Made by a program: the position numbers and the translations under genes. Of a stretch of 64,000 nucleotides of DNA, positions 1-64,000 are shown piece by piece. The number at the start of each line of letters is the position of its first letter. The stretch's first letter is position 1. Origin of the DNA: Streptomyces roseochromogenus subsp. oscitans DS 12.976 (GTDB lineage: Bacteria; Actinomycetota; Actinomycetes; Streptomycetales; Streptomycetaceae); assembly GCF_000497445.1 (NCBI RefSeq), contig NZ_CM002285.1, positions 3,959,447 through 4,023,446 on the forward strand, written 5' to 3'. The notes beneath the pieces were generated by a model. That model was not told where the DNA came from, searched no databases, and was given only the letters and a program-made list of their open reading frames with translations.

Positions 1-957
1 GGCTGGTAGGAGGCGCCCGGAATCCGGGCCTCAGTCGCTGCCAGGAACTCGCCCGCAGCATGGGGAGAGCGTCCACGCGTCGAGAAAAGCCGCTCGTATG
101 AACCAGCCGGAGGAGCTGCCTTCCATACCGGCCAGAACTTCCATACCAACCAGGCCACTCGCACCAACAGTGAACTCCGCAGCGGGGTACACGGGGCTGC
201 GACCCAATGCTGGTCGTAGGCGCGTTCTTCGCGGGAAAGGTCCCTTCGAGACCAGAGCGCTTCGGTGTTGTCCTTGTGGTGCCATGCGGTCTCAAGGCTC
301 AGGATGCGGCCCATATCGCGTCGGTTGTCGCAGCCGTCCGCATCCACCAGATCCAGTCGTGCGCCAGTCGGCAGGTGATGCAGGCGCAAGCGCTGCTTGC
401 CGAAGTCGACCAGCCGTAGGCCGGGGATCCCGGAGATCCTGGCATCACGGTGCAGGAGCGGCAGCATGCGGGAAGCCACCCGGCAGGCGGTGTTGGTGTG
501 GATCTCCACCGAGTCGCGGTGCGGAATGATCCAGTTCAGATAGCACCGGATACTTCCCATGGCCGGCTTGGTGGGGTGCTCCCACTCGTGCGGGTAGGGA
601 TCGCCGCTCATCAGGCATCCGAACAACACCGCCTGGAAGCGCTGTTGATCAGGACCGGCGACATCGAGCGCGGGATGGCCGTCTGGTGTGCGGGGCATCG
701 CGCTGTACGGGACGCAGAGGAGCGAACTGGCAGCCCGAAGGCGTGCCGTATCGCGAACGTGGGGCACGGGTTCTCCCTTCAGCGGCAGACGCTGCCCGGG
801 CAGCTGCCCAAGGGCACGCCGCTGACACAGGAGAAAATCGAAGGGATCTTCGCGGGACCAGGCATCGCACCTTTCAGGCGGATCCGCGTATTCACCCGGG
901 TGAACCGCACGCCTCCGGACTGTCCCAGCCCTTGGGTCCAAGGTAGCCGGAGATCAT
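1..957 (-). pseudogene. Unrecognised gene, cut by the left edge, with a probable single-base frameshift
   Basis: A minus-strand reading frame stays open from about position 897 to the left edge (about 299 codons) and has the composition of a real protein, for example the segment YLNWIIPHRDSVE and a later LRLVDFGKQRLRLHH. It has no ATG near its upstream end. In a neighbouring frame an ATG at 957 opens MISGYLGPKGWDSPEACGS and then stops. The two frames join smoothly if one base of the GGG at 898-900 is removed, inside the palindrome TTCACCCGGGTGAA (891-904). This looks like one gene broken by a one-base insertion, or a sequencing error. I do not recognise the family and assign no function. The C-terminus lies outside the window. 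The neighbour on the same strand is a flavoprotein gene. Confidence 0.5.
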
Positions 958-992
958 CGCCCCGCGCGCCGACACACCGGAACCTGCGTGCC

Positions 993-1538
993 CTATTTCA
1001 CCTTGGGTTCCAACAGCTCCAGGGCCTCCTCCCACCGGAACCGGTCCGCCCCGCCGCCGACCCTCGGCTTGTGCGGTTCACACGAGCCGATCATGACGCC
1101 CATCCCCCGCAACCGCTCCAGGCTCTGCTCGTAGGCCGGGTGAGCGGCCTGGGCTGAGTTCAGGTAGGGCAGTGCCACGGTTGGTATGCCCATGCCGTAC
1201 GCCTCGCACAGGATGCCCAGGGCAAGGGTGTCGGATATCCCGGTGGCCCATTTGTTGATCGTGTTAAAGGTGGCCGGGGCGACCGCGATGGCGTCTGCGG
1301 GCGGCAGTGGGCGAGGGTCCCCCGGCGAGCGCCAGGCGGAGCGAATCGGGTAGCCGGTCTGTGCCTCGACCGCCTTCGCGTCGATGAAGCCAAGGCCCTG
1401 CGGCGTGGCGATGACACCGACGTCCCAGTTCGCCTCCTGCGCAGCGGTGATCAGCTTGCCGACGTCTCGGGCAACGCCGGCCGCACAGACGACGACGTAC
1501 AGGAAGGGCTTCTTGTCCGTTGCGGTCGGTTCGGTCAC
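993..1538 (-). CDS. Flavoprotein, phosphopantothenoylcysteine decarboxylase-like (HFCD fold)
   Basis: A 181-residue single-domain protein. It begins with a Rossmann-like strand (FLYVVVCAAGVARDVGKL), and a conserved segment PATFNTINKWATG matches the FMN-contacting region of the homo-oligomeric flavin-containing Cys decarboxylase family (Dfp/CoaC, EpiD). The usual substrate-clamp motif PxMNxxMW is not evident; LPYLNSAQAAHPAYE stands near where it would be, so decarboxylase activity is uncertain. The GTG start at 1538 overlaps the stop of the upstream regulator (GTGA), which implies translational coupling; reading further upstream gives low-complexity Arg/Pro sequence typical of an out-of-frame extension. 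It is probably an accessory enzyme or redox partner to the regulator and the divergent nucleotide cassette. The role is inferred from position only. Confidence 0.8.
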   Translation of the reverse strand: MTEPTATDKKPFLYVVVCAAGVARDVGKLITAAQEANWDVGVIATPQGLGFIDAKAVEAQTGYPIRSAWRSPGDPRPLPPADAIAVAPATFNTINKWATGISDTLALGILCEAYGMGIPTVALPYLNSAQAAHPAYEQSLERLRGMGVMIGSCEPHKPRVGGGADRFRWEEALELLEPKVK

Positions 1539-2812
1539 GCGGGGACTCCCAGTTGGCGGCTGAAGTGGTGCAGTTCCGGCAGCGTACGACGGCGGTCCCG
1601 GGCGGCCATATCGGCGACCAGGTGGCGGACGTCGGGGCGGCGGATGTCCTGGGCGGCGCAGGTCTCGGCGATGCGCAGGGCCTGGTATCCGTCGGCGAGG
1701 CGGCCCTGCTGGCTGTAGGCGCGGGCCGCCTCCACCCACAGGGCGGCGCGTCGCTCGGGGACGGGGATGTGCCGGCGCATGAGAGGGCGGGCCGCCTGGA
1801 GGGCGAGGCCGGCGTCACCGAAGGCCACCAGGGCGCTCAGCTCGTGCAGGGCGACATTGGTCGGGCTGAAGGTGGCCCAAGCGTCGGGCCGGTCCAGGGT
1901 GACGTACCGGGAGACTTCCTTGGCCTCGGTGAGGAATTCCTTCGTGGCCGCGCGATCACCGCGGCTGCTGGCCGCGGTCACACCGCGCAGGAGCAGCAGT
2001 CCTACGGCGGCGAGGTACTTCGGAGAGCGCCGGTCGTAGGAACCGGTGAGCTGGTCAGCGGTGTGCCGGACGAGAGTGACGGCTTCGTTCGTGTGCCTCT
2101 CGCGGACCAGGACGTGGGCCTGCACGCGCACGCTGGAGGCGAGAACCACCGGGTCACCGGAGCGTTCGGCCTCGGCCATGGCCCGGCCGACGGCGAGCCA
2201 GGCGTTGCCCTGGTCGTGTTGCTTGAGCAGCAGGCTGGTCGCGGTCTGGTACGCCGTGGCCAACAGCCCGGACACCGTATCCCTGTCCGTCGTGCCGCTG
2301 GAGGCCAGCCGCAGGTCGGCGATCAGGTCGGGGAGGGTGCGCTCCAGCTCTGTGTAGTTGCAGGTGTGGAAGAGGCTGAGCGCTGCCCCGACCCGATCGT
2401 GCAAGACGAGAGTGTCCAGGGCGCGTCCGGTCTCCGTAGGTCCCTGTCCCGGTCCCGGCAGGAGAGCCTGGACAAAGTCCACATGCGCGGCGGCAGATCC
2501 GGCAGGGGTAGCGAGGGCGGCGATGCTGGCGGTGAGGAAGGTACGGCGGTGCATGTCGTCAGCTTCGGGATCGATGGCGGGGTCGTCCTGGATGGGAGCG
2601 AGTCCCAACTGATCTGTCGGGATGCTCAGTTCCTGCGCGACGGCGCGTAGCACGCGGATGTCCTCCGTGCCGCGACCGCTCTCCAGACGGCTCACCTTGG
2701 ACTGGTGATAGCCGAGCGCCGCGGCCACGTCTTTCTGTGAACGCCGCTGTAAGACACGCGCGCGGCGGATCTCTTCGCCGATCCGTCTCGCTTCCCCATG
2801 AGCATCGGCCAT
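1535..2812 (-). CDS. XRE-family transcriptional regulator with C-terminal TPR-like region
   Basis: A 425-residue cytoplasmic regulator. An N-terminal helix-turn-helix (about residues 10-65, including RRSQKDVAAALGYHQSKVSR) is typical of the Cro/CI-XRE family. The rest is alpha-helical with TPR-like repeats, as in actinobacterial regulators that sense peptides or small ligands. ATG at 2812 was chosen because GGAAGGAG lies just upstream; an in-frame upstream ATG would add 52 residues of unlikely sequence. Its 3' end overlaps the flavoprotein gene, and the pair is divergent from the operon starting at 2988. It is therefore the obvious candidate to bind the palindrome at 2885-2899 and control both directions. 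The ligand is unknown. Confidence 0.85.
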   Translation of the reverse strand: MADAHGEARRIGEEIRRARVLQRRSQKDVAAALGYHQSKVSRLESGRGTEDIRVLRAVAQELSIPTDQLGLAPIQDDPAIDPEADDMHRRTFLTASIAALATPAGSAAAHVDFVQALLPGPGQGPTETGRALDTLVLHDRVGAALSLFHTCNYTELERTLPDLIADLRLASSGTTDRDTVSGLLATAYQTATSLLLKQHDQGNAWLAVGRAMAEAERSGDPVVLASSVRVQAHVLVRERHTNEAVTLVRHTADQLTGSYDRRSPKYLAAVGLLLLRGVTAASSRGDRAATKEFLTEAKEVSRYVTLDRPDAWATFSPTNVALHELSALVAFGDAGLALQAARPLMRRHIPVPERRAALWVEAARAYSQQGRLADGYQALRIAETCAAQDIRRPDVRHLVADMAARDRRRTLPELHHFSRQLGVPA

Positions 2813-2987
2813 CTGCCACGGCTCCTTCCGCCGTCGCTGATCCTGCCTGCTCAATCGAGCATAGATCAGGCGTACTTGGCGGTGATGCAGCTCCTGCATA
2901 AGCAATGCAGCGCCCGCACCCGGACTAACCACCGACCGCGATGGACTGGTTGCGTGAAGTGGCCGCACCTAGTTCGGGAGGCCGCTC
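2813..2987. promoter_or_regulatory. Divergent promoter region with candidate operator palindrome
   Basis: This intergenic space separates the XRE regulator and the HATPase-led operon. ATGCAG-CTC-CTGCAT at 2885-2899 is a perfect 6-base inverted repeat with a 3-base spacer, and a further ATGCAG half-site lies at 2905-2910. The spacing and position fit an autoregulatory operator for the XRE protein. No convincing -35/-10 pair was identified. The plus-strand gene starts with GTG at 2988, preceded by GGGAGG (about 2974-2979). Confidence 0.4.
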
Positions 2988-3428
2988 GTGGAAGCGCACC
3001 AGCTCACTCTTTCCCTACCCGCTCAGCCTGCCTCGGTCACGGCCGCCCGGCACCAGGCCGTGGTCGCGATACAGAACTGGGACGAGGGACTGGGCACCGA
3101 AGTGGTCCACACCGCGGAGCTGGTGATCAGCGAGTTGGTCGGGAATGCGGTGCGGCACGCAGACTCCGGCCCGGTCTCCCTTGCAGTCCTGCTGATCGAG
3201 GACGTCCTGCGTGTCGAGGTCTGTGACGCCAGTCCCACGCTGCCGCAGCCTGCTTTGCCGGATGCGCACAGCGAGAGCGGCCGGGGTCTGTTCCTCGTCG
3301 CCGCCCTCGCCGACCGGTACGGCGCCGAACCAACCCCTACCGGCAAGCAGTGCTGGGCCGAGATCACTCTGGCCGGCAGTCCGGACCAGGCGTCCGCCGT
3401 CTTCCTACCCCTGCAGAGGAGTTGCTGA
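2988..3428 (+). CDS. HATPase-domain (anti-sigma/RsbW-like) ATP-binding protein
   Basis: A 146-residue protein of the small GHKL ATPase type found widely in Streptomyces, related to SpoIIAB/RsbW serine kinases. The N-box reads ELVGNAVRHA (about residue 47), and the G-box region includes SGRGLFLVAALADRYG. There are no sensor or membrane segments, so it is cytoplasmic. The start is GTG. The stop overlaps the next start by one base (TGATG), making it the first gene of a translationally coupled operon. In Streptomyces such proteins are commonly paired with XRE-type regulators, which fits the divergent gene at 1535-2812. The partner sigma factor or regulator is not evident here. Confidence 0.8.
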   Translation: MEAHQLTLSLPAQPASVTAARHQAVVAIQNWDEGLGTEVVHTAELVISELVGNAVRHADSGPVSLAVLLIEDVLRVEVCDASPTLPQPALPDAHSESGRGLFLVAALADRYGAEPTPTGKQCWAEITLAGSPDQASAVFLPLQRSC

Positions 3429-4687
3429 TGCCGACCACCCCGCCCTCTCTAACGGCCGCCGAGGTGATCGCCGTACGGCCCGGCCCGCCGCTGACCGGCA
3501 CCGTCGCGGTCGACGGTTCCAAGAACGCCGCGCTCCCCCTGCTGGCCGCCGCCGCAGCGCTCGACCTGATCCAGCAGGCTGGATGGCACGTCGCACAGCC
3601 GGTCGGAGAGCCCACCACTGCGGTGATCGTGCCGGCCGAGAGCCGGCGGTCACTCCCGGAGCTGCCCACAGCCGCCCATATCCGGGCCTCCTACTACCTG
3701 GTACCGGCCTTGCTCGCCCGCTACGGAGAGGCTCGGCTGCCGGGGCCGGGCGGCTGCCGCATCGGCGCACGAGGGATGGACCTGCACTTCAAGGTATACG
3801 AGGCGTTCGGCGACCGGAGCCTGGTGGACGACTCCGGATACCGCATCGAGTCCGGCACACCGCGCACCGGCACCGTCTCTCTCGTGCTGCCGTTCCGCTC
3901 GCGCGGTGCGACGGTGGTCGCCATACTCCGCGCCGTCACGACCGGACGACCGCTGCGGCTGGGCGAGCCCAACCCCTCGCCGGAAGTCCTGTGCGTGCTG
4001 GACGCCCTGAACCAAGCGGGCTGGGAGGGCCGGGCTGGCGAACGCCTGATCACCCTGTCGCCACCGTGCTCTGCCTCGAATGACACCGAGTGGGTAGTGC
4101 CAGGAGACAAGGTCGAAGCAGGAACGCTGGCGTGCGCGGTCGCCACCACTGGCGGTATCGGGCGCATCGAGGGCGCACAGGCCGAAGACATGAGCCCTCT
4201 CGTGGCGGCTCTGCGCCGATTGGGGATCTCCGTCAGCAATGAGGCGAACGCTCTCACCGTGAACGCCGAGGACGGGCGTACGACCGGCCGTCCTCTGCGG
4301 GCGATCGCCTCGCTCATCCCCGGCGGCCTGGACGCCGATTTCGAGCCACCGCTCATGGCACTGGCCCTCGGTCTGCCCGGCACCCACCTGTTCGCCGACT
4401 CGATCAACCCCGGCCGACACGGCAATCTGCTGCCCCAGCTGGCCCGTCTCGGCGCCGGCATCGAGGAGATGTCCCCCACCGAGTGCCGCCTCACCGGACC
4501 CCAGCACCTGATCGGAGCAGGGGTGGAGGCCACCGACATCCGCACCGGCTCCGCCCTCATGGTCGCCGGCCTCACGGCTCAAGGCGTCACCACCCTCGGT
4601 GGCCTCGACCAGCTCCGCCGTGGCCACGCCGACCTGCCCGGCAAACTTCGCACCCTGGGCGCCGACATCTGCGAGGTCACGCCATGA
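3428..4687 (+). CDS. MurA-like enolpyruvyl transferase (EPSP synthase superfamily)
   Basis: A 419-residue protein, the same length as E. coli MurA (UDP-N-acetylglucosamine 1-carboxyvinyltransferase). Visible MurA hallmarks are DGSKNAALPLL near the N-terminus (the catalytic Lys-Asn pair), RASYYLVPALLARYG, then PGGCRIGARGMDLH with the active-site Cys, and DIRTGSALMVAGL near the C-terminus with the conserved Arg. The segment that in MurA reads ENRF is changed (NPGRHGN), so the acceptor may not be UDP-GlcNAc. The gene sits in a nucleotide-processing operon and not with cell-wall genes. Enolpyruvyl transfer to a nucleotide is known for NikO/PolA in nikkomycin and polyoxin biosynthesis, which offers an alternative role. 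It overlaps both neighbours (TGATG upstream, ATGA downstream). Confidence 0.85.
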   Translation: MPTTPPSLTAAEVIAVRPGPPLTGTVAVDGSKNAALPLLAAAAALDLIQQAGWHVAQPVGEPTTAVIVPAESRRSLPELPTAAHIRASYYLVPALLARYGEARLPGPGGCRIGARGMDLHFKVYEAFGDRSLVDDSGYRIESGTPRTGTVSLVLPFRSRGATVVAILRAVTTGRPLRLGEPNPSPEVLCVLDALNQAGWEGRAGERLITLSPPCSASNDTEWVVPGDKVEAGTLACAVATTGGIGRIEGAQAEDMSPLVAALRRLGISVSNEANALTVNAEDGRTTGRPLRAIASLIPGGLDADFEPPLMALALGLPGTHLFADSINPGRHGNLLPQLARLGAGIEEMSPTECRLTGPQHLIGAGVEATDIRTGSALMVAGLTAQGVTTLGGLDQLRRGHADLPGKLRTLGADICEVTP

Positions 4688-5922
4688 CCGTCCACGCCCG
4701 GCGCCAGATCGTGGCAACCACAGACGTCCACTCCGCCCTGGCCAACGCCGCACCTTTCCTGACCCACCTCTGTGCTCTCCGTCCGACCTCGCTCACCGTG
4801 GACTGTGGGGACTTCTTCGAAGGCAGCGGCTACTACCGCATCGCACAGGGCGAGATCGAGCGGAAGATCCTCCTCAAGCTGTACGACGTGTTGGCGCCTG
4901 GCAACCACGGCTGGCCCCACTACTTCGAACCCGATCTTCACCGACGCACGGTCTGCGCCAACGCCGTCAACGCCGAAACCGGCGACGCGCTCTTCCTCCG
5001 TCTACGCATCGCCGACATCAGCGAACGCCGTGTGGGTGTGACCTCCGTGATCGGACAGCAGGCATTTCACTCGATCCCCGCAGCTCAGCGAACCGGCCAC
5101 CACGTCACCGATCCCGTACAAGCTCTGCATGAGCTGACGCTCGCCCACCAGCACAGGGTGGACAGCTGGGTCCTGCTGAGCCATTCCGGGTTCGAGGAGG
5201 ATCTCAAGCTGGCGTCAGCCTGTCCGTTCCTCGACGTGATCTTCGCCGGGCACTGCCACAGCGACCAGTACGGCCCGGTTCGCGTCGGTGACACCCTCGT
5301 CGTAAAGGGGCTCGAACTCGCGAAGGGCTATGCGATCGCCACGCCCGTCGGCGCGGGATGGGGCGCCGGTACCACCCGCTTCCCGGACCGCACCCCAGGC
5401 GCCGTTCCCATGGAACTCGCGGACGTGACGGCACACATCGACGAAGTCAGCGCGCAACTGCGCGACGTCCTCGGACCAGTCCGGACCGCCTACCGTCACC
5501 AGGTGCCTGACCGGCATGACCTGCTCGTGGACCTCGTTGCCCGCCTGCGCACAGGACTCGGCGCGGGCGCGGTCATCCTCAACGAGACCGCGCTGCGCAC
5601 CGTCCCACTCGGCGACGCCCTCGCCCTGAGCGACCTGCTCTCCATCGAGCCGTTCGGCAACCAGTTGGTGCACGCCCACGTTCCGGAGACGGAGCGCTGC
5701 GACGTCCGCGGCCTGCTCTCACGTCTGACCGCCCAGACCGGCCCGCTCGTTACCGCCCCCGATCCCCTGCCGGACGCCATCACCACCGTGCTGACCACCG
5801 ACTACCTCGCCGACACCTACCTCGGCGGACGCACCCACGAGGCCGGCCTGCGCCTGGACCAGGCCATCCAGCACGTTCTCACCGCTCGATTCCCCGACAT
5901 CGCGGATGGAAGCAGGGAATGA
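4684..5922 (+). CDS. 5'-nucleotidase/UshA-family metallophosphatase
   Basis: A 412-residue two-domain protein. The calcineurin-like metal-binding motifs appear in order: TTDVHS, DCGDFFEGS, GNHG (the usual GNH[DE] has Gly here), LSHSG and AGHCHSD (GHxH). The C-terminal half has the 5'-nucleotidase substrate domain signature, with LNETALRTVPLGDALALSD followed by IEPFGNQLVHAHV. No signal peptide is present, unlike secreted UshA, so it should act on intracellular nucleotides or a phosphorylated pathway intermediate. ATG at 4684 overlaps the MurA-like stop (ATGA), and its own stop overlaps the next gene (ATGA). The substrate is not known. Its placement between an enolpyruvyl transferase and dCTP deaminase-like proteins suggests dephosphorylation of a modified nucleotide. 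Confidence 0.85.
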   Translation: MTVHARRQIVATTDVHSALANAAPFLTHLCALRPTSLTVDCGDFFEGSGYYRIAQGEIERKILLKLYDVLAPGNHGWPHYFEPDLHRRTVCANAVNAETGDALFLRLRIADISERRVGVTSVIGQQAFHSIPAAQRTGHHVTDPVQALHELTLAHQHRVDSWVLLSHSGFEEDLKLASACPFLDVIFAGHCHSDQYGPVRVGDTLVVKGLELAKGYAIATPVGAGWGAGTTRFPDRTPGAVPMELADVTAHIDEVSAQLRDVLGPVRTAYRHQVPDRHDLLVDLVARLRTGLGAGAVILNETALRTVPLGDALALSDLLSIEPFGNQLVHAHVPETERCDVRGLLSRLTAQTGPLVTAPDPLPDAITTVLTTDYLADTYLGGRTHEAGLRLDQAIQHVLTARFPDIADGSRE

Positions 5923-6458
5923 TCCTCACCGGCCCCGAGATCGCGGCAGCCGCTCATGACGGCCGCCTCCGCATCTCTCCCTTCGCCGCCGACCAGGTCA
6001 ACCCCAACAGCTACAACGTCCGACTCGGCCCCACCCTGATCACCTACACCGGCGAGGTCCTTGACGCGCACCGCCCCAACCCCACCCGGAAGACCACCAT
6101 CGGACCCGACGGGCTCGTCCTCCAGCCCGACGAGCTCTACCTCGGCCACACCCTCGAAGAAGTCGGCTCGGACACCTTCGTCCCCCTGCTCTTCGGCCGC
6201 TCCTCCGTCGGCCGGCTCGGCCTGTTCGTCGAGATCACCGCCCCCATCGGCGACATCGGCTTCCACGGCCAGTGGACGCTGATGCTCACCCCGACACGAC
6301 CGCTGCGCGTGTATCCGGGGATGAAGATCGGGCAGATCATGTTCTTTGTCTCCACCGGCACCATCGACCTCTACTGCGGCAAGTACCAGGCCGCCGCCGG
6401 ACCACAGCCCTCTGCCTACTGGCGCGACGTCGCCGAACTTCGGGTGGTGGCTTCGTGA
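5919..6458 (+). CDS. dCTP deaminase/dUTPase-family protein, paralog 1 (catalytic Glu missing)
   Basis: A 179-residue protein of the trimeric dUTPase-like fold, close to the usual size of about 190. It aligns well with actinobacterial dCTP deaminase: NSYNVRLG (normally SSIDVRLD), FGRSSVGRLGLFVEITAP (motif 2 intact, with the phosphate-binding Ser-Ser and Arg), GDIGFHG (Asp of motif 3 kept), YPGMKIGQ and CGKYQ. At the position of the general-base Glu (E138 in E. coli, in the context TLEL) it reads TLML, so Glu is replaced by Met. Taken alone it should bind nucleotide but not deaminate. It overlaps the phosphatase upstream (ATGA) and its sister downstream (GTGA). It may work as a heteromer with the next gene or as a nucleotide sensor. 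These alignments are by eye. Confidence 0.85.
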   Translation: MILTGPEIAAAAHDGRLRISPFAADQVNPNSYNVRLGPTLITYTGEVLDAHRPNPTRKTTIGPDGLVLQPDELYLGHTLEEVGSDTFVPLLFGRSSVGRLGLFVEITAPIGDIGFHGQWTLMLTPTRPLRVYPGMKIGQIMFFVSTGTIDLYCGKYQAAAGPQPSAYWRDVAELRVVAS

Positions 6459-6991
6459 TCCTCACAGGACCCGGCATCGCCGCCGCCATCCAGGCCAGCG
6501 AGATCACCATCGATCCGTACGACCCCACCCGTCTCTCTCCGAACGCCTACGACTGGCGACTCGGCGACACGCTCCGCGTCTGCGACGGTGACCTTGACGC
6601 TGCCGCACCAACCCCCTTCGCCGAACAGTCGATCCCCGCAACCGGCCTGACCTTGCGACCCGGACCGCTCTACCTCGGCGTCACGCTGGAGAGGACCGGC
6701 TCCGAGACGTACGCACAGATACTCAATGGCGACCGCACCATCGGCGCCCTGGGCATCTGGGTCCATGTCTCCGCACCGCTCGGCCACCAGGGTCACGCGA
6801 TCCGCTGGACGCTGGAGATCCGCGTCGCCAGGCCCGTACGGGTCTATCCCCAGATGACGTTCGGCAAGCTCGTCTTCCTCCGCTGCCTCGGCACGCCGGC
6901 CAGCTACCAACTCCACGGGCGGAAGTACATGGCGAGCGACGGCATCGACATCTCGCGCCTGTACGAAGAGATCCCGGGAGGCAGGACGTGA
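6455..6991 (+). CDS. dCTP deaminase/dUTPase-family protein, paralog 2 (motif 2 degraded, Glu kept)
   Basis: A 178-residue sister of the preceding gene with the same opening (ILTGPGIAAAI vs ILTGPEIAAAA), so they arose by tandem duplication. Here the residue pattern is reversed: the motif-2 segment reads NGDRTIGALGI, so both phosphate-binding serines and the arginine are gone, and the motif-3 Asp is His (LGHQG). The catalytic Glu is retained in RWTLEIRV. KY of the C-terminal KYQ motif is present. The start is GTG at 6455, overlapping the previous stop (GTGA), which makes the two proteins stoichiometrically coupled; the longer upstream reading is antisense-like Arg-rich sequence. Alone it is unlikely to hold a triphosphate. 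A mixed trimer with paralog 1 could rebuild one site at the subunit interface. Confidence 0.85.
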   Translation: MILTGPGIAAAIQASEITIDPYDPTRLSPNAYDWRLGDTLRVCDGDLDAAAPTPFAEQSIPATGLTLRPGPLYLGVTLERTGSETYAQILNGDRTIGALGIWVHVSAPLGHQGHAIRWTLEIRVARPVRVYPQMTFGKLVFLRCLGTPASYQLHGRKYMASDGIDISRLYEEIPGGRT

Positions 6992-8088
6992 GCCACCTGG
7001 TCGCGACTGCGCTCGACCTCCCTTTCGGCAGCGCCGGCGGCAGCGTCGAACTCTTCCTCGACCTCTACACGGGCCAGAATCCGCTCGTCCCCGCCCAGGC
7101 TTTCATGCTCTCCCCGCAAGCACAGCCGCCCCAGCTGCCCCCCGGATTGGAGCTGCTGCCGGTCCCCGGCAAGTGCCTGGCCGGTGGGCCCTTCACTCAC
7201 TACGTCCACGCCCTGCGCCGGGCCTTGTCACACCGGATCGTCGACCCCGCCGACATCGGCGTACTCCACCTCCAGCACCTCGCCTTCGGCGCCGCCCCCG
7301 CCCTGATCCGTGCCCTGCCCGACCACCCTCGCATCGCCCTCGTCCACGGCACCGACCTGTTGTTCGCCGAAGCGCACCCCGACCAACTCGGCGTCTTACG
7401 AGAGACCACGCGTGCCGCCGACGCAATCGTCGTCCCCACCACAGCGATGTCCGACAGGCTGCTCCGCCTCGCGCCCACCACCGACCGCCGAAAGATCGAA
7501 ACGATCCCCTGGGGAATCCCCGACCACCTGCTCACCAGCCCACCGCCACGACCCGACCACCGGACCACCAGCCATCTCCGCCTGCTGTACGCCGGACGCC
7601 TCACCACCGAAAAGGGCATCGAAGCGCTGCTGCACGCCCTCCCCTTCGCCCAGGCCGCCGAGCTGAGCATCGCCGCCCCGCGCCACCAGTTCCACGCCCT
7701 GGCCCCTCTACTGCGGCCCCTCGGGGCCCAAGTCCGCTACGTGGGCTGGCTCCGCCGCCCCCAACTGTGGAAAACCTTCGCCGATCACGACGCCCTGGTG
7801 ATGCCCTCGACCACCCTCGAAGCCATGGGCCTGGTCGCCCTCGAAGCCCAAGCCTGCGGATTGCCCGTCGTCTACCAGCCCGTTGCCGGACTGAAGGAAT
7901 CCATCGGCGTGAGCGGCCTGGCCACCGACTTCACCAGCCCGACCGCACTCGCACGCGACCTCGAACGTCTCCGGACCACGACCGGCCTGATCGCAGCCCT
8001 TCAGGCAGCAGGACGCGCCAACGCGGCCCGCTATCCGCTCAGCACCACAGCCTCCGCCCTGATCGCACTGGGCAGACAGCTCACCTGA
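6988..8088 (+). CDS. GT4-type (GT-B fold) glycosyltransferase
   Basis: A 366-residue cytoplasmic protein. The C-terminal half has the hallmarks of GT-B/GT4 enzymes: LLYAGRLTTEKGIEALLHAL, then VRYVGWLRRPQLW, and the EX7E motif region in MPSTTLEAMGLVALEAQAC followed by GLPVVYQPVAG. The N-terminal half carries VHGTDLLFAEAHPD in the acceptor domain. The GTG start at 6988 overlaps the second deaminase-like gene (GTGA), so it belongs to the same coupled operon. It probably transfers a sugar from an activated donor to a product or nucleoside made by the upstream enzymes. Donor and acceptor are unknown. Confidence 0.8.
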   Translation: MSHLVATALDLPFGSAGGSVELFLDLYTGQNPLVPAQAFMLSPQAQPPQLPPGLELLPVPGKCLAGGPFTHYVHALRRALSHRIVDPADIGVLHLQHLAFGAAPALIRALPDHPRIALVHGTDLLFAEAHPDQLGVLRETTRAADAIVVPTTAMSDRLLRLAPTTDRRKIETIPWGIPDHLLTSPPPRPDHRTTSHLRLLYAGRLTTEKGIEALLHALPFAQAAELSIAAPRHQFHALAPLLRPLGAQVRYVGWLRRPQLWKTFADHDALVMPSTTLEAMGLVALEAQACGLPVVYQPVAGLKESIGVSGLATDFTSPTALARDLERLRTTTGLIAALQAAGRANAARYPLSTTASALIALGRQLT

Positions 8089-8174
8089 TCCCCTGTGGCG
8101 CAGCCGGTCCCACCACGGCTGCCTCACTAACCTGACCGACGGGAACCCACGCGCCCACGACCGATCGGGAGACC

Positions 8175-9224
8175 ATGGCTTTCGACCTCGACACCGACCG
8201 CATCCACCAGCTCCTCCACGAGGGCGTCCGGGACAAGGTCTACCCCGGTGCCGTCTGGGCCGTCGGGGACGGCACCGGCACCCGGGCCAGCGGCACCGTC
8301 GGCGTTCTGGACCCTGCCCGGCCCAACGAGCCGATGCGTTTGGACACCGTCTTCGACGTCGCCAGCCTCACCAAGATCCTTGCCGTCTGGTCCGCCATCG
8401 GCACTCTTGTCGAGGACGGCAAACTTCAACTCGACGCAGCCCTCGGCGACTTCTGGCCGGGGGTCCACGGACATCCCCTCGCCCAAGTCTCCGCCCGGCA
8501 CCTGCTCACCCACACCGCCGGCGTCCCGCTCCGGGCCAACCTCAAGAATCTTTACGGCACCGATCCCCAGGACGTCCGAGACGGCGTCCTCCACGAAGCC
8601 CTCCACCGCCCACCCGGCCAAGCCGTCGAATACACCGACCGGGCCGCCCTCGTCCTCGGCTACCTCGCCGAGCACCTCTCCGGCAAACCCCTGGACCAGC
8701 TCGCCGGCACTCGCGTCTGGCAACCCCTGGGCATGACCGCCACGCGCTTCGGACCGCTCCCCACAGAGTCCATCGCCCGCTGCGCGCCAACCGAGCTCGA
8801 CGAGAGCACAGGGGCACATCTCAAGGGATCCGCCCACGACTTCTCAGCCCGACTCCTCGGCGGCGTGTGCGGTATCGCCGGCGTCTTCTCCGTACTCGAC
8901 GACCTCGCGGCCTTCCTCCGGTACCTGCTCGACCCCGACCAGTCACCCGAGCGTCCCGGCTTCGGTCCAGCCTGGATCAAACAGTCGCTCCAGATCCACA
9001 CCGGTCAACTCACCCCACTCCGCGGCCTCTTCTGGCATCCGGCGCCGGAGACCACACCCGCCCAGGACTGCTGGGTCCACTACGGCTTCACAGGAACCGG
9101 CATGTGGGTCGCTCCGGCCAATGACCGCTGGGCGGTACTGCTGACCAACAAGCTCTACTACACGCGCGATCGCCAGCCGCTTACCGATGTGCGCAATGCG
9201 TTCCGGGGGATCGCCTTCGCCTGA
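8175..9224 (+). CDS. Serine hydrolase, class C beta-lactamase/DD-peptidase family
   Basis: A 349-residue protein with the SxxK active-site motif in VASLTKILAVW (about residue 62), a YxN-equivalent Tyr in EYTDRAALVLGYLAEHLSG, and a C-terminal HYGFTGTGMW replacing the KTG box, as in esterase/peptidase members of the family. No signal peptide is seen, so it is probably cytoplasmic. That argues against cell-wall DD-peptidase work and for esterase or amidase activity on a small molecule. It follows the glycosyltransferase by 86 bases on the same strand, with GGGAGA before the ATG. It may belong to the same pathway but is not translationally coupled to it. Confidence 0.8.
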   Translation: MAFDLDTDRIHQLLHEGVRDKVYPGAVWAVGDGTGTRASGTVGVLDPARPNEPMRLDTVFDVASLTKILAVWSAIGTLVEDGKLQLDAALGDFWPGVHGHPLAQVSARHLLTHTAGVPLRANLKNLYGTDPQDVRDGVLHEALHRPPGQAVEYTDRAALVLGYLAEHLSGKPLDQLAGTRVWQPLGMTATRFGPLPTESIARCAPTELDESTGAHLKGSAHDFSARLLGGVCGIAGVFSVLDDLAAFLRYLLDPDQSPERPGFGPAWIKQSLQIHTGQLTPLRGLFWHPAPETTPAQDCWVHYGFTGTGMWVAPANDRWAVLLTNKLYYTRDRQPLTDVRNAFRGIAFA

Positions 9225-9303
9225 CATGGGGAAGCCGCCCTGTATCAGGGTGCGGGAGTTCGCGTGAGGTACTGCCGGGCGGGCAGGGCGCCGCGAGGCC
9301 GGT

Positions 9304-9863
9304 GCTCCGCGCGACCTCGTCGAGGGCGCACTGACCCGCGGCCTGGGCCGCGTCGACGGCCAGACCGAGGCGCTGCTCCACATCACCCATGCCCGCGCGT
9401 ACGCCGCTGTGGGCGAGAAGCCCGCAGCGGCCCGCGCCCGCCCTGCTCGCCGCCGAAGATGCCCTCCTACGCGACGACGGGCCCACAACCCAGTTACTCC
9501 CGCGTCAGCGGCCCGGCTGCCGGCACCGTGGCCAGCCACACCGCCCGCACCTTGACCGACCTAGCCGACCACATCGGCACCGAGCAGCAGCACCGAGACG
9601 CCCTGGTCCGCTGGGACCCACAGAAGTACAAGCGCGTCCACGCCCTCACCTACGCCGACCTCGGCGACAGCCTCGCCGCCCAAGCCCGAGCCGACGAAGC
9701 CGTTGCCGCCTGGTCCCAGGCCCTGTCCCTCATGGAGGGCATGACCTCGGACCGCACCCGCAAGGCGATCACCTCGCGCCGTTCCACCCTCGCCATCTAC
9801 CAGCGTCGCAGAGTGCCCGGAGCCGCCGAACTCGCCCGCCGCGCACGCGAAGCACAGGCCTAA
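9304..9863 (+). pseudogene. Remnant of a TPR-type regulator, multiply frameshifted
   Basis: Reading across frames recovers the C-terminal TPR part of a Streptomyces XRE/TPR regulator. One frame gives LVEGALTRGLGRVDGQTEAL and HARAYAAVGEKPAAARA, a second gives LLAAEDALLRDDGPTTQ, and a third gives YSRVSGPAAGTVASHTARTL followed by a clean helical repeat to the stop at 9863. At least two frame changes are needed, and the N-terminal DNA-binding part is missing. It is therefore a decayed fragment and not an expressed gene. It sits between the serine hydrolase and the Nudix gene. Confidence 0.7.
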
Positions 9864-9899
9864 GCTGCCCACCAACCGGCCGACGAAGGGACGCCAACC

Positions 9900-10400
9900 G
9901 TGGCTCAGCCGAACACCGACGACCAGCCCAAAGCCCTCAAGCCCGCCCTCGAATCCATGACCCTGCTGGTCGCCGCCGTCATCGTCCACGACAAGGCCAC
10001 CAACCGCGTCGTCCTCCTCCAACGCAGCCAGAACGCCAAGTTCGCCCAGGGCATGTGGGACCTGCCCGTCGGCAAAAGCGAGCCCGGCGAGCCGATCACC
10101 GAGACCGCCGTACGCGAGCTGTACGAAGAGACCGGCCTGACCGTCAAGCCCGAGGCCCTGAAGGTGGCCCACATCATCCACGGAGCCTGGGGCGTCGAAG
10201 CTCCCAACGGCTTCCTCACCGTTGTCTTCACCACGCACGAGTGGACCGGCGAACCGGAGAATCGCGAACCTCGCAAGCACGCCCAGGTCTGCTGGCGCGA
10301 CGCCGACGCCATCCCTGAGGACTTCGTGGACACCACCGCCAGTGCCCTCCACCGATATCTCACTGGAGGGCCGGAAGTCTCCCTTGACGGTTGGAGCTAG
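9900..10400 (+). CDS. Nudix hydrolase
   Basis: A 166-residue protein with a full Nudix box, G-x5-E-x7-REUXEEXGU: GKSEPGEPITETAVRELYEETGL spans about residues 61-83 and carries the REXXEE metal-binding glutamates. Such enzymes cleave nucleoside diphosphates linked to another moiety. The N-terminal 15 residues (many Gln, Asp, Lys) look disordered. GTG at 9900 follows GAAGGG. It is the last intact gene of the nucleotide-handling region, on the same strand as the cassette but separated from it by a decayed regulator. Substrate is not predictable. Involvement with the cassette is only inferred from position. Confidence 0.85.
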   Translation: MAQPNTDDQPKALKPALESMTLLVAAVIVHDKATNRVVLLQRSQNAKFAQGMWDLPVGKSEPGEPITETAVRELYEETGLTVKPEALKVAHIIHGAWGVEAPNGFLTVVFTTHEWTGEPENREPRKHAQVCWRDADAIPEDFVDTTASALHRYLTGGPEVSLDGWS

Positions 10401-10404
10401 CGCG

Positions 10405-10614
10405 GTGCCAGGGCGTAACTTGTCTAATCACGATCCGCATCTCGAAGCTACTCAAGCGCTGCCCCGCGTTCAAAGAAAAACAGGCCCTGAGACACGTGCC
10501 CGGTTTGAGTACCAAGATGAGTGCATAGCGCTGACACTGCTGGAACACTTCGGCGCTGACCTGCGGGATGTTCTGGTCGATTATTCCACCGACGTGATCG
10601 GGACCGCGTTTTGA
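10405..10614 (+). pseudogene. Truncated N-terminal fragment resembling DUF4297/Cap4-type nucleases
   Basis: A 69-codon open frame from GTG 10405. Its second half (GPETRARFEYQDECIALTLL, then a short acidic stretch ending VDYSTDVIGTAF) resembles the first part of DUF4297/Cap4-like dsDNA nucleases, where an aromatic-Tyr-Gln motif precedes a helix and an acidic strand. The frame stops about where the catalytic core should begin, and nothing downstream continues it. The resemblance is by eye and weak, so the call is tentative. If correct, it marks a lost antiphage nuclease gene at the end of the accessory region. No ribosome binding site stands out. Confidence 0.3.
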
Positions 10615-10727
10615 TCGACCTCCACTCAGCATGGAAGGCTGGACGACTGCTGCTGCAGAATGCGGAAAGAAGTGAAGCGCGCACGATTCCTGCGAACCCC
10701 GAAAGGCGGTTGATCTTCGGGGGCGAA

Positions 10728-11497
10728 TCACTGGCGCCTGCTGAGCAGTGTGGCGACCGGGAGGGCCGCCGCCAGGCCGCTGAGGAGGATCGCGGCGAGT
10801 GCGCCCAGGACGGCGGGCTGGTCGGCGAAGGCGAGGCCGATGGCGGCCAGGGCGGGGCCGGCGTTGCGTACCGAGGCGACGCCTCCCAGGGTGGTGCGGC
10901 GTGTCGTCGGGCCGGTGGCCAGCAGTGTTCCTGCGGCGAAGGCGAACACGGCGAGCAGGAAGCCCGCGAGGAGGGCGAGTGAGCCGAAGAGGGCAACGAC
11001 GTCCTGCCAGCTGCCCGGCAACATGCCCGCCAGCACGATCAGGAAGGTGATGTTGGAGACCGCGGCTGTCGTGGGGTGCCATGACTGTGCGGTGGGTTCG
11101 GCGTAGCGGCGTATGAGCAGGCCGATGGCGAAGGGGACGAGTTGCAGGAGCGCGACCGTCCGTACGAGCGCGCCGACGTCGAGGGAGACCTTGGTGCCGA
11201 TGTCGGCGGCGGTGAGGACGGCGTTGACGGTGGGGGCGAAGGTGAGGCTGCCGACGGAGGCGAGCAGTACCTGCATCGCCGCGCCCGCGACGACGTCGCC
11301 CTGCTGCACCGTCGCCAGCTTCGCTCCGAAGGGGCCGCCCGGGGACGAGGCGATCAGGATGAGGGCGATGAAGGAGGCCGGGGGAGGCCGAACAGCGCGC
11401 CGATGCCCCAGCCGAGCAGGGGAATGACCACCATGTTGGCGATCAGCGCCAGCAACAGGAGCGGGACGTCGGCCAAGACGCCGCGCTTGCCCGCCTC
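10728..11497 (-). pseudogene. Bile acid:sodium symporter-family (BASS) transporter, N-truncated and frameshifted
   Basis: The main frame (from about 11370 to the stop at 10728) encodes several hydrophobic segments and the family-like SSPGGPFGAKLA and GVASVRNAGPALAAIGLA. The preceding part (ADVPLLLLALIANMVVIPLL, then GWGIGALFGL) is in another frame. Adding one C to a CCCCC run near 11380 joins them as GLPPASFIAL. The normal first membrane segment and start are missing: the frame runs straight into the stop region of the DyP gene at about 11500. Thus it has two defects, a 5' truncation and a one-base deletion, and is probably non-functional. Alternatively, the frameshift alone could be a sequencing error. 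Confidence 0.7.
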
Positions 11498-11499
11498 GT

Positions 11500-12834
11500 T
11501 CAGTCGTGAAGGTCCCCGAGCCAGCGCAGGGCGCTCAGGCTCGGCAGGAAGCAGTACTCGCCTCCTCGGGTGACGACGAACCGGGGCAGCGGCGCGAGGC
11601 GGCGGCGCAGAGGCCGCCGGGGGATGGTGTAGCCGGTCCGCCCGTCCGCGGCTCCGACGACGGGGTCCTTCGTGTCACCGGCCCCGAAGAAGACGGCGTC
11701 GTTCATCCACTCCGACTGGACGAACTCGAACTGCCGGCCCAGATGGGCTCCGATGAACGCGAACATCAGACCGCGGTCCACTCCGTCGTCGTCCATCGCT
11801 CCCTCGGGCAGCGGCGGACCGTAGACGGCGCCGCGCCGGATCATGCGGTGCAGCCGTACCTCCCCGGCCACCGAGGCGTCGCGCGGGTTGGCCCGGCGTA
11901 TGTGGCACCCGCCCGGGGTGATGAATCCCGCCGGGTCGTCCTGCTCGTACAGGAAGGTGTTACGGCGGTGGGGGTCGGCGCCGAGGGCCGGGGCGTCGTG
12001 CTCCGGGGCGAGGGCCAAAGGGGCACCGCTGCGCCAGCGGCCCATGATCTTCGCCGCGATCAGTTCCTCGTCCTGGGCGTCGGCGGAGTTGTCCCTCAGG
12101 TAGCGCCTGAACTCGGCGACGTTCTGGTGGAGTTTACGGAAGACCGCGTAACTGCCGTTGTGCCCCAGCACGGTCGGCTGCGGTGTCCGGACACCGCCGA
12201 TCTCATCGGGGTAGCCGAGGACGAACTCCCCGCTCTTCAAGGGCACTTCCCACTCATTGGAACCTGGAATGCCACTGCCTTCGACGGCGGGATGGCTGAC
12301 GCCGTCGAGGTAGCCGAAGTGTTCCTTCCCGGTGGGCAGTGCGTAGCAGTCCTGCCGCCAGATCGCTGTCACGCCGGGGAGGCGGTCGTAGGCGGGACGG
12401 GCGCGGTCGATGGCCGCCTCCAGACGTGGAGCGTCGGGAGCGATGGCCGTGATCACCACATGGACGTCGGGCGTGCCGAGCGGGGATTCCCAGTGCTGTG
12501 GGCTGCTCGCCCCCTCGTCGCGCAGCGCTCGCGCGCGGGCCGCCATTCCCTGCCGGAACTCCCAGGCGAACGTGTCCAGCGAGGCGCGCGGCACCCCCAG
12601 CGCCTCCAGGCCCCAGCACGTGACGGCGACGCTGACCCAGGTGTCCCCGAGGGGGCTGGAGGAGTCGGCGGCCGAGGTCGCCGCCGCGCTCGCCCGCCGC
12701 ATCAACTCCCGTCCCTGGGAACGGTCGTCGATGCGGAAGACCAGGTACGTCGCCGCGTACGGGGTGGGGCGCGGGCTGAGGACCCCGCGCTGAATGTCGT
12801 CGAGTTCCAGTGTGACGTCCGTGGGTGCGCACAC
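11500..12834 (-). CDS. Dye-decolourising (DyP-type) heme peroxidase
   Basis: A 444-residue protein. The DyP signature GxxDG appears as FGYLDGVSHPAV (distal Asp), and a later GGCHIRRANPRDA supplies the proximal-side His-Arg segment; a C-terminal QSEWMNDAVFFG also fits the family. No Tat or Sec signal is present, so it should be cytoplasmic or carried by a partner. The GTG start at 12834 has GGGAGG upstream. It is the last gene of a three-gene minus-strand operon with two unrecognised proteins (12886-13896 and 13907-14440). No encapsulin shell gene is nearby, although DyPs are often encapsulin cargo. Substrate is unknown. Confidence 0.9.
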   Translation of the reverse strand: MCAPTDVTLELDDIQRGVLSPRPTPYAATYLVFRIDDRSQGRELMRRASAAATSAADSSSPLGDTWVSVAVTCWGLEALGVPRASLDTFAWEFRQGMAARARALRDEGASSPQHWESPLGTPDVHVVITAIAPDAPRLEAAIDRARPAYDRLPGVTAIWRQDCYALPTGKEHFGYLDGVSHPAVEGSGIPGSNEWEVPLKSGEFVLGYPDEIGGVRTPQPTVLGHNGSYAVFRKLHQNVAEFRRYLRDNSADAQDEELIAAKIMGRWRSGAPLALAPEHDAPALGADPHRRNTFLYEQDDPAGFITPGGCHIRRANPRDASVAGEVRLHRMIRRGAVYGPPLPEGAMDDDGVDRGLMFAFIGAHLGRQFEFVQSEWMNDAVFFGAGDTKDPVVGAADGRTGYTIPRRPLRRRLAPLPRFVVTRGGEYCFLPSLSALRWLGDLHD

Positions 12835-12849
12835 GTCGGCCTCCCTGCG

Positions 12850-12894
12850 GCATCGCTATGAAATGCATCGCTATGAAATGCATGGCTATGAAAC
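12850..12894. repeat. Three tandem copies of a 15-bp unit before the DyP gene
   Basis: The unit GCATCGCTATGAAAT is repeated perfectly twice and a third time with two changes. The array covers the stop codon of the upstream gene and most of the intergenic space to the DyP ribosome binding site. It could have arisen by slippage or could bind a regulator or form a small mRNA structure between the two cistrons. Confidence 0.85.
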
Positions 12895-13896
12895 GAGGTT
12901 GCGCCAGAAATTCCGGAGGCTGTCGTCGGCGCCGAAGAGCGTGCTGAAGATCGTGGAGTCGGCCAGCAGCACGTCTGCCGCGCGGTCGTCGCCAGGGGGC
13001 ATCCACAGGAACATGTTGAACTCGGTGTTCCCGTCGTCGGTGAACGGATGGGGCCGGGACGTGTCGATCGGCTGGCGGGCCAGCACATGGATGGCCTTCG
13101 GCTCGTCGGTCGTCACCGCGTAGTGCGGCAGGTGCATGTGGAAGTTGAAGTTCGTGACTCCGTTCAGCCATCCCTTCTCGTCCAGATCCCTGTTGGTCGA
13201 CAGCGGGGCGATCCGGTTGTCCTCACCGGTGGCGGGACGGAGCCCGTACTGGTTGATGACCGGCACGCCCAGGCCCTTCATCACGTCCCTGACGTAGGTG
13301 GCGAACCGCTGCTGACGGGGCACCAGGGGATCGCCGTGGTGGCGGTACTCCACTTCCCGCACGGACAGGTCGTCCGACGCGCCGACGTCGTGATGGGGCC
13401 CCAGGACGAGGCGGGCGTCCTCCCGGGCGAGGAAGGCACGCAGGGCCTCGGTCTCGCCAGGCTGCGCCTCCTGCCCGGTGATCATGTGGTCCAGTCCGAA
13501 GACGAACAGGACGTCCGTGTCGGCCAGCACCCGCTCATCGAGCGGGGTGTGGAAACCGGCTTGGTCGATGCGCTGGTACACCGGGACGGGATGTCCGGTG
13601 ACCTCCTCGGCGAAGTCCTGGAACGGCACCCAGGCCCAGAAGAACAGCTCCAGCGATCCCCCGATGCCCTGCTGGAACTGACAGGGGTCGGACCACTTCG
13701 GGTCCTCGTAGGCCGGCCACGCCACCCGCCGCACCTCGGTCATGGTGGAGAACCGGTTGTCCAGCTCGGCCGCGTTCCGGCCCGCCTCGGCCGGATAGCT
13801 CCACGAGACGTAGATGCTCGCACGGCGCCCGCCAGGGGTGTACTTCCGGGGAACGTGCCGCTGGTTGTAGGTCCGTGCGGTTCTGGCCTCACTCAT
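12886..13896 (-). CDS. Protein of unknown function in DyP operon
   Basis: A 336-residue soluble protein that I do not recognise. It is rich in aromatic residues and His (for example NFNFHMHLPHYAV and VEYRHHGDPLVP). A central segment (DTDVLFVFGLDHMITG, then a helix and LVLGPHHDVG) is reminiscent of a ThuA/class I glutamine amidotransferase-like alpha/beta core. This resemblance is weak, and no catalytic Cys-His-Glu triad was located. There are no signal peptide or membrane segments. It starts 10 bases after the stop of the 177-residue protein and is followed by the DyP gene, so all three are probably cotranscribed and functionally linked to a peroxidase reaction. Confidence 0.7.
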   Translation of the reverse strand: MSEARTARTYNQRHVPRKYTPGGRRASIYVSWSYPAEAGRNAAELDNRFSTMTEVRRVAWPAYEDPKWSDPCQFQQGIGGSLELFFWAWVPFQDFAEEVTGHPVPVYQRIDQAGFHTPLDERVLADTDVLFVFGLDHMITGQEAQPGETEALRAFLAREDARLVLGPHHDVGASDDLSVREVEYRHHGDPLVPRQQRFATYVRDVMKGLGVPVINQYGLRPATGEDNRIAPLSTNRDLDEKGWLNGVTNFNFHMHLPHYAVTTDEPKAIHVLARQPIDTSRPHPFTDDGNTEFNMFLWMPPGDDRAADVLLADSTIFSTLFGADDSLRNFWRNLVS

Positions 13897-13906
13897 GGCC
13901 CAGCCC

Positions 13907-14440
13907 TCACTGCATCTGGTCGAGCATCTCGGACAGAGCGTTCTTGATCCGCAGGGCCTTCTTGATCTCGTCCGCCGTCACATACGGATACTCTCCGTAT
14001 TCGATGAAGCTCGGACAGTGGTGTTCCCGTACGAAGCGCACGAACGCCTCCGGGTTCGTCCGCCAGTCCTCGGGAAACCCTTCGAGGTTCTCGAAGGTGG
14101 TGCTCACGCCCGACTTGCTGAACAGCGCGACGGCGTCCTCGGTGTACTTGTCGAAGTCGGTGTCGAAGATCCCCTGATACATGAAGCGGGTGTCGTCGTC
14201 GAAGAGGACCCAGCGCAGGTAGTGCAGCTTCAACGGTGCGAGAAGGTACGGATCCTGCTCCAGGGCCTTGGCCAGGGTGTGGCCGTGCTCCCGTATCGCG
14301 CCGGCCCTGCCCGGTTTGACGTTCGCGATGATGGTGAAGCCGTAGCAGGCCGGAGTTCTCGGAAAGACGGGGCCGTACTTCCCCTGTTCCAGGTGGTCGG
14401 TCTCCTTGGGGATGACGACCGCCTGCGGCTTGATCTCCAT
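13907..14440 (-). CDS. Unknown protein, ferredoxin-like fold suspected, DyP operon leader
   Basis: A 177-residue protein. ATG at 14440 is preceded by GGGAGAAG; an in-frame upstream extension is Arg/Gly-rich and unlikely. The middle part, LHYLRWVLFDDDTRFMYQGI followed by FDTDFDKYTEDAVALF, resembles the repeated alpha/beta (ferredoxin-like) unit of heme-binding DyP and chlorite-dismutase relatives, but no heme-ligand motif is obvious. First gene of the operon with the 336-residue protein and the peroxidase. A role as a partner or regulator of the peroxidase is inferred from position only. About 240 bases separate it from the divergent SHOCT gene. Confidence 0.65.
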   Translation of the reverse strand: MEIKPQAVVIPKETDHLEQGKYGPVFPRTPACYGFTIIANVKPGRAGAIREHGHTLAKALEQDPYLLAPLKLHYLRWVLFDDDTRFMYQGIFDTDFDKYTEDAVALFSKSGVSTTFENLEGFPEDWRTNPEAFVRFVREHHCPSFIEYGEYPYVTADEIKKALRIKNALSEMLDQMQ

Positions 14441-14682
14441 GTCCGCTTCTCCCGCCATCCAGTGGCCGGTACAGATCCATTTTGCCGCCCGGTCACTGGA
14501 CGCGCCCGCTGGACAGGAGGAGACCGGGCCCTGCGCGGCGCCGGCCGGTCTTGCAGCCGTCCCGGAACCCGTCGGCCCCCTCTCGCTCGGCGTGCGGCGA
14601 GCCGCTCCCCGCCCGGACCGGCGTGGCACGGGGGCCGGGGCGGGCGGAAGATGGGGTGTGGGATGCCTCCGGGAGGTGAGCT

Positions 14683-14967
14683 GTGGTGATGTACGGGCAC
14701 TACGGGCACGGCGGCTGGGTCTGGATGGCCTTCCTGCCGCTGCTGTGGATCGCGGTCATCGGGCTGGTGGTCTGGGCCGTGGTCCGTCTGACGCGGCGCC
14801 CGGCCGGCCGGGGCGACGGCACGGAGCGCGGATGGCTGCCCGGAGAGACACCGAGGGAGACACCCGAGGAGATCCTCGACCGCCGCTTCGCCTCGGGCGA
14901 GATCGATGCGGACGCCTACCACGAGGCGCGCAAACATCTGGCCGCCTACCGGCCACGACCGAAGTGA
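14683..14967 (+). CDS. Small SHOCT-domain membrane protein
   Basis: A 94-residue protein (if the first GTG is used). One N-terminal transmembrane helix (MAFLPLLWIAVIGLVVWAVV) follows a Gly/His-rich start. A C-terminal SHOCT motif, PEEILDRRFASGEIDADAYH, is the short helical domain typical of small bacterial membrane proteins. GTG 14683, GTG 14686 and ATG 14689 are all possible starts behind GGGAGGTGAG. It is probably a membrane anchor or oligomerisation module. It precedes the NfeD-like/flotillin-like pair on the same strand by about 150 bases. Confidence 0.75.
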   Translation: MVMYGHYGHGGWVWMAFLPLLWIAVIGLVVWAVVRLTRRPAGRGDGTERGWLPGETPRETPEEILDRRFASGEIDADAYHEARKHLAAYRPRPK

Positions 14968-15120
14968 GCCCCGGCGGCCGCGTCCGAGGCCGACCTGCGG
15001 ACCGGTTGGCAGGCTGCTCACCCTGGCGTGCCCCGGTTCCGCTCGGCCACCACCCCGTTGGGTCCCGGCTCAGCTGGGTCTATCGTCTGAGTTCCGGGGT
15101 CAGGACGAGGAGGACGGCCG

Positions 15121-15375
15121 GTGATGCCGCAGGACGAGGCCGTGGTCGGCTGTGTGGGCAAGGTGGTCATCGGAACGCGTGGATCCGCGGGCCCCGGCGA
15201 GGTCCTGGTACGGGTCCGGGGCGGCTCCGAGACGTTCCTGGCGTGGTCCGAGGATCCCCTGCCCACGGGCGCAACGGTCCTCGTGATCGAATCACGGGGA
15301 TGCCGCGAGGTCGGCGTCATCGAGTGGGTGGATCCATTGGACGCGCTCGGCGGCGACACCGCCGGCGCAAGCTGA
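15121..15375 (+). CDS. Small NfeD-like/OB-fold protein upstream of flotillin-like gene
   Basis: An 84-residue protein with alternating strands: GKVVIGTRGSAGPGEVLVRV and ATVLVIESRGCREVGVIEWV. This resembles the C-terminal OB-like domain of NfeD proteins, which is normally membrane-tethered but here stands alone. GTG at 15121 follows GAGGAGGA. The stop lies 10 bases before the SPFH/flotillin-like gene, and NfeD-flotillin pairs are a widely conserved operon arrangement, so a partnership in a membrane microdomain complex is likely. Assignment rests on size, strand pattern and context. Confidence 0.6.
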   Translation: MMPQDEAVVGCVGKVVIGTRGSAGPGEVLVRVRGGSETFLAWSEDPLPTGATVLVIESRGCREVGVIEWVDPLDALGGDTAGAS

Positions 15376-15385
15376 GGAGTAGAGC

Positions 15386-16570
15386 ATGTTCGGATACCGC
15401 GTTCCCGCTCCCGACGAGGCGATGTTGATCTCGGGTGGGCGACGGGGACTGGGGGGCGCGCCGTTCCGAGTGGTGACGGGGCACGGCAAGTTCGTGGTCC
15501 CGTTCTTCCGAAAGACCCGCTTCCTTTCCCTGGCGATGTGCGAGGCCGAGGTCACCGAGACCTGTGTGACCAAGCAGGGCATCTCCCTGCACGTCCGCGC
15601 CGTCATCGCCTTCAAGGTCGGCAACGACCACGAGAGCATCATCAACGCCGGCCAGCGCTTCCTCTCCGACCAGGAGCAGATGTCGGTGCTGACCGGCCGG
15701 ATCTTCGCCGGCCATCTGCGGGCCATCATCGGCTCGATGACGGTCGAGGAGATCGTCACCGAGCGCCAGAAGCTCGCCGCCGAGGTCCTCGACACCTCGA
15801 AGACGGAGATGGCGAAGATCGGCCTGATCGTCGACTCGCTGCAGATCCAGTCGATCGACGACGGCGACACCGGCTACATCGACGCGATGTCCGCCCCGCA
15901 CAAGGCGGCCATCCAGCGGCAGGCCCAGATCGCCCAGGCCCAGGCCACCCAGGCCTCGGTCGAGGCGCAGCAGGAGGCGGCCCGCAAGCAGGCCGAGTAC
16001 GCCCGGCAGACCGCCATCGTCAAGGCCGAGTACTCGGCCGAGGTGGACCGCGCCCAGGCCCAGGCCGCGCAGGCCGGACCGCTGGCGCAGGCGCACGCCC
16101 AGCAGGAGGTGCTGGACGCCCAGACCGAACTGGCCCAGCGCCAGGCCCTGTTGCGCCAGCAGCAGCTGGTGGCCGAGGTCGTGAAGCCCGCCGAGGCGGA
16201 GGCCGAGCGGGTCCGGATCCTCGCCGCCGCCGAGGCCCAGCGCATGAAGATCCAGGCCGAGGCCGCGGCCTCGTACGACCGGGTCGCGCTGGACCGGATG
16301 CTCATCGACCAGCTCCCGCAGATCGTGAAGGAGGCGGCGGGCGGCCTGGCCGGCGCCAACGTCAACGTCCTCAACGGCGCGGACGGCCTCGGCGAGATCG
16401 CCGCGGGCCTGGTGTCCCAGGGCCTGACGATCCTCGACTCGGTCCGGCAGAACCTGAACGGCCAGGAACCGGCCGAGCGCCGTCCCGAGGAGACCAAGTC
16501 CAACGGCCTGCTCCAGTTGCACTCGGGCAAGGACCAGCGGTCGGACGACGGTCCGGTCGACGTGGACTAG
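15386..16570 (+). CDS. SPFH/band 7 flotillin-like protein
   Basis: A 394-residue protein. The N-terminal SPFH domain (about residues 10-185) starts with YRVPAPDEAMLISGG. It is followed by a long coiled-coil rich in Ala, Gln and Glu (about residues 170-310, including QAQIAQAQATQASVEAQQEA) as in flotillins, and an acidic, disordered tail. No typical N-terminal membrane helix is visible, so membrane association may be peripheral, or via a hairpin near GKFVVPFF. AGGAG lies before the ATG. Operon with the NfeD-like gene. Its end overlaps by four bases the 3' end of the convergent EamA gene. Confidence 0.88.
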   Translation: MFGYRVPAPDEAMLISGGRRGLGGAPFRVVTGHGKFVVPFFRKTRFLSLAMCEAEVTETCVTKQGISLHVRAVIAFKVGNDHESIINAGQRFLSDQEQMSVLTGRIFAGHLRAIIGSMTVEEIVTERQKLAAEVLDTSKTEMAKIGLIVDSLQIQSIDDGDTGYIDAMSAPHKAAIQRQAQIAQAQATQASVEAQQEAARKQAEYARQTAIVKAEYSAEVDRAQAQAAQAGPLAQAHAQQEVLDAQTELAQRQALLRQQQLVAEVVKPAEAEAERVRILAAAEAQRMKIQAEAAASYDRVALDRMLIDQLPQIVKEAAGGLAGANVNVLNGADGLGEIAAGLVSQGLTILDSVRQNLNGQEPAERRPEETKSNGLLQLHSGKDQRSDDGPVDVD

Positions 16571-17637
16571 TCGCTCCGCGGGTTGTCCCGCGAGGGGTTG
16601 TCTTTCGTCTGCGGCACCGCCGTGACCGGTCGCTCCCCCAAGTTCTCGGCGTTCTCGGCGATTTCGGCGTTCTCGGCTTCGCTCGAACCCGGGGGGACCC
16701 CCATCGCGACGGCAGCCGCGGACCAGGCTCCCGTCGCACCGGGTCGGGGGGAGAGTCGGGGGCCGGGTTGCCGACTTGGTCGCGGACTCAGCTGTGCGGC
16801 CACCAGCGCCGTCAGTGCGAGGACGAAGCCCAGGGTCTGGGGGAAGCTCAGTGACTCGCCCTGGGCGATGCCGATGACGGTCGCGACCAGCGGGGACAGC
16901 AGCACCAGCGGTGCCGACGCGGCGACCGGCAGTCGGCCGATCCCACGGAACCACAGCGTGTAGGCGATCAGTCCGCCCATGCTGCCGAGCCACAGATAGC
17001 CGCCGGCGGCGCCCGCGTCGATCCGTGGCGGCACCCCCTCGACCGCCAGCGTGAGCGGAAGCAACAGCAGTCCGCCGACGGCGAGTTGCCAGCCGGCCAG
17101 GGTCAGCGGGCCCACGTCCGCCGGGCGGCCCCAGCGCTTGGTGAGGACGACGCCGCCGGCCATGGTGGTCGTATGGCCGAGGCCGGCGAGCACGCCTACA
17201 GCGTCCAGCCGGGCCCCCGGTCCGAGTACCACCAGACCCACTCCGAGCACACCGAGCACGCCCCAGGTCAGCCGCCAGGCCGTCGGGCGGTCGTGGAGCG
17301 CCGCGAGGCCCAGTCCTGCGACCAGCAGCGGCTGGGCGGCGCCGAGGGTGGCGGCGACACCCCCGGGGAGGCGTTCGGCGGCCACGAACAGCAGGGGCAT
17401 GGCGCCGATGTTGAGGACGCCGAGGACCACGGTCTTCCACCACCACTCCCCGCGCGGCAGCACCCGGGTGAGCGCCAGCGCGAGCAGCCCGGCGGGCAGG
17501 GACCGCATCAGGCCCGCGAACAGCGGATGCCCGGGCGGGAGCAGCCGGGTGGTGACCACGTAGGTGGTGCCCCAGGACGCGGGCGCGAGCGCGGTCAGCA
17601 GAACGGTGGTCGTCGCCTGCGCCTTGTAGCCGTGCAT
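16567..17637 (-). CDS. EamA-family (DMT superfamily) exporter
   Basis: A 356-residue protein with about ten transmembrane segments in two EamA halves: APASWGTTYVVTTRLLP starts the first, and LGSMGGLIAYTLWFRGIGRLP lies in the second. Such proteins usually export small metabolites. The C-terminal tail (about 65 residues) is hydrophilic and contains a repeat-derived stretch EAENAEIAENAENLG, coded by four near-identical 9-base units (around 16641-16677), which looks like a late extension by slippage. It is divergently transcribed from a LysR-type regulator that begins about 80 bases away and probably controls it. Confidence 0.88.
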   Translation of the reverse strand: MHGYKAQATTTVLLTALAPASWGTTYVVTTRLLPPGHPLFAGLMRSLPAGLLALALTRVLPRGEWWWKTVVLGVLNIGAMPLLFVAAERLPGGVAATLGAAQPLLVAGLGLAALHDRPTAWRLTWGVLGVLGVGLVVLGPGARLDAVGVLAGLGHTTTMAGGVVLTKRWGRPADVGPLTLAGWQLAVGGLLLLPLTLAVEGVPPRIDAGAAGGYLWLGSMGGLIAYTLWFRGIGRLPVAASAPLVLLSPLVATVIGIAQGESLSFPQTLGFVLALTALVAAQLSPRPSRQPGPRLSPRPGATGAWSAAAVAMGVPPGSSEAENAEIAENAENLGERPVTAVPQTKDNPSRDNPRSD

Positions 17638-17715
17638 GGGGGAAGTCTCGGCGGGACATGCTCATGATTTCAAAGCATGGTTGTCATCACAGTCATGAAG
17701 GAGAACGATCGATTC

Positions 17716-18615
17716 GTGGATCTGCAGCAGCTGCGTTACGTCGTCGCCGTCTCCGACACCCTGAACTTCACCCGCGCCGCGGAACGCTGTCAGGTGGTGC
17801 AGTCCGCGCTGAGCCACCGGATCGCCGCGCTGGAGCGGGAGTTGGGGGTGCGGCTGTTCGCCCGGTCCAGTCGGCGGGTCGAACTGACCGATGCCGGCGC
17901 GGCGTTCCTCGTCGGTGCGCGCGACTGTCTGGCCGCCGCCGAGCGTGCGGTGGCCGACGCCGCCGCCGCGACCGGTGTGGTGCGCGGGCGGCTCGCGGTC
18001 GGCGTGATCGTGACCACGGCCGCCGTCGACGTACCCGAGCTGCTGCAGCGGTACCGCGCCCAGCACCCCGACGTCCAGGTCGTCCTGCGGTCCGGGCGCA
18101 GCGACGAACTGGCGGCGGCGATCCGCGCCGGGGAGCTGGACATCGCCTTCCTCGGTCTGCCGGAGGGCGAGCGGCCGGCCGGTCTGGAGACGGTCGTCCT
18201 CGACCACGACCGGCATGTCCTGGTGGTCCCGGCCGGGCACCGGCTGGCGGGCGCCGCCCGGGTCACGCTGGCGGAGATCGCCGGGGAGACATTCGTGGAC
18301 TTCGTGGCGGGGACGCCCGCCCGCGCCCAGTCCGACCGGGCGTTCGCCACGGCGGGTCTGGCCCGTGACGTCGCGTACGAGGCGGGCGTCGTGGAGCTGA
18401 TCACCCGGCTGGTCGCGCGCGGGCTCGGCATCGCGCTGCTGCCGTCGGCGTTCATCCGGCCGCTCGCCGCCGACGACCCGGGCCTGGCCCTGGTCCCGGT
18501 GGCCGACGGGCCGCGCCGCCTGGAGTATCTGGCGTGGAGCCGCTTCAACCCCAGCCCGGCCACCCTGGCGATGCTCGACGTCCTCGGGGTCCGGGCACGG
18601 CCGGCACGGTCCTGA
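17716..18615 (+). CDS. LysR-family transcriptional regulator
   Basis: A 299-residue protein from GTG 17716. The N-terminal winged helix-turn-helix LQQLRYVVAVSDTLNFTRAA continues with a recognition helix ending SALSHRIAALEREL. The effector domain follows (from about residue 90) with the characteristic GLGIALLPSAF near its end. AAGGAG lies 12 bases upstream of the chosen GTG, and the family usually begins MDLQQLRYV; an ATG at 17695 is a possible alternative. It is divergent from the EamA exporter, the classical LysR arrangement, so that transporter is the likely target. The stop codon lies in a 23-bp tandem repeat. Confidence 0.88.
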   Translation: MDLQQLRYVVAVSDTLNFTRAAERCQVVQSALSHRIAALERELGVRLFARSSRRVELTDAGAAFLVGARDCLAAAERAVADAAAATGVVRGRLAVGVIVTTAAVDVPELLQRYRAQHPDVQVVLRSGRSDELAAAIRAGELDIAFLGLPEGERPAGLETVVLDHDRHVLVVPAGHRLAGAARVTLAEIAGETFVDFVAGTPARAQSDRAFATAGLARDVAYEAGVVELITRLVARGLGIALLPSAFIRPLAADDPGLALVPVADGPRRLEYLAWSRFNPSPATLAMLDVLGVRARPARS

Positions 18616-18659
18616 CGCGCACCGGAGACCGTCAGCGACGCGCACCGGAGACCGTCAGC
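18614..18659. repeat. Perfect 23-bp tandem duplication spanning two gene ends
   Basis: Two exact copies of a 23-base unit (GACGCGCACCGGAGACCGTC followed by AGC) lie head to tail. The first copy overlaps the LysR stop codon, and the second contains the stop of the convergent MBL-fold gene. Probably replication slippage. The LysR product length is unaffected. Confidence 0.9.
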
Positions 18660-19411
18660 AGGGCCGGCGCGCGTAGGCGCCGGCCAGGTCGCGCAGCCGA
18701 TCGGGACCGAAGGGGCGGCCGTGGCCGGGAAGGACGACGCGGACCCCCAGGTCCACGAGACGCTCAAGGCGCGCCAGGCTGCGGCGGTAGGCGGGCGGGT
18801 CCGACTCGGGCAGATCGTCGATGAGCTCGCCGTCGTAGAGCACGTCGCCGGTGTACAGCGCGCCGGTCCGCTCCTCGTACAGGGCGATGCAGCCCGGCGT
18901 GTGGCCGGGCAGATGGAGGACGGTCAGGGTCCGGCCGCCGACGGCGAGGGTGTCCCCGTCCAGGAGGGTGCGGGTCACCGGCAGCGGGTCTACGCGGTGG
19001 GTACGGGGGTCGTAGCCGGGGTGGGGCAGCGCGTCGATCAGCAGGTCCGGTACGGGCGCCCCGCCGGCGTCGATACCGAGGCGCGCGTACAGCTCGGGGC
19101 CGTACAGACTCGCGGGCACGCCCGCGGCCAGCACCTGGATGCGCGGCGCGCTCGCGGAACTCCTGGGCGCCGCCCACGTGATCCAGGTGGGCATGGGTGA
19201 GGACGACCAGCGGATCCCGCTCGAACAGGCGCGGCAGGTGCCGACGCAGGGCGGCCACGCCGAGTCCCGCGTCCACGACGAGGTCCCGGTCGGCGCCACG
19301 CAGCCACCACAGGTTGGCCCGCAGCAGTGGATGGACATGGGGTTCACGGATCCGTACGACGCCGTCGACCGGTTCCGTCAGCTCGTACCAGCCGTTCACG
19401 CAAGCAGTCAT
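18655..19411 (-). pseudogene. MBL-fold metallohydrolase with a single-base frameshift
   Basis: The 5' frame (from 19411) encodes MTACVNGWYELTEPVDGVVR and the zinc motif THAHLDHVGG (HxHxDH). The 3' frame carries VLAAGVPASLYGPELYARLG, then HLPGHTPGCIALYEE, YTGDVLYDGE and VLPGHGRPFG, all MBL signatures. The frames join as AHPVLAAGVPASLYG if one G is removed at about 19134-19135. The complete protein would be about 250 residues, so the rest of the gene is well preserved. Either a sequencing error or a recent inactivation explains this. It is followed on the same strand by a decayed M55 peptidase remnant upstream at 19455-19910. Confidence 0.8.
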
Positions 19412-19454
19412 GCGCGGGATCCCACCAGGGTGACCGCGGGTCCGGCGAGAGGTT

Positions 19455-19910
19455 CACCGTGGGCCGAATGCTGGCGTACAGATCCCGGTACCGCTCGTCC
19501 AGGAACAGCATCCGGTTGGGTGGGCCGTCATCCCCGCACACGCCACGTCGTCACCCGTGGGGGCCACCATGGGCATCCCCGGCGCCGTCGCGTGGGCGAG
19601 CCCGATCTCACCCACCGGCCGCCCGTCCAGCCACGTGTCCTCGGTCTCGTGGCCCACTCGTGGCCCATGAAGCTGTGACTGAGGACACCCGGGGCGGCGG
19701 CCCGGGAGGGGTGGCCGACGCCCAGCACGGCGTCGTACTCGCTGGTCAGGCCCTCCAGCGTGCCCGTCTGCCCGGGCTTGCCCCGTACCAGTCGGACGGC
19801 TGGGTGCAGCGCCTCGGGCAGTAGATTGCGAACGGGCCGCCCGGCTGGACGTCGTCGGCGTCGACGAGCCCGGTGACGCCTTCCATATCGACGCCGAGGC
19901 GGACACGCAC
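19455..19910 (-). pseudogene. Decayed M55-family D-aminopeptidase (DppA-like)
   Basis: The start region reads VRVRLGVDMEGVTGLVDADD, carrying the DxEG metal motif of DppA-type D-aminopeptidases. It then breaks up: a second frame reads RNLLPEALHPAVRLVRGKPG and LEGLTSEYDAVLGVGHPSRA, and ends GVLSHSFMGHE. A third reads DTWLDGRPVGEIGLAHATA, then GMPMVAPTGDDVACAGMTA. At least three frame changes are needed, and the C-terminal half (normal length about 270 residues) is missing. It is a remnant and not a functional gene. Convergence with other broken genes here suggests a decaying segment between LysR and the lysyl-PG synthase region. Confidence 0.75.
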
Positions 19911-19928
19911 GCCTCGACGCCATCGGAC

Positions 19929-19943
19929 CCTACGTATTGTAGG
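19929..19943. promoter_or_regulatory. Palindromic operator-like site CCTAC-N5-GTAGG (copy 1)
   Basis: CCTACGTATTGTAGG lies 56 bases before the small membrane protein gene at 19999. The same half-sites with the same spacing recur at 20345-20359 before the lysyl-phosphatidylglycerol synthase-like gene, so one dimeric repressor or activator probably controls both. Confidence 0.5.
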
Positions 19944-19998
19944 TTCCCAACCGCCAGCGGCCGCAGGGCTGTTCCATCGTCCGTTCACCGGGGGATCC

Positions 19999-20274
19999 AT
20001 GCAGGACATGAATACGGAGGCCGATGCGGAGGTCCGCCTGCGCAGTCTCGCGCCGACGCTGACCCTGCTGGTCGTCAGCCTCCTCATCGCCGCCGTCGGC
20101 GTGTACGAGCTGTGCGGCTTCGGTCTGCACAGCCTCGACCGGCGCCCGCACCTGTTCAGCGACGGCCTCGCGACCGGCGGGGTGATCGTCGCCGTGGTCG
20201 CGGCCGGCGCGGCGGTCGGCAACCTGGCCTGGCATCTGATGGCGGCCCGGAGCGGCAGGGAAAGGGCCAGGTAA
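19999..20274 (+). CDS. Small membrane protein, unknown function
   Basis: A 91-residue protein from ATG 19999, preceded by GGGGGA. A charged N-terminus (MQDMNTEADAEVRLRSL) is followed by two transmembrane helices: TLTLLVVSLLIAAVGVYEL and GGVIVAVVAAGAAVGNLAW. No known domain was recognised. It sits upstream of a lysyl-phosphatidylglycerol synthase-like gene, and the two share a palindromic motif in their upstream regions, so a common regulator and perhaps a common membrane role are likely. Confidence 0.7.
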   Translation: MQDMNTEADAEVRLRSLAPTLTLLVVSLLIAAVGVYELCGFGLHSLDRRPHLFSDGLATGGVIVAVVAAGAAVGNLAWHLMAARSGRERAR

Positions 20275-20344
20275 GAGACGTACCAGAGGAAGGGGCAAGG
20301 TAAGAGAAGATGCCGGTACGCTCCCGTTACACAGGCATGCCACC

Positions 20345-20359
20345 CTACAAACTGTAGGG
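20345..20359. promoter_or_regulatory. Palindromic operator-like site CCTAC-N5-GTAGG (copy 2)
   Basis: The core CCTACAAACTGTAGG is extended to a perfect 10-base inverted repeat with 3-base spacer over 20341-20363 (CCACCCTACA / TGTAGGGTGG). It lies 45-60 bases before the ATG at 20404. It shares half-sites and spacing with 19929-19943. The TACA/TGTA core recalls BlaI/MecI-type boxes, but the spacing differs. Confidence 0.55.
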
Positions 20360-20403
20360 TGGATGTTCCCCCCGTCCCTCTGCACCCAAGGTGACCAGTC
20401 ACC

Positions 20404-22230
20404 ATGCCCGCTCAAGCGTCGACCCAGACCGAAGCGAAGGTCCCCCGTCAGCGTGGTACGCGCCCCGCTTTCCCGATGCCCGCGCCCAGCCCGCGGCTGC
20501 GGGCCGGGGCGGCCGCCGCCACCGTGTGGTACCTGCGGCTGATCGCCGTGTTCAACATCATCGCGGTGATGTCGCTGCCGTTCCGCAAAGAGGTGCAGGA
20601 GCACAACGACGGCAAGCTGTTCACCGCCCGCCATGTGCACGCGCACACGCACCACGCCGGCCAGTTCTTCACCCCGTACCTGGCCACCGCGGGCCTGGCC
20701 TCGGCCGCGGCGGCGATCTTCCTGGCGCTGGTGATGCGCCGCGGTAAGCGGGCCGCGTGGGTGGTCAACATGCTGCTCGCCGGCCCCCTCTTCGCGCTCT
20801 ACGTCCTCGCCCTCACCCAGCACCCGTTCCGCGACCACGTCTTCAACTGGGTCTCCACCGCCCTCACCGGTCTCTTCGTGGCCGCGCTGGTGATCGGCCG
20901 CCGGGAGTTCAACGCCGTCGGCGATCCCTCCAACCCCAAGCTGGCGCTGGCCGTCGGCGCCGGCGGGGTCCTGCTGACCGGCGGTCTCGGCACACTGCTC
21001 GTGCACGCCACCAACAAGCTGCCGCACGCGCCCCTGCTCGAAGAGCTGGCCTACACCCTGCTGCGCGGCATCAGCGTCGGCCCACTCGCCGACCGGGTCG
21101 ACTCCGTACACGCGCCCCGCTGGGTCGACATCATCATCAACATCCTGCTCGCGGCGGCCTTCTGCCTGGTCCTGTACGCCTGCTTCCGCTCCCCGCGCGG
21201 CCGCAAGCTGCTCACCGACGAGGACGAGGAGAAGCTGCGCGCGCTGCTCGCCAAGCACGGCGCCCGTGACTCCCTCGGCTACTTCGCGCTGCGCCGCGAC
21301 AAGGCCGTCATCTTCTCCCCCACCGGCAAGGCGGCCGTCACCTACCGCGTCGTCGGCGCCGTCTCCCTCGCCTCCGGCGACCCGATCGGCGACCCCGAGG
21401 CCTGGCCCGGCGCCATCGAGGCCTGGCTCACCGAGGCCCGCCGGCACGCCTGGACCCCGGCCGTCATGGGCGCCAGCGAGGAAGCCGGCACCATCTACGC
21501 CCGGCACGGCCTGGACGCCCTCGAACTCGGCGACGAGGCCATCGTGGACATCGCCGACTTCACCCTCGAAGGCCGCGCCATGCGCGTGGTCCGCCAGGCC
21601 CACAACCGGGTCAAGCGGGCCGGCTACACCGTCCGCGTCCGCCGCCACGAGGACATCCCCGCGGACGAGATGGCCCTGCTCGTCAAGCGCGCCGACGACT
21701 GGCGCGACGGCGCCACCGAACGCGGCTTCTCCATGGCCCTCGGCCGCCTCGGCGAACCGGCGGACGGCCGCTGCGTGATGCTGGAGTGCCGCGACGCGAA
21801 CGACGAGCCGCGCGCCCTGCTCAGCTTCGTCCCCTGGGGCGAGCACGGGCTCTCCCTGGACCTGATGCGCCGCGACCGCGACAGCGAGAACGGCCTGATG
21901 GAGTACATGGTGGTGGAACTCCTGCTTCAGGCAAAGGAGTTGGGCATCAAGCGGGTGTCGTTGAACTTCGCGATGTTCCGCTCGGTCTTCGAGCGCGGCG
22001 CCCGCCTGGGCGCGGGCCCCGTCCTGCGCCTGTGGCGCTCCACCCTCACCTTCTTCTCACGCTGGTGGCAGATCGAGTCCCTGTACCGCGCCAACGCCAA
22101 GTACCGCCCCGTCTGGGAACCCCGCTTCCTGCTCTTCGCCAAGTCGAGCGACATCCCTCGCATCGGCCTGGCGAGCGCCCGCGCGGAGGGCTTCCTGGAG
22201 CTGCCGGGAATGGGCGGGCACCGGTCGTAG
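20404..22230 (+). CDS. Lysyl-phosphatidylglycerol synthase-like membrane protein (MprF/LysX-type, DUF2156)
   Basis: A 608-residue protein. About six to seven transmembrane helices occupy residues 35-260. A cytosolic C-terminal DUF2156/GNAT-like transferase domain (about residues 280-600) includes LGYFALRRDKAVIFSPTGKA, SFVPWGEHGLSLDLMRRD and SLNFAMFRSVFERGARLG. This domain in MprF/LysX transfers an aminoacyl group from tRNA to phosphatidylglycerol, altering membrane charge and cationic peptide resistance. It lacks the lysyl-tRNA synthetase domain fused to mycobacterial LysX. A palindrome at 20345-20359 is a likely operator. The amino acid transferred is not predictable. Confidence 0.88.
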   Translation: MPAQASTQTEAKVPRQRGTRPAFPMPAPSPRLRAGAAAATVWYLRLIAVFNIIAVMSLPFRKEVQEHNDGKLFTARHVHAHTHHAGQFFTPYLATAGLASAAAAIFLALVMRRGKRAAWVVNMLLAGPLFALYVLALTQHPFRDHVFNWVSTALTGLFVAALVIGRREFNAVGDPSNPKLALAVGAGGVLLTGGLGTLLVHATNKLPHAPLLEELAYTLLRGISVGPLADRVDSVHAPRWVDIIINILLAAAFCLVLYACFRSPRGRKLLTDEDEEKLRALLAKHGARDSLGYFALRRDKAVIFSPTGKAAVTYRVVGAVSLASGDPIGDPEAWPGAIEAWLTEARRHAWTPAVMGASEEAGTIYARHGLDALELGDEAIVDIADFTLEGRAMRVVRQAHNRVKRAGYTVRVRRHEDIPADEMALLVKRADDWRDGATERGFSMALGRLGEPADGRCVMLECRDANDEPRALLSFVPWGEHGLSLDLMRRDRDSENGLMEYMVVELLLQAKELGIKRVSLNFAMFRSVFERGARLGAGPVLRLWRSTLTFFSRWWQIESLYRANAKYRPVWEPRFLLFAKSSDIPRIGLASARAEGFLELPGMGGHRS

Positions 22231-22279
22231 GAGGGCGCGGGGGCGGGAGCGCCGACACGCTGCAGTCCCGGGCCACGGC

Positions 22280-22325
22280 GCTACCCGCCCACCGTGAAAC
22301 CCGCTACCCGCCCACCGTGAAACCG
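22280..22325. repeat. 23-bp tandem duplication at the end of the histidine kinase gene
   Basis: The unit GCTACCCGCCCACCGTGAAA followed by CCC occurs twice with a 23-base period (second copy ends with one mismatch at its edge). It duplicates the last codons and stop of the minus-strand kinase gene. It is the same period as the repeat at 18614-18659 but unrelated in sequence. Confidence 0.85.
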
Positions 22326-23713
22326 ATGACCGCCCCGCCGCCCTCGCGCCGAAAGGCGAACGGCGCTCCGCCATGCGCCATGGCAACCTCCCGCACGATG
22401 GACAACCCCAGCCCGGACCCCGGCAGAGACCTGGCGTCAGCGGCGCGGTAGAAGCGGTCGAAGATCCGGATCAGGTCGCCCTCGGCGATACCGGGCCCCC
22501 GGTCCAGCACCTCCACCCGCACCGGGCTCGTCCGCGTCGGCCCGGCGATGTTGACCTCGATCGGCGCCTTCCCGGCCCGGTCGAACTTGGCCGCGTTCTC
22601 CACCAGGTTGGACATGGCCCGCTGCAGCATCCCGGGCCGCCCGTCGGTCGTCGTGTCGCCGCTCGTCCGCAGCACGATCTCGCGTCCGGTACGACGTCTG
22701 GCGAGCCCCACGACCTCCTCGGCGATGTCGGCGATGTCCACCCGCTGCGGCGGCTCGGTGTCGGACTGCCCCGCAGCGAGGTCGACCAGCTCATTGACCA
22801 GGTCGGTCAGTTCCCGCGCCTCCTGGCCGAGGTCGGCGACCAGTTCGTCACGCGTCGCCGGCGGGAGTTCGTCGATGCGCCGGAGCAGCGAGATGTTCGT
22901 CCGCAAGGACGTCAGCGGGGTACGCAGCTCGTGCCCCGCGTCCTGGACCAGGCGCCGCTGGTCCTCCTCGGACTGCGCGAGCCGGCCGAGCATCCGGTCG
23001 AAGGCGCGGCCGAGCCGCCCCACCTCGTCCAGCCCGGCCACCGGCACCTCGATACCCAGCCGGCGGGTGCGGGCCACGTCCTCGGCGGCGGAGGTGAGGA
23101 TCACCAGGCGCCGGGTGATCCGGCGGGCCAGCCACCACCCGAAGAGCCCGGCCGCCACTACGACCGCCGCCATCAGGATCAGCGTCCGCTGCTGCAGCGT
23201 CCGCAGCAGATCCTCGGTGTCACTGAACTCCTGCGCGACCTGGACCGCGCCCCGCCCGTCACCGAGCGAGACGGTGGCGATGCGGAACAGGTCCCCGTCC
23301 ACCGGTACGTCCTTGTGCTGGACGACCTTCCCGGCGGTCGTCGCGAGCGCCATGGCCTTGTCACGGGAGGTGACGGGCAGGCTCGGATTGCCGTGGTCCA
23401 CGATCTGGCCCTGTGCGCCCAGCACCTGCACATCGGTGCGGGCGGGCCGGACCAGGTCGTGCCCGGGGCGGGAGGAGGAGAAGTCCTCCGGGACCATCTC
23501 GTGCTGCCGTACCTCGTCCCGGACATCCTGCACGACCTGCGAGAACACCGACTGCTGGTCGACGCGGACCAGCCGCGCCGCGCTGCCGTACGACAGGATG
23601 CCGACGAGGATCGTGACGGCGGCGGTGACGGCCGCGAAGGAGACGGCGAAGGTGGTGCGCAGGGAGACCAGCTTGGGCCGGCCCGGGGCCAGCAGCCGCC
23701 GCAGGCGGCCCAC
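22304..23713 (-). CDS. HAMP-domain sensor histidine kinase
   Basis: A 469-residue membrane kinase. One transmembrane helix at about residues 20-42, an extracytoplasmic sensor region of about 130 residues, a second helix (LILMAAVVVAAGLFGWWLAR), HAMP, then the dimerisation region with the phosphoacceptor in DAGHELRTPLTSLRTN. The ATPase domain has an N-box (NLVENAAKF) and the G-boxes RGPGIAEGD and GSGLGLSIVREVA. It follows its response regulator directly: the regulator stop abuts the GTG at 23713. The architecture resembles MprB-type kinases. The signal is unknown. Confidence 0.92.
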   Translation of the reverse strand: MGRLRRLLAPGRPKLVSLRTTFAVSFAAVTAAVTILVGILSYGSAARLVRVDQQSVFSQVVQDVRDEVRQHEMVPEDFSSSRPGHDLVRPARTDVQVLGAQGQIVDHGNPSLPVTSRDKAMALATTAGKVVQHKDVPVDGDLFRIATVSLGDGRGAVQVAQEFSDTEDLLRTLQQRTLILMAAVVVAAGLFGWWLARRITRRLVILTSAAEDVARTRRLGIEVPVAGLDEVGRLGRAFDRMLGRLAQSEEDQRRLVQDAGHELRTPLTSLRTNISLLRRIDELPPATRDELVADLGQEARELTDLVNELVDLAAGQSDTEPPQRVDIADIAEEVVGLARRRTGREIVLRTSGDTTTDGRPGMLQRAMSNLVENAAKFDRAGKAPIEVNIAGPTRTSPVRVEVLDRGPGIAEGDLIRIFDRFYRAADARSLPGSGLGLSIVREVAMAHGGAPFAFRREGGGAVIGFTVGG

Positions 23714-24448
23714 CTAGTCCTCCCGCAGCACGTAACCCACGCCTCTCACGGTGTGGATCAGCTGCGACGCACCGGGCTCGTCGAGCTTGCGGCGCAGATA
23801 GCCCACGTACACGGCGAGGTTCTTCGAGCCGGGACCGAAGTCGTAGCCCCAGATCCGGTCGTAGATCGTGGAGTGGTCGAGCACGATGCCCGCGTTGCGC
23901 ACGAGCAGTTCCAGCAGCTCGAACTCGGTGCGGGTCAGCTCCAGCTCGCGCTTGCCGCGCCAGGCCCGGCGGGCCTGGAGGTCCATCCGGATGCCGGCGG
24001 CCTCGACCTGCCGGTCGGAGATCTGCACGTCCCGCCCGCCGGTCTCGGCCCCGGACCCCGCGCCGCTGGCGGCGGGAACGGGGCTGGTACGGCGCAGCAG
24101 CGCCCGCAGCCGCGCGAAGACCTCTTCCACGTCGAACGGCTTGACCACGTAGTCGTCGGCGCCGGCGTCCAGGCCCGCGATCCGGTCGGCGGTCTCCACC
24201 AGTGCGGTGAGCATCAGGATCGGGGTGCGGTCACCCTCGGCGCGCAGCACCCGGCAGACCTGGAGGCCGTCGATGCCGGGCATCATCACGTCGAGCACGA
24301 GGACGTCCGGCGGCGTCGTGTGGGCCTGCGCCAGCGCTTCCACGCCGTCGGCGACCGCCGTGACCTCGTACCCTTCCAGGGTCAGGGCACGCTCCAGGGC
24401 GTGACGGATGGCACGGTCGTCTTCAGCGAGCAGCACAGTCTGGGGCAC
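23714..24448 (-). CDS. OmpR/PhoB-family response regulator
   Basis: A 244-residue regulator. The receiver domain has the acidic pair (LLAEDD), the phosphorylated Asp in VLVLDVMMPGIDG, the Thr/Ser at MLTA and the Lys in DDYVVKPFD. The C-terminal winged helix includes LTRTEFELLELLVRNAG and the ending LIHTVRGVGYVLRED. A longer than usual linker (about residues 120-145, Ala/Gly/Ser-rich) joins them. GTG at 24448. It is the first gene of the pair with the kinase at 22304-23713. Closest in style to MprA. Target genes are not evident; the divergent intergenic region shows no clear repeat. Confidence 0.92.
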   Translation of the reverse strand: MPQTVLLAEDDRAIRHALERALTLEGYEVTAVADGVEALAQAHTTPPDVLVLDVMMPGIDGLQVCRVLRAEGDRTPILMLTALVETADRIAGLDAGADDYVVKPFDVEEVFARLRALLRRTSPVPAASGAGSGAETGGRDVQISDRQVEAAGIRMDLQARRAWRGKRELELTRTEFELLELLVRNAGIVLDHSTIYDRIWGYDFGPGSKNLAVYVGYLRRKLDEPGASQLIHTVRGVGYVLRED

Positions 24449-24614
24449 ATACCCAGTCTGCCAAGGCCGCCGCCCGTTCGGCCGGGACGGGCGGACCTAC
24501 GATCACCCTTTTTACCGCCCTCTCACCGTCACACGGGCAACCGGAATCAGGCACCTACCGTCTTCTCACCCCGCCCGAGCGCCGAGCCGGGCGAGCCCCG
24601 CGCAACGAGCTCCC

Positions 24615-25097
24615 TCAGAACGCGTACGCGTCCCCGGTGTTCAGCACGAGCACCCTCAGCCGGTCGTTGCCCCGGTTCTTGTCCACCGCGCCGCCGCCCC
24701 ACGCCGTGTCCGTCTCCAGCCTGACCTCCGACGGCCGCCCCTTCAGCCGTACCGCCACGGTCAGCCGCTCGCCCACCCCGTTCACGGCCAGCGCACCCGT
24801 CCCGCACACCACCGTCCGCACGTCCTCCCGCGCGCACCGGGCGGGCAGCTGCTGCGCCTCGGCCAGCGCCACCGACCAGCGCAGCCGCACGGTCGCGCCC
24901 GGCACGGCGGCGGGCCCGTTGTTGCGCGCGGTCAGCCTCACCTGCACCCTGTCGCCCGCCATCACCACGGTCCCGTGAAAGGCCAGGTCGGCCTCGGGCG
25001 CGGGCGCCGGAGCGGCCACGGCGGCCCCCGGCACCACGACCACACCGGCACAGGCCCCCACGACAACCCAGGTCCACATCCGCACGCCGCTCACCAC
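24615..25097 (-). CDS. Secreted protein with an Ig-like/DUF11-type domain
   Basis: A 160-residue protein with a Sec signal peptide ([18 protein letters not shown], cleavage likely after AVAAP or nearby). The mature part is a single beta-sandwich-like domain: [20 protein letters not shown] and [14 protein letters not shown] resemble DUF11-type repeats of actinobacterial surface proteins. It contains two cysteines (RCARED and VVCGTG) that could form a disulfide. The start is either GTG 25097 or ATG 25079. No catalytic motif. Position just upstream of the two-component system genes suggests, but does not show, a link. Confidence 0.75.
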
Positions 25098-25218
25098 CCA
25101 ACACTCGCGATCCGACTGCCGTACGGATGTATGCCACGCGACCCGGTCACCAGGCGCCGTCCATCAGGTGACAAGGGGCCCAGGAAGGCCAGGCGCGGCC
25201 CCGTGCCAAGCTGCTGCC

Positions 25219-25557
25219 ATGTCGATCCTCCGCTCCGCCGCCCTGTTCGTCGTCGCCGCGATCTTCGAGATCGGCGGCGCCTGGCTGATCTGGCAGGGCG
25301 TACGCGAGCACCGGGGCTGGCTGTGGATGACCGGCGGCGTCCTCGCCCTCGGCGCGTACGGCTTCGTCGCCACCTTCCAGCCGGACGCCCACTTCGGCCG
25401 CATCCTGGCCGCCTACGGCGGGATCTTCGTGGCCGGCTCACTGCTGTGGGGCGCGGTCGCCGACGGCTACCGCCCCGACCGCTGGGACATCGTCGGGGCG
25501 CTGATCTGCCTCGCCGGGATGGCAGTGATCATGTGGGTGCCGAGGAACGGCGGCTGA
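25219..25557 (+). CDS. YnfA/UPF0060-family small membrane protein
   Basis: A 112-residue protein with four transmembrane segments: it begins with [20 protein letters not shown], then [15 protein letters not shown], and ends [12 protein letters not shown]. These are characteristic of the YnfA family, related to small multidrug resistance transporters. ATG at 25219 is supported by the family N-terminus; an upstream in-frame start adds sequence without homology. Transport substrate is unknown. It lies 61 bases before an SDR gene on the same strand. Confidence 0.88.
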
Positions 25558-25618
25558 GCCTCACTTAGGCTGGACGAAGCACGCCACCGGACCACTCGAC
25601 CGACCACAGGAGCAACCC

Positions 25619-26386
25619 ATGGCCCCGGCCCCCGCGTCCCGCATAGCGGTAGTCACCGGTGCGAGCAGCGGTATCGGCGCCGCCACGGCCCGGCAGCTCG
25701 CGGAGGCCGGCTACCGCGTCGTCCTCACCGCCCGCCGCAAGGACCGTATCGAGGCGCTGGCCGAGGAGCTGACGAAGGCGGGCCACTCGGCGACGGCGTA
25801 CCCGCTGGACGTGACGGACCGCACGGCGGTGGACGAGTTCGCGACGGCCTTCCAGACGATCGGCGTCCTGGTCAACAACGCGGGCGGCGCCCTCGGCGCG
25901 GACCCGGTGGCCACCGGCGACCCGGCGGACTGGCGCACGATGTACGAGACGAACGTCATCGGCACCCTGAACGTCACCCAGGCCCTGCTCCCGAAACTGG
26001 TGGCGAGCGGCGACGGCGTGATCGTCGTGGTGTCCTCCACGGCCGGCCACGGCACCTACGAGGGCGGCGCCGGCTATGTGGCCGCCAAGCACGGCTCCCA
26101 CGTCCTCGCCGAGACCCTCCGCCTGGAGATCGTCGGCCAGCCGGTCCGCGTGATCGAGATCGCCCCCGGCATGGTGAAGACGGACGAGTTCGCCCTGACC
26201 CGCTTCGCCGGCGACGAGGCGAAGGCGGCCAAGGTCTACGCGGGCGTACCCGACCCCCTCACGGCAGACGACGTGGCGGAAACCATCACCTGGGCGGTAA
26301 CCCGCCCCAGCCACGTCAACGTAGACCTCCTGGTCCTCCGCCCCCGCGCCCAGGCGTCCAACACCAAGGTCCACAGGGAGTTGTGA
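25619..26386 (+). CDS. Short-chain dehydrogenase/reductase (SDR)
   Basis: A 255-residue classical SDR. It has the NAD(P)-binding TGASSGIGAATARQLAEAG, the NNAG motif in VLVNNAGGALG, catalytic Ser in VVVSSTAGHG and the YxxxK motif in GYVAAKHGSH. The AARRKDR-like basic residue after the second strand (TARRKDR) suggests NADP preference. AGGAG precedes the ATG at 25619. Its stop overlaps the start of a 58-residue membrane protein by one base (TGATG). The substrate is not predictable; YdfG-type serine/hydroxy acid dehydrogenases are similar. Confidence 0.92.
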   Translation: MAPAPASRIAVVTGASSGIGAATARQLAEAGYRVVLTARRKDRIEALAEELTKAGHSATAYPLDVTDRTAVDEFATAFQTIGVLVNNAGGALGADPVATGDPADWRTMYETNVIGTLNVTQALLPKLVASGDGVIVVVSSTAGHGTYEGGAGYVAAKHGSHVLAETLRLEIVGQPVRVIEIAPGMVKTDEFALTRFAGDEAKAAKVYAGVPDPLTADDVAETITWAVTRPSHVNVDLLVLRPRAQASNTKVHREL

Positions 26387-26562
26387 TGCCCGGCTCTCCC
26401 GAGACCCCCGACTCCGCCGCCTCCCCGGAGAACCTGGAGCAACGCCGCCTGGCCCAGGAGACCAAAGACGAGCGCAAGGTCTGGTACTTCCTCGGCTACT
26501 TCCTCTTCGGCATCCACATCGTGGCCTTCGTGATGATCTACGCGGTACGACACGGTCACTGA
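26386..26562 (+). CDS. Small single-pass membrane protein (58 residues)
   Basis: Starts with ATG at 26386, overlapping the SDR stop (TGATG), and ends at 26562. The N-terminal half is hydrophilic (PETPDSAASPENLEQRRLAQ), and the C-terminal half is one transmembrane helix, VWYFLGYFLFGIHIVAFVMI, followed by a short basic tail. The composition and coupling support a real gene; it recalls the DUF6126-type small proteins of Streptomyces. Function unknown. Confidence 0.7.
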   Translation: MPGSPETPDSAASPENLEQRRLAQETKDERKVWYFLGYFLFGIHIVAFVMIYAVRHGH

Positions 26563-26570
26563 CCGCACCG

Positions 26571-27764
26571 TCAGCCCTTCACGCAGACGACCTGCTTCAG
26601 CTTCGCCACGACCTCCACCAGATCCCGCTGCTGATCGATGACCTGGTCGATCGACTTGTAGGCGCCCGGGATCTCGTCCACGACGCCGGAGTCCTTGCGG
26701 CACTCCACGCCCCGGGTCTGCTCCTCCAAGTCCTTGGTCGAGAAGCGCTTCTTCGCCGCGTTACGGCTCATCCGCCGACCCGCGCCGTGCGAGGCCGAGT
26801 TGAAGGCCATCTCGTTCCCGAGACCCTTCACGATGTACGACCCCGTGCCCATGGAGCCGGGGATGATCCCGTACTCGCCGGTGCCGGCCCGGATCGCGCC
26901 CTTGCGGGTCACGAGCAGGTCCATGCCGTCGTACCGCTCCTCCGAAACGTAATTGTGGTGGCAGGAGATCTCCGGCTCGAAGGTCGGTTTGGCCTTCTTG
27001 AACTCCTTCCGGATCACGTCCTTCAGGAGCGCCATCATCAGCGTGCGGTTGTACTTGGCGTACTCCTGCGCCCAGTAGAGGTCGTTGCGGTAGGCCGCCA
27101 TCTGCGGGGTATTCGCCACGAAGACCGCCAAGTCCCGGTCGACCAAGCCCTGGTTGTGCGGGAGCTTCTGCGCCACGCCGATGTGGTGCTCGGCGAGTTC
27201 CTTGCCGATGTTCCTGGAGCCGGAGTGGAGCATCAACCACACCCCGTCCTGCGTATCTATACAGAATTCTGCAAAATGATTCCCCGATCCAAGTGTGCCC
27301 ATCTGCAAAACCGCCCGCTCCCGCCGGAACTTCACAGCGTCAGCGACCTGGTCAAACCGCCCCCAAAAGCCTTCCCACCCAGCCGTAGCCAGCCCATGAA
27401 AGTCCCCCGGCTCCACCGGATCCTCATGCATCCCCCGCCCCACCGGAATCGCCTGCTCGATCTTCGACCGCAGTCGCGACAAGTCACCCGGCAGGTCATT
27501 CGCCGTCAGGGACGTCTTCACCGCCGACATTCCGCAGCCGATGTCCACCCCCACCGCCGCCGGACACACCGCACCTTGCATCGCGATGACCGACCCGACC
27601 GTCGCGCCCTTGCCGTAGTGCACGTCCGGCATCACGGCCAGGCCCTTGATCCACGGCAGGGTCGCCACGTTCTGGAGCTGACGCAGGGCCACGTCCTCGA
27701 CCGTCGCGGGGTCCGTCCACATCCGGATCGGGACCTTCGCGCCCGGCATCTCCACGTACGACAT
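26571..27764 (-). CDS. rtcB: RtcB-type RNA ligase (3'-phosphate/5'-OH)
   Basis: A 397-residue RtcB. Metal- and GTP-site motifs include DIGCGMSA (metal Asp-Cys), HSGSRNIGKELAEHH, EISCHHNYV, and the guanylylated His in NSASHGAGRRMSRNAAKK; the C-terminus ends with KLKQVVCVKG. It seals RNA ends with 2',3'-cyclic phosphate in tRNA repair or mRNA splicing-type reactions. No RtcA cyclase or archease gene is adjacent, and no RtcR regulator. ATG at 27764. It is convergent with the small membrane gene, with only eight bases between. Confidence 0.95.
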   Translation of the reverse strand: MSYVEMPGAKVPIRMWTDPATVEDVALRQLQNVATLPWIKGLAVMPDVHYGKGATVGSVIAMQGAVCPAAVGVDIGCGMSAVKTSLTANDLPGDLSRLRSKIEQAIPVGRGMHEDPVEPGDFHGLATAGWEGFWGRFDQVADAVKFRRERAVLQMGTLGSGNHFAEFCIDTQDGVWLMLHSGSRNIGKELAEHHIGVAQKLPHNQGLVDRDLAVFVANTPQMAAYRNDLYWAQEYAKYNRTLMMALLKDVIRKEFKKAKPTFEPEISCHHNYVSEERYDGMDLLVTRKGAIRAGTGEYGIIPGSMGTGSYIVKGLGNEMAFNSASHGAGRRMSRNAAKKRFSTKDLEEQTRGVECRKDSGVVDEIPGAYKSIDQVIDQQRDLVEVVAKLKQVVCVKG

Positions 27765-27987
27765 ACGTTCCTCATTCCCCCGAAAACGACAACAAAAGAC
27801 TTACAGAAGGCTTATAGACAACAAAAAGGAAATTGGCGCCAAGGTCGGTGAAAGCAGACAAGGGACCGGCGGCCACGGCAGTGCGTGCGATACACATTGT
27901 CTCCAGGGGGCGCCCCGCTGCGGCAAGCGAATAACCAGCGGGGACACTGGAGCACCCAGCGAGCGCACGTCCGAGAGGAGCCCGACC
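27765..27987. other. Divergent intergenic region (rtcB / DUF3558 lipoprotein)
   Basis: 223 bases without a gene. The rtcB-proximal part (about 27780-27835) is strikingly A-rich for this genome (GAAAACGACAACAAAAGACT and AACAAAAAGGAAATT), which may be the rtcB leader or promoter. The rest contains ATACACATTGTCTCCAGG and a CCAGCGGGGACACTGG partial inverted repeat (about 27939-27954). No certain promoter could be assigned. Confidence 0.35.
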
Positions 27988-28869
27988 GTGCAGCGGAAGG
28001 CGTATGTAACCGGCACCGCCGCCGTCCTTGCGGCGCTGCTGGTCGGCTGCACAAGCGGCTCGGGCGGCGGCAGCACGACGGACAACGAGAATCCGGGCGA
28101 CGCCGGTACGACGACGGTGGCCGCCCAGCCCGGCAAGTACCGCACGCTGCCCGAACCGTGCGGCGCGGTCGGTCATGACACGCTCGACTCGATGCTGGGG
28201 ATCAAGCAGATCCCCGACCCCGACCAGCGGGACAAGGCCTACCAGGGTCAGGCCGAGCTGACCTACGACACCGATCGCAAGGTCGGCTGCCACTGGAAGG
28301 TCGACTCCGCCGACGCCACCGACCGCCTCTCGGTCGATTTCGAGCGCGTGGTGTCGTACGACAACTCGGTCAGTGACGACGACCAGGCGCAGAAGCTGTT
28401 CGCGGACAAGGAGACGGCCGCCGATCTCCCCGAGCCGAGCGGTTCTTCGTCGGCGTCCGGGTCGCCGACGCCCACCTCCGCCTCCGTCTCCGCCTCGGCC
28501 TCCACCCCGAGTTCGTCGCCCACATCCTCGCCCAGCGCCAGTGGCTCCCCCTCCCACTCGGCCTCCGCCGGCGCCTCCGGCTCGGGTTCCCCCTCCGGCT
28601 CCCCCTCCCCCGACGCCTCCGCGGCCGATCTGCAGCCGCGCGTGCTGTCCGGTCTCGGTGACGAGGCGTATATCGACGATCAGCTCGGTTCGTCCGGTTC
28701 GACCGCCGAGCAGCGGACGGTGACTGTGGTGTTCCGCACGTCCAACGTCGTCGTCACCATCGAGTACGAGGAGCAGCCGACGGCCACCGGAACGGTCCCT
28801 GACAGCAAGGAAATGCAGGACAGGGCCCGTGATCTGGCCTCTCAACTGGACGACACGCTGGGCGGTTGA
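27988..28869 (+). CDS. DUF3558-type lipoprotein
   Basis: A 293-residue secreted lipoprotein. The signal peptide ends in a lipobox (AALLVGC, Cys at about residue 19). A conserved first block (KYRTLPEPCGAVGHDTLDSM) and a Cys in VGCHWKVDS form the DUF3558-like domain; a long Ser/Pro/Ala/Gly-rich linker (about residues 150-210) splits it from a C-terminal block ending VVVTIEYEEQPTATG. GTG start after GAGAGGAG. The linker is low-complexity and probably extends through the cell wall. It is followed by a second lipoprotein of the same kind and a DUF2637 membrane protein. Confidence 0.82.
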   Translation: MQRKAYVTGTAAVLAALLVGCTSGSGGGSTTDNENPGDAGTTTVAAQPGKYRTLPEPCGAVGHDTLDSMLGIKQIPDPDQRDKAYQGQAELTYDTDRKVGCHWKVDSADATDRLSVDFERVVSYDNSVSDDDQAQKLFADKETAADLPEPSGSSSASGSPTPTSASVSASASTPSSSPTSSPSASGSPSHSASAGASGSGSPSGSPSPDASAADLQPRVLSGLGDEAYIDDQLGSSGSTAEQRTVTVVFRTSNVVVTIEYEEQPTATGTVPDSKEMQDRARDLASQLDDTLGG

Positions 28870-28997
28870 CGGCCCCCGGAACCGCTCGCCGAGCCGTCTG
28901 CGAAGTACCCGAACCGAAACCGCACAGCTCCTTCACCGCGTACCGTGGGGCCCCGCAGGAACCCGCACGACTACCCAGCGTCATGAGTGAAGGAACC

Positions 28998-29864
28998 ATG
29001 CAGCGAGCAGCCCAGCGAGACGACCGTGCCCGTCGAGAGATGCGTGGCAAGCGCCTGAGCCGTGTTCTTGTCTGCGCGGCCGCCGTTCCGGCGGTACTGA
29101 TCACCGCAGCCTGTTCGTCGGGCTCGGGGGACTCCAAGAGCAAGGGCACCGGCAGCAGCGCCCAGCAGTCCGCGAGCGGCGGCACGAACCCGTCGGCGAG
29201 TGCGTCCCCGTCCGTGCAGGCGGCCGCGTACAAGAAGCTTCCCGACGCGTGCGCGGTGCTGTCGAAGAAGACCCTGACGGATCTGGTGCCGCAGGGCACG
29301 TCGGGCAAGAAGGGCAGTTCGGACGATCCGTCGTCGCGTGCCTCGTGCTCCTGGAGCAGCCTGGACAACAACGGCGTCAAGGGTTCGCAGTTCCGCTGGC
29401 TGAACGTCTCCCTGCTCCGCTTCGACTCGGACACCACGCGCGGCTCCGGTGAGGCGCAGGCCCACACGTACTTCGGTCAGCAGGTCAAGGACGCCAAGGC
29501 GGTGGACGGCGCGAAGAACACCAAGGAGATCCCGCTGTCCGGTACGGGCTCGGAAGCCACGGCCGTGCGCTACGACCTGCAGAAGAAGGAGGGTCTGTTC
29601 AAGCAGCAGACCGTGGTCGCGCGGGTCGAGAACGTGGTCGTCACGCTCGACTTCAACGGCGCCGGTCTCGCGGGCGAGAAGACTCCGGACGCCGACGATC
29701 TGACGAACTCCGCGGAGCAGGCGATCAAGGAGGCGGTCGGGGCGGTGTCGTCCGCCAACGGCGTCTCCTCGTCGGGCGGTTCGTCCTCGGGTTCCTCGGC
29801 TTCCCCGTCGAAGTCGGCCTCTTCCAGCCCGTCTCCGTCCAAGTCGGCCGCGAACAAGGGCTGA
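28998..29864 (+). CDS. DUF3558-type lipoprotein, second copy
   Basis: A 288-residue lipoprotein related to the preceding gene. Signal peptide with Arg-rich N-region (RARREMRGKRLSRVLVCAAA) and lipobox LITAAC. The domain has KKLPDACAVLSKKTLTDLVP and RASCSWSSLDNNG, the same Cys pattern as copy one. The C-terminus is Ser-rich (SSSGGSSSGSSASPSKS). ATG 28998 was chosen for GAAGGA just upstream; an ATG 15 bases earlier is possible. Probably duplicates of one ancestral gene. Function unknown; cell-surface location is clear. Confidence 0.82.
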   Translation: MQRAAQRDDRARREMRGKRLSRVLVCAAAVPAVLITAACSSGSGDSKSKGTGSSAQQSASGGTNPSASASPSVQAAAYKKLPDACAVLSKKTLTDLVPQGTSGKKGSSDDPSSRASCSWSSLDNNGVKGSQFRWLNVSLLRFDSDTTRGSGEAQAHTYFGQQVKDAKAVDGAKNTKEIPLSGTGSEATAVRYDLQKKEGLFKQQTVVARVENVVVTLDFNGAGLAGEKTPDADDLTNSAEQAIKEAVGAVSSANGVSSSGGSSSGSSASPSKSASSSPSPSKSAANKG

Positions 29865-29957
29865 CCGAGGGGTCCGAAGCCCTGACCGGTACCACGCTCG
29901 CCGTGTGCGTGTGCCACCCTGTTGCGCGCAACAACAGGCAAGGGGAGGGGAGTACGA

Positions 29958-31256
29958 GTGGCCGCGCCACTGCAGCTGACTCGAATGCACCGCGTACTCA
30001 TAGGCGTGGTCGTTTCCGGCGCCTTGATCATCGCCGGGATCGGCTTCACCGGCTCGTACGCGGCCGTCCGTGAGCTGGCTATCAAGAAGGGTTTCGGGAA
30101 CTTCTCGTATGTGTTCCCGGTCGGCATCGACGCGGGTATCTGTGTTCTGCTGGCCCTGGACCTGCTGCTGACCTGGATCCGTATCCCCTTCCCGCTGCTG
30201 CGCCAGACGGCGTGGCTCCTGACGGCGGCGACGATCGCGTTCAACGGCGCCGCCGCCTGGCCGGACCCGCTGGGTGTCGGCATGCACGCGGTGATCCCGA
30301 TCCTGTTCGTGGTCGCGGTGGAGGCGGCCCGGCACGCGATCGGGCGGATCGCCGACATCACGGCGGACAAGCACATGGAGGGAGTCCGCCTCACCCGCTG
30401 GCTCCTCTCCCCGGTGCCGACGTTCCTCCTGTGGCGCCGTATGAAGCTGTGGGAACTGCGCTCCTACGAGCAGGTCATCAAGCTGGAACAGGAACGTCTC
30501 GTCTACCAGGCCCGCCTGCGCTCCCGCTTCGGCCGCGCCTGGCGCAGGAAGGCTCCGGTGGAGTCCCTGATGCCGCTGCGCCTGGCCCGCTACGGCGTTC
30601 CCCTGGCGGAGACGGCCCCGGCGGGCCTTGCGGCGGCGGGCATAGAGCCGCTTCTGCTACCGGCGGCGCAGCAGCCGCAGCTGGCGCCGGCCTCCGATCC
30701 GGCCATCGCGGCTGCTTCCGATCCGGCCATCGCGGCTGCGGGCAGTCGTGCCGCTGGGGCGGCGCCCGTCCCACAGCGAGCGGCACCCCCTGGGGGGCAG
30801 CACCCCGAGATCCCCGTGGACGAGCAGAGCCCTTGGTTCCAGGCCCAGCTGCAAGCCGAGTACCACGGCGGCTACGACCCCACCTTCGAACCGGCCCCCG
30901 ATCCTCAGTACGTCCCTGAAGAGGGATACGAGCCGTGGTACGAGGAACAGCCCCCGGAGCAGTTCCAGCAGCCCTCTTCGTCCGAGGAGACCGGTAGCTT
31001 CCCCATCCCGGTGGGCCCGAACCGCACCCGCGAACTGGGCGACGGCGGCGGCCCTCCGGAGCCGGGCGAGGACGCTTACTACCAGATCTTCCGTGAGTCG
31101 ATCAAGAGCGGGAACGGAGCGCCCACGCCCCGCGGGTTCATCGCCGATGTCGAGGCGACGTACGGCATCACGCTCCCCGAGGCCGAGTCCAAGCGCATGG
31201 TGAACCGGTTCTCCAACCGCCTCAACGCGGAACTGGCAGACGAGCACATCGCCTGA
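29958..31256 (+). CDS. DUF2637 membrane protein (SpdB/spread-protein-like)
   Basis: A 432-residue protein. Four transmembrane helices (about residues 10-125: VLIGVVVSGALIIAGIGFTG, FPVGIDAGICVLLALDLLL, and two more) form the DUF2637 domain found in Streptomyces plasmid Spd proteins and in chromosomal relatives. A long cytoplasmic tail is rich in Pro, Gln and Glu. It includes an exact tandem 24-base duplication (30693-30740) coding SDPAIAAA twice, and ends in a small helical domain (GFIADVEATYGITLPEAESK). GTG start after AGGGGAGGGGAG. Downstream is a strong terminator. The chromosomal location beside lysS/argS argues against a recent plasmid. Confidence 0.82.
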   Translation: MAAPLQLTRMHRVLIGVVVSGALIIAGIGFTGSYAAVRELAIKKGFGNFSYVFPVGIDAGICVLLALDLLLTWIRIPFPLLRQTAWLLTAATIAFNGAAAWPDPLGVGMHAVIPILFVVAVEAARHAIGRIADITADKHMEGVRLTRWLLSPVPTFLLWRRMKLWELRSYEQVIKLEQERLVYQARLRSRFGRAWRRKAPVESLMPLRLARYGVPLAETAPAGLAAAGIEPLLLPAAQQPQLAPASDPAIAAASDPAIAAAGSRAAGAAPVPQRAAPPGGQHPEIPVDEQSPWFQAQLQAEYHGGYDPTFEPAPDPQYVPEEGYEPWYEEQPPEQFQQPSSSEETGSFPIPVGPNRTRELGDGGGPPEPGEDAYYQIFRESIKSGNGAPTPRGFIADVEATYGITLPEAESKRMVNRFSNRLNAELADEHIA

Positions 31257-31274
31257 GAGGCACACAGAGGCACA

Positions 31275-31309
31275 GGAAGAGGGGCCCTCGATCCGAGGGC
31301 CCCTCTTCC
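31275..31309. terminator. Bidirectional hairpin terminator between DUF2637 gene and lysS
   Basis: GGAAGAGGGGCCCTCG pairs perfectly over 16 bases with CGAGGGCCCCTCTTCC around the 3-base loop ATC. It lies between two convergent genes (stops at 31256 and 31332) and should end transcription from both sides. Confidence 0.88.
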
Positions 31310-31331
31310 GTTACCGCTCAGGCGTTACCGC

Positions 31332-33071
31332 TTACTCGCCGAGCAGGCGCCGCACCCGCTCCTGCCCCACCGCGAGCAGCAGCGTGGGCAGTCGCGGCCC
31401 GGTGTCACGCCCGACCAGCAGGTGGTACAGCAGGGCGAAGAAGGTCCGCTGAGCCGTCTTGATCTCCGGCGGCAGCTCCTTGGGCGTGGCGTCGGCCGGG
31501 AACCCGGCCTGCACCTTGGGCACGCCGTAGACGAGGTGGGTCAGGCCGTCGAGGGACCAGTGCTCGGCGAGCCCGTCGAGCAGCAGTCGTACGGACTGCT
31601 GGGACGCCTCGTCGAGGGACTTCAGCAGTTCGGCGTCGGGCTCGTCGCGCACGATGGTGCGCTGGTCGGCGGGGACGTGGGTGTTGATCCACGCCTCGGC
31701 CTTGTCGTACCGCGGCCGTGCCTCGTCGAGGGAGGCGAGCGGCTGCTCCGGGTCCAGCTCGGAGAGGATCCGCAGCGCCTGGTCCTCGTGCCCGGCGGTG
31801 ATGTCGGCGACGGAGGCGAGCGTGCGGTACGGCAGCGGGCGCGGTGTCTTCGGCAGCTCACCGGCGGCCGCACCGACGGCACGGGTATAGGCGGCGACGT
31901 CCGCAGGGAGGGCGGACCCGTCGGCGACCTTGCCGGCGAGCTTGTCCCACTCGTCGTAGAGCCGCTGGATCTCCTGGTCGAAGGCGATCTTGAAGGACTG
32001 GTTGGGCCTGCGGCGGGCGTAGAGCCAGCGCAGGATCTGGGGCTCCATGATCTTCAGCGCGTCGGCGGGCGTGGGCACCCCGCCGCGCGAGGAGGACATC
32101 TTCGCCATCCCCGAGATCCCGACGAACGCGTACATGGGCCCGATGGGCTGCTGGCCGCCGAAGATGCCGACGATCTGGCCGCCCACCTGGAAGCTCGACC
32201 CGGGCGACGAGTGGTCGACCCCGCTCGGCTCGAAGATGACGCCCTCGTACGCCCAGCGCATCGGCCAGTCGACCTTCCAGACCAGCTTGCCGCGGTTGAA
32301 CTCGCTGAGCCGGACGGTCTCCGTGAAGCCGCAGGCATTACAGGTGTACGACAGCTCGGTGGTGTCGTCGTCGTACGACGTGACGGTCGTCAGGTCCTTG
32401 TCGCAGGTGCCGCAGTACGGCTTGTACGGGAAGTACCCGGCGGAGCCCGACGAGCCGTCGTCCTCGCTCGCCGCGCCCGAGCCCTCCTCGGCCTCCAGCT
32501 CGGCCTCGTCGACGGCCTTCTGCTGCTGCTTCTTCGGAGCCTTCTTCGTGCGGTACTGGGCGAGGATCGCGTCGATGTCGCCGCGGTGCTTCATGGCGTG
32601 CAGGATCTGCTCGCGGTAGACACCGGAGGTGTACTGCGCGGTCTGGCTGATCCCGTCGAACTCGACGCCCAGCTCGGCCAGCGAGGCGATCATCGCGGCC
32701 TTGAAGTGCTCGGCCCAGTTCGCGTACGACGAGCCCTTCGGCGCCGGCACCGAGGTGAGCGGCTTGCCGATGTGCTCGGCCCAGGACTCGTCGACGCCCG
32801 CGACGCCGGCCGGGACCTTGCGGTAGCGGTCGAAGTCGTCCCAGGAGATCAGGTGCCGGACCTGATGGCCGCGGCGGCGGATCTCGTCGGCGACCAGGTG
32901 CGGGGTCATGACCTCACGGAGATTGCCCAGGTGGATGGGCCCGGAGGGGGAGAGGCCGGACGCGACGACAACGGGTTTACCCGGGGCCCGGCGCTCCGAC
33001 TCCTCGATGACCTCATCCGCGAAACGGGAGACCCAGTCGGTGGTCTCGGTGCTCTGAGCCACGATCGGCAC
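31332..33071 (-). CDS. lysS: Class I lysyl-tRNA synthetase
   Basis: A 579-residue class I (archaeal-type) LysRS. The HIGH-like motif is SGPIHLGNLREVMTP and the KMSKS-like motif KMSSSRGGVPTP; the Zn-binding cysteines in YCGTCDKDLT and YTCNACGFTE are intact. An insert rich in Glu, Ser and Gly (EAELEAEEGSGAASEDDGSS) interrupts the connective region. It charges tRNA-Lys. Many actinobacteria carry this enzyme instead of, or in addition to, a class II form. It is divergent from argS, with which it shares a promoter region of about 128 bases. Confidence 0.95.
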   Translation of the reverse strand: MPIVAQSTETTDWVSRFADEVIEESERRAPGKPVVVASGLSPSGPIHLGNLREVMTPHLVADEIRRRGHQVRHLISWDDFDRYRKVPAGVAGVDESWAEHIGKPLTSVPAPKGSSYANWAEHFKAAMIASLAELGVEFDGISQTAQYTSGVYREQILHAMKHRGDIDAILAQYRTKKAPKKQQQKAVDEAELEAEEGSGAASEDDGSSGSAGYFPYKPYCGTCDKDLTTVTSYDDDTTELSYTCNACGFTETVRLSEFNRGKLVWKVDWPMRWAYEGVIFEPSGVDHSSPGSSFQVGGQIVGIFGGQQPIGPMYAFVGISGMAKMSSSRGGVPTPADALKIMEPQILRWLYARRRPNQSFKIAFDQEIQRLYDEWDKLAGKVADGSALPADVAAYTRAVGAAAGELPKTPRPLPYRTLASVADITAGHEDQALRILSELDPEQPLASLDEARPRYDKAEAWINTHVPADQRTIVRDEPDAELLKSLDEASQQSVRLLLDGLAEHWSLDGLTHLVYGVPKVQAGFPADATPKELPPEIKTAQRTFFALLYHLLVGRDTGPRLPTLLLAVGQERVRRLLGE

Positions 33072-33199
33072 GTCCTTCTTTCTGAACGGGGTGACACTCC
33101 ATTCTCACAGACCGGTTCGCGCGCGCGAAAACGGCTTTACCTTCCGTGGGATACTGGCCGGGTCTATCGATCCCCACGAGGAGAACGGCACCCATCCCT

Positions 33200-34978
33200 A
33201 TGGCCTCGGTCACGTCCCTCAGCGATGTCGTCCAGCAGCATCTCGCATCCGCCCTCTCGGCCACCCTGCCGGAGGCGGCCGGAGCGGACCCGCTGCTGCG
33301 ACGAAGCGACCGGGCCGACTTCCAGGCCAACGGCATCCTGGCGCTGGCCAAGAAGGCGAAGGCGAACCCGCGGGAGCTGGCGACGCAGGTCGTCGGCCGG
33401 GTGGTCACGGGTGACGGGCTGATCAAGGACGTCGAGGTCTCGGGCCCCGGCTTCCTGAACATCACGATCTCGGACCGGGCGATCACCGGGAACCTGGCCG
33501 CGCGGTACGCGGACGAGACCGGCCGCCTCGGCGTCCCGGCCGCCGCGCAGCCGGGCACGACGGTGATCGACTACGCGCAGCCGAACGTGGCGAAGGAGAT
33601 GCACGTCGGTCATCTGCGTTCGGCGGTGATCGGTGACTCGGTGGCCCAGCTCCTGGAGTTCACCGGCGAGCAGGTGATCCGCCGGCACCACATCGGCGAC
33701 TGGGGCACGCAGTTCGGCATGCTCATCCAGTACCTGGACGAGCACCCGCACGAGCTGGACCACCGGGCCGCCGCCGAGGACACCGCTGCCTCCGGTGAGG
33801 AGGCGATGTCGAACCTGGACCGCCTCTACAAGGCGGCGCGGAAGAAATTCGACTCCGACGACGAGTTCAAGACGCGGGCCCGCCGCCGGGTGGTCGACCT
33901 CCAGGCGGGCGACCCGCAGACCCTCGCCATGTGGCAGAAGTTCGTGGACGAGTCGAAGATCTACTTCTTCTCCGTCTTCGAGAAGCTGGACATGGAGATC
34001 CAGGACCCCGACATCGTCGGCGAGTCGGGGTACAACGACATGCTGGCCGAGACCTGCCGTCTCCTGGAGGAGTCGGGTGTCGCGGTCCGCAGCGAAGGCG
34101 CGCTCTGTGTCTTCTTCGACGACATCAAGGGCCCGGACGGCAACCCGGTGCCGCTGATCGTGCAGAAGTCGGACGGCGGCTACGGCTATGCGGCGACCGA
34201 TCTGTCCGCGATCCGCGACCGCGTCTTCAACCTGAAGGCGAACACCCTGCTGTACGTGGTGGACGCCCGTCAGTCCCTGCACTTCCGGATGGTCTTCGAG
34301 ACCGCCCGGCGGGCCGGCTGGCTGGGCGAGGACGTCACGGCGGTCCAGCTGGCCTTCGGCACGGTCCTCGGCAAGGACGGCAAGCCGTTCAAGACGCGGG
34401 AGGGCGAGACGGTGCGCCTGGTCGACCTCCTCGACGAGGCGATCGACCGTGCGTCGGCCGTCGTCCGCGAGAAGGCCCAGGACCTCTCCGCGGAGGAGAT
34501 CGCCGAGCGGGGCACCCAGGTGGGCATCGGCGCGGTGAAGTACGCGGACCTGTCGACGTCGGCGAACCGGGACTACAAGTTCGACCTGGACCAGATGGTG
34601 TCCCTGAACGGCGACACGAGCGTGTACCTCCAGTACGCGTACGCCCGGATCCGCTCCATCCTCCGCAAGGCGGGCGAGACCCGCCCCGTGGCACATCCGG
34701 AGCTGGAACTGGCCGACGCGGAGCGCGCGTTGGGCCTGCACGCGGACGCCTTCGCGGAGACGGTGGCGGAGGCGGCGGCGGAGTACGCCCCGCACAAGCT
34801 GACCGCGTACCTGTACCAGCTCGCGTCCCTCTACACGTCGTTCTACGACAAGTGCCCGGTCCTGAAGGCCGAGACGCCGCAGCAGGTCGAGAACCGCCTC
34901 TTCCTGTGCGACATCACGGCCCGCACCCTGAACCAGGGCATGGCCCTGCTGGGCATCAGGACGCCGGAGAAGCTCTGA
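33200..34978 (+). CDS. argS: Arginyl-tRNA synthetase
   Basis: A 592-residue class I synthetase from ATG 33200. An N-terminal Add1 domain is followed by the HIGH motif in [20 protein letters not shown] and the ArgRS domain; the C-terminal helical anticodon-binding domain ends [16 protein letters not shown] precedes the start; an upstream in-frame ATG adds 18 doubtful residues. It charges tRNA-Arg, requiring tRNA for activation. Typical length and no missing motif; essential core gene. Divergent from lysS. Confidence 0.96.
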
Positions 34979-34997
34979 CGGACCCTGCCCTGGGGGC

Positions 34998-36050
34998 TCA
35001 GATTCCGCCCGAGGCGGTGGGGGCGGCCTCCTGCGCGCCTTGCGTGAGACCGCTGGCGGTCAGCTGTGCGGCGTTGTCGTTCAGCAGTTGGCGGGTGCGC
35101 CGCACCAGAGCTTCCCGGACCGTCTCCGGCGCGAGGACCCGCAGGGGTGTCCCCAGGCCCAGGAGATAGCGGGCCAGGCCGTCCGGGTCGGGGCCGCCGA
35201 TGTCGATGATCGTCGCGTCGGAGCCATCGGGTCCGTCGGGGCCGTCGGGGCGGTGGGTGCCGACCGTGGCAGGGACGAGGCGCAGGGCCTCCCGCAGAGG
35301 AAGCGGAACGCGGATGGTCGCGGTCAGCGGGTAGGGGCCGTTCGCGATGTTGCGGGAGACCAGCTGGGCCGGGTCGGGTGGGTCGGTCAGGTCCGCCGGG
35401 TGGCCGGTCGGCTGGAGGTGGTCGACGCGGTCGGCCCGGAAGGTGCGCCACTGTCCCCGGGCCACGTCCCGCGCGACGACGTACCAGCGCCGGCCGGTGT
35501 GGACGAGCCGGTACGGGTCGATGTCCCGGACCGTGCTCCGCCCCTCTCCATCGGTGTACGACAGCCGGACCCGCTCCCCGCGCCGGCAGGCGGTCGCCAG
35601 CTCCAGCAGCAGCCCGGGGCTGATCTGCGGCTTCTCGGCGCCCGGGAGTCGTACGAAGGCGTCGTCCAGCTCTCCCAGACGGCCCGCGATCCGCCGGGGC
35701 AGGACCTGGCGCAGCTTCAGCATCGCGGACAGGGCCGCCTGATCGCCGCCCAGCGCCGCCTCGCTCAGCCCCACCGCCACGGCCAGGGCCTCCTCGTCGT
35801 CGAGGATCAGCGGCGGTACCCGGGAGCCGGCGCGCAGGCGGTAGCCGCCCCAGGGGCCGGCCTCGGAGTCGACGGAGTAGCCGAGGTCACGGAGTCGGGC
35901 GACGTCCCGGCGGACCGTGCGGTCGGTGACCTCCATACGGCCGGCGAGTTCGGCGCAGGTCCAGGAGGGGCGGGAGGAGAGCAGGGAGAGGAGGCGGAGA
36001 AGGCGGGCGGAGGAGCTGAGCACGTTCAGGAGTTTTCCATACGAGCTCAT
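34998..36050 (-). CDS. WYL-domain HTH transcriptional regulator
   Basis: A 350-residue regulator (from ATG 36050). The N-terminal winged helix (LLSLLSSRPSWTCAELAGRM, recognition helix VTDRTVRRDVARL) is of the DeoR-like HTH_11 type. It is followed by a WYL domain (about residues 150-220, including RWYVVARDVARGQWRTFRAD) and a C-terminal WCX extension. WYL domains bind nucleic acid or nucleotide ligands. It is divergent from the VOC gene that starts 45 bases away, the usual arrangement in Streptomyces, so that gene is the probable target. A GTG at 36077 is another possible start. Confidence 0.88.
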   Translation of the reverse strand: MSSYGKLLNVLSSSARLLRLLSLLSSRPSWTCAELAGRMEVTDRTVRRDVARLRDLGYSVDSEAGPWGGYRLRAGSRVPPLILDDEEALAVAVGLSEAALGGDQAALSAMLKLRQVLPRRIAGRLGELDDAFVRLPGAEKPQISPGLLLELATACRRGERVRLSYTDGEGRSTVRDIDPYRLVHTGRRWYVVARDVARGQWRTFRADRVDHLQPTGHPADLTDPPDPAQLVSRNIANGPYPLTATIRVPLPLREALRLVPATVGTHRPDGPDGPDGSDATIIDIGGPDPDGLARYLLGLGTPLRVLAPETVREALVRRTRQLLNDNAAQLTASGLTQGAQEAAPTASGGI

Positions 36051-36094
36051 AACCAGGACCGAAACTGTCCGGGTCACGGCATAGCGTTCCTTCC

Positions 36095-36481
36095 ATGACC
36101 ACGGACACCACCACCGCGCCCGCGTTCCGCTACGCCGCCGTCACCTTCGACTGCGCCGACCCCGCCGAAATGGCCCGCTTCTACGGCGAGTTGCTCGGCA
36201 TGTCCGCCCTCTACTCCACCGACGACTTCGTCCTGCTCGGCAAGGAGGGCGCGACCGGCCTCGGCTTCAACCGCCTCGCCGACTACCGCCCGCCCACCTG
36301 GCCGGACCCCACGCAGGAGAAGCAGGCGCACATCGAACTGGGCGTGGACGACCTGGACATCGCCGAGAAGCGGCTGCTGGAGCTGGGTGCCAGTAAGCCG
36401 GAGTTCCAGCCGGACGGGGAGCGGTGGCGGGTACTGCTGGATCCTGCCGGGCACCCGTTCTGCATCACGACCCTGGTCTGA
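36095..36481 (+). CDS. VOC-superfamily (glyoxalase-like) protein
   Basis: A 128-residue protein with one vicinal-oxygen-chelate domain: YAAVTFDCADPAEMARFYGE at the N-terminus and HIELGVDDLDIAEKRLLELG in the second beta-alpha-beta unit, ending HPFCITTLV. Candidate metal ligands are a His in the second unit and Glu/His near the C-terminus. Members include glyoxalases, dioxygenases and antibiotic-binding proteins, so the substrate is open. It is divergent from the WYL regulator, which probably controls it. Confidence 0.85.
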   Translation: MTTDTTTAPAFRYAAVTFDCADPAEMARFYGELLGMSALYSTDDFVLLGKEGATGLGFNRLADYRPPTWPDPTQEKQAHIELGVDDLDIAEKRLLELGASKPEFQPDGERWRVLLDPAGHPFCITTLV

Positions 36482-36547
36482 CCTGGTCCGACCGCACCCG
36501 GCTATACACTCCCAGCGGGGTTCACCTTCTCTGGGGGGACGGTCGCC

Positions 36548-37210
36548 ATGGGCACCGAGATCTACTTCAGCAACAACTACCGTGACCTGTGCATAGAGCA
36601 CGGTACGGGGGCGGGTTTCCAGTTCGAGTTCAACTGCTCGCGCTGCTGGGACACCTGGCGTTCGCCGTTCGAGCCGTTCCGGGCCGGGCAGGTGGCCGGG
36701 TGGCTGTCCCGGGGCGTGAACGCGGCGTGGTCGCTCATCGGCGGCAGCGCCACGCAGGGCGTGACCAACGCCGCGGACGGGCTGGCCGGGGCGAGCTTCG
36801 GCAGCCAGCGGGACGCGGCGTTCACCCGCGCGATCGAGAACGCGCGGAGCCACTTCAACCGCTGCCCTCGCTGCACCAGTTATGTCTGCGCCCGCTGCTG
36901 GAACGCGGGGCAGGGGCTGTGCCTGAACTGCTCTCCGGACACCGCGGCGGAGGCGCAGGCGGCGCAGCAGCGGGGGCTGAACGACATGGTCGCCCAGCGG
37001 GCGTACGACGCCGGCCAGCAGCAGGGCGCCGGGTACGACGTCACGAGCCCGCGCCAGCTGGTCTGCCCCAACTGCCGTACGGAGACGCGGGGCGGCGCGT
37101 TCTGCCATGGCTGCGGCCACCGTCTCGCACAGACCACGAACTGCGCGTCCTGCCACGCCGCCCTCCCGGACGACGCCGCCTTCTGCCCGTCCTGCGGCAC
37201 CAGGCGCTGA
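36548..37210 (+). CDS. Multi-zinc-ribbon protein, unknown function
   Basis: A 220-residue soluble protein with repeated Cys pairs: NCSRCWDTW (residue about 30), CPRCTSYVCARCWNAGQG and CLNCSP (about 108-130), CPNCRTETRGGAFCHGCG (about 174-190) and NCASCHAAL plus FCPSCGTRR (about 201-220). These form four or five zinc ribbons. The middle (about 55-95) is a helical Ala/Gly-rich segment. No enzymatic domain is visible. Such double-zinc-ribbon proteins often act as scaffolds or nucleic-acid binders. ATG at 36548 follows GGGGGGAC. No functional neighbours are apparent. Confidence 0.75.
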   Translation: MGTEIYFSNNYRDLCIEHGTGAGFQFEFNCSRCWDTWRSPFEPFRAGQVAGWLSRGVNAAWSLIGGSATQGVTNAADGLAGASFGSQRDAAFTRAIENARSHFNRCPRCTSYVCARCWNAGQGLCLNCSPDTAAEAQAAQQRGLNDMVAQRAYDAGQQQGAGYDVTSPRQLVCPNCRTETRGGAFCHGCGHRLAQTTNCASCHAALPDDAAFCPSCGTRR

Positions 37211-37231
37211 CGGCGGGGCCCGGGGAAGGGC

Positions 37232-37440
37232 CTACGGCAGGGCGAACTCGCACCACACCGCCTTGCCCGGGGCCCGCTCCCCGACGCCTCACTTGTCGGC
37301 CGGCGCCGAGACCGGCACCAGTCCGCGTCCGCCCTCGCCTTCGTCCGGGGCGTCCATGACTTCGGGAGCACCGGTTCCGCTGTCGTGCACCTCGTGAGGC
37401 CCCCACAGCCGCAAGCCGCCGACGGCGGGTCCGCGCCACC
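37232..37440 (-). pseudogene. Remnant of a HATPase (anti-sigma-like) gene with an in-frame TGA
   Basis: The minus strand encodes the typical C-terminus of a Streptomyces HATPase regulator: GGRGL in the G-box, then ADK-stop-GVGERAPGKAVWCEFALP, ending at TAG. The stop (TGA at 37289-37291) stands where homologs have Trp (ADRWGV), so a TGG-to-TGA change is likely. The N-terminal half with the N-box is not recoverable upstream. It is therefore a truncated relic. It lies between the zinc-ribbon gene and the membrane glycosyltransferase. Confidence 0.6.
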
Positions 37441-37505
37441 AGGGCCACCCGCACCCGCCCACCGCCCGCGAGCCGCCGGCCCCACCCGGCGTGCAGGCGA
37501 GGCGG

Positions 37506-38657
37506 TCAGCTTCTGATGAGGTCGCCGTCGACAGGCTCGCGGCGTGACGGTCGGCCCCGTCTGCCGCGAGGCGCCCGCTGCGGCCAGAGCAGGACGTACG
37601 CCGCCGATCCGATGCAGAAGGCCAGCCGGATGAGGCCCCGGGTGGCGTCCGAGGGGATCACGAGGGCGCTGCCGTAGAGGGAGATGAGGGCGATCCAGCT
37701 GACCCAGGGGACCAGGCGGCGCTGGCCGATGGAGTCCCAGAGGAGCGTGCCGAGGAGCACCGAGGCGTTGTAGTACGTGTACACGCTGGGGTCCAGCATG
37801 ATGCGCGCGTCGGCCGCCAGGAAGACCACCGCCGGCCAGCGGTTGCGGCGTACCGCCAGCGCGCCCAGGGCCAGGCCGAGGGCCATCTGGGCGGGGCGGT
37901 CCCACGGTGGTGTCGCGGGGTCGTTCACTCCGAACCAGCGCAGCGAGGACGCCGGCTGGTTGGGGATGGTGAAGCGGGCCGCCTGCAGGGTGTCCAGGTG
38001 GGTCAGGTAGAAGGGCAGCCAGGCCACCGCCACCAGGCCGAAGGCCCAGGCCGCCGAGCGCAGCCGGGCCGGACGGGGTACGGCGAGAAGGAGGGGCAGG
38101 AAGCCCACGGCCCAGGGTTTGGAGTCGACCGCCAGGGCCAGGAAGACGCCCACCGCTGTCGCGTTGCCACGGACCAGCGCGCGGACGGCGAGCGTGGTGA
38201 AGAAGAGGGCGAGGACGTCGTCGAGGTGGGCGAAGCGGACCGAGACCTCGACCCACATGGGTATGAAGGCGGCTCCGGCGATCAGGACGCGCTGTTGCAG
38301 GCGTTTGTGGTTGAGGCCGGTGCCCCGGTTGTAGTCGGCGGCGGCGCGGCCGATCAGGACCAGCATGTACAGGCCAAGGCCGGACATGAACGCGTCAGCG
38401 AGTTTCTCACCGACGGCGGCGGGGAACGGCGCGAAGAGTCCGGCGACTATGAAGCTGACGGGACCGATCTGCAGGTCGGGGTGGTTGGCGTAGAGGGCCA
38501 GGCCGCCGCCGGACGCCTGGCCGAAGAGCAGTTGCTCGCCGGTTCTCAGATAGTGCCAGGAAATGGCGCCATGGCGTTCGGCCACGAAGAACCAGATGGC
38601 CGTCCACAGGGTGAGCAGCACGATGTGCCACCGCACCGGGTAACGCCCGTTCAGCAC
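37506..38657 (-). CDS. Polytopic membrane protein, GT87/mannosyltransferase-like
   Basis: A 383-residue protein with about nine to ten hydrophobic helices. The N-terminal region (WHIVLLTLWTAIWFFVAERH) leads into an extracytoplasmic loop. FAHLDDVLALFF contains an acidic pair (Asp-Asp) typical of the DxD-like site of C-type glycosyltransferases using polyprenyl-phosphate sugars (DUF2029/GT87-like). GTG 38657 was chosen for GGAAGGACGG directly upstream. It probably glycosylates cell-envelope molecules. Substrate and specificity unknown. No neighbour gives a hint. Confidence 0.7.
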   Translation of the reverse strand: MLNGRYPVRWHIVLLTLWTAIWFFVAERHGAISWHYLRTGEQLLFGQASGGGLALYANHPDLQIGPVSFIVAGLFAPFPAAVGEKLADAFMSGLGLYMLVLIGRAAADYNRGTGLNHKRLQQRVLIAGAAFIPMWVEVSVRFAHLDDVLALFFTTLAVRALVRGNATAVGVFLALAVDSKPWAVGFLPLLLAVPRPARLRSAAWAFGLVAVAWLPFYLTHLDTLQAARFTIPNQPASSLRWFGVNDPATPPWDRPAQMALGLALGALAVRRNRWPAVVFLAADARIMLDPSVYTYYNASVLLGTLLWDSIGQRRLVPWVSWIALISLYGSALVIPSDATRGLIRLAFCIGSAAYVLLWPQRAPRGRRGRPSRREPVDGDLIRS

Positions 38658-38798
38658 GTTCCGTCCTTCCCACACCCGTCAACCACCGTCACCCGCCCCC
38701 ATCACAGCATCATCTGGTAAGAGCGGGTTCGGCGGGTGCCGGTTCATCGGGGCGGCGGGCCAACGGCGTTGTCAGTGGCGGCCTCTACAGTCACGGTC

Positions 38799-39611
38799 AT
38801 GGCGACTCTTCCCAACCCGCTGCCCAAGCTGGCCACCGACCCCAGCGGCCGTTCCCTGGGGCTTCAGCTGCCACCCGGCAGACTGGTCGATCTGACGGAC
38901 GACGGCCCCTGGCACGAGCCTCTGCTGTGGCACGCGGAGAAGCCTGCCGCGCCGGGCACCTGGAAGGCGCTGGGGGTTCCTGCGGCGCGCGCCGGTCTGC
39001 TGCCGGTGCTCGTGGAGGCGGGAGGCGGCCAGGGCGGGCCCGCGGAGTGGGAGCTGATGCCCCGGCTGATGTCTTACCCGGGCGATCATGACGCCGAGGA
39101 CGTCCTCGCCGAGTACTGGGAGGACTGGACGGAGGAGGGCTGGGGCGAGGAGGTCGAGCCGTTCGGGGCCGCGTGGCCGGGACTCGCGCCCGCACTCACC
39201 CCGACGGCCGGTGCCGACACCCGCGCGGCCCAGGTGGCCGACTCGCTCACGGACGCCCCGCCCCAGTGGTTCCGGGAGGCGCGCCTCGCCCTGGTCCCGG
39301 CCCGCCGGTCCGCCGACATACCCGCGGCGATCGGCTGGTCCGGTCCGCTGAACCACGACAGTGACGTGGCCCGGCTGTGCGCCGTCCTCCGCTCATGGGA
39401 GGACCGCTTCGGCATACGGGTGGTGGGGCTCGGCTTCGACACCCTGGTGGTGTCCGTCGCGGCCCCGCCCGCCACGCTCGCCGACGCGGAGGCCCTGGCC
39501 GCCGAACACTTCGCCTTCTGCCCGGACAACATCACCCAGGGCAGCGCGAGCCTGCGGGCCTACGCCAAGAGCCTGATCGGCGTCCCCACCTGGACCTTCT
39601 GGTGGGACTGA
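38799..39611 (+). CDS. DUF4253-domain protein
   Basis: A 270-residue soluble protein. The C-terminal domain contains ARLALVPARRSADIPAAIGW, NHDSDVARLCAVLRSWEDRF and DTLVVSVAAPP, and ends AEHFAFCPDNITQG with YAKSLIGVPTWTFWWD, the conserved ending of DUF4253 proteins. The N-terminal part is acidic and Trp-rich. ATG 38799. Function unknown; this domain is common in Streptomyces and is sometimes found among immunity or toxin-related genes, but no partner is visible here. Confidence 0.8.
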   Translation: MATLPNPLPKLATDPSGRSLGLQLPPGRLVDLTDDGPWHEPLLWHAEKPAAPGTWKALGVPAARAGLLPVLVEAGGGQGGPAEWELMPRLMSYPGDHDAEDVLAEYWEDWTEEGWGEEVEPFGAAWPGLAPALTPTAGADTRAAQVADSLTDAPPQWFREARLALVPARRSADIPAAIGWSGPLNHDSDVARLCAVLRSWEDRFGIRVVGLGFDTLVVSVAAPPATLADAEALAAEHFAFCPDNITQGSASLRAYAKSLIGVPTWTFWWD

Positions 39612-39887
39612 CCCGTCCCTCCCGGCGGAGCTGAGCCATCCCTCCCGGTCGGGCCGAGCCGTCCCTCTCGGTGCGGCCGGCCCGCTCCGGCGCTCAGCCC
39701 CCGAGCCCCCGCCCCAGCCTGCACGGCCCCTCCGTGATCTCCTCCGGTGCCTGGGTGGCGAAGCACAGGCGGGGAGCGGAGCGCTCGGGCCCGTCCGCCT
39801 CGCAGCTGGACGCTCCCCCATCGCCCCCGCTCACCTGCGCCGATCAGGCACCGTCGCTTTCCCGTGCCCTGAGCCGCCGGACAGGCC
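39612..39887. other. Intergenic region with degenerate direct repeats
   Basis: No gene is supported. The first 70 bases hold three imperfect copies of a CCGTCCCTCCCGG-type unit (about 39614-39680). The remainder shows no coding pattern that I trust and no clear hairpin terminator for hemB or the DUF4253 gene. Confidence 0.4.
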
Positions 39888-40880
39888 CTAGCGGAGCTTC
39901 TGCGCGACCTCCGTCGCCCAGTACGTGAGGATGTTCCGTGCCCCGGCCCGCTTGATACCCGTCAGGGTCTCGAAGATGGCCCGGTCCCGGTCGACCCAGC
40001 CCTTCTCGGCGGCGGCCTCGATCATCGAGTACTCGCCGGAGATCTGGTAGGCGGCGACGGGCACGTCCACGGCGTCCGCGACCCGGGCGAGGATGTCGAG
40101 GTACGGCCCGGCCGGCTTGACCATGACCATGTCCGCGCCCTCCTCCAGGTCCAGGGCCAACTCCCGCAGGGATTCACGCCAGTTGGCGGGGTCCTGCTGG
40201 TAGGTCTTGCGGTCGCCCTGGAGCGAGGAGGCGACGGCCTCGCGGAAGGGGCCGTAGAAGGCGGAGGAGTACTTGGCGGTGTAGGCGAGGATCGCCACGT
40301 CCTCGCGCCCGATCTGGTCGAGCGCGTCGCGGATGACGCCGATCTGGCCGTCCATCATCCCGCTGGGGCCCACGACATGGGCTCCGGCGTCGGCCTGCAC
40401 CTGGGCCATCTCGGCGTACCGCTCCAGGGTCGCGTCGTTGTCGACGCGGCCCTCGGCGTCCAGCACCCCGCAGTGCCCGTGGTCGACGGTCTCGTCCAGG
40501 CACAGGTCGGACATGACGAGCAGGTCGTCGCCGACCTCGGCGCGCACGTCCCGGATGGCGACCTGGAGAATCCCGTCCGGGTCGGTGCCCGGGGTCCCGA
40601 GTGCGTCCTTCTTGCCCTCCTCCGGCACGCCGAACAGCATGATGCCGGAGATACCGGCCTGCACGGCCTCCTGCGCGGCCTTCTTCAGGCTGTCGCGGGT
40701 GTGCTGGACGACACCGGGCATGGCGGCGATCGGCACGGGCTCGCTCACGCCCTCCCGGACGAACGCCGGGAGGATGAAGTCGGCCGGGTGCAGTCGCGTC
40801 TCGGCGACCATGCGGCGCATGACGGGCGAGGTCCGCAGCCGCCGGGGACGGGTACCGGGAAACGATCCGTACTTCGTCAT
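39888..40880 (-). CDS. hemB: Delta-aminolevulinic acid dehydratase (porphobilinogen synthase)
   Basis: A 330-residue HemB. It condenses two 5-aminolevulinate molecules into porphobilinogen. The two active-site lysines are visible in [16 protein letters not shown] and [13 protein letters not shown]. The metal-binding region reads [16 protein letters not shown], with Asp in place of the Cys used by zinc-dependent enzymes, so a Mg-type enzyme is expected. ATG 40880 gives the family N-terminus ([16 protein letters not shown]); a longer frame upstream is noise. It lies about 5.8 kb from hemD, separated by an accessory block. Confidence 0.95.
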
Positions 40881-41090
40881 GCCCTCTACGCTACGCCCGC
40901 CCGGCCCGCGCCTTTGCCGACGCCCTGTCGGCCCGATGGGGGCACAGCGGCACCTCCATAGAAAGTTTTTGCGCTCTCCTGGCCGTCCCTGGATCCGCAC
41001 GACTCCCCATCGTTCTACGCGCGTGGTGTCATGCACGCGCCACCTCCCACGGCGCCCATCCCCACCACGCATCCCCACCAGGAGTCACGC

Positions 41091-42083
41091 ATGCTGCGGA
41101 AGGTCCTCACCCGTGCGGCCGTCGCCCTCGCCGCCACCGCCGCCGTCGTCACCACCGCCGTCCCCGCGAACGCGGCGAGCTACTCGGCGTTCGCCTTCTC
41201 CCAGACGGGCGGCCAGCCCACGATCTACGACTTCATCAACTCGGCCACCAGCACACTCGACATGACCATGTACGAGCTGGAGGACACCACGGCCGTCAAC
41301 GACCTCATAGCCCTGAAGAACAAGGGCGTCACGGTCCGCGTCATCCTCGACCGCCAGCACAAGACCGCCAACAACTCGGCGTACACGTCCCTGACGAACG
41401 CGGGCATAGGCGTGGTCTGGTCGTCCTCCGCCTACGTCTACACCCACCAGAAGACGATCACGGTCGACGGCACCAAGTCCCTGATCCTGACCGGCAATCT
41501 GACCTCGCAGTACTACACGACCGGCCGCGACTACGGCGTCTTCACCGACGACACGAGGGATGTGACGGCGATAGAGAAGGTCTTCAACGCCGACTACACG
41601 GCGACGTCCGTCACCCCCACCGACGGCGACCACCTCCTGTGGTCCCCCACCGACTCGCGCAGCCGCCTGGTGTCCTTCATCAACTCCGCGACCACGACGC
41701 TGGACGTGGAGGAGCTGGAGTTCAGCGACAGCACGGTGGTCAACGCGATCGTGGCCCGTGCCGAGGCCGGCGTGCAGGTCCGGGTCGTCCTGGAGAACCC
41801 CTCCAGCTACTCCAGCGAGGTCTCCGAGATCGAGGCCGCCGGCGGCACGGTCGTCGGTTACTCCGACCCGAACGGCTTCTACATCCACGCCAAGGCGATG
41901 GTCGCCGACTACGGCCTGTCCACCCAGGAGGTCGAGGCCGGCTCCATGAACATCAGCAGCAACTCCCTGAGCAACAACAGGGAGTTGGGCATCATCCTGA
42001 CCGGCACGGGCGTGGCCCAGCCGGTGGCGAGCACGATCGAGACGACGTTCGACAGCGACTACGCGGGCGGTACGGCGGCGTAG
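41091..42083 (+). CDS. Secreted phospholipase D-like protein (two HKD motifs)
   Basis: A 330-residue protein with a Sec signal peptide (MLRKVLTRAAVALAATAAVV, cleavage after ANA). Two HxK(x4)D motifs, HQKTITVD (about residue 119) and HAKAMVAD (about 268), form the PLD catalytic pair; each is followed by a Ser/Asn/Gly segment (LTGNLTSQYY and EAGSMNISSNSLSNNREL). Bacterial enzymes of this size include secreted phospholipases and Nuc-type nucleases, so either lipid or DNA may be cleaved. ATG 41091 follows AGGAGTCAC. A perfect hairpin follows the gene. Confidence 0.88.
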   Translation: MLRKVLTRAAVALAATAAVVTTAVPANAASYSAFAFSQTGGQPTIYDFINSATSTLDMTMYELEDTTAVNDLIALKNKGVTVRVILDRQHKTANNSAYTSLTNAGIGVVWSSSAYVYTHQKTITVDGTKSLILTGNLTSQYYTTGRDYGVFTDDTRDVTAIEKVFNADYTATSVTPTDGDHLLWSPTDSRSRLVSFINSATTTLDVEELEFSDSTVVNAIVARAEAGVQVRVVLENPSSYSSEVSEIEAAGGTVVGYSDPNGFYIHAKAMVADYGLSTQEVEAGSMNISSNSLSNNRELGIILTGTGVAQPVASTIETTFDSDYAGGTAA

Positions 42084-42092
42084 CCGTGGAAC

Positions 42093-42125
42093 GGTCGAGC
42101 GGGCGGCTCCACCGCCCGCTCGACC
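42093..42125. terminator. Hairpin terminator after the phospholipase D-like gene
   Basis: GGTCGAGCGGGCGG pairs perfectly over 14 bases with CCGCCCGCTCGACC around CTCCA. It lies between the convergent PLD-like and PRTase genes. Confidence 0.85.
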
Positions 42126-42139
42126 TCGCGCAGCCCTGG

Positions 42140-42825
42140 TCAGGAGTGCTCAGCCGTGTTGCCGTAGTCGACGTTGAGGTGGCGACCGAGAACCACGACA
42201 GCCACACTGTCGGCACCGGCCGCTTTCAGCGCGGCTGCTGCGGACTGCGCGTGGTTGCCGGTTGCCCAGTGTCATCGATGAGCAGGACGTTTTCGCCCCG
42301 GAGTGCCGCTGACGCATAGCGCCTGGAAGAGGCCGCCCGGCCCAGGTGGACCGCCTCCGGTGTCGGGGCGAGCAGGTCGCGGTGGCGGCCCCGGGTGACC
42401 TCGGCCATTTCAGCGACCAAAGCACGCAGGGGATGTGTCGTACGCCCACTGGTGCTGGGCACCGTGGTCACGATGTCGAAGGAGGACACTGCGCAGTGAG
42501 CCCTGATGCACTTCTCGTGCATGGCTGGGAAACGCCACAGAACGGCCGCCAGCCCCATGCGGAAGTACTGCTGCTGAGGTCCCGCCGCATTCTTGTAGCG
42601 CCAGAGTTCGTTGGCGTACTGCTCGCCCTTGAGGGCCAGGCTGACAGGAACGACGGCGTCAGCCATTCCCGCTCCGAGAAGCTTGGCGGCCTCGTTGCAC
42701 CGCAGACAGGTTCGATACCCGACCTTGGCGGGACCTCGGCAGACCCAGCACACGCCCGGGCCGGGCAGCAGCGGGTGGACCAGGAAGTTGGCGTAGCGGG
42801 CGGATAGCCCGACGACGGTTGCCAC
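42140..42825 (-). pseudogene. Phosphoribosyltransferase (ComF/ShosT-like) with a frameshift in the PRPP loop
   Basis: The 5' frame gives an N-terminal zinc ribbon (CWVCRGPAKVGYRTCLRC) and a PRTase domain leading to the PRPP motif VLLIDD. After that the frame goes wrong. Restoring one missing base at about 42269-42272 yields VLLIDDTWATGNHAQSAAAA, then ADSVAVVVLGRHLNVDYGN to a stop at 42140. The frameshift falls exactly in the PRPP-binding loop and would inactivate the enzyme. The gene follows a DprA-like gene after 13 bases, as in ShosTA systems, where the PRTase is the toxin. Total restored length is about 228 residues. It could be sequencing error or a disarmed toxin. Confidence 0.75.
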
Positions 42826-42838
42826 GCTGGTCCGCCGG

Positions 42839-43723
42839 TCAGGTCCAGGTCAGCTCGCCCGTGGTGGGGACGAGGGAGTCGAGGTGGCGGAAGACGTCCT
42901 CCGGGCCGTCGATGACGGTCGTGTTGGGCCTGGTGGCGTACTCCCTCGCCCATTCATGGGACATCAGCGAGCGCATGAGGAACACCCGGCGGCCGTGCTC
43001 CAGCGCGAGTCGGGCCTGCATCCGGGCACCGCTGCGGTACGCGGCCTCGATCACGACGGTGGCCAGGCTGTAACCGCTCATCACCGCGTTGCGCATGGGG
43101 AAGGACGTCTTCGAGGGAGGGGCGTCCGGCCAGAACTGCGAGATCAGCAGCCCCTTTTCGGCGATCTCCCGCTGGAGTCGTGCATTCTGAGCCGGGTAGA
43201 CGTGGCGCAGACCGGTACCGATCACGGCGACGGTTCGGCCACCGGCGGCCAGAGCACTGCCATGCGCGGCGGTGTCGATGCCTGCCGCCAGCCCGCTGAC
43301 GACGGTGACACCGCGCTCGGCGAGACCACCCGCGATCGCACGGGCGTGGGCGACGCCCTCCGGAGTGGGCGTGCGGGTGCCGACGACAGCGACGCGCAGG
43401 TCGTCGTCGGCCGTCGTCCCCCGGAGGAAGAGGAGAGGGGGACGCTGATGGACCAGCCGCAGATAGAGCGGATAGTCATGGTCGAGGATCGTGACCAGCC
43501 GCATGCCCTCACGATCCCAGTCGGCGATCTCCGCCGCGACCTTCTCCAGATCGACAGAGGGCCCGGCGCCGAAGAGCGCTCCCTGTCCCGAGAGATCGAG
43601 TGAGTCTTCAAGAACATCCCGGGCGCTGCCGACCGTCTCCACCTGGTCGGTGACCTCGGACCACAGGCGATCACCGCGCCGCAGCAGGGCGACGAGAGCG
43701 GCTCGCTCCAGTTCCTGGTCCAT
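42839..43723 (-). CDS. DprA/Smf-like protein, candidate ShosA-type antitoxin
   Basis: A 294-residue protein with the DprA Rossmann/SLOG fold: RVAVVGTRTPTPEGVAHARA, VVSGLAAGIDTAAHGSALAA and GTGLRHVYPAQNARLQ are core motifs. The C-terminus has AYRSGARMQARLALEHGRRV and lacks the winged-helix tail of many DprAs. ATG 43723 was chosen; the extension upstream is unlikely. Standard DprA loads RecA in transformation and is normally beside topA/rsmB-type genes. Here the operon partner is a phosphoribosyltransferase, the arrangement of the ShosTA antiphage toxin-antitoxin system. A second DprA in an accessory block supports that reading. Confidence 0.85.
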   Translation of the reverse strand: MDQELERAALVALLRRGDRLWSEVTDQVETVGSARDVLEDSLDLSGQGALFGAGPSVDLEKVAAEIADWDREGMRLVTILDHDYPLYLRLVHQRPPLLFLRGTTADDDLRVAVVGTRTPTPEGVAHARAIAGGLAERGVTVVSGLAAGIDTAAHGSALAAGGRTVAVIGTGLRHVYPAQNARLQREIAEKGLLISQFWPDAPPSKTSFPMRNAVMSGYSLATVVIEAAYRSGARMQARLALEHGRRVFLMRSLMSHEWAREYATRPNTTVIDGPEDVFRHLDSLVPTTGELTWT

Positions 43724-43794
43724 GCGGCAAGTATAGGAACGGCTCCCCCTGTGGCGGGCGGCTTGCGCAGTGGCAACGGGCCGGTACAGCAGGC

Positions 43795-44763
43795 TCATGC
43801 GACACATACCGCCTCGCGCGGCACCGTCCGGTCCGCACGGCAGTCGCGGCAACGGCCGGGGCGTGGGGCGCGGAAGGCGCGCTCGCAGCCGTCGCAGTTC
43901 TGGAGCGGATCACGCCGGGTGGCACCGGCCTCGCCCTCGCTGATCGGTGAGGGCGCGGGGAGGGCGGGGAGGGGTACCGGCAACATCGCATCGAGCCGGT
44001 AGGCGAGCACACCGGCCGGGTGCCGCATGTCCTCAGGGAGATCGGCACTCAGCGCGCGGCGAACGGCGGTCTCCGTCGCCCCCGCCTCGAACCAAGCGAC
44101 GACGGCAGGAGCGAGTCGGTCCACCTGCCGCTGGGAGAGGGCGAGGCGTTCGTCGGTGCGGCGCAGGCCCGCGAGGAGGGCGACGGCCCTGTCGTGATGC
44201 CGGTCACGGGGGCCGCGCTCCTTCGACCCGGCTTCGGGTTCGGGTTCGGGTTCGAGCGTGTCCCGGTGGGGCGCTTGGTCGTCCTCCTTGGGCGTTTCCG
44301 TTACCCCCCTGCCTGCCTCGGGCCGACGGTCACGGGTACCAGTCGTTCGAGCCGGACGCCCGGCCACGCGCAAGGGCGCGACGGCGGCGGCGCGATCCGG
44401 GACGGGGGTGTGGTGGACGTACGTCCGTGTGACCAGGCGGCCTGACTCCGTGTGCTCGCGGACCCGCGCCAGATAGCCGTGCGCCTCCAGCTCGCGCAGC
44501 GCGGACGCGATCCGCTCCCGTCCCTCGGGGAAGCGGTCGGCGAGGCTGCGGATGTCGACGGGGGTGCCCTCGGGCACCGACAGGATGTGGGTCGCGAGTC
44601 CGATGGCGGTCAGCGACAGCTCCCGGTGCTGGGCGAGGTGGTTGCCGACGACCACGTACTGACCGGACTGGTACGTGCGTACGTGGGTGACACCGGAGTG
44701 GGTGGTGGATCGCCGAACACCGTGAATCGGGCGCAGGGCAGCGTTAGGCTTCTTCTCAGCCAT
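43795..44763 (-). CDS. Winged-helix protein with C-terminal zinc ribbon (replication/regulator-like)
   Basis: A 322-residue protein. The N-terminal part (about residues 25-115) contains QYVVVGNHLAQHRELSLTAI and DIRSLADRFPEGRERIASAL, followed by ELEAHGYLARVREH, a winged helix resembling phage replisome-organiser or RepL-type HTH domains. A charged linker (TLEPEPEPEAGSKERG) leads to a helical region and a C-terminal CDGCERAFRAPRPGRCRDC zinc ribbon. GAGGAAG lies upstream. It may control the DprA/PRTase pair or be a mobile-element relic. Function not established. Confidence 0.65.
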   Translation of the reverse strand: MAEKKPNAALRPIHGVRRSTTHSGVTHVRTYQSGQYVVVGNHLAQHRELSLTAIGLATHILSVPEGTPVDIRSLADRFPEGRERIASALRELEAHGYLARVREHTESGRLVTRTYVHHTPVPDRAAAVAPLRVAGRPARTTGTRDRRPEAGRGVTETPKEDDQAPHRDTLEPEPEPEAGSKERGPRDRHHDRAVALLAGLRRTDERLALSQRQVDRLAPAVVAWFEAGATETAVRRALSADLPEDMRHPAGVLAYRLDAMLPVPLPALPAPSPISEGEAGATRRDPLQNCDGCERAFRAPRPGRCRDCRADRTVPREAVCVA

Positions 44764-44992
44764 AGGGAAGGGTCTGCTTCCTCGTTGGTCAGGCCCTCGC
44801 ACTGGGATTGCCGTCCCGGCGGGGGCCGTTGCATGTATGGGGGTTGTGTCTTGCGAGGCGCATATGCCTCGGGGTGAGACTGCATGCCCGAGCCGCCGCC
44901 GCGCCAGCCGGATCGACCGCATTCACCCGGTCGGGTGACCTACGCGGGGTTTGGTTTGGTTGGTTGGTTTTCTCCCAGGGTTCTTTGGTCTT
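44764..44992. other. Intergenic region between HATPase and winged-helix genes
   Basis: 229 bases. It contains TATGCGCCTCGCAAGACAC (reverse sense) with CATATGCCTCG-type short inversions and, at about 44945-44975, a run GGGTTTGGTTTGGTTGGTTG that stands out from the local composition. No gene or certain promoter could be assigned. Confidence 0.3.
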
Positions 44993-45466
44993 TTACCGCC
45001 CGCAGCCCCGGCCCGCGTGCGACCGGAGCACGTATTTCCCGGCGCCGGTCGCCGGATCCAGTTCCGCCCAGACCGTCTTGCGCGGCACCGGTCCGTGCCG
45101 CACACCCCAGCGGTCCGCCAACTCCTCGACCAGCAGCAGGCCGTAGCCACACTCGGCCGGTACGGTGGCGGCGGGCTGCGGAACGGGCAGTGCCTCACCA
45201 CGCGTGTCGGTGACCTCGATGCGCAGAACTCCCTCGGCCGTCACCGCGAGAGCGAGCCGGAAGCTCCGGCCGGGAACTCGGCCGTGCAACGCGGCGTTCG
45301 CCGCCAGCTCGGCGACGATCAGCCGAGCGGGGTCCAACGGCAGCCCCCAGGAGCGCAGTTGCTCAGTTGCGAGCAGCCGGCCGAGGCGGGCGCCGCGCCG
45401 GGTCGCGGAAAGAGGGACGCAGAACTGGCGCGCCGAGACGTGGAGGGTGGAGATTTGCTCGTTCAC
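44993..45466 (-). CDS. HATPase-domain (anti-sigma-like) ATP-binding protein
   Basis: A 157-residue GHKL ATPase. The N-box is ELAANAALHG (about residue 52), the G-box CGYGLLLVEELADRWGV, and the ending KTVWAELDPATG is typical of the family. It is divergent from an XRE (DUF5753) gene paired with a DUF397 gene, the standard Streptomyces trio in which the HATPase, XRE regulator and small DUF397 protein cooperate. The role in partner switching is probable but the sigma factor is unknown. Confidence 0.85.
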   Translation of the reverse strand: MNEQISTLHVSARQFCVPLSATRRGARLGRLLATEQLRSWGLPLDPARLIVAELAANAALHGRVPGRSFRLALAVTAEGVLRIEVTDTRGEALPVPQPAATVPAECGYGLLLVEELADRWGVRHGPVPRKTVWAELDPATGAGKYVLRSHAGRGCGR

Positions 45467-45594
45467 GTCACTCAGCGTGTCCGAGCCTGCTTAGCCTGTG
45501 AAGAACGGCAGCCCGTGCGGACGGGGGCTGTCCGTGTGGTGTCCGGTTGCGTCCGGGCCGTACGGGGTGACTGGTGACGGGAGGGACAGCGAAC

Positions 45595-46428
45595 GTGAGC
45601 GACTGGGACGCGGGGCTGGAGGATGACGAGGCCGGGGCGGTGATCCGTACGGTCTCGCGGCAGCTGAAGCTGTGGCGAGAGGCGGCCGGTCTCACCCAGG
45701 CCGAGTTCGGGGCGGCCATCGGCTACGGGGAGGAGCTGGTTTCCTCGGTGGAGCGGGGGCGGCGGATTCCCCGGCCGGAGTATCTGGACGCGGCGGATGA
45801 GGTGCTGGCTGCGGGCGGCAAGATCGCGGCGATGAAGCAGGACGTGGCGGAGCTTCGGTACCCGAAGAAGGTCCGGGACGTGAAGCGGCTGGAAGCCGAG
45901 GCGGTGGAGATCTGCTCCTACAACAACTCGATTGTGGACGGGCTCCTCCAGACCCGGGAGTACGCGCAGGCCGTCATCGGATCCCGGCGACCGCCCTTCA
46001 CGGTGGATGAGTTGGAGCGACAGGTGGCCGCACGACTCGCTCGTCAGGAGATCATCAGCACCGCAACGGCCGAGCCACTCTTCAGTTTTGTGCTGTGCGA
46101 ATCGACGCTACGGCGGCCGATCGGGGGCAAGATGGTCATGCGCGGGCAGCTCGAACGACTGTTGGAGGTGGCCCGGTTGCCCAACATCGACCTGCAAGTC
46201 CTCCCCCTCGGCAGCGAGGAGAACTCGGGGCTCGGCGGCCCCTTCCGGCTGCTGAAACTCAAGGACGGGGCGACCGTGGCACTGAGCGAAGCAGCGTTCA
46301 TCAGCCGCGTGTTCTGCAACCCCAAGGAGACCACCGTCGGCGACATGCGCTATGGGATCATCCGAGCGCAGGCTCTCACGCCACGGGAGTCATTGGCCCT
46401 GATCGACAAAGTACTTGGAGAGACATGA
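45595..46428 (+). CDS. XRE-family regulator with DUF5753 domain
   Basis: A 277-residue protein from GTG 45595 (GGGAGGGA upstream). The HTH lies at about residues 20-75 (LWREAAGLTQAEFGAAIGYG). The C-terminal DUF5753 region includes DGLLQTREYAQAVIGSRRPP, EIISTATAEPLFSFVLCEST and VLPLGSEENSGLGGPFRL. These regulators (BldB/WhiJ-like pathway partners) control development or secondary metabolism together with DUF397 proteins. The stop overlaps the DUF397 start by four bases (ATGA). Target unknown. Confidence 0.9.
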   Translation: MSDWDAGLEDDEAGAVIRTVSRQLKLWREAAGLTQAEFGAAIGYGEELVSSVERGRRIPRPEYLDAADEVLAAGGKIAAMKQDVAELRYPKKVRDVKRLEAEAVEICSYNNSIVDGLLQTREYAQAVIGSRRPPFTVDELERQVAARLARQEIISTATAEPLFSFVLCESTLRRPIGGKMVMRGQLERLLEVARLPNIDLQVLPLGSEENSGLGGPFRLLKLKDGATVALSEAAFISRVFCNPKETTVGDMRYGIIRAQALTPRESLALIDKVLGET

Positions 46429-46607
46429 GCCCCAAGCTGAAGTGGATAAAGAGCAGCTACAGCTCGGACGACGGCCCGTCCTGCGTCGAGGTCGCAACCG
46501 TCCCCGACCAGATCCTCGTCCGCGACTCCAAGAACCCCACCGGCCCCCGCCTCGCCCTCGCCCCCGCCGCCTGGGCGAGTTTCCTGCCGTACGCCTCGGA
46601 ACACTGA
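46425..46607 (+). CDS. DUF397 small protein
   Basis: A 60-residue protein with the family hallmark WIKSSYSSDDGPSCVEVA and VRDSKNPTGPRLALAP. ATG overlaps the XRE stop (ATGA). DUF397 proteins (BldB relatives such as WhiJ partners) antagonise or modulate the adjacent XRE regulator. A terminator hairpin follows. Confidence 0.92.
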   Translation: MSPKLKWIKSSYSSDDGPSCVEVATVPDQILVRDSKNPTGPRLALAPAAWASFLPYASEH

Positions 46608-46622
46608 GCGGGCGAAAAGCGC

Positions 46623-46654
46623 GGCGGAGTGCCCCCAGCAAGGAGCACTCCGCC
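46623..46654. terminator. Hairpin between DUF397 and hemD genes
   Basis: GGCGGAGTGC pairs with GCACTCCGCC (10 bases) around a 12-base loop. It lies between convergent genes and may terminate both; a stretch of U residues is lacking, as is common in Streptomyces. Confidence 0.75.
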
Positions 46655-46659
46655 ACACC

Positions 46660-48387
46660 TCACGTCGTCGTACGACGCCTCCGCGCCCCCGGCCGCCGCT
46701 CGCTCGGCCGGGTCACCGGATCCCCCGCCTCCACCGCGGCAGCGCGCCGCTTCATGCCGAAGTCGGCCAGCGCCTCCGCCAGCTTGTGCACGGACGGTTC
46801 CGGCGCCATGACGTCCACCCGCAGCCCGTGCTCCTCGGCCGTCTTCGCCGTGGCCGGGCCGATGCACGCGATCACCGTCACGTTGTGCGGCTTGCCCGCG
46901 ATGCCGACCAGGTTCCGGACCGTCGACGAGGACGTGAAGAGCACGGCGTCGAAGCCGCCGCCCTTGATCGCCTCGCGGGTGTCGGCCGGCGGAGGCGAGG
47001 CGCGGACCGTCCGGTAGGCGGTGACGTCGTCCACCTCCCAGCCCAGCTCGATCAGACCGGCGACCAGGGTCTCCGTGGCGATGTCCGCGCGCGGCAGGAA
47101 GACGCGGTCGATCGGGTCGAACACCGGGTCGTACGGCGGCCAGTCCTCCAGGAGACCCGCCGCGGACTGCTCACCGCTCGGCACCAGGTCCGGCTTCACG
47201 CCGAAAGCCACCAGCGCCTTCGCGGTCTGCTCGCCCACCGCGGCCACCTTGATACCCGCGAAGGCCCGGGCGTCGAGGCCGTACTCCTCGAACTTCTCCC
47301 GTACTGCCTTCACCGCGTTGACCGATGTGAAGGCGATCCACTCGTAGCGGCCGGTGACCAGGCCCTTGACCGCCCGCTCCATCTGCTGGGGCGTGCGCGG
47401 CGGCTCCACCGCGATCGTCGGGACCTCGTGCGGCACCGCGCCGTAGGACCGCAACTGGTCGGAGAGCGACGCCGCCTGCTCCTTCGTCCGCGGCACGAGC
47501 ACCTTCCAGCCGAACAGCGGCTTGGACTCGAACCACGACAGCTGGTCGCGCCGGGCGGCGGCGGAACGCTCGCCGACCACGGCTATGACCGGCCGCCCGC
47601 CGTCCGGCGACGGCAGCACCTTCGCCTGCTTCAGCGTCTGCGCGATCGTGCCGAGCGTCGCCGTCCAGGTGCGCTGGCGGGTCGTCGTACCGGCGATCGT
47701 CACCGACAGGGGGGTGTCAGGCTTGCGGCCCGCCGAGACCAGCTCACCGGCCGCCGCGGCCACCGCGTCCAGGGTCGTGGACACGACGACCGTGCCGTCG
47801 GAGGCGCCCACCTCGGTCCAGCACCGGTCCGAGGCCGTACGGGCGTCCACGAACCGGACGTCTGCGCCCTGCGCGTCCCGCAGCGGCACGCCGGCGTACG
47901 CGGGCACTCCGACCGCGGCCGCGACGCCCGGGACGACCTCGAAGGGCACCCCGGCGGCGGCGCAGGCGAGCATTTCCTCGGCCGCGTACGTATCAAGTCC
48001 CGGGTCCCCGGACACCGCACGGACGACCCGCCTGCCGCCCCGCGCAGCCTCCATGACAAGATGAGCGGCATCCCGGGCAGCGGCCGGGAAAGCGGCGGTT
48101 GTTGACGTGCCGTCAACGACCGTCAGCTGGGGCGTGCCCGTGCCCGGCGGCGAGACCGAAGAAGGGGCTGTATTCGTCGGCGCGACGTCTGTCTGTACGA
48201 CGGAGACGCCCTGTCGGGCGTGCGTCCGGATCACGTCGAGCACCTCGTGCTCGGCGACCAGGACGTCCGCGTTCGACAGCGCCTCCACGGCGCGCAGAGT
48301 CAGCAGTCCCGGATCTCCGGGTCCGGCACCGAGGAAGGTGACGTGCCCGTGTTCAGGACCGGCGGCAGGAAGGGCGGTGGGGCTCAA
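46660..48387 (-). CDS. hemD: Uroporphyrinogen-III methyltransferase/synthase fusion (CobA-HemD)
   Basis: A 575-residue bifunctional enzyme. The N-terminal SAM-dependent methyltransferase half has VTFLGAGPGDPGLLTLRAVE and VPFEVVPGVAAAVGVPAYAG. The C-terminal half (from about residue 290) is uroporphyrinogen-III synthase, with VLVPRTKEQAASLSDQL, WIAFTSVNAVKAV and AVLFTSSSTVRNL. It closes hydroxymethylbilane to uroporphyrinogen III and makes precorrin-2. A TTG start at 48387 overlaps the hemC stop (TTGA). Last gene of the rex-hemA-hemC-hemD operon. A C-terminal basic tail is present. Confidence 0.93.
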   Translation of the reverse strand: MSPTALPAAGPEHGHVTFLGAGPGDPGLLTLRAVEALSNADVLVAEHEVLDVIRTHARQGVSVVQTDVAPTNTAPSSVSPPGTGTPQLTVVDGTSTTAAFPAAARDAAHLVMEAARGGRRVVRAVSGDPGLDTYAAEEMLACAAAGVPFEVVPGVAAAVGVPAYAGVPLRDAQGADVRFVDARTASDRCWTEVGASDGTVVVSTTLDAVAAAAGELVSAGRKPDTPLSVTIAGTTTRQRTWTATLGTIAQTLKQAKVLPSPDGGRPVIAVVGERSAAARRDQLSWFESKPLFGWKVLVPRTKEQAASLSDQLRSYGAVPHEVPTIAVEPPRTPQQMERAVKGLVTGRYEWIAFTSVNAVKAVREKFEEYGLDARAFAGIKVAAVGEQTAKALVAFGVKPDLVPSGEQSAAGLLEDWPPYDPVFDPIDRVFLPRADIATETLVAGLIELGWEVDDVTAYRTVRASPPPADTREAIKGGGFDAVLFTSSSTVRNLVGIAGKPHNVTVIACIGPATAKTAEEHGLRVDVMAPEPSVHKLAEALADFGMKRRAAAVEAGDPVTRPSERRPGARRRRTTT

Positions 48388-49343
48388 TGTGCTCGCTCCC
48401 CCATCAGACCGGCCGCGCCCTGGGCGAGCATCTCGGCCGCGAGTTCGCGACCGAGTGCCAACGCTTGGGTCTCCGTCTGGGGCACGGAACCGGTGGTGGA
48501 CAACTGCACCATGCGGGTGCCGTCGGTCGTGCCGACGACGCCGCGCAGGCGCATTTCCTTGACAATCTGCCCGTCGGCCAGCAGGTCGGCCAGCGCGCCC
48601 ACAGGGGCGCTGCAGCCGGCCTCCAGGGCGGCGAGCAGTGACCGTTCGGCGGTCACGGCGGCCCGGGTGAACGGGTCGTCGAGCTCGCCGAGCGTGGCGA
48701 TCAGGTCCGCGTTGTCCGCGGCACACTCGATCGCCAGTGCCCCCTGGCCGGGGGCGGGCAAAACCGTGTCGACCGACAGGAAGTCGGTCACTTCGTCGAT
48801 GCGGCCGATCCGGTGCAGTCCGGCCGCGGCGAGCACGACGGCGTCCAGCTCGCCGTCCCGCACATACCCGATTCGGGTATCCACATTCCCCCGTATCGGG
48901 ACCGTCTCGATGTCCAGACCGTGGGTGCGGGCGTACGCGTTCAGCTGCGCCATGCGGCGCGGCGAACCGGTGCCGATGCGCGACCCGCGCGGCAGGTCCG
49001 TGAACTTGAGGGCGTCGCGGGCGATGATCACGTCCCGCGGGTCCTCGCGCTGCGGTATCGCGGCCAGGACCAGTTCCTCGGGCTGCGCGGTGGGCAGGTC
49101 CTTGAGCGAATGAACCGCGAAGTCGACCTCGCCCCGCACCAGCGCGTCGCGCAGTGCCGTCACGAAGACGCCGGTGCCGCCGATCTGCGCCAGGTGCTCG
49201 CGGGAGGTGTCGCCGTATGTGGTGATCTCGACCAGTTCGACGGGCCGCCCGGTCACCTGGCGGACGGTCTCCGCCACCTGACCGGACTGGGCCATGGCGA
49301 GTTTGCTCCGCCTGGTCCCCAGTCTCAGTGCCTTGTCAGTCAT
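48384..49343 (-). CDS. hemC: Hydroxymethylbilane synthase (porphobilinogen deaminase)
   Basis: A 319-residue HemC polymerising four porphobilinogens. Motifs include LRLGTRRSKLAMAQSGQVAE, FAVHSLKDLPTAQP, and the dipyrromethane cofactor cysteine in LLAALEAGCSAPVGALA. ATG at 49343 overlaps the hemA stop by four bases, and its own stop overlaps hemD. Length and motifs typical. Part of the Rex-controlled heme operon. Confidence 0.96.
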   Translation of the reverse strand: MTDKALRLGTRRSKLAMAQSGQVAETVRQVTGRPVELVEITTYGDTSREHLAQIGGTGVFVTALRDALVRGEVDFAVHSLKDLPTAQPEELVLAAIPQREDPRDVIIARDALKFTDLPRGSRIGTGSPRRMAQLNAYARTHGLDIETVPIRGNVDTRIGYVRDGELDAVVLAAAGLHRIGRIDEVTDFLSVDTVLPAPGQGALAIECAADNADLIATLGELDDPFTRAAVTAERSLLAALEAGCSAPVGALADLLADGQIVKEMRLRGVVGTTDGTRMVQLSTTGSVPQTETQALALGRELAAEMLAQGAAGLMGERAH

Positions 49344-51034
49344 GCCGGTCGGTCCTTCTTGTCTGTGCTGTCCCCGGCCCGGGAGACGGCGGCGACCGTC
49401 TCGGGGTCGAGGTCGAACAGGGTGCGCAGCGCGTCCGCGTACCCGGCACCGCCGGGCTCGGCCGCGAGCTGCTTGACCCGTACGGTCGGCGCGTGCAGCA
49501 GCTTGTCAACGACCCGGTGCACAGCCTGGCGGATCTCGCCGCGCTGGCGTTCGTCCAGGTCGGGCAGGCGGCCGTCGAGCCGCGCGATCTCACCGGCGAC
49601 GACGTCGGCGGCCATGGTGCGCAGCGCGACCACGGTCGGCGTGATGTGCGCCGCCCGCTGTGCCGCGCCGAAGGCCGCGACCTCGTCGGAGACGATACGC
49701 CGGACCTGGTCCACATCGGCCGCCATCGGGGCGTCGGCGGAAGCTTCCGCCAGCGACTCGATGTCGACCAGCCGCACGCCGGCCAGCCGGTGCACGGCCG
49801 CGTCGATATCGCGGGGCATGGCCAGGTCGAGGAGGAAGAAGACGGGCGCGGGGCGCTCGGCCACCGGCTCCGGCTTGCGCCGCTCGGGGATCCGGCCCAC
49901 CGTGGCGGCGGTCGCGGCGAGCGCGGTGATCAGCTCGGCGTCCGCCTCGGGCGTACGGCGCTCCCGGCGGTCGACGGCCCCGCCCGCGACCCAGGCCGCG
50001 TGCTGCTCCAGCGTGGCCGCGTCCATACCGGCGACGGCGGCCTCGCCCATGACGGAGAAGCCGGGCTGTACGGCGGCCAGGTCCAGCGGGCAGTTCTCGT
50101 CGCTGCCGACGCTGGTGGGCGGCAGCGGGGCGACGGCGGCCTTCGGGGTCGTACGACCGCTGTCGGCGGGTCCGGTGACGACCGGCTGCCCGGTACGGCC
50201 CTCGACCGCGTGCGCGACCGCCTCCGCCCTGAGCACCAGGCCCGTCGCCCCGGTACAGGAGACGACGACGTCGGCACGTGTCAGCTCGTCCGGTACGGCG
50301 TCCATCCGTACCGCACGGGCGGCCACCGCGTTGTCGTCGGCCTCGGTCAGTATCTGCGCGAGCCGCTCGGCGCGCTCGAAGGTGCGGTTGGCGACGACGA
50401 CCTCGGCGACCCCGGCCCGCGCCAGCGTCGCCGCGGCCAGCGAGGACATCGACCCGGCACCGATGACCAGCGCCTTCTTGCCCGCGGCCCAGTCCTCGAC
50501 GGCTCCGCCGACGGCCAGCTGCTGCAGGCCGAAGGTGACCAGTGACTGCCCGGCGCGGTCGATGCCGGTCTCCGAGTGGGCGCGCTTGCCGACCCGCAGG
50601 GCCTGCTGGAACAGGTCGTTCAGCAGCTTGCCGGCGGTGTGCAGCTCCTGCGCCCGGGCCAGCGAGTCCTTTATCTGCCCGAGGATCTGGCCCTCGCCGA
50701 CGACCATCGAGTCGAGCCCGCACGCCACCGAGAAGAGGTGATGGACGGCCCGGTCCTCGTAATGGACGTACAGATAGGGCGTGAGCTCCTCCAGTCCCAC
50801 CCCGCTGTGCTGGGCGAGCAGCGTGGACAGCTCGGCGACACCGGCGTGGAACTTGTCCACATCGGCGTACAGCTCGATGCGGTTGCAGGTGGCGAGCACC
50901 GCGGCCTCGGTGGCCGGCTCGGCGGCGACCGTGTCCTGCAGCAGCTTGATCTGGGCGTCCGCGTTCAGCGCGGCCCGCTCCAGCACGCTCACCGGCGCGC
51001 TGCGGTGACTCAGTCCGACGACGAGGAGACTCAT
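49340..51034 (-). CDS. hemA: Glutamyl-tRNA reductase
   Basis: A 564-residue protein catalysing the first step of C5 tetrapyrrole synthesis. Catalytic Cys in AAVLATCNRIELYADVDKF; HSETGIDRAGQSLVTFGL, GAGSMSSLAAATLARAG (NADPH site) and ELTRADVVVSCTGATG follow. It is longer than the about 420 residues of the E. coli enzyme because of an Ala/Gly-rich insert between the NADPH domain and the dimerisation helix (about residues 265-370), as is usual in Streptomyces. ATG overlaps the rex stop (ATGA). Confidence 0.96.
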   Translation of the reverse strand: MSLLVVGLSHRSAPVSVLERAALNADAQIKLLQDTVAAEPATEAAVLATCNRIELYADVDKFHAGVAELSTLLAQHSGVGLEELTPYLYVHYEDRAVHHLFSVACGLDSMVVGEGQILGQIKDSLARAQELHTAGKLLNDLFQQALRVGKRAHSETGIDRAGQSLVTFGLQQLAVGGAVEDWAAGKKALVIGAGSMSSLAAATLARAGVAEVVVANRTFERAERLAQILTEADDNAVAARAVRMDAVPDELTRADVVVSCTGATGLVLRAEAVAHAVEGRTGQPVVTGPADSGRTTPKAAVAPLPPTSVGSDENCPLDLAAVQPGFSVMGEAAVAGMDAATLEQHAAWVAGGAVDRRERRTPEADAELITALAATAATVGRIPERRKPEPVAERPAPVFFLLDLAMPRDIDAAVHRLAGVRLVDIESLAEASADAPMAADVDQVRRIVSDEVAAFGAAQRAAHITPTVVALRTMAADVVAGEIARLDGRLPDLDERQRGEIRQAVHRVVDKLLHAPTVRVKQLAAEPGGAGYADALRTLFDLDPETVAAVSRAGDSTDKKDRPA

Positions 51035-51807
51035 GCCGGCATCACGGCGGGTACGTCCCCGTCGGGCCCCTGCTCGGTGGAGTCGCCACGGGTGGCGGCG
51101 ACGGGCAGCGCGGCGTCGCCCACGGCGGTCTCCATGGCGGTCTCCTCGCCGGCCTTGCGCTGCTCGTGGAAGGCGAGGATCTGGAGTTCGATCGAGAGAT
51201 CGACCTTGCGTACGTCGACACCGTCCGGGACGGACAGCACGGTCGGCGCGAAGTTCAGGATGGAGGTGACCCCGGCGGCCACGAGCCGGTCACAGACCTG
51301 CTGGGCGGCGCCGGCGGGGGTGGCGATGACACCGATGGACACGCCGTTGTCCCGGATGATCTTCTCCAGGTCGTCCGTGTGCTGCACCGGAATGCCCGCG
51401 ACCGGCTTTCCGGCCATCGCCGGATCGGCGTCGATGAGGGCCGCGACCCGGAAGCCACGGGAGGCGAACCCGCCGTAATTGGCCAGGGCGGCGCCGAGGT
51501 TACCGATACCGACGATGACAACCGGCCAGTCCTGGGTCAGGCCGAGTTCACGGGAGATCTGGTAGACGAGATACTCCACGTCGTAGCCGACACCGCGCGT
51601 TCCGTAGGAGCCCAGGTACGAGAAGTCCTTGCGCAGCTTGGCGGAGTTGACCCCCGCCGCGGCCGCGAGCTCCTCGGAGGAGACCGTGGGTACCGAGCGC
51701 TCCGACAGTGCGGTCAGGGCTCGGAGGTACAGCGGAAGCCGGGCGACGGTGGCCTCGGGAATCCCTCGGCTACGGGTCGCCGGTCGGTGTGTTCGGCCAG
51801 TTGCCAC
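51031..51807 (-). CDS. rex: Redox-sensing transcriptional repressor Rex
   Basis: A 258-residue Rex. An N-terminal winged helix (TRSRGIPEATVARLPLYLRA, with ELAAAAGVNSAKLRKDFSYL as recognition region) is followed by a Rossmann NAD(H)-binding domain with VVIVGIGNLGAALANYGG. It represses respiratory and heme genes when NADH/NAD+ is low and is released by NADH. GTG 51807 gives the known N-terminus. Translationally coupled to hemA. A Rex operator lies upstream (51884-51901), so the operon is autoregulated. The sequence is near-identical in character to the studied S. coelicolor protein. Confidence 0.96.
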   Translation of the reverse strand: MATGRTHRPATRSRGIPEATVARLPLYLRALTALSERSVPTVSSEELAAAAGVNSAKLRKDFSYLGSYGTRGVGYDVEYLVYQISRELGLTQDWPVVIVGIGNLGAALANYGGFASRGFRVAALIDADPAMAGKPVAGIPVQHTDDLEKIIRDNGVSIGVIATPAGAAQQVCDRLVAAGVTSILNFAPTVLSVPDGVDVRKVDLSIELQILAFHEQRKAGEETAMETAVGDAALPVAATRGDSTEQGPDGDVPAVMPA

Positions 51808-51883
51808 GGTGCTCCTGCGGGTAGAGCGGGGCTGCAGGCGGTCATACGTCCCCAGACCGCCCCGTCGACAGCAGGCTATGTCT

Positions 51884-51901
51884 TTGTGAACGCGTGCACA
51901 A
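51884..51901. promoter_or_regulatory. Rex operator (ROP) upstream of rex-hemACD
   Basis: TTGTGAACGCGTGCACAA matches the known ROP consensus TGTGAAC-N3/4-TTCACA with one base changed in the right half (G for T in TGCACA). It lies about 77-94 bases before the GTG of rex on its promoter side. Binding of Rex here is established in S. coelicolor. Confidence 0.88.
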
Positions 51902-52087
51902 AGATGGTGTCCGATTTGCCCGGCAGAAGTGACCGGGGTCACGCACCTTTCGCGCCCGCGCCGGGAACCGGCGCATACGCACCGACGTTCCTTCGTTACT
52001 GGGGGCAAAACCGCACACTCTCCTCACGAATCCCGCCCCCGAGATCAAACCGCCGTCGATCCTAAGCGACTTTCGGGCCGGTTTGGA

Positions 52088-52369
52088 CTAGTCGGTCAGT
52101 GCCCGGCGCAGCCGCTCCTCGTTCACGCGCCAGAAGGTGTGCTGTTCACCATCGATCAGTACGACCGGGATCTGCTCCCAGTACTGGTCGTGCAGGGCGC
52201 GGTCCTCGGTGATGTCCTTGGGCTCCCAGGTCACACCGAGTTCGCCGCAGACTTTCTCGATCACGACCTGTGCGTCGTCGCACAGATGACAGCCGGGCTT
52301 GCGGATCAGTGTGACGAGCCGCTCGCGGGGGTCGGCCTTGCGCCGGAACAGTGGACTCATACCGGCCAT
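52088..52369 (-). CDS. Glutaredoxin-family protein
   Basis: A 93-residue thioredoxin-fold protein. CxxC in [12 protein letters not shown], cis-Pro in [12 protein letters not shown], ending [10 protein letters not shown]. It probably reduces disulfides or glutathione/mycothiol-linked substrates. ATG 52369 or ATG 52360. It is upstream of and on the same strand as rex, with about 280 bases containing the Rex operator between them. A similar gene lies next to hemA in Mycobacterium, from memory. Confidence 0.9.
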
Positions 52370-52487
52370 TCTCTCGCCTGCCCCACACCCTTCCGATCAG
52401 CCCTTTAACGGCCCGGTCGCGGAGAGTTCACACCCTTCAAACCCCGGCGACCGAGGAAGCACCGAACAAACTGGCTATGCTCACGAC

Positions 52488-53417
52488 ATGGCCGCTCTCG
52501 GATGGCTCACCCCCCGTAGGCGCTCCGCCACGGCGCGCAGCGTGTTGGCAGGCGAGGCCTCGGCGGAGGCTGCCCGCAAGTCCTCGCAGGAAGCGCAGGA
52601 AACTCCGCAGGTCACCCGTGCGGAACCGGAGTTCCCGGTGCCGGGCGACGACAAGGCGGCCGCGTTCTTCGACCTCGACAACACCGTGATGCAGGGCGCC
52701 GCGCTGTTCCACTTCGGCCGGGGCCTGTACAAGCGGAAGTTCTTCGAGACGCGCGACCTCGCCAGGTTCGCCTGGCAGCAGGCCTGGTTCCGGCTGGCCG
52801 GCGTCGAGGACCCCGAGCACATGCAGGACGCCCGTGACTCGGCGCTGTCCATCGTCAAGGGCCACCGGGTCGCCGAGCTGGAGTCGATCGGCGAGGAGAT
52901 CTACGACGAGTACATGGCCGACCGCATCTGGCCCGGCACCCGCGCCCTGGCCCAGGCCCACCTGGACGCCGGCCAGAAGGTGTGGCTGGTCACGGCGGCC
53001 CCGGTGGAGATCGCCCAGGTGATCTCCCGCCGCCTCGGCCTCACGGGCGCGCTGGGCACGGTGGCGGAGTCGGTGGACGGCGTCTACACGGGCAAGCTGG
53101 TCGGCGAGCCGCTGCACGGCCCGGCGAAGGCGGAGGCGGTACGCGCCCTGGCGGCAGCCGAGGGCCTGGACCTCTCCCGCTGCGCGGCCTACAGCGACAG
53201 CCACAACGACATCCCCATGCTCTCCCTGGTCGGCCACCCCTACGCCATCAACCCCGACGCCAAGCTCCGCAAACACGCCCGCGAAAAGGACTGGCGCCTC
53301 CGCGACTACCGCACGGGCCGCAAGGCGGCGAAGGTGGGCATCCCGGCGGCGGCGGGCGTGGGCGCGGTCGCCGGTGGCACTGCTGCCGCGATCGCCCTGA
53401 GCCGGCGTCGCCGTTGA
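52488..53417 (+). CDS. HAD-IB family hydrolase (SerB1-like)
   Basis: A 309-residue protein. Haloacid-dehalogenase motifs: [16 protein letters not shown] (DxDxT/N), [10 protein letters not shown] (motif II) and [13 protein letters not shown] (motif IV DxxxD); the cap domain lies between. The N-terminal 45 residues are disordered and the C-terminus carries a short hydrophobic stretch ([20 protein letters not shown]) followed by Arg, possibly a membrane anchor. Similar proteins are annotated phosphoserine phosphatase-like; the true substrate is unclear. ATG 52488. It is part of the conserved block leading to bldN. Confidence 0.88.
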
Positions 53418-53843
53418 GTCCGAGTGGGCGGACACGGCTCAGCGCCGTAGCGGTGGAGGCCATCCGCCGACCGCGGCTCCGCCTGTGCTGATCACGCAGT
53501 TCCCCGCGCCCCTGGGGGAGCCGCAGCCGCACCTCACAGCGAGCAGCGCCCCACCCTCGTCCAGCAGCAGTCCCGCGCGCCCGGATTATGCCGCGGCCAC
53601 TTCAACACGCCCCGTACCTCGCCGAAACTAGCCCCTTTCCGATCAACAACCGATCAGGCTAGGGCACTTGATAGGCCGTCAACCGGTAACAGAAGCGACG
53701 CAATCGATGATTTGAGCAACTCGGTGTAGCAGTGCCTGCACGAAGCGTTATTCTCCTCAGACGCAAACCGGTACCTCTCCGTCGCTACGACGGGTGAACG
53801 GTCCCGCACTGCACGTGATGGAAGCTCTGCCTCTGGGAGTCCC
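53418..53843. other. Long intergenic region before bldN
   Basis: 426 bases with no gene. It contains a Streptomyces-type repetitive GCAGTTCCCCGCGCCCCT at 53496-53513. The segment from about 53640 (TAGGGCACTTGATAGGCCGT to the GTG of bldN) is relatively A/T-rich, as expected of a long leader with developmental control elements. Known regulation of bldN in S. coelicolor includes repression by BldD, but I could not point to a certain BldD box here. Confidence 0.45.
53496..53513. repeat. Streptomyces dispersed repeat element (GCAGTTCCCCGCGCCCCT type)
   Basis: This 18-base sequence is a common dispersed intergenic motif in Streptomyces genomes, usually with a GC-rich hairpin. Here GCGCCCCTGGGGGAGCC follows it and gives a short stem. 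Identified from memory of the motif. Confidence 0.5.
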
Positions 53844-54632
53844 GTGTACCCACACGTCGGGGTTGACGCCTCGGGCCTGGCTACGCTGCGCGCAACAGTC
53901 GCGACGGTCAAAGAGACGCTGCGCGGCCTCGTCCCCACCGCGTACGCCGTCCCCGCCTTCGCCGCCGCCACGCCCACCGGCCCGTGCTACGCGCTGGCCG
54001 ACGGCAGTGCCGCCGTCGGCAGACGAGGGCGCTCCGCCGGCGCGGGCGCAGCCACCACCGCCCGCCGCCCGGCCGCCGACAGCGACAGCGCCCGGATGAT
54101 GGACCTGGTCGAACGCGCTCAGGCGGGCGAGGCCGAGGCCTTCGGCCGACTGTACGACCAGTACAGCGACACGGTGTATCGGTATATCTACTACCGCGTC
54201 GGCGGCCGGGCCACGGCCGAGGACCTCACCAGCGAGACCTTTCTGCGGGCGCTCAGAAGGATCGGCACCTTCACCTGGCAGGGCCGCGACTTCGGCGCCT
54301 GGCTGGTGACGATCGCCCGGAACCTCGTCGCAGACCACTTCAAGTCCAGTCGCTTCCGGCTGGAGGTCACCACCGGCGAGATGCTCGATGCCAACGAGGT
54401 CGAGCGCTCCCCGGAGGACTCCGTCCTCGAGTCGCTCTCCAACGCCGCGCTCCTCGACGCCGTACGCCGCCTCAACCCGCAGCAGCAGGAGTGTGTGACG
54501 CTCCGCTTTCTGCAGGGCCTCTCGGTCGCCGAGACCGCCCGCGTCATGGGCAAGAACGAGGGTGCCATCAAGACCCTCCAGTACCGCGCCGTTCGCACCC
54601 TGGCCCGGCTTCTGCCGGACGACGCGCGCTGA
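53844..54632 (+). CDS. bldN: Sigma-BldN, developmental ECF sigma factor with N-terminal pro-sequence
   Basis: A 262-residue ECF sigma factor. The N-terminal extension of about 85 residues (MYPHVGVDASGLATLRATVA onward) is the pro-sequence that distinguishes BldN. Region 2 follows with EAFGRLYDQYSDTVYRYIYY, GRATAEDLTSETFLRA, and region 4 with LNPQQQECVTLRFLQGLSVA and MGKNEGAIKTLQYRAVRTL. In S. coelicolor and S. venezuelae BldN drives aerial mycelium genes including bldM, chaplins and rodlins. GTG start. It is followed by rsbN, encoding its anti-sigma factor. Confidence 0.95.
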   Translation: MYPHVGVDASGLATLRATVATVKETLRGLVPTAYAVPAFAAATPTGPCYALADGSAAVGRRGRSAGAGAATTARRPAADSDSARMMDLVERAQAGEAEAFGRLYDQYSDTVYRYIYYRVGGRATAEDLTSETFLRALRRIGTFTWQGRDFGAWLVTIARNLVADHFKSSRFRLEVTTGEMLDANEVERSPEDSVLESLSNAALLDAVRRLNPQQQECVTLRFLQGLSVAETARVMGKNEGAIKTLQYRAVRTLARLLPDDAR

Positions 54633-54720
54633 GCCACAGCCCGCGCCCCACCACACACGGCGACGCTCAACTCACGTTCCGTGATGGCTCGTTGCCTTTC
54701 CGATCCGGTCATCCGCCGTC

Positions 54721-54749
54721 CGTAACCCAAGTGCCGCGCCAGTCGTTGT
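54721..54749 (+). promoter_or_regulatory. Candidate sigma-BldN promoter for rsbN
   Basis: CGTAAC (54721-54726) and CGTTGT (54744-54749) are separated by 17 bases, 130 bases before the rsbN start. This resembles the -35/-10 pattern reported for BldN-dependent promoters, and rsbN is a known BldN target in S. venezuelae. The match is by eye. Confidence 0.5.
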
Positions 54750-54879
54750 GCGGGATACAGGCTCCCTGTGGTCACGTCTGGCCGACCCTGATCACTCGAT
54801 CGTGTGGAAGTGGTCGCGGGCGTGCAACCCTCAGGACCCCCTGGGGAGTCGACCGTGATGACGAGAGGAGGTGCCGCCA

Positions 54880-56096
54880 GTGATCGCGAACGTATCGGCA
54901 CACCGGCGGGCGAACGCCTTCGCCCAGGCCCTGGATGAGCTGTCCGACCGGGACACGGCGGCCGAGCAGTCCGTAAGCCCGGCGGGTTGCCCGCCGACCG
55001 CCGAGGAACAGACCGAGCGGGGCGAACTCCTCGCCCTCGCCGGGGACCTCGGTGCGCTGCCAAGCCGCAGCTCGACCCCGAGGTCAAGGTCGTGCAGCGC
55101 GCCCAACTGGTGGCCGCGATGGAGGCCATGCTCCAGGAGGGCACCGGGGCGGCGGACGTATCGGTACCCAGACAGAAGGGCGCGCACCGGGCGAGCCCGC
55201 TGGCCAAACTCCGCCCGCGCTCCCGGCTGACCAAGGGCCTCGCCGCGGGCGGGCTCAGCGTCGGCGTGGCCGCCGGAGCCTTCGGCGGGGTCGCCGCCGC
55301 CAGCTCCGACGCCCTGCCCGGCGACTCGCTGTACGGCCTCAAACGCGGCATCGAGGACTTCAAGCTCAACTACCTGACCGACGGCGACGACGCACGCGGC
55401 CAGACCTATCTGGACCAGGCTTCGACCCGGCTCAGCGAGGCCCGTCGGCTGATGGAACGCGGCCGCAGCGGCCACCTGGACCACGAGTCCATCGGCGAGA
55501 TCCGCCGCACGCTCTCCGGCATGCAGCGCGACGTCACCGAGGGCCACCGCCTGCTCCACGAGGCCTATGAGGCCGACCCCGGCTCGCTCGGCCCGATCCA
55601 GGCCCTGTCCACCTTCTCCCGCGCCCACCGCGAAGCCTGGAGCGTGCTCAGCGGCAAGCTGCCCGTGCAGCTCGGCGACGTCAAACAGCAGGTGTCGTCG
55701 GTGTTCGACGCCATAGACCAAGAGGTCGCCCCGCTGCAGTCGCTGCTCCCGCAGTCGCCCGCCCAGGGCGGCGACGGCAAGCACCAGGGCTCCGGCTCGG
55801 CGAGCAACGGCACCTCTGGCGGCCACCGGTCGACCCCGCCCAGCGCCTCCGGCCACAACCCGTCCTCCGGCAAGCACCCGAGCACCGGCGACCCGAGCGG
55901 CACGGCGGGCGGCAGCGGCGGCGTGGGCCTCATCGGCGGCGACACGGGCGGCCTGCTCGAACCACCGAAGACCGGCCCCGGCAGCGGCACCCCGTCCACC
56001 ACCAAGCCCCCGTCCACCACCCCGGACGTCACCATCCCACCCCTCCTCCCGGGCCTGCTGCCAGGCCTCGGCATCGAGGGCGAGGACACACACTGA
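54880..56096 (+). pseudogene. rsbN: RsbN-type anti-sigma-BldN factor, apparent single-base frameshift
   Basis: The start is GTG 54880 after GAGGAGG. The N-terminal anti-sigma frame reads IANVSAHRRANAFAQALDEL up to AGDLGALP; continuation in another frame gives KPQLDPEVKVVQRAQLVAAM, a transmembrane helix (GLAAGGLSVGVAAGAFGGVA), a DUF5667 extracytoplasmic domain (ALPGDSLYGLKRGIEDFKLN) and a Ser/Pro/Gly-rich tail ending at 56096. The two parts join if one base is added at about 55060-55062 (LPKPQLDPEV). Restored length is about 405 residues. If real, the cytosolic sigma-binding region would be cut from its membrane domain. A sequencing error is equally possible. Confidence 0.8.
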
Positions 56097-56111
56097 CACC
56101 GATACGGCTAT

Positions 56112-56155
56112 GACGGTGGGGGGCACCCTTCCCGAGCGGGGTGCCCCCCACCGTC
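56112..56155. terminator. Strong hairpin between rsbN and acyltransferase genes
   Basis: GACGGTGGGGGGCACCC and GGGGTGCCCCCCACCGTC form a nearly perfect stem of about 17 bases around TTCCCGAGC. It serves both convergent genes and touches the stop codon of the minus-strand acyltransferase gene. Confidence 0.9.
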
Positions 56156-57218
56156 AGAAGAACACCGACCGCCGCTGCACCAACAGCTTGTACAGCGTGT
56201 GCTGGATCTGCTCCCGTACCTGATCGGTCAGGTTGAACATCAGCATCGGATCCTCGGCGGCCTCCGCCGGATACCCGTCCGTCGGAATCGGCTCACCGAA
56301 CTGAATCGTCCACTTGGTCGGCAGCGGAACCGCACCGAGCGGCCCCAGCCACGGGAACGTGGGCGTCAACGGGAAGTACGGAAAGCCCAGCAGCCGCGCC
56401 AGCGTCTTCGCGTTGCCGAGCATCGGATAGATCTCCTCCGCCCCGACGATCGAGCACGGAATGATCGGCGCCCCCTGCCGCAGGGCCGTGGAGACGAAGC
56501 CGCCCCGGCCGAACCGCTGCAGCTTGTACCGCTCGCTGAAAGGTTTCCCGATGCCCTTGAAGCCCTCCGGCATCACCCCGACCAGCTCACCCTGACCCAG
56601 CAGCCGCTCCGCGTCCTCCGCGCACGCCAGGGTGTGCCCCAGCTTGCGGGCCAGCTCGTTGACCACCGGCAGCACGAAGACCAAGTCGGCCGCGAGCAGC
56701 CTCAGATGCCGGTCGGCCGGATGGTGGTCGTGCACCGCCACCTGCATCATCAGCCCGTCCAGCGGCAGCGTCCCCGAGTGGTTGGCGACGATCAGCGCCC
56801 CGCCCTCGGCCGGGATGTTCTCGATGCCCTTCACCTCGACCCGGAAGTACTTCTCGTACACCGGCCGCAGCAGCGACATCAGGACCTGGTCGGTCAGCTC
56901 CTCGTCGAAACCGAAGTCGTCGACGTCGTAGTCCCCGGTCAGCCGGCGCCGCAGAAAGGCCAGCCCGGCCGCCACGCGCTTCTCCAGGCCCCCGCCGGGC
57001 CCGTCGGCACCCGACCGCTCCAGTGGCTCCTCCTCACGGCTCACAGGCCCATCTTCCTGCGCCCGGACCCGGCCCGGCAGCGGCTGGACCTCACCCAGCT
57101 CCCCGGCCTCGCCGAGGGAGCCGCGCCGGCTGCCCGTGCTCCGGCGCCGCGCCGGGCGCTGAGCTGCGCCCCCGCGGGACCGGTCGTCGTCGAACGGAAT
57201 GACCTTGGCGTCCGCCAT
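56154..57218 (-). CDS. PlsC-like lysophospholipid acyltransferase family protein
   Basis: A 354-residue protein. The acyltransferase motif I is NHSGTLPLDGLMM, later GVMPEGFKGIGKPFSERYKL (motif III-like) and GAPIIPCSIVGAEEI (motif IV). The first about 85 residues are charged and disordered. The His-Asp spacing is longer than the HX4D of PlsC, as in the actinobacterial DAGAT-like subgroup. It probably acylates a glycerolipid. ATG 57218 lies 15 bases after the stop of the NAD-dependent epimerase gene, forming an operon; the pair resembles Rv0501-Rv0502 of M. tuberculosis, as I recall. Confidence 0.88.
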   Translation of the reverse strand: MADAKVIPFDDDRSRGGAAQRPARRRSTGSRRGSLGEAGELGEVQPLPGRVRAQEDGPVSREEEPLERSGADGPGGGLEKRVAAGLAFLRRRLTGDYDVDDFGFDEELTDQVLMSLLRPVYEKYFRVEVKGIENIPAEGGALIVANHSGTLPLDGLMMQVAVHDHHPADRHLRLLAADLVFVLPVVNELARKLGHTLACAEDAERLLGQGELVGVMPEGFKGIGKPFSERYKLQRFGRGGFVSTALRQGAPIIPCSIVGAEEIYPMLGNAKTLARLLGFPYFPLTPTFPWLGPLGAVPLPTKWTIQFGEPIPTDGYPAEAAEDPMLMFNLTDQVREQIQHTLYKLLVQRRSVFF

Positions 57219-57233
57219 CGTGTGCCGCTCTCC

Positions 57234-58295
57234 TCAGTTGGCGCTGTGCGTCGTGGTCCGGCCGCCGCCCCCCGCGGCCAGCGCGGCGATCCGGTCGACG
57301 GCCCCCGCGAGGGCCTCCGGCGGCACCAGCCCGGGACCCTGGCCCCGGGCGAAGTCCGCGAACGTCTCCGCCGTCGTGTACCTGGGCGTGAAGCCCAGCG
57401 TCTCGCGCATCTGGACCGTGTCCACCACACGCCCGTGCGTGAGCAGCCGGATCTGCTCCGGCGAGAAGTCCGTCATTCCGAGCGTACGCACCAGCGAACC
57501 CGCCCAGGTGACGGCGGGCAGCAGCAGCGGCACGGTCGGCCGCCCGAGCCGCCGGGAGCACTGCGAGAGCAGCAGCACACCGTCCCCGGCGATATTGAAC
57601 GTGCCGCTGTTGAGGGTGCCCCGGCGCGGCTCGTGCGAGGCGATCCTGAGCACCTCGACGACGTCGTCCTCGTGCACGAACTGCAGCCGCGGGTCGTAGC
57701 CGAACACGGTCGGCAGCACCGGCAGCGCGAAGTACGAGGCGAGCGGGGTGTCCGCGGCCGGCCCGAGGATGTTGGCGAACCGCAGCACGCACACCGCGAC
57801 GTCCGGCCGCCGCCGGGCGAACCCGCGCACATACCCCTCGACCTCGACGGTGTCCTTCGCGAAGCCGCCGCTCGGCAGTGACTTGGGCGGGGTCGTCTCG
57901 GTGAAAACGGCCGGATCGCGCGGTGCGGAGCCGTAGACGTTCGTACTGGACTTCACCACCAGCCGCCGCACGGTCGGCGACTTCTGGCAGGCGCCGAGCA
58001 GCTGCATGGTGCCGATGACGTTGGTCTCCTTGACCGTGGCCCGGCTGCCGCTGCCCAGCGCCGTGCCCGTCACATCCATGTGGACGACCGTGTCGGCGCC
58101 CGTCTCGGCGAGCACCCGGGCGATCGTCGGCAGCCGGATGTCGGCCTGGATGAAGTCCGCCCCGCCCAGATGGTGCGCCGGTGGCACCGCGTCCACGGCG
58201 ATCACCCGGTCGACCTCAGGATCCCGCTGGATCCGCCGCACGAACCGGCCGCCCAGTTGCCGGGCCACTCCGGTGACGAGCACGACCTTCCCCAA
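57234..58295 (-). CDS. NAD-dependent epimerase/dehydratase (GalE2-like extended SDR)
   Basis: A 353-residue extended SDR. The nucleotide-binding motif is VVLVTGVARQLGGRFVRR, with GADFIQADIR and VVKSSTNVYGSAPRDP following. The YxxxK tyrosine is not obvious: the region reads FAKDTVEVEGYVRGFARR, so catalysis may differ from GalE. LRFANILGP and FVHEDDVVEVLRIA fit the family. It is the first gene of an operon with the acyltransferase. In M. tuberculosis the equivalent is named galE2. True substrate unknown. Confidence 0.85.
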   Translation of the reverse strand: MGKVVLVTGVARQLGGRFVRRIQRDPEVDRVIAVDAVPPAHHLGGADFIQADIRLPTIARVLAETGADTVVHMDVTGTALGSGSRATVKETNVIGTMQLLGACQKSPTVRRLVVKSSTNVYGSAPRDPAVFTETTPPKSLPSGGFAKDTVEVEGYVRGFARRRPDVAVCVLRFANILGPAADTPLASYFALPVLPTVFGYDPRLQFVHEDDVVEVLRIASHEPRRGTLNSGTFNIAGDGVLLLSQCSRRLGRPTVPLLLPAVTWAGSLVRTLGMTDFSPEQIRLLTHGRVVDTVQMRETLGFTPRYTTAETFADFARGQGPGLVPPEALAGAVDRIAALAAGGGGRTTTHSAN

Positions 58296-58441
58296 GATCA
58301 GCGCCTTCTTTCTACGACCGCCGTGTGTGCGGCCAACTTAGCGGGTTGATGTTGCGCTGTGATGACCACCCGATGCACGAAGTGACGGAAATTCACTGAT
58401 CGGAATATGCCGGGTACGACCGTGCGAGTACCCGGATATGC

Positions 58442-58477
58442 CTGTGGCCCCCCACCAGTACCGATGGGAGGCCACAG
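58442..58477. terminator. Hairpin downstream of the bS22 gene
   Basis: CTGTGGCCCCCCACC and GATGGGAGGCCACAG form a stem of about 13 pairs with a short loop, with some imperfect pairs. It lies about 28 bases beyond the stop of the small minus-strand gene and should terminate it. Confidence 0.7.
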
Positions 58478-58505
58478 ACAGCGCCGACACGCTCTCGCGC
58501 GCCGC

Positions 58506-58604
58506 TTACTTCTTGTTGCGACGCTGAACGCGCGTGCGCTTGAGCAGCTTGCGGTGCTTCTTCTTGGCCATCCGCTTGCGCCGCTTCTTGATAACAGAGC
58601 CCAC
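58506..58604 (-). CDS. Ribosomal protein bS22 / AURKAIP1-COX24 domain protein
   Basis: A 32-residue, extremely basic protein read as [20 protein letters not shown] with a GTG start at 58604, ending [10 protein letters not shown]. It matches the actinobacterial small-subunit protein bS22 found in Mycobacterium ribosomes. It is easily overlooked because of its size. A terminator follows at 58442-58477. Neighbours (excisionase-like HTH upstream, epimerase downstream) match the order in Mycobacterium, as I recall (Rv0500A, Rv0500B, galE2). Confidence 0.92.
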
Positions 58605-58740
58605 GACTACCCTCGCTCACTTCTCATCACTCGGTTGTTTGGGCGCCATGGGCCCACACGACCTACGAGGGGCTAGCCTACCCAACCGAGCGCCCAGGTC
58701 GTAATCGAGGGGGTACCCCGGGGTAACCCGAGGGTCGCCG

Positions 58741-58953
58741 TCAGGCAGTCTCCACCCCCACATAGCTGTCACGGAGGTACTCGTGTACCGCTTGTTCCGG
58801 GACGCGGAAGGACCGCCCCACCCGGATCGCGGGCAGATGACCGCTGTGCACCAGGCGGTACACGGTCATCTTCGACACTCGCATCACCGAGGCGACTTCC
58901 GCCACGGTAAGGAACTGAACCTCGTTCAGAGGCCTCTCGCCAGCTGCAGCCAT
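58741..58953 (-). CDS. Excisionase-like (BldC-like) HTH DNA-binding protein
   Basis: A 70-residue MerR/excisionase-type HTH. FLTVAEVASVMRVSKMTVYR is the helix-turn-helix, then LVHSGHLPAIRVGRSFRVPE is the wing and final strand. It is related to, but distinct from, BldC. ATG 58953. Conserved in actinobacteria beside bS22 and galE2-like genes, so it is a core regulator rather than part of a phage. Confidence 0.9.
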   Translation of the reverse strand: MAAAGERPLNEVQFLTVAEVASVMRVSKMTVYRLVHSGHLPAIRVGRSFRVPEQAVHEYLRDSYVGVETA

Positions 58954-59082
58954 GACACACCTGAACCTTCCGCACTCGACGGCCACCGGCTTCCCCTTCC
59001 GGTGACTCTTCGTCGTTGCGTGCTCACTCCCCAATGTAGGGGCGGGTGATGCAAGTGGGGAAGAGGTGCACCCATCGCAGGC

Positions 59083-59898
59083 CTACTGTGACAGACATGC
59101 TCGTTTGAGTACGTAGCGGGTAAGCGGCCGGTAGTGAGCAGACCGCACTGCGTCATCAACCGGAACGGCGACGGACACGCGCCCCTCCGCCTCCCCCACG
59201 AACAGCGCCGGATCATCGGTGTCGGCCAGACCGATGGCCTCGAACCCCAGCTGACCAGCACCGCAGACCCAGCCGTGGTCCCCCACGACCAGCTCGGGCA
59301 ACGGCCCGCCGCCCTCCGCCGCGGCCTCCAGCACGACCCGAACCGGCAGCGGCGAATGACAGTGCACGCCCGGCTCACAACCGGGGCGCCCACCGTCGGT
59401 TTCCCGCACCAACCCGACTCCTCGTGCGTAGTCCACCGCACACGTACGTAGACCGAACCGGGTCAATATGTCGACACAGCGACCCTGCGCCGGAGTGAGC
59501 ACGTCACATCCCGCCGCCGAGAGCGCGTCCGCGAGTCCGGCGTAGAACCCGAGCAGCCGCTGCGGATGCCCGGTCCCGAACAGCACCGGCGCGCCCCGCC
59601 TGGCCGCCTCCCGGATCCGACCCGCGAACGCGTCCAGCGCGGCCAGCGTCCGCTCCGGATCGATCACATCCGGTCCCGAAGTGTGCCCGGGATCGGCCGA
59701 AACCCCGCACTTCTCCGCCATGAGCCGCAGTAAATCCGGCTGCCCCCAGGCCCCTTCAGGATCGATCCCGATCAACACCCGGGGATCCCGGGCGGCGAAG
59801 AGCCGATAACTCCGCAGACTGTCCTCCCGAGAGGTCCCCACCTCCCCGGCAAGCCGAACAGCCAGCAGATGCGCGCGTAGAGCTCCGCTGGTCGACAC
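59083..59898 (-). CDS. Phosphatase-like protein, unknown specificity
   Basis: A 271-residue protein from GTG 59898. Segments such as RVLIGIDPEGAWGQPDLLRL, VLFGTGHPQRLLGFYAGLAD and LPELVVGDHGWVCGAGQLGF contain conserved Gly, Asp and His residues typical of the Streptomyces protein usually annotated as a phosphatase. I could not map a standard catalytic motif. The GTG was selected because no ATG lies in frame before the conserved part and the extension is Arg-rich. No ribosome binding site is clear. Situated between the excisionase-like gene and acuC. Confidence 0.7.
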   Translation of the reverse strand: MSTSGALRAHLLAVRLAGEVGTSREDSLRSYRLFAARDPRVLIGIDPEGAWGQPDLLRLMAEKCGVSADPGHTSGPDVIDPERTLAALDAFAGRIREAARRGAPVLFGTGHPQRLLGFYAGLADALSAAGCDVLTPAQGRCVDILTRFGLRTCAVDYARGVGLVRETDGGRPGCEPGVHCHSPLPVRVVLEAAAEGGGPLPELVVGDHGWVCGAGQLGFEAIGLADTDDPALFVGEAEGRVSVAVPVDDAVRSAHYRPLTRYVLKRACLSQ

Positions 59899-60064
59899 GG
59901 ATGCGATGGTGACGCATCGGGGAGGAGGTGCGGGACGAAACCGGGGGAATTGCGCACAGTTGGCGTAATGGGCGCCGTCGGCTTCGCAGTGCCGCTGCGG
60001 GCGGTCGTGCCGCTGGGGCGGCGCGGGCAAGCGCCGCCACCCGCCCAGCACCAGCCGCGCCGCG

Positions 60065-61237
60065 CTACGGCAGAAGCCCTCGCAGCGGAAACACGGCCCG
60101 CCGAGTGGCCAGCACAGCCTGATCCAGCCGATCCGCAGGGTCGTAACCCGCATCCCACGACGCCCAACTCACCGGCCACCGCCCATCAGTCATCCGCTGC
60201 GGCCCCAACTGCCGAGTCCGGGCGAACACCTCCTGACGCCACCCCTCAGGAATCACCGTCTCCGGCGCCACCGGCCGCCCCGCCGCGATCCCCACCAGAT
60301 GCGTCCACGACCGGGGCACGACATCCACGACCGCGTACCCCCCACCCCCCAACGCGACCCACTTCCCCCCGGCGTACTCGTGCGCCAGCTCATGACACGC
60401 CACCTGCACGGCCCGCTGCGCGTCCAGCGAAACGGCAAGATGCGCCAGCGGATCCTCGAAGTGCGTGTCAGCCCCGTGCTGCGACACCAGCACCTGCGGC
60501 CGGAACTCCGCGAGCAGCTCCGGCACCACCGAGTGAAACGCCCGTACCCACCCCGGGTCCCCGGTCCCCGCCGGCAACGCCACATTCACGGCGGACCCCT
60601 CCCCGGCCCCGGCACCGACCTCCTCCGGCCACCCGGTCTGCGGGAACAACGTACGGGGATGCTCGTGCAGCGAGATCGTCAGAACCCGCGGATCCTCCCA
60701 GAACGCCGCCTGCACCCCGTCCCCGTGATGCACGTCGACATCCACATAGGCGACCCGCTCGGCTCCCAGCTCCAGCAGCCGGGCGATGGCCAGCGAGGCG
60801 TCGTTGTAGATGCAGAACCCCGACGCACCCCCCGGCATCGCATGATGCAGCCCGCCCGCGAAGTTCACGGCGTGCTCGGCATCCCCCCGCCACACCGCCT
60901 CCGCCGCCCCCACGGACTGCCCGGCGATCAACGCGGACACCTCGTGCATCCCGGCGAACGCGGGATCATCGACCGTACCGAGCCCGTACTCCCCCCGCGC
61001 CCCTGCCGGATCGGCCGACGCGGCCTTCACCGCATCGATGTAGTCCTCCCGGTGGACCAGCCGCAGCGTCGACTCACCGGCCGGCTTGGCCGCGACGACC
61101 GCCACCTCCCGGTCGAGCCCGAGGGCACCCACCAGTTTCCGGGTCAGCGCCAGCCGGACCGGATCCATCGGATGGTCCGGGCCGAAGTCATAGCCCGTTA
61201 CTGCCTCGTCCCACATCAGCTGTGCGCGGCCGCTCAT
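60065..61237 (-). CDS. acuC: Acetoin utilisation protein AcuC (class I histone deacetylase family)
   Basis: A 390-residue deacetylase. Active-site signatures: GGLHHAMPGGASGFCIYND, VDVDVHHGDGVQAAFWED (Zn-binding Asp/His), SQHGADTHFEDPL and GGGGYAVVDVVPRSW. In Bacillus AcuC deacetylates acetyl-CoA synthetase; a similar role is expected. An ATG nine bases upstream is a possible start. Its first about 50 bases overlap the 3' end of the MFS gene, so the two are cotranscribed. Substrate in Streptomyces not shown by sequence. Confidence 0.92.
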   Translation of the reverse strand: MSGRAQLMWDEAVTGYDFGPDHPMDPVRLALTRKLVGALGLDREVAVVAAKPAGESTLRLVHREDYIDAVKAASADPAGARGEYGLGTVDDPAFAGMHEVSALIAGQSVGAAEAVWRGDAEHAVNFAGGLHHAMPGGASGFCIYNDASLAIARLLELGAERVAYVDVDVHHGDGVQAAFWEDPRVLTISLHEHPRTLFPQTGWPEEVGAGAGEGSAVNVALPAGTGDPGWVRAFHSVVPELLAEFRPQVLVSQHGADTHFEDPLAHLAVSLDAQRAVQVACHELAHEYAGGKWVALGGGGYAVVDVVPRSWTHLVGIAAGRPVAPETVIPEGWRQEVFARTRQLGPQRMTDGRWPVSWASWDAGYDPADRLDQAVLATRRAVFPLRGLLP

Positions 61238-62414
61238 GCCCGCCACCGTATCGGTCCGGTTGAGCGGCGAACGACCTGGCGTACACCAACGTCACCAGCA
61301 CCAACACCATCGGCACAAGCATCGCCCCCCGATAGCTCCACGCCTCCCCCAGAGCCCCCACCAACGGCGAACCGACCAGAAAACCCACGTAATTGAAAAT
61401 ATTGAGCCGCGCGATGGCCGCGTCCGAAGCCCCCGGACCGTGATTTTCAAAAGCGTGTCGCCCCGCCGCCGCGAACGTCTGCGGCACCAGCACACACAAC
61501 CCCAGCCCCAGCAGAGTGAACCCGATCATCCCGACCCACGCCCCGGGTGCCGAGGCCACCACCGCGAACCCGCCGGCCGCCACCAGCGTCCCGAGCCGTA
61601 CGACCGCCACCGCCCCGAACCGCCGCACCCCGAAGTCCCCGATGGCCCGCCCCAGCAGCGTGGTCACCATGTACACGTTGTACGGCACGGTCGCCAGCTG
61701 CTCCGAGCTGCCCAGCACGTCCTTCAGATACTTCGCGCTCCAGTTGGAGACCGTCGAGTCCCCGATATAGGCGAAGGTCATCACCAGACAGAGCGGCAGC
61801 AGCAGCTTGAAGACAACACCTGTGCCCTGACCCCGCTCCTCCCCCAAGGGCGCCGGATCGCCGTCGACGTACCACCGGCTCCCCACCAGCGTCGCCGGCA
61901 GCAGCACGACCACCACCGGCAGATACGACACCCACAGCGCGAGATGCCAGTGCGCCCCGACCCACGCCAGCGAGGCGCCCAGAATCCCGCCCAGGCTGTA
62001 CGCGGCATGAAAGCTGAGCATGATGCTGCGCCCGTACGACCGCTGCAGGCTCACCCCGAGCATGTTCATGGAGGCGTCGAGCGCCCCCACGGCCAGCCCG
62101 AACGCGCCCAGCGCCACCGCCAGCCCGGCGATCCGCCCACCCGCCCCGGCACCGAGCAGCGCCAGCAACACCACCGGCTGGGACCAGCGCAGCAGCCGAC
62201 TGGGCCGTATCCGCTTCACCAACTGCTCGGTGGTCACACTGCCGACCCCGGCGAGGACCGGTACGGCGGCCAGGAAGAGCGGCAGCAGCGCGTCGGAGAC
62301 CCCGTACCGGGCCTGAATGGCCGGGATGCGCGTCACCAGCAGCGCGAAGGTGGCGCCCTGAGCGAAGAAGCTGAACGCCAGCGAGGCCCTGCCGCGCCGC
62401 AGCACATCAGTCAT
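61188..62414 (-). CDS. MFS transporter
   Basis: A 408-residue major facilitator protein with twelve predicted transmembrane helices: FSFFAQGATFALLVTRIPAI begins helix 1, and LIANLV-type loops follow with GALDASMNMLGVSLQRSYGR near helix 4. The second half includes MTFAYIGDSTVSNWSAKYLK and GMIGFTLLGLGLCVLVPQTF. It resembles fucose permease-like/YbjJ-type MFS members. Its stop lies inside acuC, overlapping by about 50 bases. Substrate unknown. Confidence 0.9.
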   Translation of the reverse strand: MTDVLRRGRASLAFSFFAQGATFALLVTRIPAIQARYGVSDALLPLFLAAVPVLAGVGSVTTEQLVKRIRPSRLLRWSQPVVLLALLGAGAGGRIAGLAVALGAFGLAVGALDASMNMLGVSLQRSYGRSIMLSFHAAYSLGGILGASLAWVGAHWHLALWVSYLPVVVVLLPATLVGSRWYVDGDPAPLGEERGQGTGVVFKLLLPLCLVMTFAYIGDSTVSNWSAKYLKDVLGSSEQLATVPYNVYMVTTLLGRAIGDFGVRRFGAVAVVRLGTLVAAGGFAVVASAPGAWVGMIGFTLLGLGLCVLVPQTFAAAGRHAFENHGPGASDAAIARLNIFNYVGFLVGSPLVGALGEAWSYRGAMLVPMVLVLVTLVYARSFAAQPDRYGGGHERPRTADVGRGSNGL

Positions 62415-62494
62415 GGCGGCGAGCGTAGGGCCCCGGGCTACCTGTGGGTAGATCCAGCCAAAGATGAATTTCCCTCAGCTTGACCGACCGGGTC

Positions 62495-63202
62495 TCACGC
62501 GGCGACGGCCAGTCCGGACTGCTCCGGCTGCTCCTGCTGGGTGGCCTTGCCGTCCTCCACCTCGGCGGCCAGCATCTTCTCCATCGGTCCGGCGGCCAGC
62601 CCACCGCTCACCACGAACCCGATCACCATCGCGCCTGTGAGGCAGACACTGCCGAGCCACACCATCGTGTCCACGGGAATGGTGTACGCGCCCACAACCC
62701 GGGCCACACACTCGGCGAGCAGCACCAGCCCCCAGACGACCGAGAACGCCTTCTCCTTGCTCCGGAAGGCCGCGGACCGGTCCGACGCCCCGGACAGGAG
62801 CCGCTCCCAGGCGGCCTCCTTCTCCGCGTCCCCCTTCACCAGGAACGGCTTCATGCCCGCGGTCATCATCGGCTTGCCCAGCCAGACGGAGGCGAGGATC
62901 CCGAAGGCGACGACGCTGCTGACCCCGCTGTCCTTGGCGAGCATCAGCCGCGGGTCACCGGAGACGAAGCTCAGCAGCAGCGAGACGACGTTGACGACCA
63001 GGATGAGACCGGCCAGACCGTTGGTCTTGCGCTCCCTCAGCAGGCCCCACACGGTCCGCACCGCCGGCACCACGCTGCTGCAGGCGAGGGAGGCGAAGGT
63101 GCTCATCCCGAAGGCGTCCTTGAACAGGTAGTACGAGCCGAGCGGCACGGCCACGTCCAGGAGCAGCGGCCGGAAGTTCTGGATCCCCGTGTTCTTCGTC
63201 AT
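62495..63202 (-). CDS. VC0807-family membrane protein
   Basis: A 235-residue protein with about six hydrophobic segments: LLLDVAVPLGSYYLFKDAFG starts the domain, later TNGLAGLILVVNVVSLLLSF and VVGAYTIPVDTMVWLGSVCL. This pattern is that of VC0807-type proteins (DUF3159-like). ATG 63202 with GAGG upstream gives the best N-terminus. Function unknown. The C-terminus is hydrophilic and Gln-rich. Confidence 0.85.
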   Translation of the reverse strand: MTKNTGIQNFRPLLLDVAVPLGSYYLFKDAFGMSTFASLACSSVVPAVRTVWGLLRERKTNGLAGLILVVNVVSLLLSFVSGDPRLMLAKDSGVSSVVAFGILASVWLGKPMMTAGMKPFLVKGDAEKEAAWERLLSGASDRSAAFRSKEKAFSVVWGLVLLAECVARVVGAYTIPVDTMVWLGSVCLTGAMVIGFVVSGGLAAGPMEKMLAAEVEDGKATQQEQPEQSGLAVAA

Positions 63203-63295
63203 GCCCTCAGCTTCGCCGCCACGGGCGGTCCGCCAGTAGAAACGATCGTCCGGAGGTGCGTATGACAATTGTCAGACCGGGACCGATGGCTCAGG

Positions 63296-63940
63296 TCATA
63301 CCAGCAGGTCAGCCAACTCACCCATGGTGGCGAAGAGTTGATCGGCCCCCGCCAGCTTCGCCGCCGGCGTCATCGCGGTGAACCCATAGACAGTCATCCC
63401 GGCCGCCACAGCCGCCTGCACACCCAGCGGAGAGTCCTCCACGACCAGGCACCGCTCCGGCGCCACCCCCATCCGCTCGGCGGCGTACAGGAAGAGATCA
63501 GGCGCGGGCTTGCCCCGCCCCACGTCCTCTGAGCTGAAGATCCGCTCCTCCGCGAACCACCGGTCGAGCCCGGTCGTACGATGCCCGACCCGGATCCGCG
63601 CATGGCTCCCGGACGAGGCCACGCAGTACGGCACCCCGTCCGCGGCCAGCTTCTCCAGTACGACGTCCACGCCGGCCACCGGCTGCAACTCCCGCTCGAA
63701 CGCGGCGAACACGCGCGCGTGGAAGAGGTCATCGAAGTCGTCAGGCAGCCGCTGACCGGTCCGCTCCAGTACGAGGTCATGGATCCGATGCATCGCCGAG
63801 CCCATGTAGTCCCGGATGGAGTCCTCGTACGAGGTCGGGTGGCCCAACTCGGTCAGATAGGCGGCCAGATGCCGGTTGGAGATGGGCTCGCTGTCGACGA
63901 GTACCCCGTCGTTGTCGAAGATCACCAGGTCATAGCGCAT
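63296..63940 (-). CDS. HAD-superfamily phosphatase (beta-phosphoglucomutase/GPH-like)
   Basis: A 214-residue HAD-IA protein. DNDGVLVDSEPISNRH gives motif I (DxDx[TV]), CVASSGSHARIRVGH motif II, and GKPAPDLFLYAAERMG with VVEDSPLGVQAAVAAG motifs III and IV. ATG 63940 gives MRYDLVIFDNDG, the typical start. It probably hydrolyses sugar phosphates or similar. A perfect terminator-like hairpin lies just upstream (63961-63990). Confidence 0.93.
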   Translation of the reverse strand: MRYDLVIFDNDGVLVDSEPISNRHLAAYLTELGHPTSYEDSIRDYMGSAMHRIHDLVLERTGQRLPDDFDDLFHARVFAAFERELQPVAGVDVVLEKLAADGVPYCVASSGSHARIRVGHRTTGLDRWFAEERIFSSEDVGRGKPAPDLFLYAAERMGVAPERCLVVEDSPLGVQAAVAAGMTVYGFTAMTPAAKLAGADQLFATMGELADLLV

Positions 63941-63960
63941 ACATTCGAGCTTAAACGCAG

Positions 63961-63990
63961 AAAGGCCCACGCCATGCGGCGTGGGCCTTT
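63961..63990. terminator. Hairpin terminator of a gene beyond the right edge
   Basis: AAAGGCCCACGCC pairs perfectly with GGCGTGGGCCTTT (13 bases) around ATGC, with the run TTTCTCAAGTTTT following on the plus strand. It lies upstream of the HAD gene start and so probably ends transcription of an RNA or gene on the minus strand outside the window. Confidence 0.8.
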
Positions 63991-64000
63991 CTCAAGTTTT

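Follow-up and report, generated by a model that had tools for sequence, protein, structure and literature searches.

Why should a Streptomyces operon carry two adjacent genes of the dCTP deaminase (Dcd) family, neither of which encodes a complete active site? The pair lies in the window (the whole stretch of 64,000 nucleotides that we analysed, from Streptomyces roseochromogenus), where the genes, which we call alpha (Dcd1) and beta (Dcd2), form an overlapping-gene operon with a MurA-like enolpyruvyl transferase, a 5'-nucleotidase-like phosphoesterase and a GT4 glycosyltransferase (Table 1). The initial annotation had described two tandem dcd paralogs with complementary active-site losses, and alignment confirmed both open reading frames and the residues involved, the columns being set against the genome's own Dcd (L003) and PDB chains. 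We took the GTG at 6455 as the Dcd2 start, which the mechanical list of open reading frames places further upstream. A scan for sigma-70 promoters and terminators across the operon found none, as expected in DNA so rich in G+C, and a known anti-phage defence system was ruled out by 0 PADLOC matches for 7 operon proteins (E 0.01).

Table 1. Genes of the operon and its flanks, with the diagnostic residues of alpha and beta (window coordinates); residue fractions refer to type A sequences, and neighbour-gene counts are lower bounds from a crude GC3 gene caller.
Feature	Coordinates	Strand	Evidence or state
Divergent XRE-type regulator	1535..2968	-	PF13560 6e-08; start codon uncertain
HATPase (anti-sigma-like) regulator, operon head	2988..3428	+	PF13581 7.8e-15
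MurA-like enolpyruvyl transferase	3428..4687	+	PF00275 2.2e-23; at least 77/80 loci
UshA/5'-nucleotidase-like metallophosphoesterase	4684..5922	+	PDB 5'-nucleotidases 2.7e-06; at least 78/80 loci
Alpha (Dcd1)	5919..6458	+	ATG start, 179 aa; dCTP deaminase/dUTPase fold
Alpha motif II, S95-S96..R99	6201..6215	+	retained, 81/81
Alpha motif-III Asp, D112	6252..6254	+	retained, 81/81
Alpha M122 at catalytic deaminase Glu column	6282..6284	+	Met in 81/81
Alpha motif-IV Gln, Q139	6333..6335	+	retained, 81/81
Beta (Dcd2)	6455..6991	+	178 aa; GTG start overlapping alpha stop by 4 bases
Beta motif II, R94-T95..A98	6734..6748	+	degenerate; R94 in 77/80
Beta H111 replacing motif-III Asp	6785..6787	+	His 80/80
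Beta E121, catalytic-type Glu	6815..6817	+	retained, 80/80
Beta K138 replacing motif-IV Gln	6866..6868	+	Lys 80/80
GT4 glycosyltransferase, core partner of dcd pair	6988..8088	+	PF13692 3.8e-20
Beta-lactamase-fold serine hydrolase	8175..9224	+	PF00144 1.4e-48; at least 73/80 loci

Alpha and beta share 41% identity and both match the Pfam DCD family PF22769 (2.2e-40 and 1.8e-22, respectively). Against TIGR02274 (dCTP deaminase, EC 3.5.4.13; cut-off 92.8 bits) alpha scores 94.8 bits and beta 51.2 bits, under the cut-off. The AF2 monomer models reach pLDDT 91.7 for alpha and 84.5 for beta, the latter less confident around motif III (residues 101-120, pLDDT 67 and 74), and their best Foldseek matches are the Bacillus halodurans Dcd-dUTPase 4xjc for alpha (TM 0.88) and, by E-value, the Dcd-dUTPase 4a6a for beta (TM 0.85). 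When a single chain is asked for the Glu, the motif II Ser/Arg and the motif-III Asp together, alpha fails through its Met for Glu, and the window's beta fails through its His for Asp and its lost motif II. Alpha also keeps the C-terminal KYQ, in columns read from one automatic alignment, and its motif-III Asp is presumably the dUTPase catalytic Asp. The dUTPase-type set of motif-III Asp, motif II and motif-IV Gln is present in 81/81 alphas and missing from beta; dUTPase motif V is absent from DCDs (PMC4827122, in excerpt). Beta's loss of the motif-IV Gln had not been part of the first description.

Comparison across homologs, proposed there as a check, found the split to be invariant in the window's own cluster type (type A). 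Among the best 80 of 125 loci, whose members are related by descent and are not independent events, the Ser, Ser, Arg, Asp and Met positions are invariant in 81/81 Dcd1 sequences (80 loci plus the window) and the His and Glu positions in 80/80 Dcd2 sequences (79 loci plus the window). The same split runs through 120 alpha and 120 beta database homologs, these being the best 120 of 495 and the best 120 of 1431 proteins, lists that each include the window's protein and also hold some of the query sequences. Such invariance argues that the split is not due to chance. No paralog with all of the residues, the pattern that the initial annotation had set against its own reading, occurs among the alpha and beta homologs classified. 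Alpha retains S95, R99 and the motif-IV Gln in all 130 sequences counted, while the four commonest residues at beta column 98 are Ala (46), Ser (29), Cys (2) and Thr (2) in 80 sequences, with Arg in 1/120 homologs among the matches listed.

Both genes are under purifying selection (dN/dS 0.15-0.29 in 10 comparisons, alpha and beta alike), which together with conservation in 80 loci rules out pseudogenes or sequencing error. The same 9.8 Mb genome has a separate, intact canonical Dcd (L003, TIGR02274 211.9 bits), and the pair is thereby ruled out as the housekeeping enzyme. That the two are ordinary dCTP deaminase duplicates, decaying copies that pass dUMP to housekeeping metabolism, would agree with the database name, which is mostly dCTP deaminase, but is extremely improbable given this separate Dcd, the absence of decay in either copy and the patchy operon, whose type A form occurs in 27/246 Streptomyces genomes and has mobilisation genes in the upstream flank of at least 32/81 sequences.

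The two genes are kept together. An alpha lies <=100 bp away in 29/32 type A beta loci (a count excluding one 45-residue beta piece, G462:C46:34805-34939), the GT4 gene is downstream in 79/79 loci having both dcd genes, and both genes are retained in type C though their starts are ~7-10 kb apart (3 loci, 2 genomes). One beta-like gene (L086/L131), with a short C-terminus, has no alpha within the 18 kb fetched. The beta homologs group on a single branch (96/93 leaving out L086, 93/94 including it), while in the best tree the alphas do not make up one clade (AU p 0.056). With catalytic losses that complement each other and are conserved, in genes that are retained together, the two paralogs show the pattern sought for a hetero-oligomer that works like phosphopantothenoylcysteine decarboxylase (PPCDC).

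Beyond what the initial annotation had noted, the Asp/Glu split recurs in four more cluster types (B-E) with other neighbour genes, whose members share 39-51% identity with the window's proteins; the type labels are our own grouping, D being based on one locus and C and E on two genomes each. Throughout types B-E the Asp is confined to alpha, where the Glu has become Gln (10/10 alphas read, of which 2/10 have Gly for S96), and the Glu to beta, where the Asp has become His, Gln or Asn; the best 120 of 2087 matches to a type B-E beta profile are divided in the same way. Motif II and the motif-IV Gln are lost together by beta in types A and C and retained by it in types B, D and E, so that the Ser-Ser-Arg loss first described for the Glu-bearing paralog holds for types A and C but had to be rejected as the defining feature of the split. 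Type B clusters encode a GT4 (36% identity over 277 aa to the window's), a PIG-L deacetylase and an aminoacyl-tRNA-synthetase-like protein. Two alphas, the window's and that of a type B cluster (L117), exceed the dCTP deaminase equivalog cut-off yet lack the catalytic Glu, which shows, as far as their residues tell, that the name dCTP deaminase is an annotation error for such alphas.

We propose that Dcd1 and Dcd2, which would have arisen by duplication of a Dcd:dUTPase-like gene, are two subunits of one hetero-oligomeric dUTPase-superfamily enzyme acting on a pyrimidine nucleotide in specialised metabolism, a reading whose chances we put at about even. We infer its assembly, stoichiometry, substrate and product from the sequences, the split, the co-occurrence, purifying selection, the fold prediction and the operon. 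The hetero-oligomer would most likely be a trimer. According to the excerpt of PMC12524310, a dUTPase site combines motif III of one subunit with motifs I, II and IV of its neighbour, so that a Glu-bearing site could be rebuilt at the alpha(II/IV)-beta(III) interface, if this geometry transfers to alpha and beta by homology. To this site alpha would contribute motifs II and IV along with its C-terminal KYQ, and beta the hairpin of motif III that bears the catalytic Glu; the Glu would be present, with a His where the Asp was. Since alpha retains the motif-III Asp and beta lacks it, the three interfaces of an alpha2-beta trimer would differ: one would form a Glu-type site, the alpha-alpha interface an Asp-type site, and the third would be dead. 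It had been objected earlier that the Asp shares a chain with motif II, which would weaken such a site; that placement is real, but it reads differently once Asp and Glu are both seen to lie on motif III, and the heteromer idea gains strength because the complement is larger than first thought, motifs II/IV and KYQ on Dcd1 against the motif-III Glu on Dcd2.

The complex would deaminate and/or hydrolyse a pyrimidine nucleotide to the monophosphate, which might then be modified by the MurA-like enzyme, the phosphoesterase and the GT4 in a specialised-metabolite pathway. The product of 3428..4687 scores 201 bits against the MurA equivalog TIGR01072, below the cut-off of 392.7, aligns with MurA at the Gly-Gly-Cys loop and also matches NikO in the PDB (6.9e-16); by sequence it resembles an enolpyruvyl transferase and does not score as MurA itself. 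The phosphoesterase had zero Pfam matches at E 0.1, and its SoxB/UshA-like NCBIfam matches fall far under the cut-off.

Several features speak against a shared site, among them the lack of a single alpha clade in the best tree, the beta-like gene with no alpha nearby and the lower model confidence around beta's motif III. In types B, D and E, moreover, a homotrimer of beta would be short of nothing but the Asp and KYQ and might need no partner, and alpha, which has motif II, the motif-III Asp, motif IV and KYQ on one chain, might serve by itself as a diphosphatase. Both would fit paralogs that were subfunctionalised and work apart, alpha as a homotrimeric NTP diphosphatase and beta as a homotrimeric deaminase or other enzyme, two steps replacing the single step of a bifunctional Dcd:dUTPase, with the motif-III Asp on alpha, the deaminase Glu on beta, and motifs II and IV still present in beta of types B, D and E. 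The Gln of type B-E alphas also falls at the position of the engineered E145Q of M. jannaschii DCD-DUT (statements on E138 and E145 draw on PDB titles and general knowledge), and we take the catalytic Asp of M. tuberculosis Dut to occupy the column of beta H111. An Asp-to-Asn exchange at that Asp nearly abolishes the M. tuberculosis enzyme (PMC5519681, in excerpt), and beta should therefore be a poor dUTPase if the column is the same. We nevertheless consider separate action unlikely, as in types A and C a beta homotrimer, without motif II and the motif-IV Gln, would have no known phosphate-binding side, while beta is constrained about as much as alpha.

A non-catalytic role is quite unlikely in our estimate. 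Phage 80alpha-type dUTPases are regulators, such structures appear low in alpha's Foldseek list, a HATPase heads the operon and an XRE regulator diverges from it, all of which would suit a pair that, on binding a pyrimidine nucleotide, regulates a repressor or the enzymes of the pathway. A sensor, however, need not divide Glu and Ser-Ser-Arg between its two chains, the invariant positions include the catalytic-type residues, and the pair is also present in clusters whose remaining genes differ. Very unlikely, too, is a beta that acts as a pseudoenzyme stabilising or tuning alpha, with all chemistry at alpha-alpha sites; more family motifs do lie on alpha, which alone passes the equivalog cut-off, but the one catalytic residue that beta retains is precisely the Glu, present in 120/120 listed type A betas and 120/120 other listed betas and absent from every alpha counted.

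The shared-site reading would have wider consequences, since the recurrence of the same split in several different bacterial gene clusters suggests, at the level of sequence, that the two proteins may work as one enzyme making nucleotide-based compounds. A more specific version, which we regard as rather doubtful, is that an alpha2-beta heterotrimer with Glu, Asp and dead sites is the shared enzyme of an unrecognised actinobacterial group of nucleotide-derived natural products, with the five cluster types as branches that differ in their tailoring enzymes. Among the matches listed in open-licence PMC literature we found no description of the pair, its cluster or a heteromeric Dcd. If the site is shared, the pair would be a natural example of a core-metabolism homotrimer turned obligate heteromer, its two catalytic residues of motif III having been parted between the duplicates; this would make it testable how complementary losses lock in complexity and how deaminase and dUTPase chemistry separate within one fold. 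Its presence in five kinds of actinobacterial cluster also makes it a handle for mining nucleotide-derived compounds.

The nearest known systems are the bifunctional Dcd:dUTPases (M. tuberculosis 2qxx/4a6a, B. halodurans 4xjc, M. jannaschii 1ogh), the best Foldseek and sequence matches of both alpha and beta, which share their fold, length, N-terminal MIL start and motif layout; these are homotrimers of one gene with Asp and Glu on one chain, whereas here the two residues are on two genes. The two-domain Dcd of Agrobacterium (2r9q, ~330-370 residues) is a Dcd-like match to both models, but its domains are fused and alpha and beta are separate. The MurA-like enzyme recalls NikO of the octosyl-acid pathway, whose acceptor is UMP, although the window's protein is closer to MurA than to NikO and we know of no Dcd pair in nikkomycin clusters. 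Type B clusters, rather than the window, resemble the MshA/MshB/MshC logic of mycothiol in their set of GT4, PIG-L deacetylase and aminoacyl-tRNA-synthetase-like protein, but the families differ in detail. Within the same superfamily as alpha and beta, the monomeric dUTPase of the herpesvirus EBV has duplicated domains, one giving motif III and the other motifs I, II and IV (PMC12524310, in excerpt); it is one fused chain and a dUTPase, unlike the present two chains with a deaminase Glu. Closest in principle is yeast PPCDC (Hal3/Vhs3 and Cab3), described in the excerpt of PMC6168597 as a heterotrimer of paralogs with complementary Cys and His that form a single working site; its fold and reaction are unrelated and its heterotrimer is established where that of alpha and beta is proposed, but there a homotrimer with interface sites gave way to a heterotrimer of paralogs with complementary catalytic residues, as it would have done here.

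The paralogs alpha (Dcd1) and beta (Dcd2) share 41% identity, and their AF2 models (pLDDT 91.7 and 84.5) found their best structural matches in Dcd:dUTPase crystal structures (TM 0.88 and 0.85). The 9.78 Mb genome bearing the window, whose nearest matches in the related-locus search were Streptomyces, encodes a separate Dcd (L003) that has a complete Ser-Ser-Arg-Asp-Glu set and scores 211.9 bits against the dCTP-deaminase equivalog, and the alpha/beta pair is therefore additional. The initial annotation claimed complementary active-site losses in the two paralogs, and counts in type A, our name for the window's kind of cluster, confirmed this: across the best 80 of 125 related loci plus the window, alpha S95, S96, R99, D112, Q139 and M122 were each present in 81/81, and beta H111, E121 and K138 in 80/80, with R94 in 77/80 and Ala or Ser at column 98 in most (n = 80). 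Among the best 120 homologs listed for each chain, the window's own included, all alphas carried S-S-R-D-M and all betas His and Glu; a single beta also has the motif-II Arg. The C-terminal KYQ with which Dcds close over the nucleotide was present in 119/120 alphas, and its Gln was missing from 118/120 betas (best 120 listed each). Against ten relatives, dN/dS was 0.15-0.29 for both genes, mostly below the remaining operon genes. Alpha of the window (94.8 bits) and the type B alpha of L117 (106.7) score above the NCBIfam dCTP_deam equivalog cut-off of 92.8 yet lack the catalytic Glu, and the type C alpha of L121 (87.9) falls under it; automatic annotation of alphas as dCTP deaminase is misleading. 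Membership of the dCTP deaminases fails for alpha alone and for beta alone, because each is without a defining residue.

Features of the window and of the compared loci (L-numbers)
Sequence	Feature	Position	Remark
Window	Flavoprotein-like ORF	993-1538 (-)	Overlaps XRE regulator end; judged by eye
Window	HATPase	2988-3428	Operon gene
Window	MurA-like enolpyruvyl transferase	3428-4687	Operon gene
Window	5'-nucleotidase-like phosphoesterase	4684-5922	Operon gene
Window	Alpha	5919-6458	dCTP deaminase/dUTPase fold
Window	Beta	6455-6991	dCTP deaminase/dUTPase fold
Window	GT4	6988-8088	Operon gene
Window	Beta-lactamase-fold protein	8175-9224	Next after GT4
L004	MobC and MobA/VirD2-type relaxase genes	561-2917	Upstream of operon (example)
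L117	Type B alpha	8337-8864	
L118	Type C alpha fusion	6440-8920	
L120	Cytidine-deaminase-like protein	9305-9802	Directly after type D pair
L125	Proline-tRNA-ligase-like protein	4459-6117	
L117, L122, L123, L125, L127	Type B pairs		Read in sequence
L118, L119, L121	Type C pairs		Read in sequence
L120	Type D pair		Read in sequence
L124; second case L139	Type E pairs		Read in sequence

Neighbouring genes from HATPase to GT4 overlap by 1-4 bases in the window. Alpha precedes beta in 79/80 type A loci (4-base overlap in 77, 1-base in two), the sole exception being L058, whose sequence stops just past alpha, and GT4 lies downstream in 79/79 loci with both genes. The phosphoesterase was found in 78/80 loci and the MurA-like gene in 77/80; L077 and L080 have neither, an AurF diiron oxygenase preceding alpha instead, with a HIT protein downstream in L077 (Pfam) and L080 (by clustering with L077) and an added HAD hydrolase in L080. 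L128 and L129 resemble these two, their AurF being assigned by eye from the opening sequence, and have a P450 family in common with type E. We label this arrangement A-II; the core is thus alpha-beta-GT4. A homolog of the window's flavoprotein-like ORF in L005 matches PF02441, and its family clustered in 30/81 sequences. Mobilisation genes lie upstream in 32/81 sequences (80 loci and the window's first 16 kb, with genes called by a crude method), S. hokutonensis carries three loci (L027, L061, L064), and the type A cluster therefore looks mobile.

Matches occurred in 37/246 Streptomyces genomes scanned, the window's included, and sorted into 27 type A, five B, two C, one D, one E and one (G624) with a beta fragment only; a type B-E beta profile also matched 37/246, the same 36 pair-bearing genomes and G486, which has a fragment. 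A phylum sample at 1e-20 gave 3/396 genomes (two Streptomyces with pairs, and L086) and a class sample at 1e-25 gave 13/394, five holding pairs, all Streptomyces, and eight representing canonical Dcds; the betas listed from databases further include sequences of Micromonospora, Nocardia, Kineosporia, Saccharothrix and others. Alpha lay within 100 bp of beta at 29/32 type A beta loci (a 45-residue piece was excluded from the count). The remaining three are a contig-edge piece, which a partial alpha adjoins in a second scan, the fragment of G624 and, in G417, a second copy (L130) with an open beta and an interrupted alpha frame.

Four further kinds of actinobacterial cluster (types B-E) hold the same pair among quite different tailoring genes. 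Type B (L125) has TauD dioxygenase, PIG-L deacetylase, WbqC, MurG-like GT28, HIT, a calcineurin-like phosphoesterase and a GT4, the last two related to the window's (31% and 36%, respectively), and a proline-tRNA-ligase-like protein below equivalog cut-offs (333.7 vs 558 and 295.5 vs 306.7), which may serve for resistance or as a tailoring enzyme that transfers aminoacyl groups. In type C, alpha makes up the start of a longer protein, which in L118 has 827 aa and continues with PPDK_N and PEP-utilizer domains; L119 and L121 have a similarly long frame (about 830 aa) that clusters with it, and a nucleotide-pyrophosphatase-like phosphodiesterase and a P-loop protein separate alpha from beta in L118. 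Type D has a related P-loop protein (34%), a GT4 and a cytidine-deaminase-like protein that scores 106.6 bits against PRK06848 (cut-off 131), and type E a P450, a class-II synthetase-like fusion and a decarboxylase. Since proteins that handle nucleotides or phosphate recur in types A-D, we infer that the pair belongs to nucleotide-derived specialised metabolism.

The Asp/Glu split extends to these types. Alphas of L117-L125 and L127 showed Asp, Gln for Glu, S95, R99, the motif-IV Gln and KYQ in 10/10, with Gly for S96 in two, and their betas all had Glu and lacked Asp. Among the best 120 matches listed to the type B-E beta profile, the Asp column held 62 Gln, 19 Asn and 39 His; all 81 Gln/Asn betas keep Ser-Ser-Arg, and the 39 His betas have lost motif II and the motif-IV Gln. 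Nine canonical Dcds (L003, L140-L147) carry Asp as well as Glu. From these counts, what holds across the types is that the Asp and Glu of motif III are divided between the chains, and loss of the motif II/IV side of beta is limited to types A and C, whose betas cluster in one group (support 100/97). Betas form one branch (96/93 without L086, 93/94 with it; the tree program marks both L120 and L086 as long-branched); alphas are not one clade in the best tree, and the AU test does not reject their monophyly (p 0.056). The history is most simply read as one old duplication, and two separate events are possible.

DCD and DCD-DUT share a trimer with sites at intersubunit clefts and are without dUTPase motif V, according to an excerpt of PMC4827122. 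PDB titles record a crystal of E138A E. coli Dcd with dCTP, and also an M. jannaschii DCD-DUT with the E145Q change, and type B-E alphas carry Gln at the E145Q column. The motif-III Asp of Dcds presumably occupies the column of the dUTPase catalytic Asp. In M. tuberculosis, an excerpt of PMC5519681 describes how Dut uses its catalytic Asp to position the catalytic water, with the Asn variant nearly dead, and Ala115 lining the base pocket of Dcd:dut; the matching Ala, counted from the alignment, is kept in 80/81 alphas and 80/80 betas. On this role of Asp and these Glu-column variants, the alpha motif III should not deaminate and the beta motif III should not perform dUTPase-like hydrolysis. 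In type A, an interface of alpha (II/IV) with beta (III) would bring together Ser-Ser-Arg, Gln and Glu, an alpha-alpha interface Ser-Ser-Arg, Gln and Asp, and one of beta (II/IV) with alpha (III) would lack the phosphate side; with these contents an alpha2-beta trimer would probably hold, by family geometry, a single Glu site and a single Asp site, the third site being dead.

The initial annotation's interpretation, a heterotrimeric site or non-catalytic sensing, is partly supported. The conserved split favours a shared enzyme, but beta is nearly complete in types B, D and E, and a distant actinobacterium (L086/L131; G263, 3.1 Mb, another family) has a lone beta-like gene, short at its C-terminus, that combines Ser-Ser-Arg, His and Glu in a single chain, with no alpha found within the 18 kb fetched. 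A purely binding or regulatory role of the pair is possible, and alpha could act alone. The alpha/beta assembly that we propose has a precedent in yeast PPCDC, for which this logic is established, as described in an excerpt of PMC6168597.
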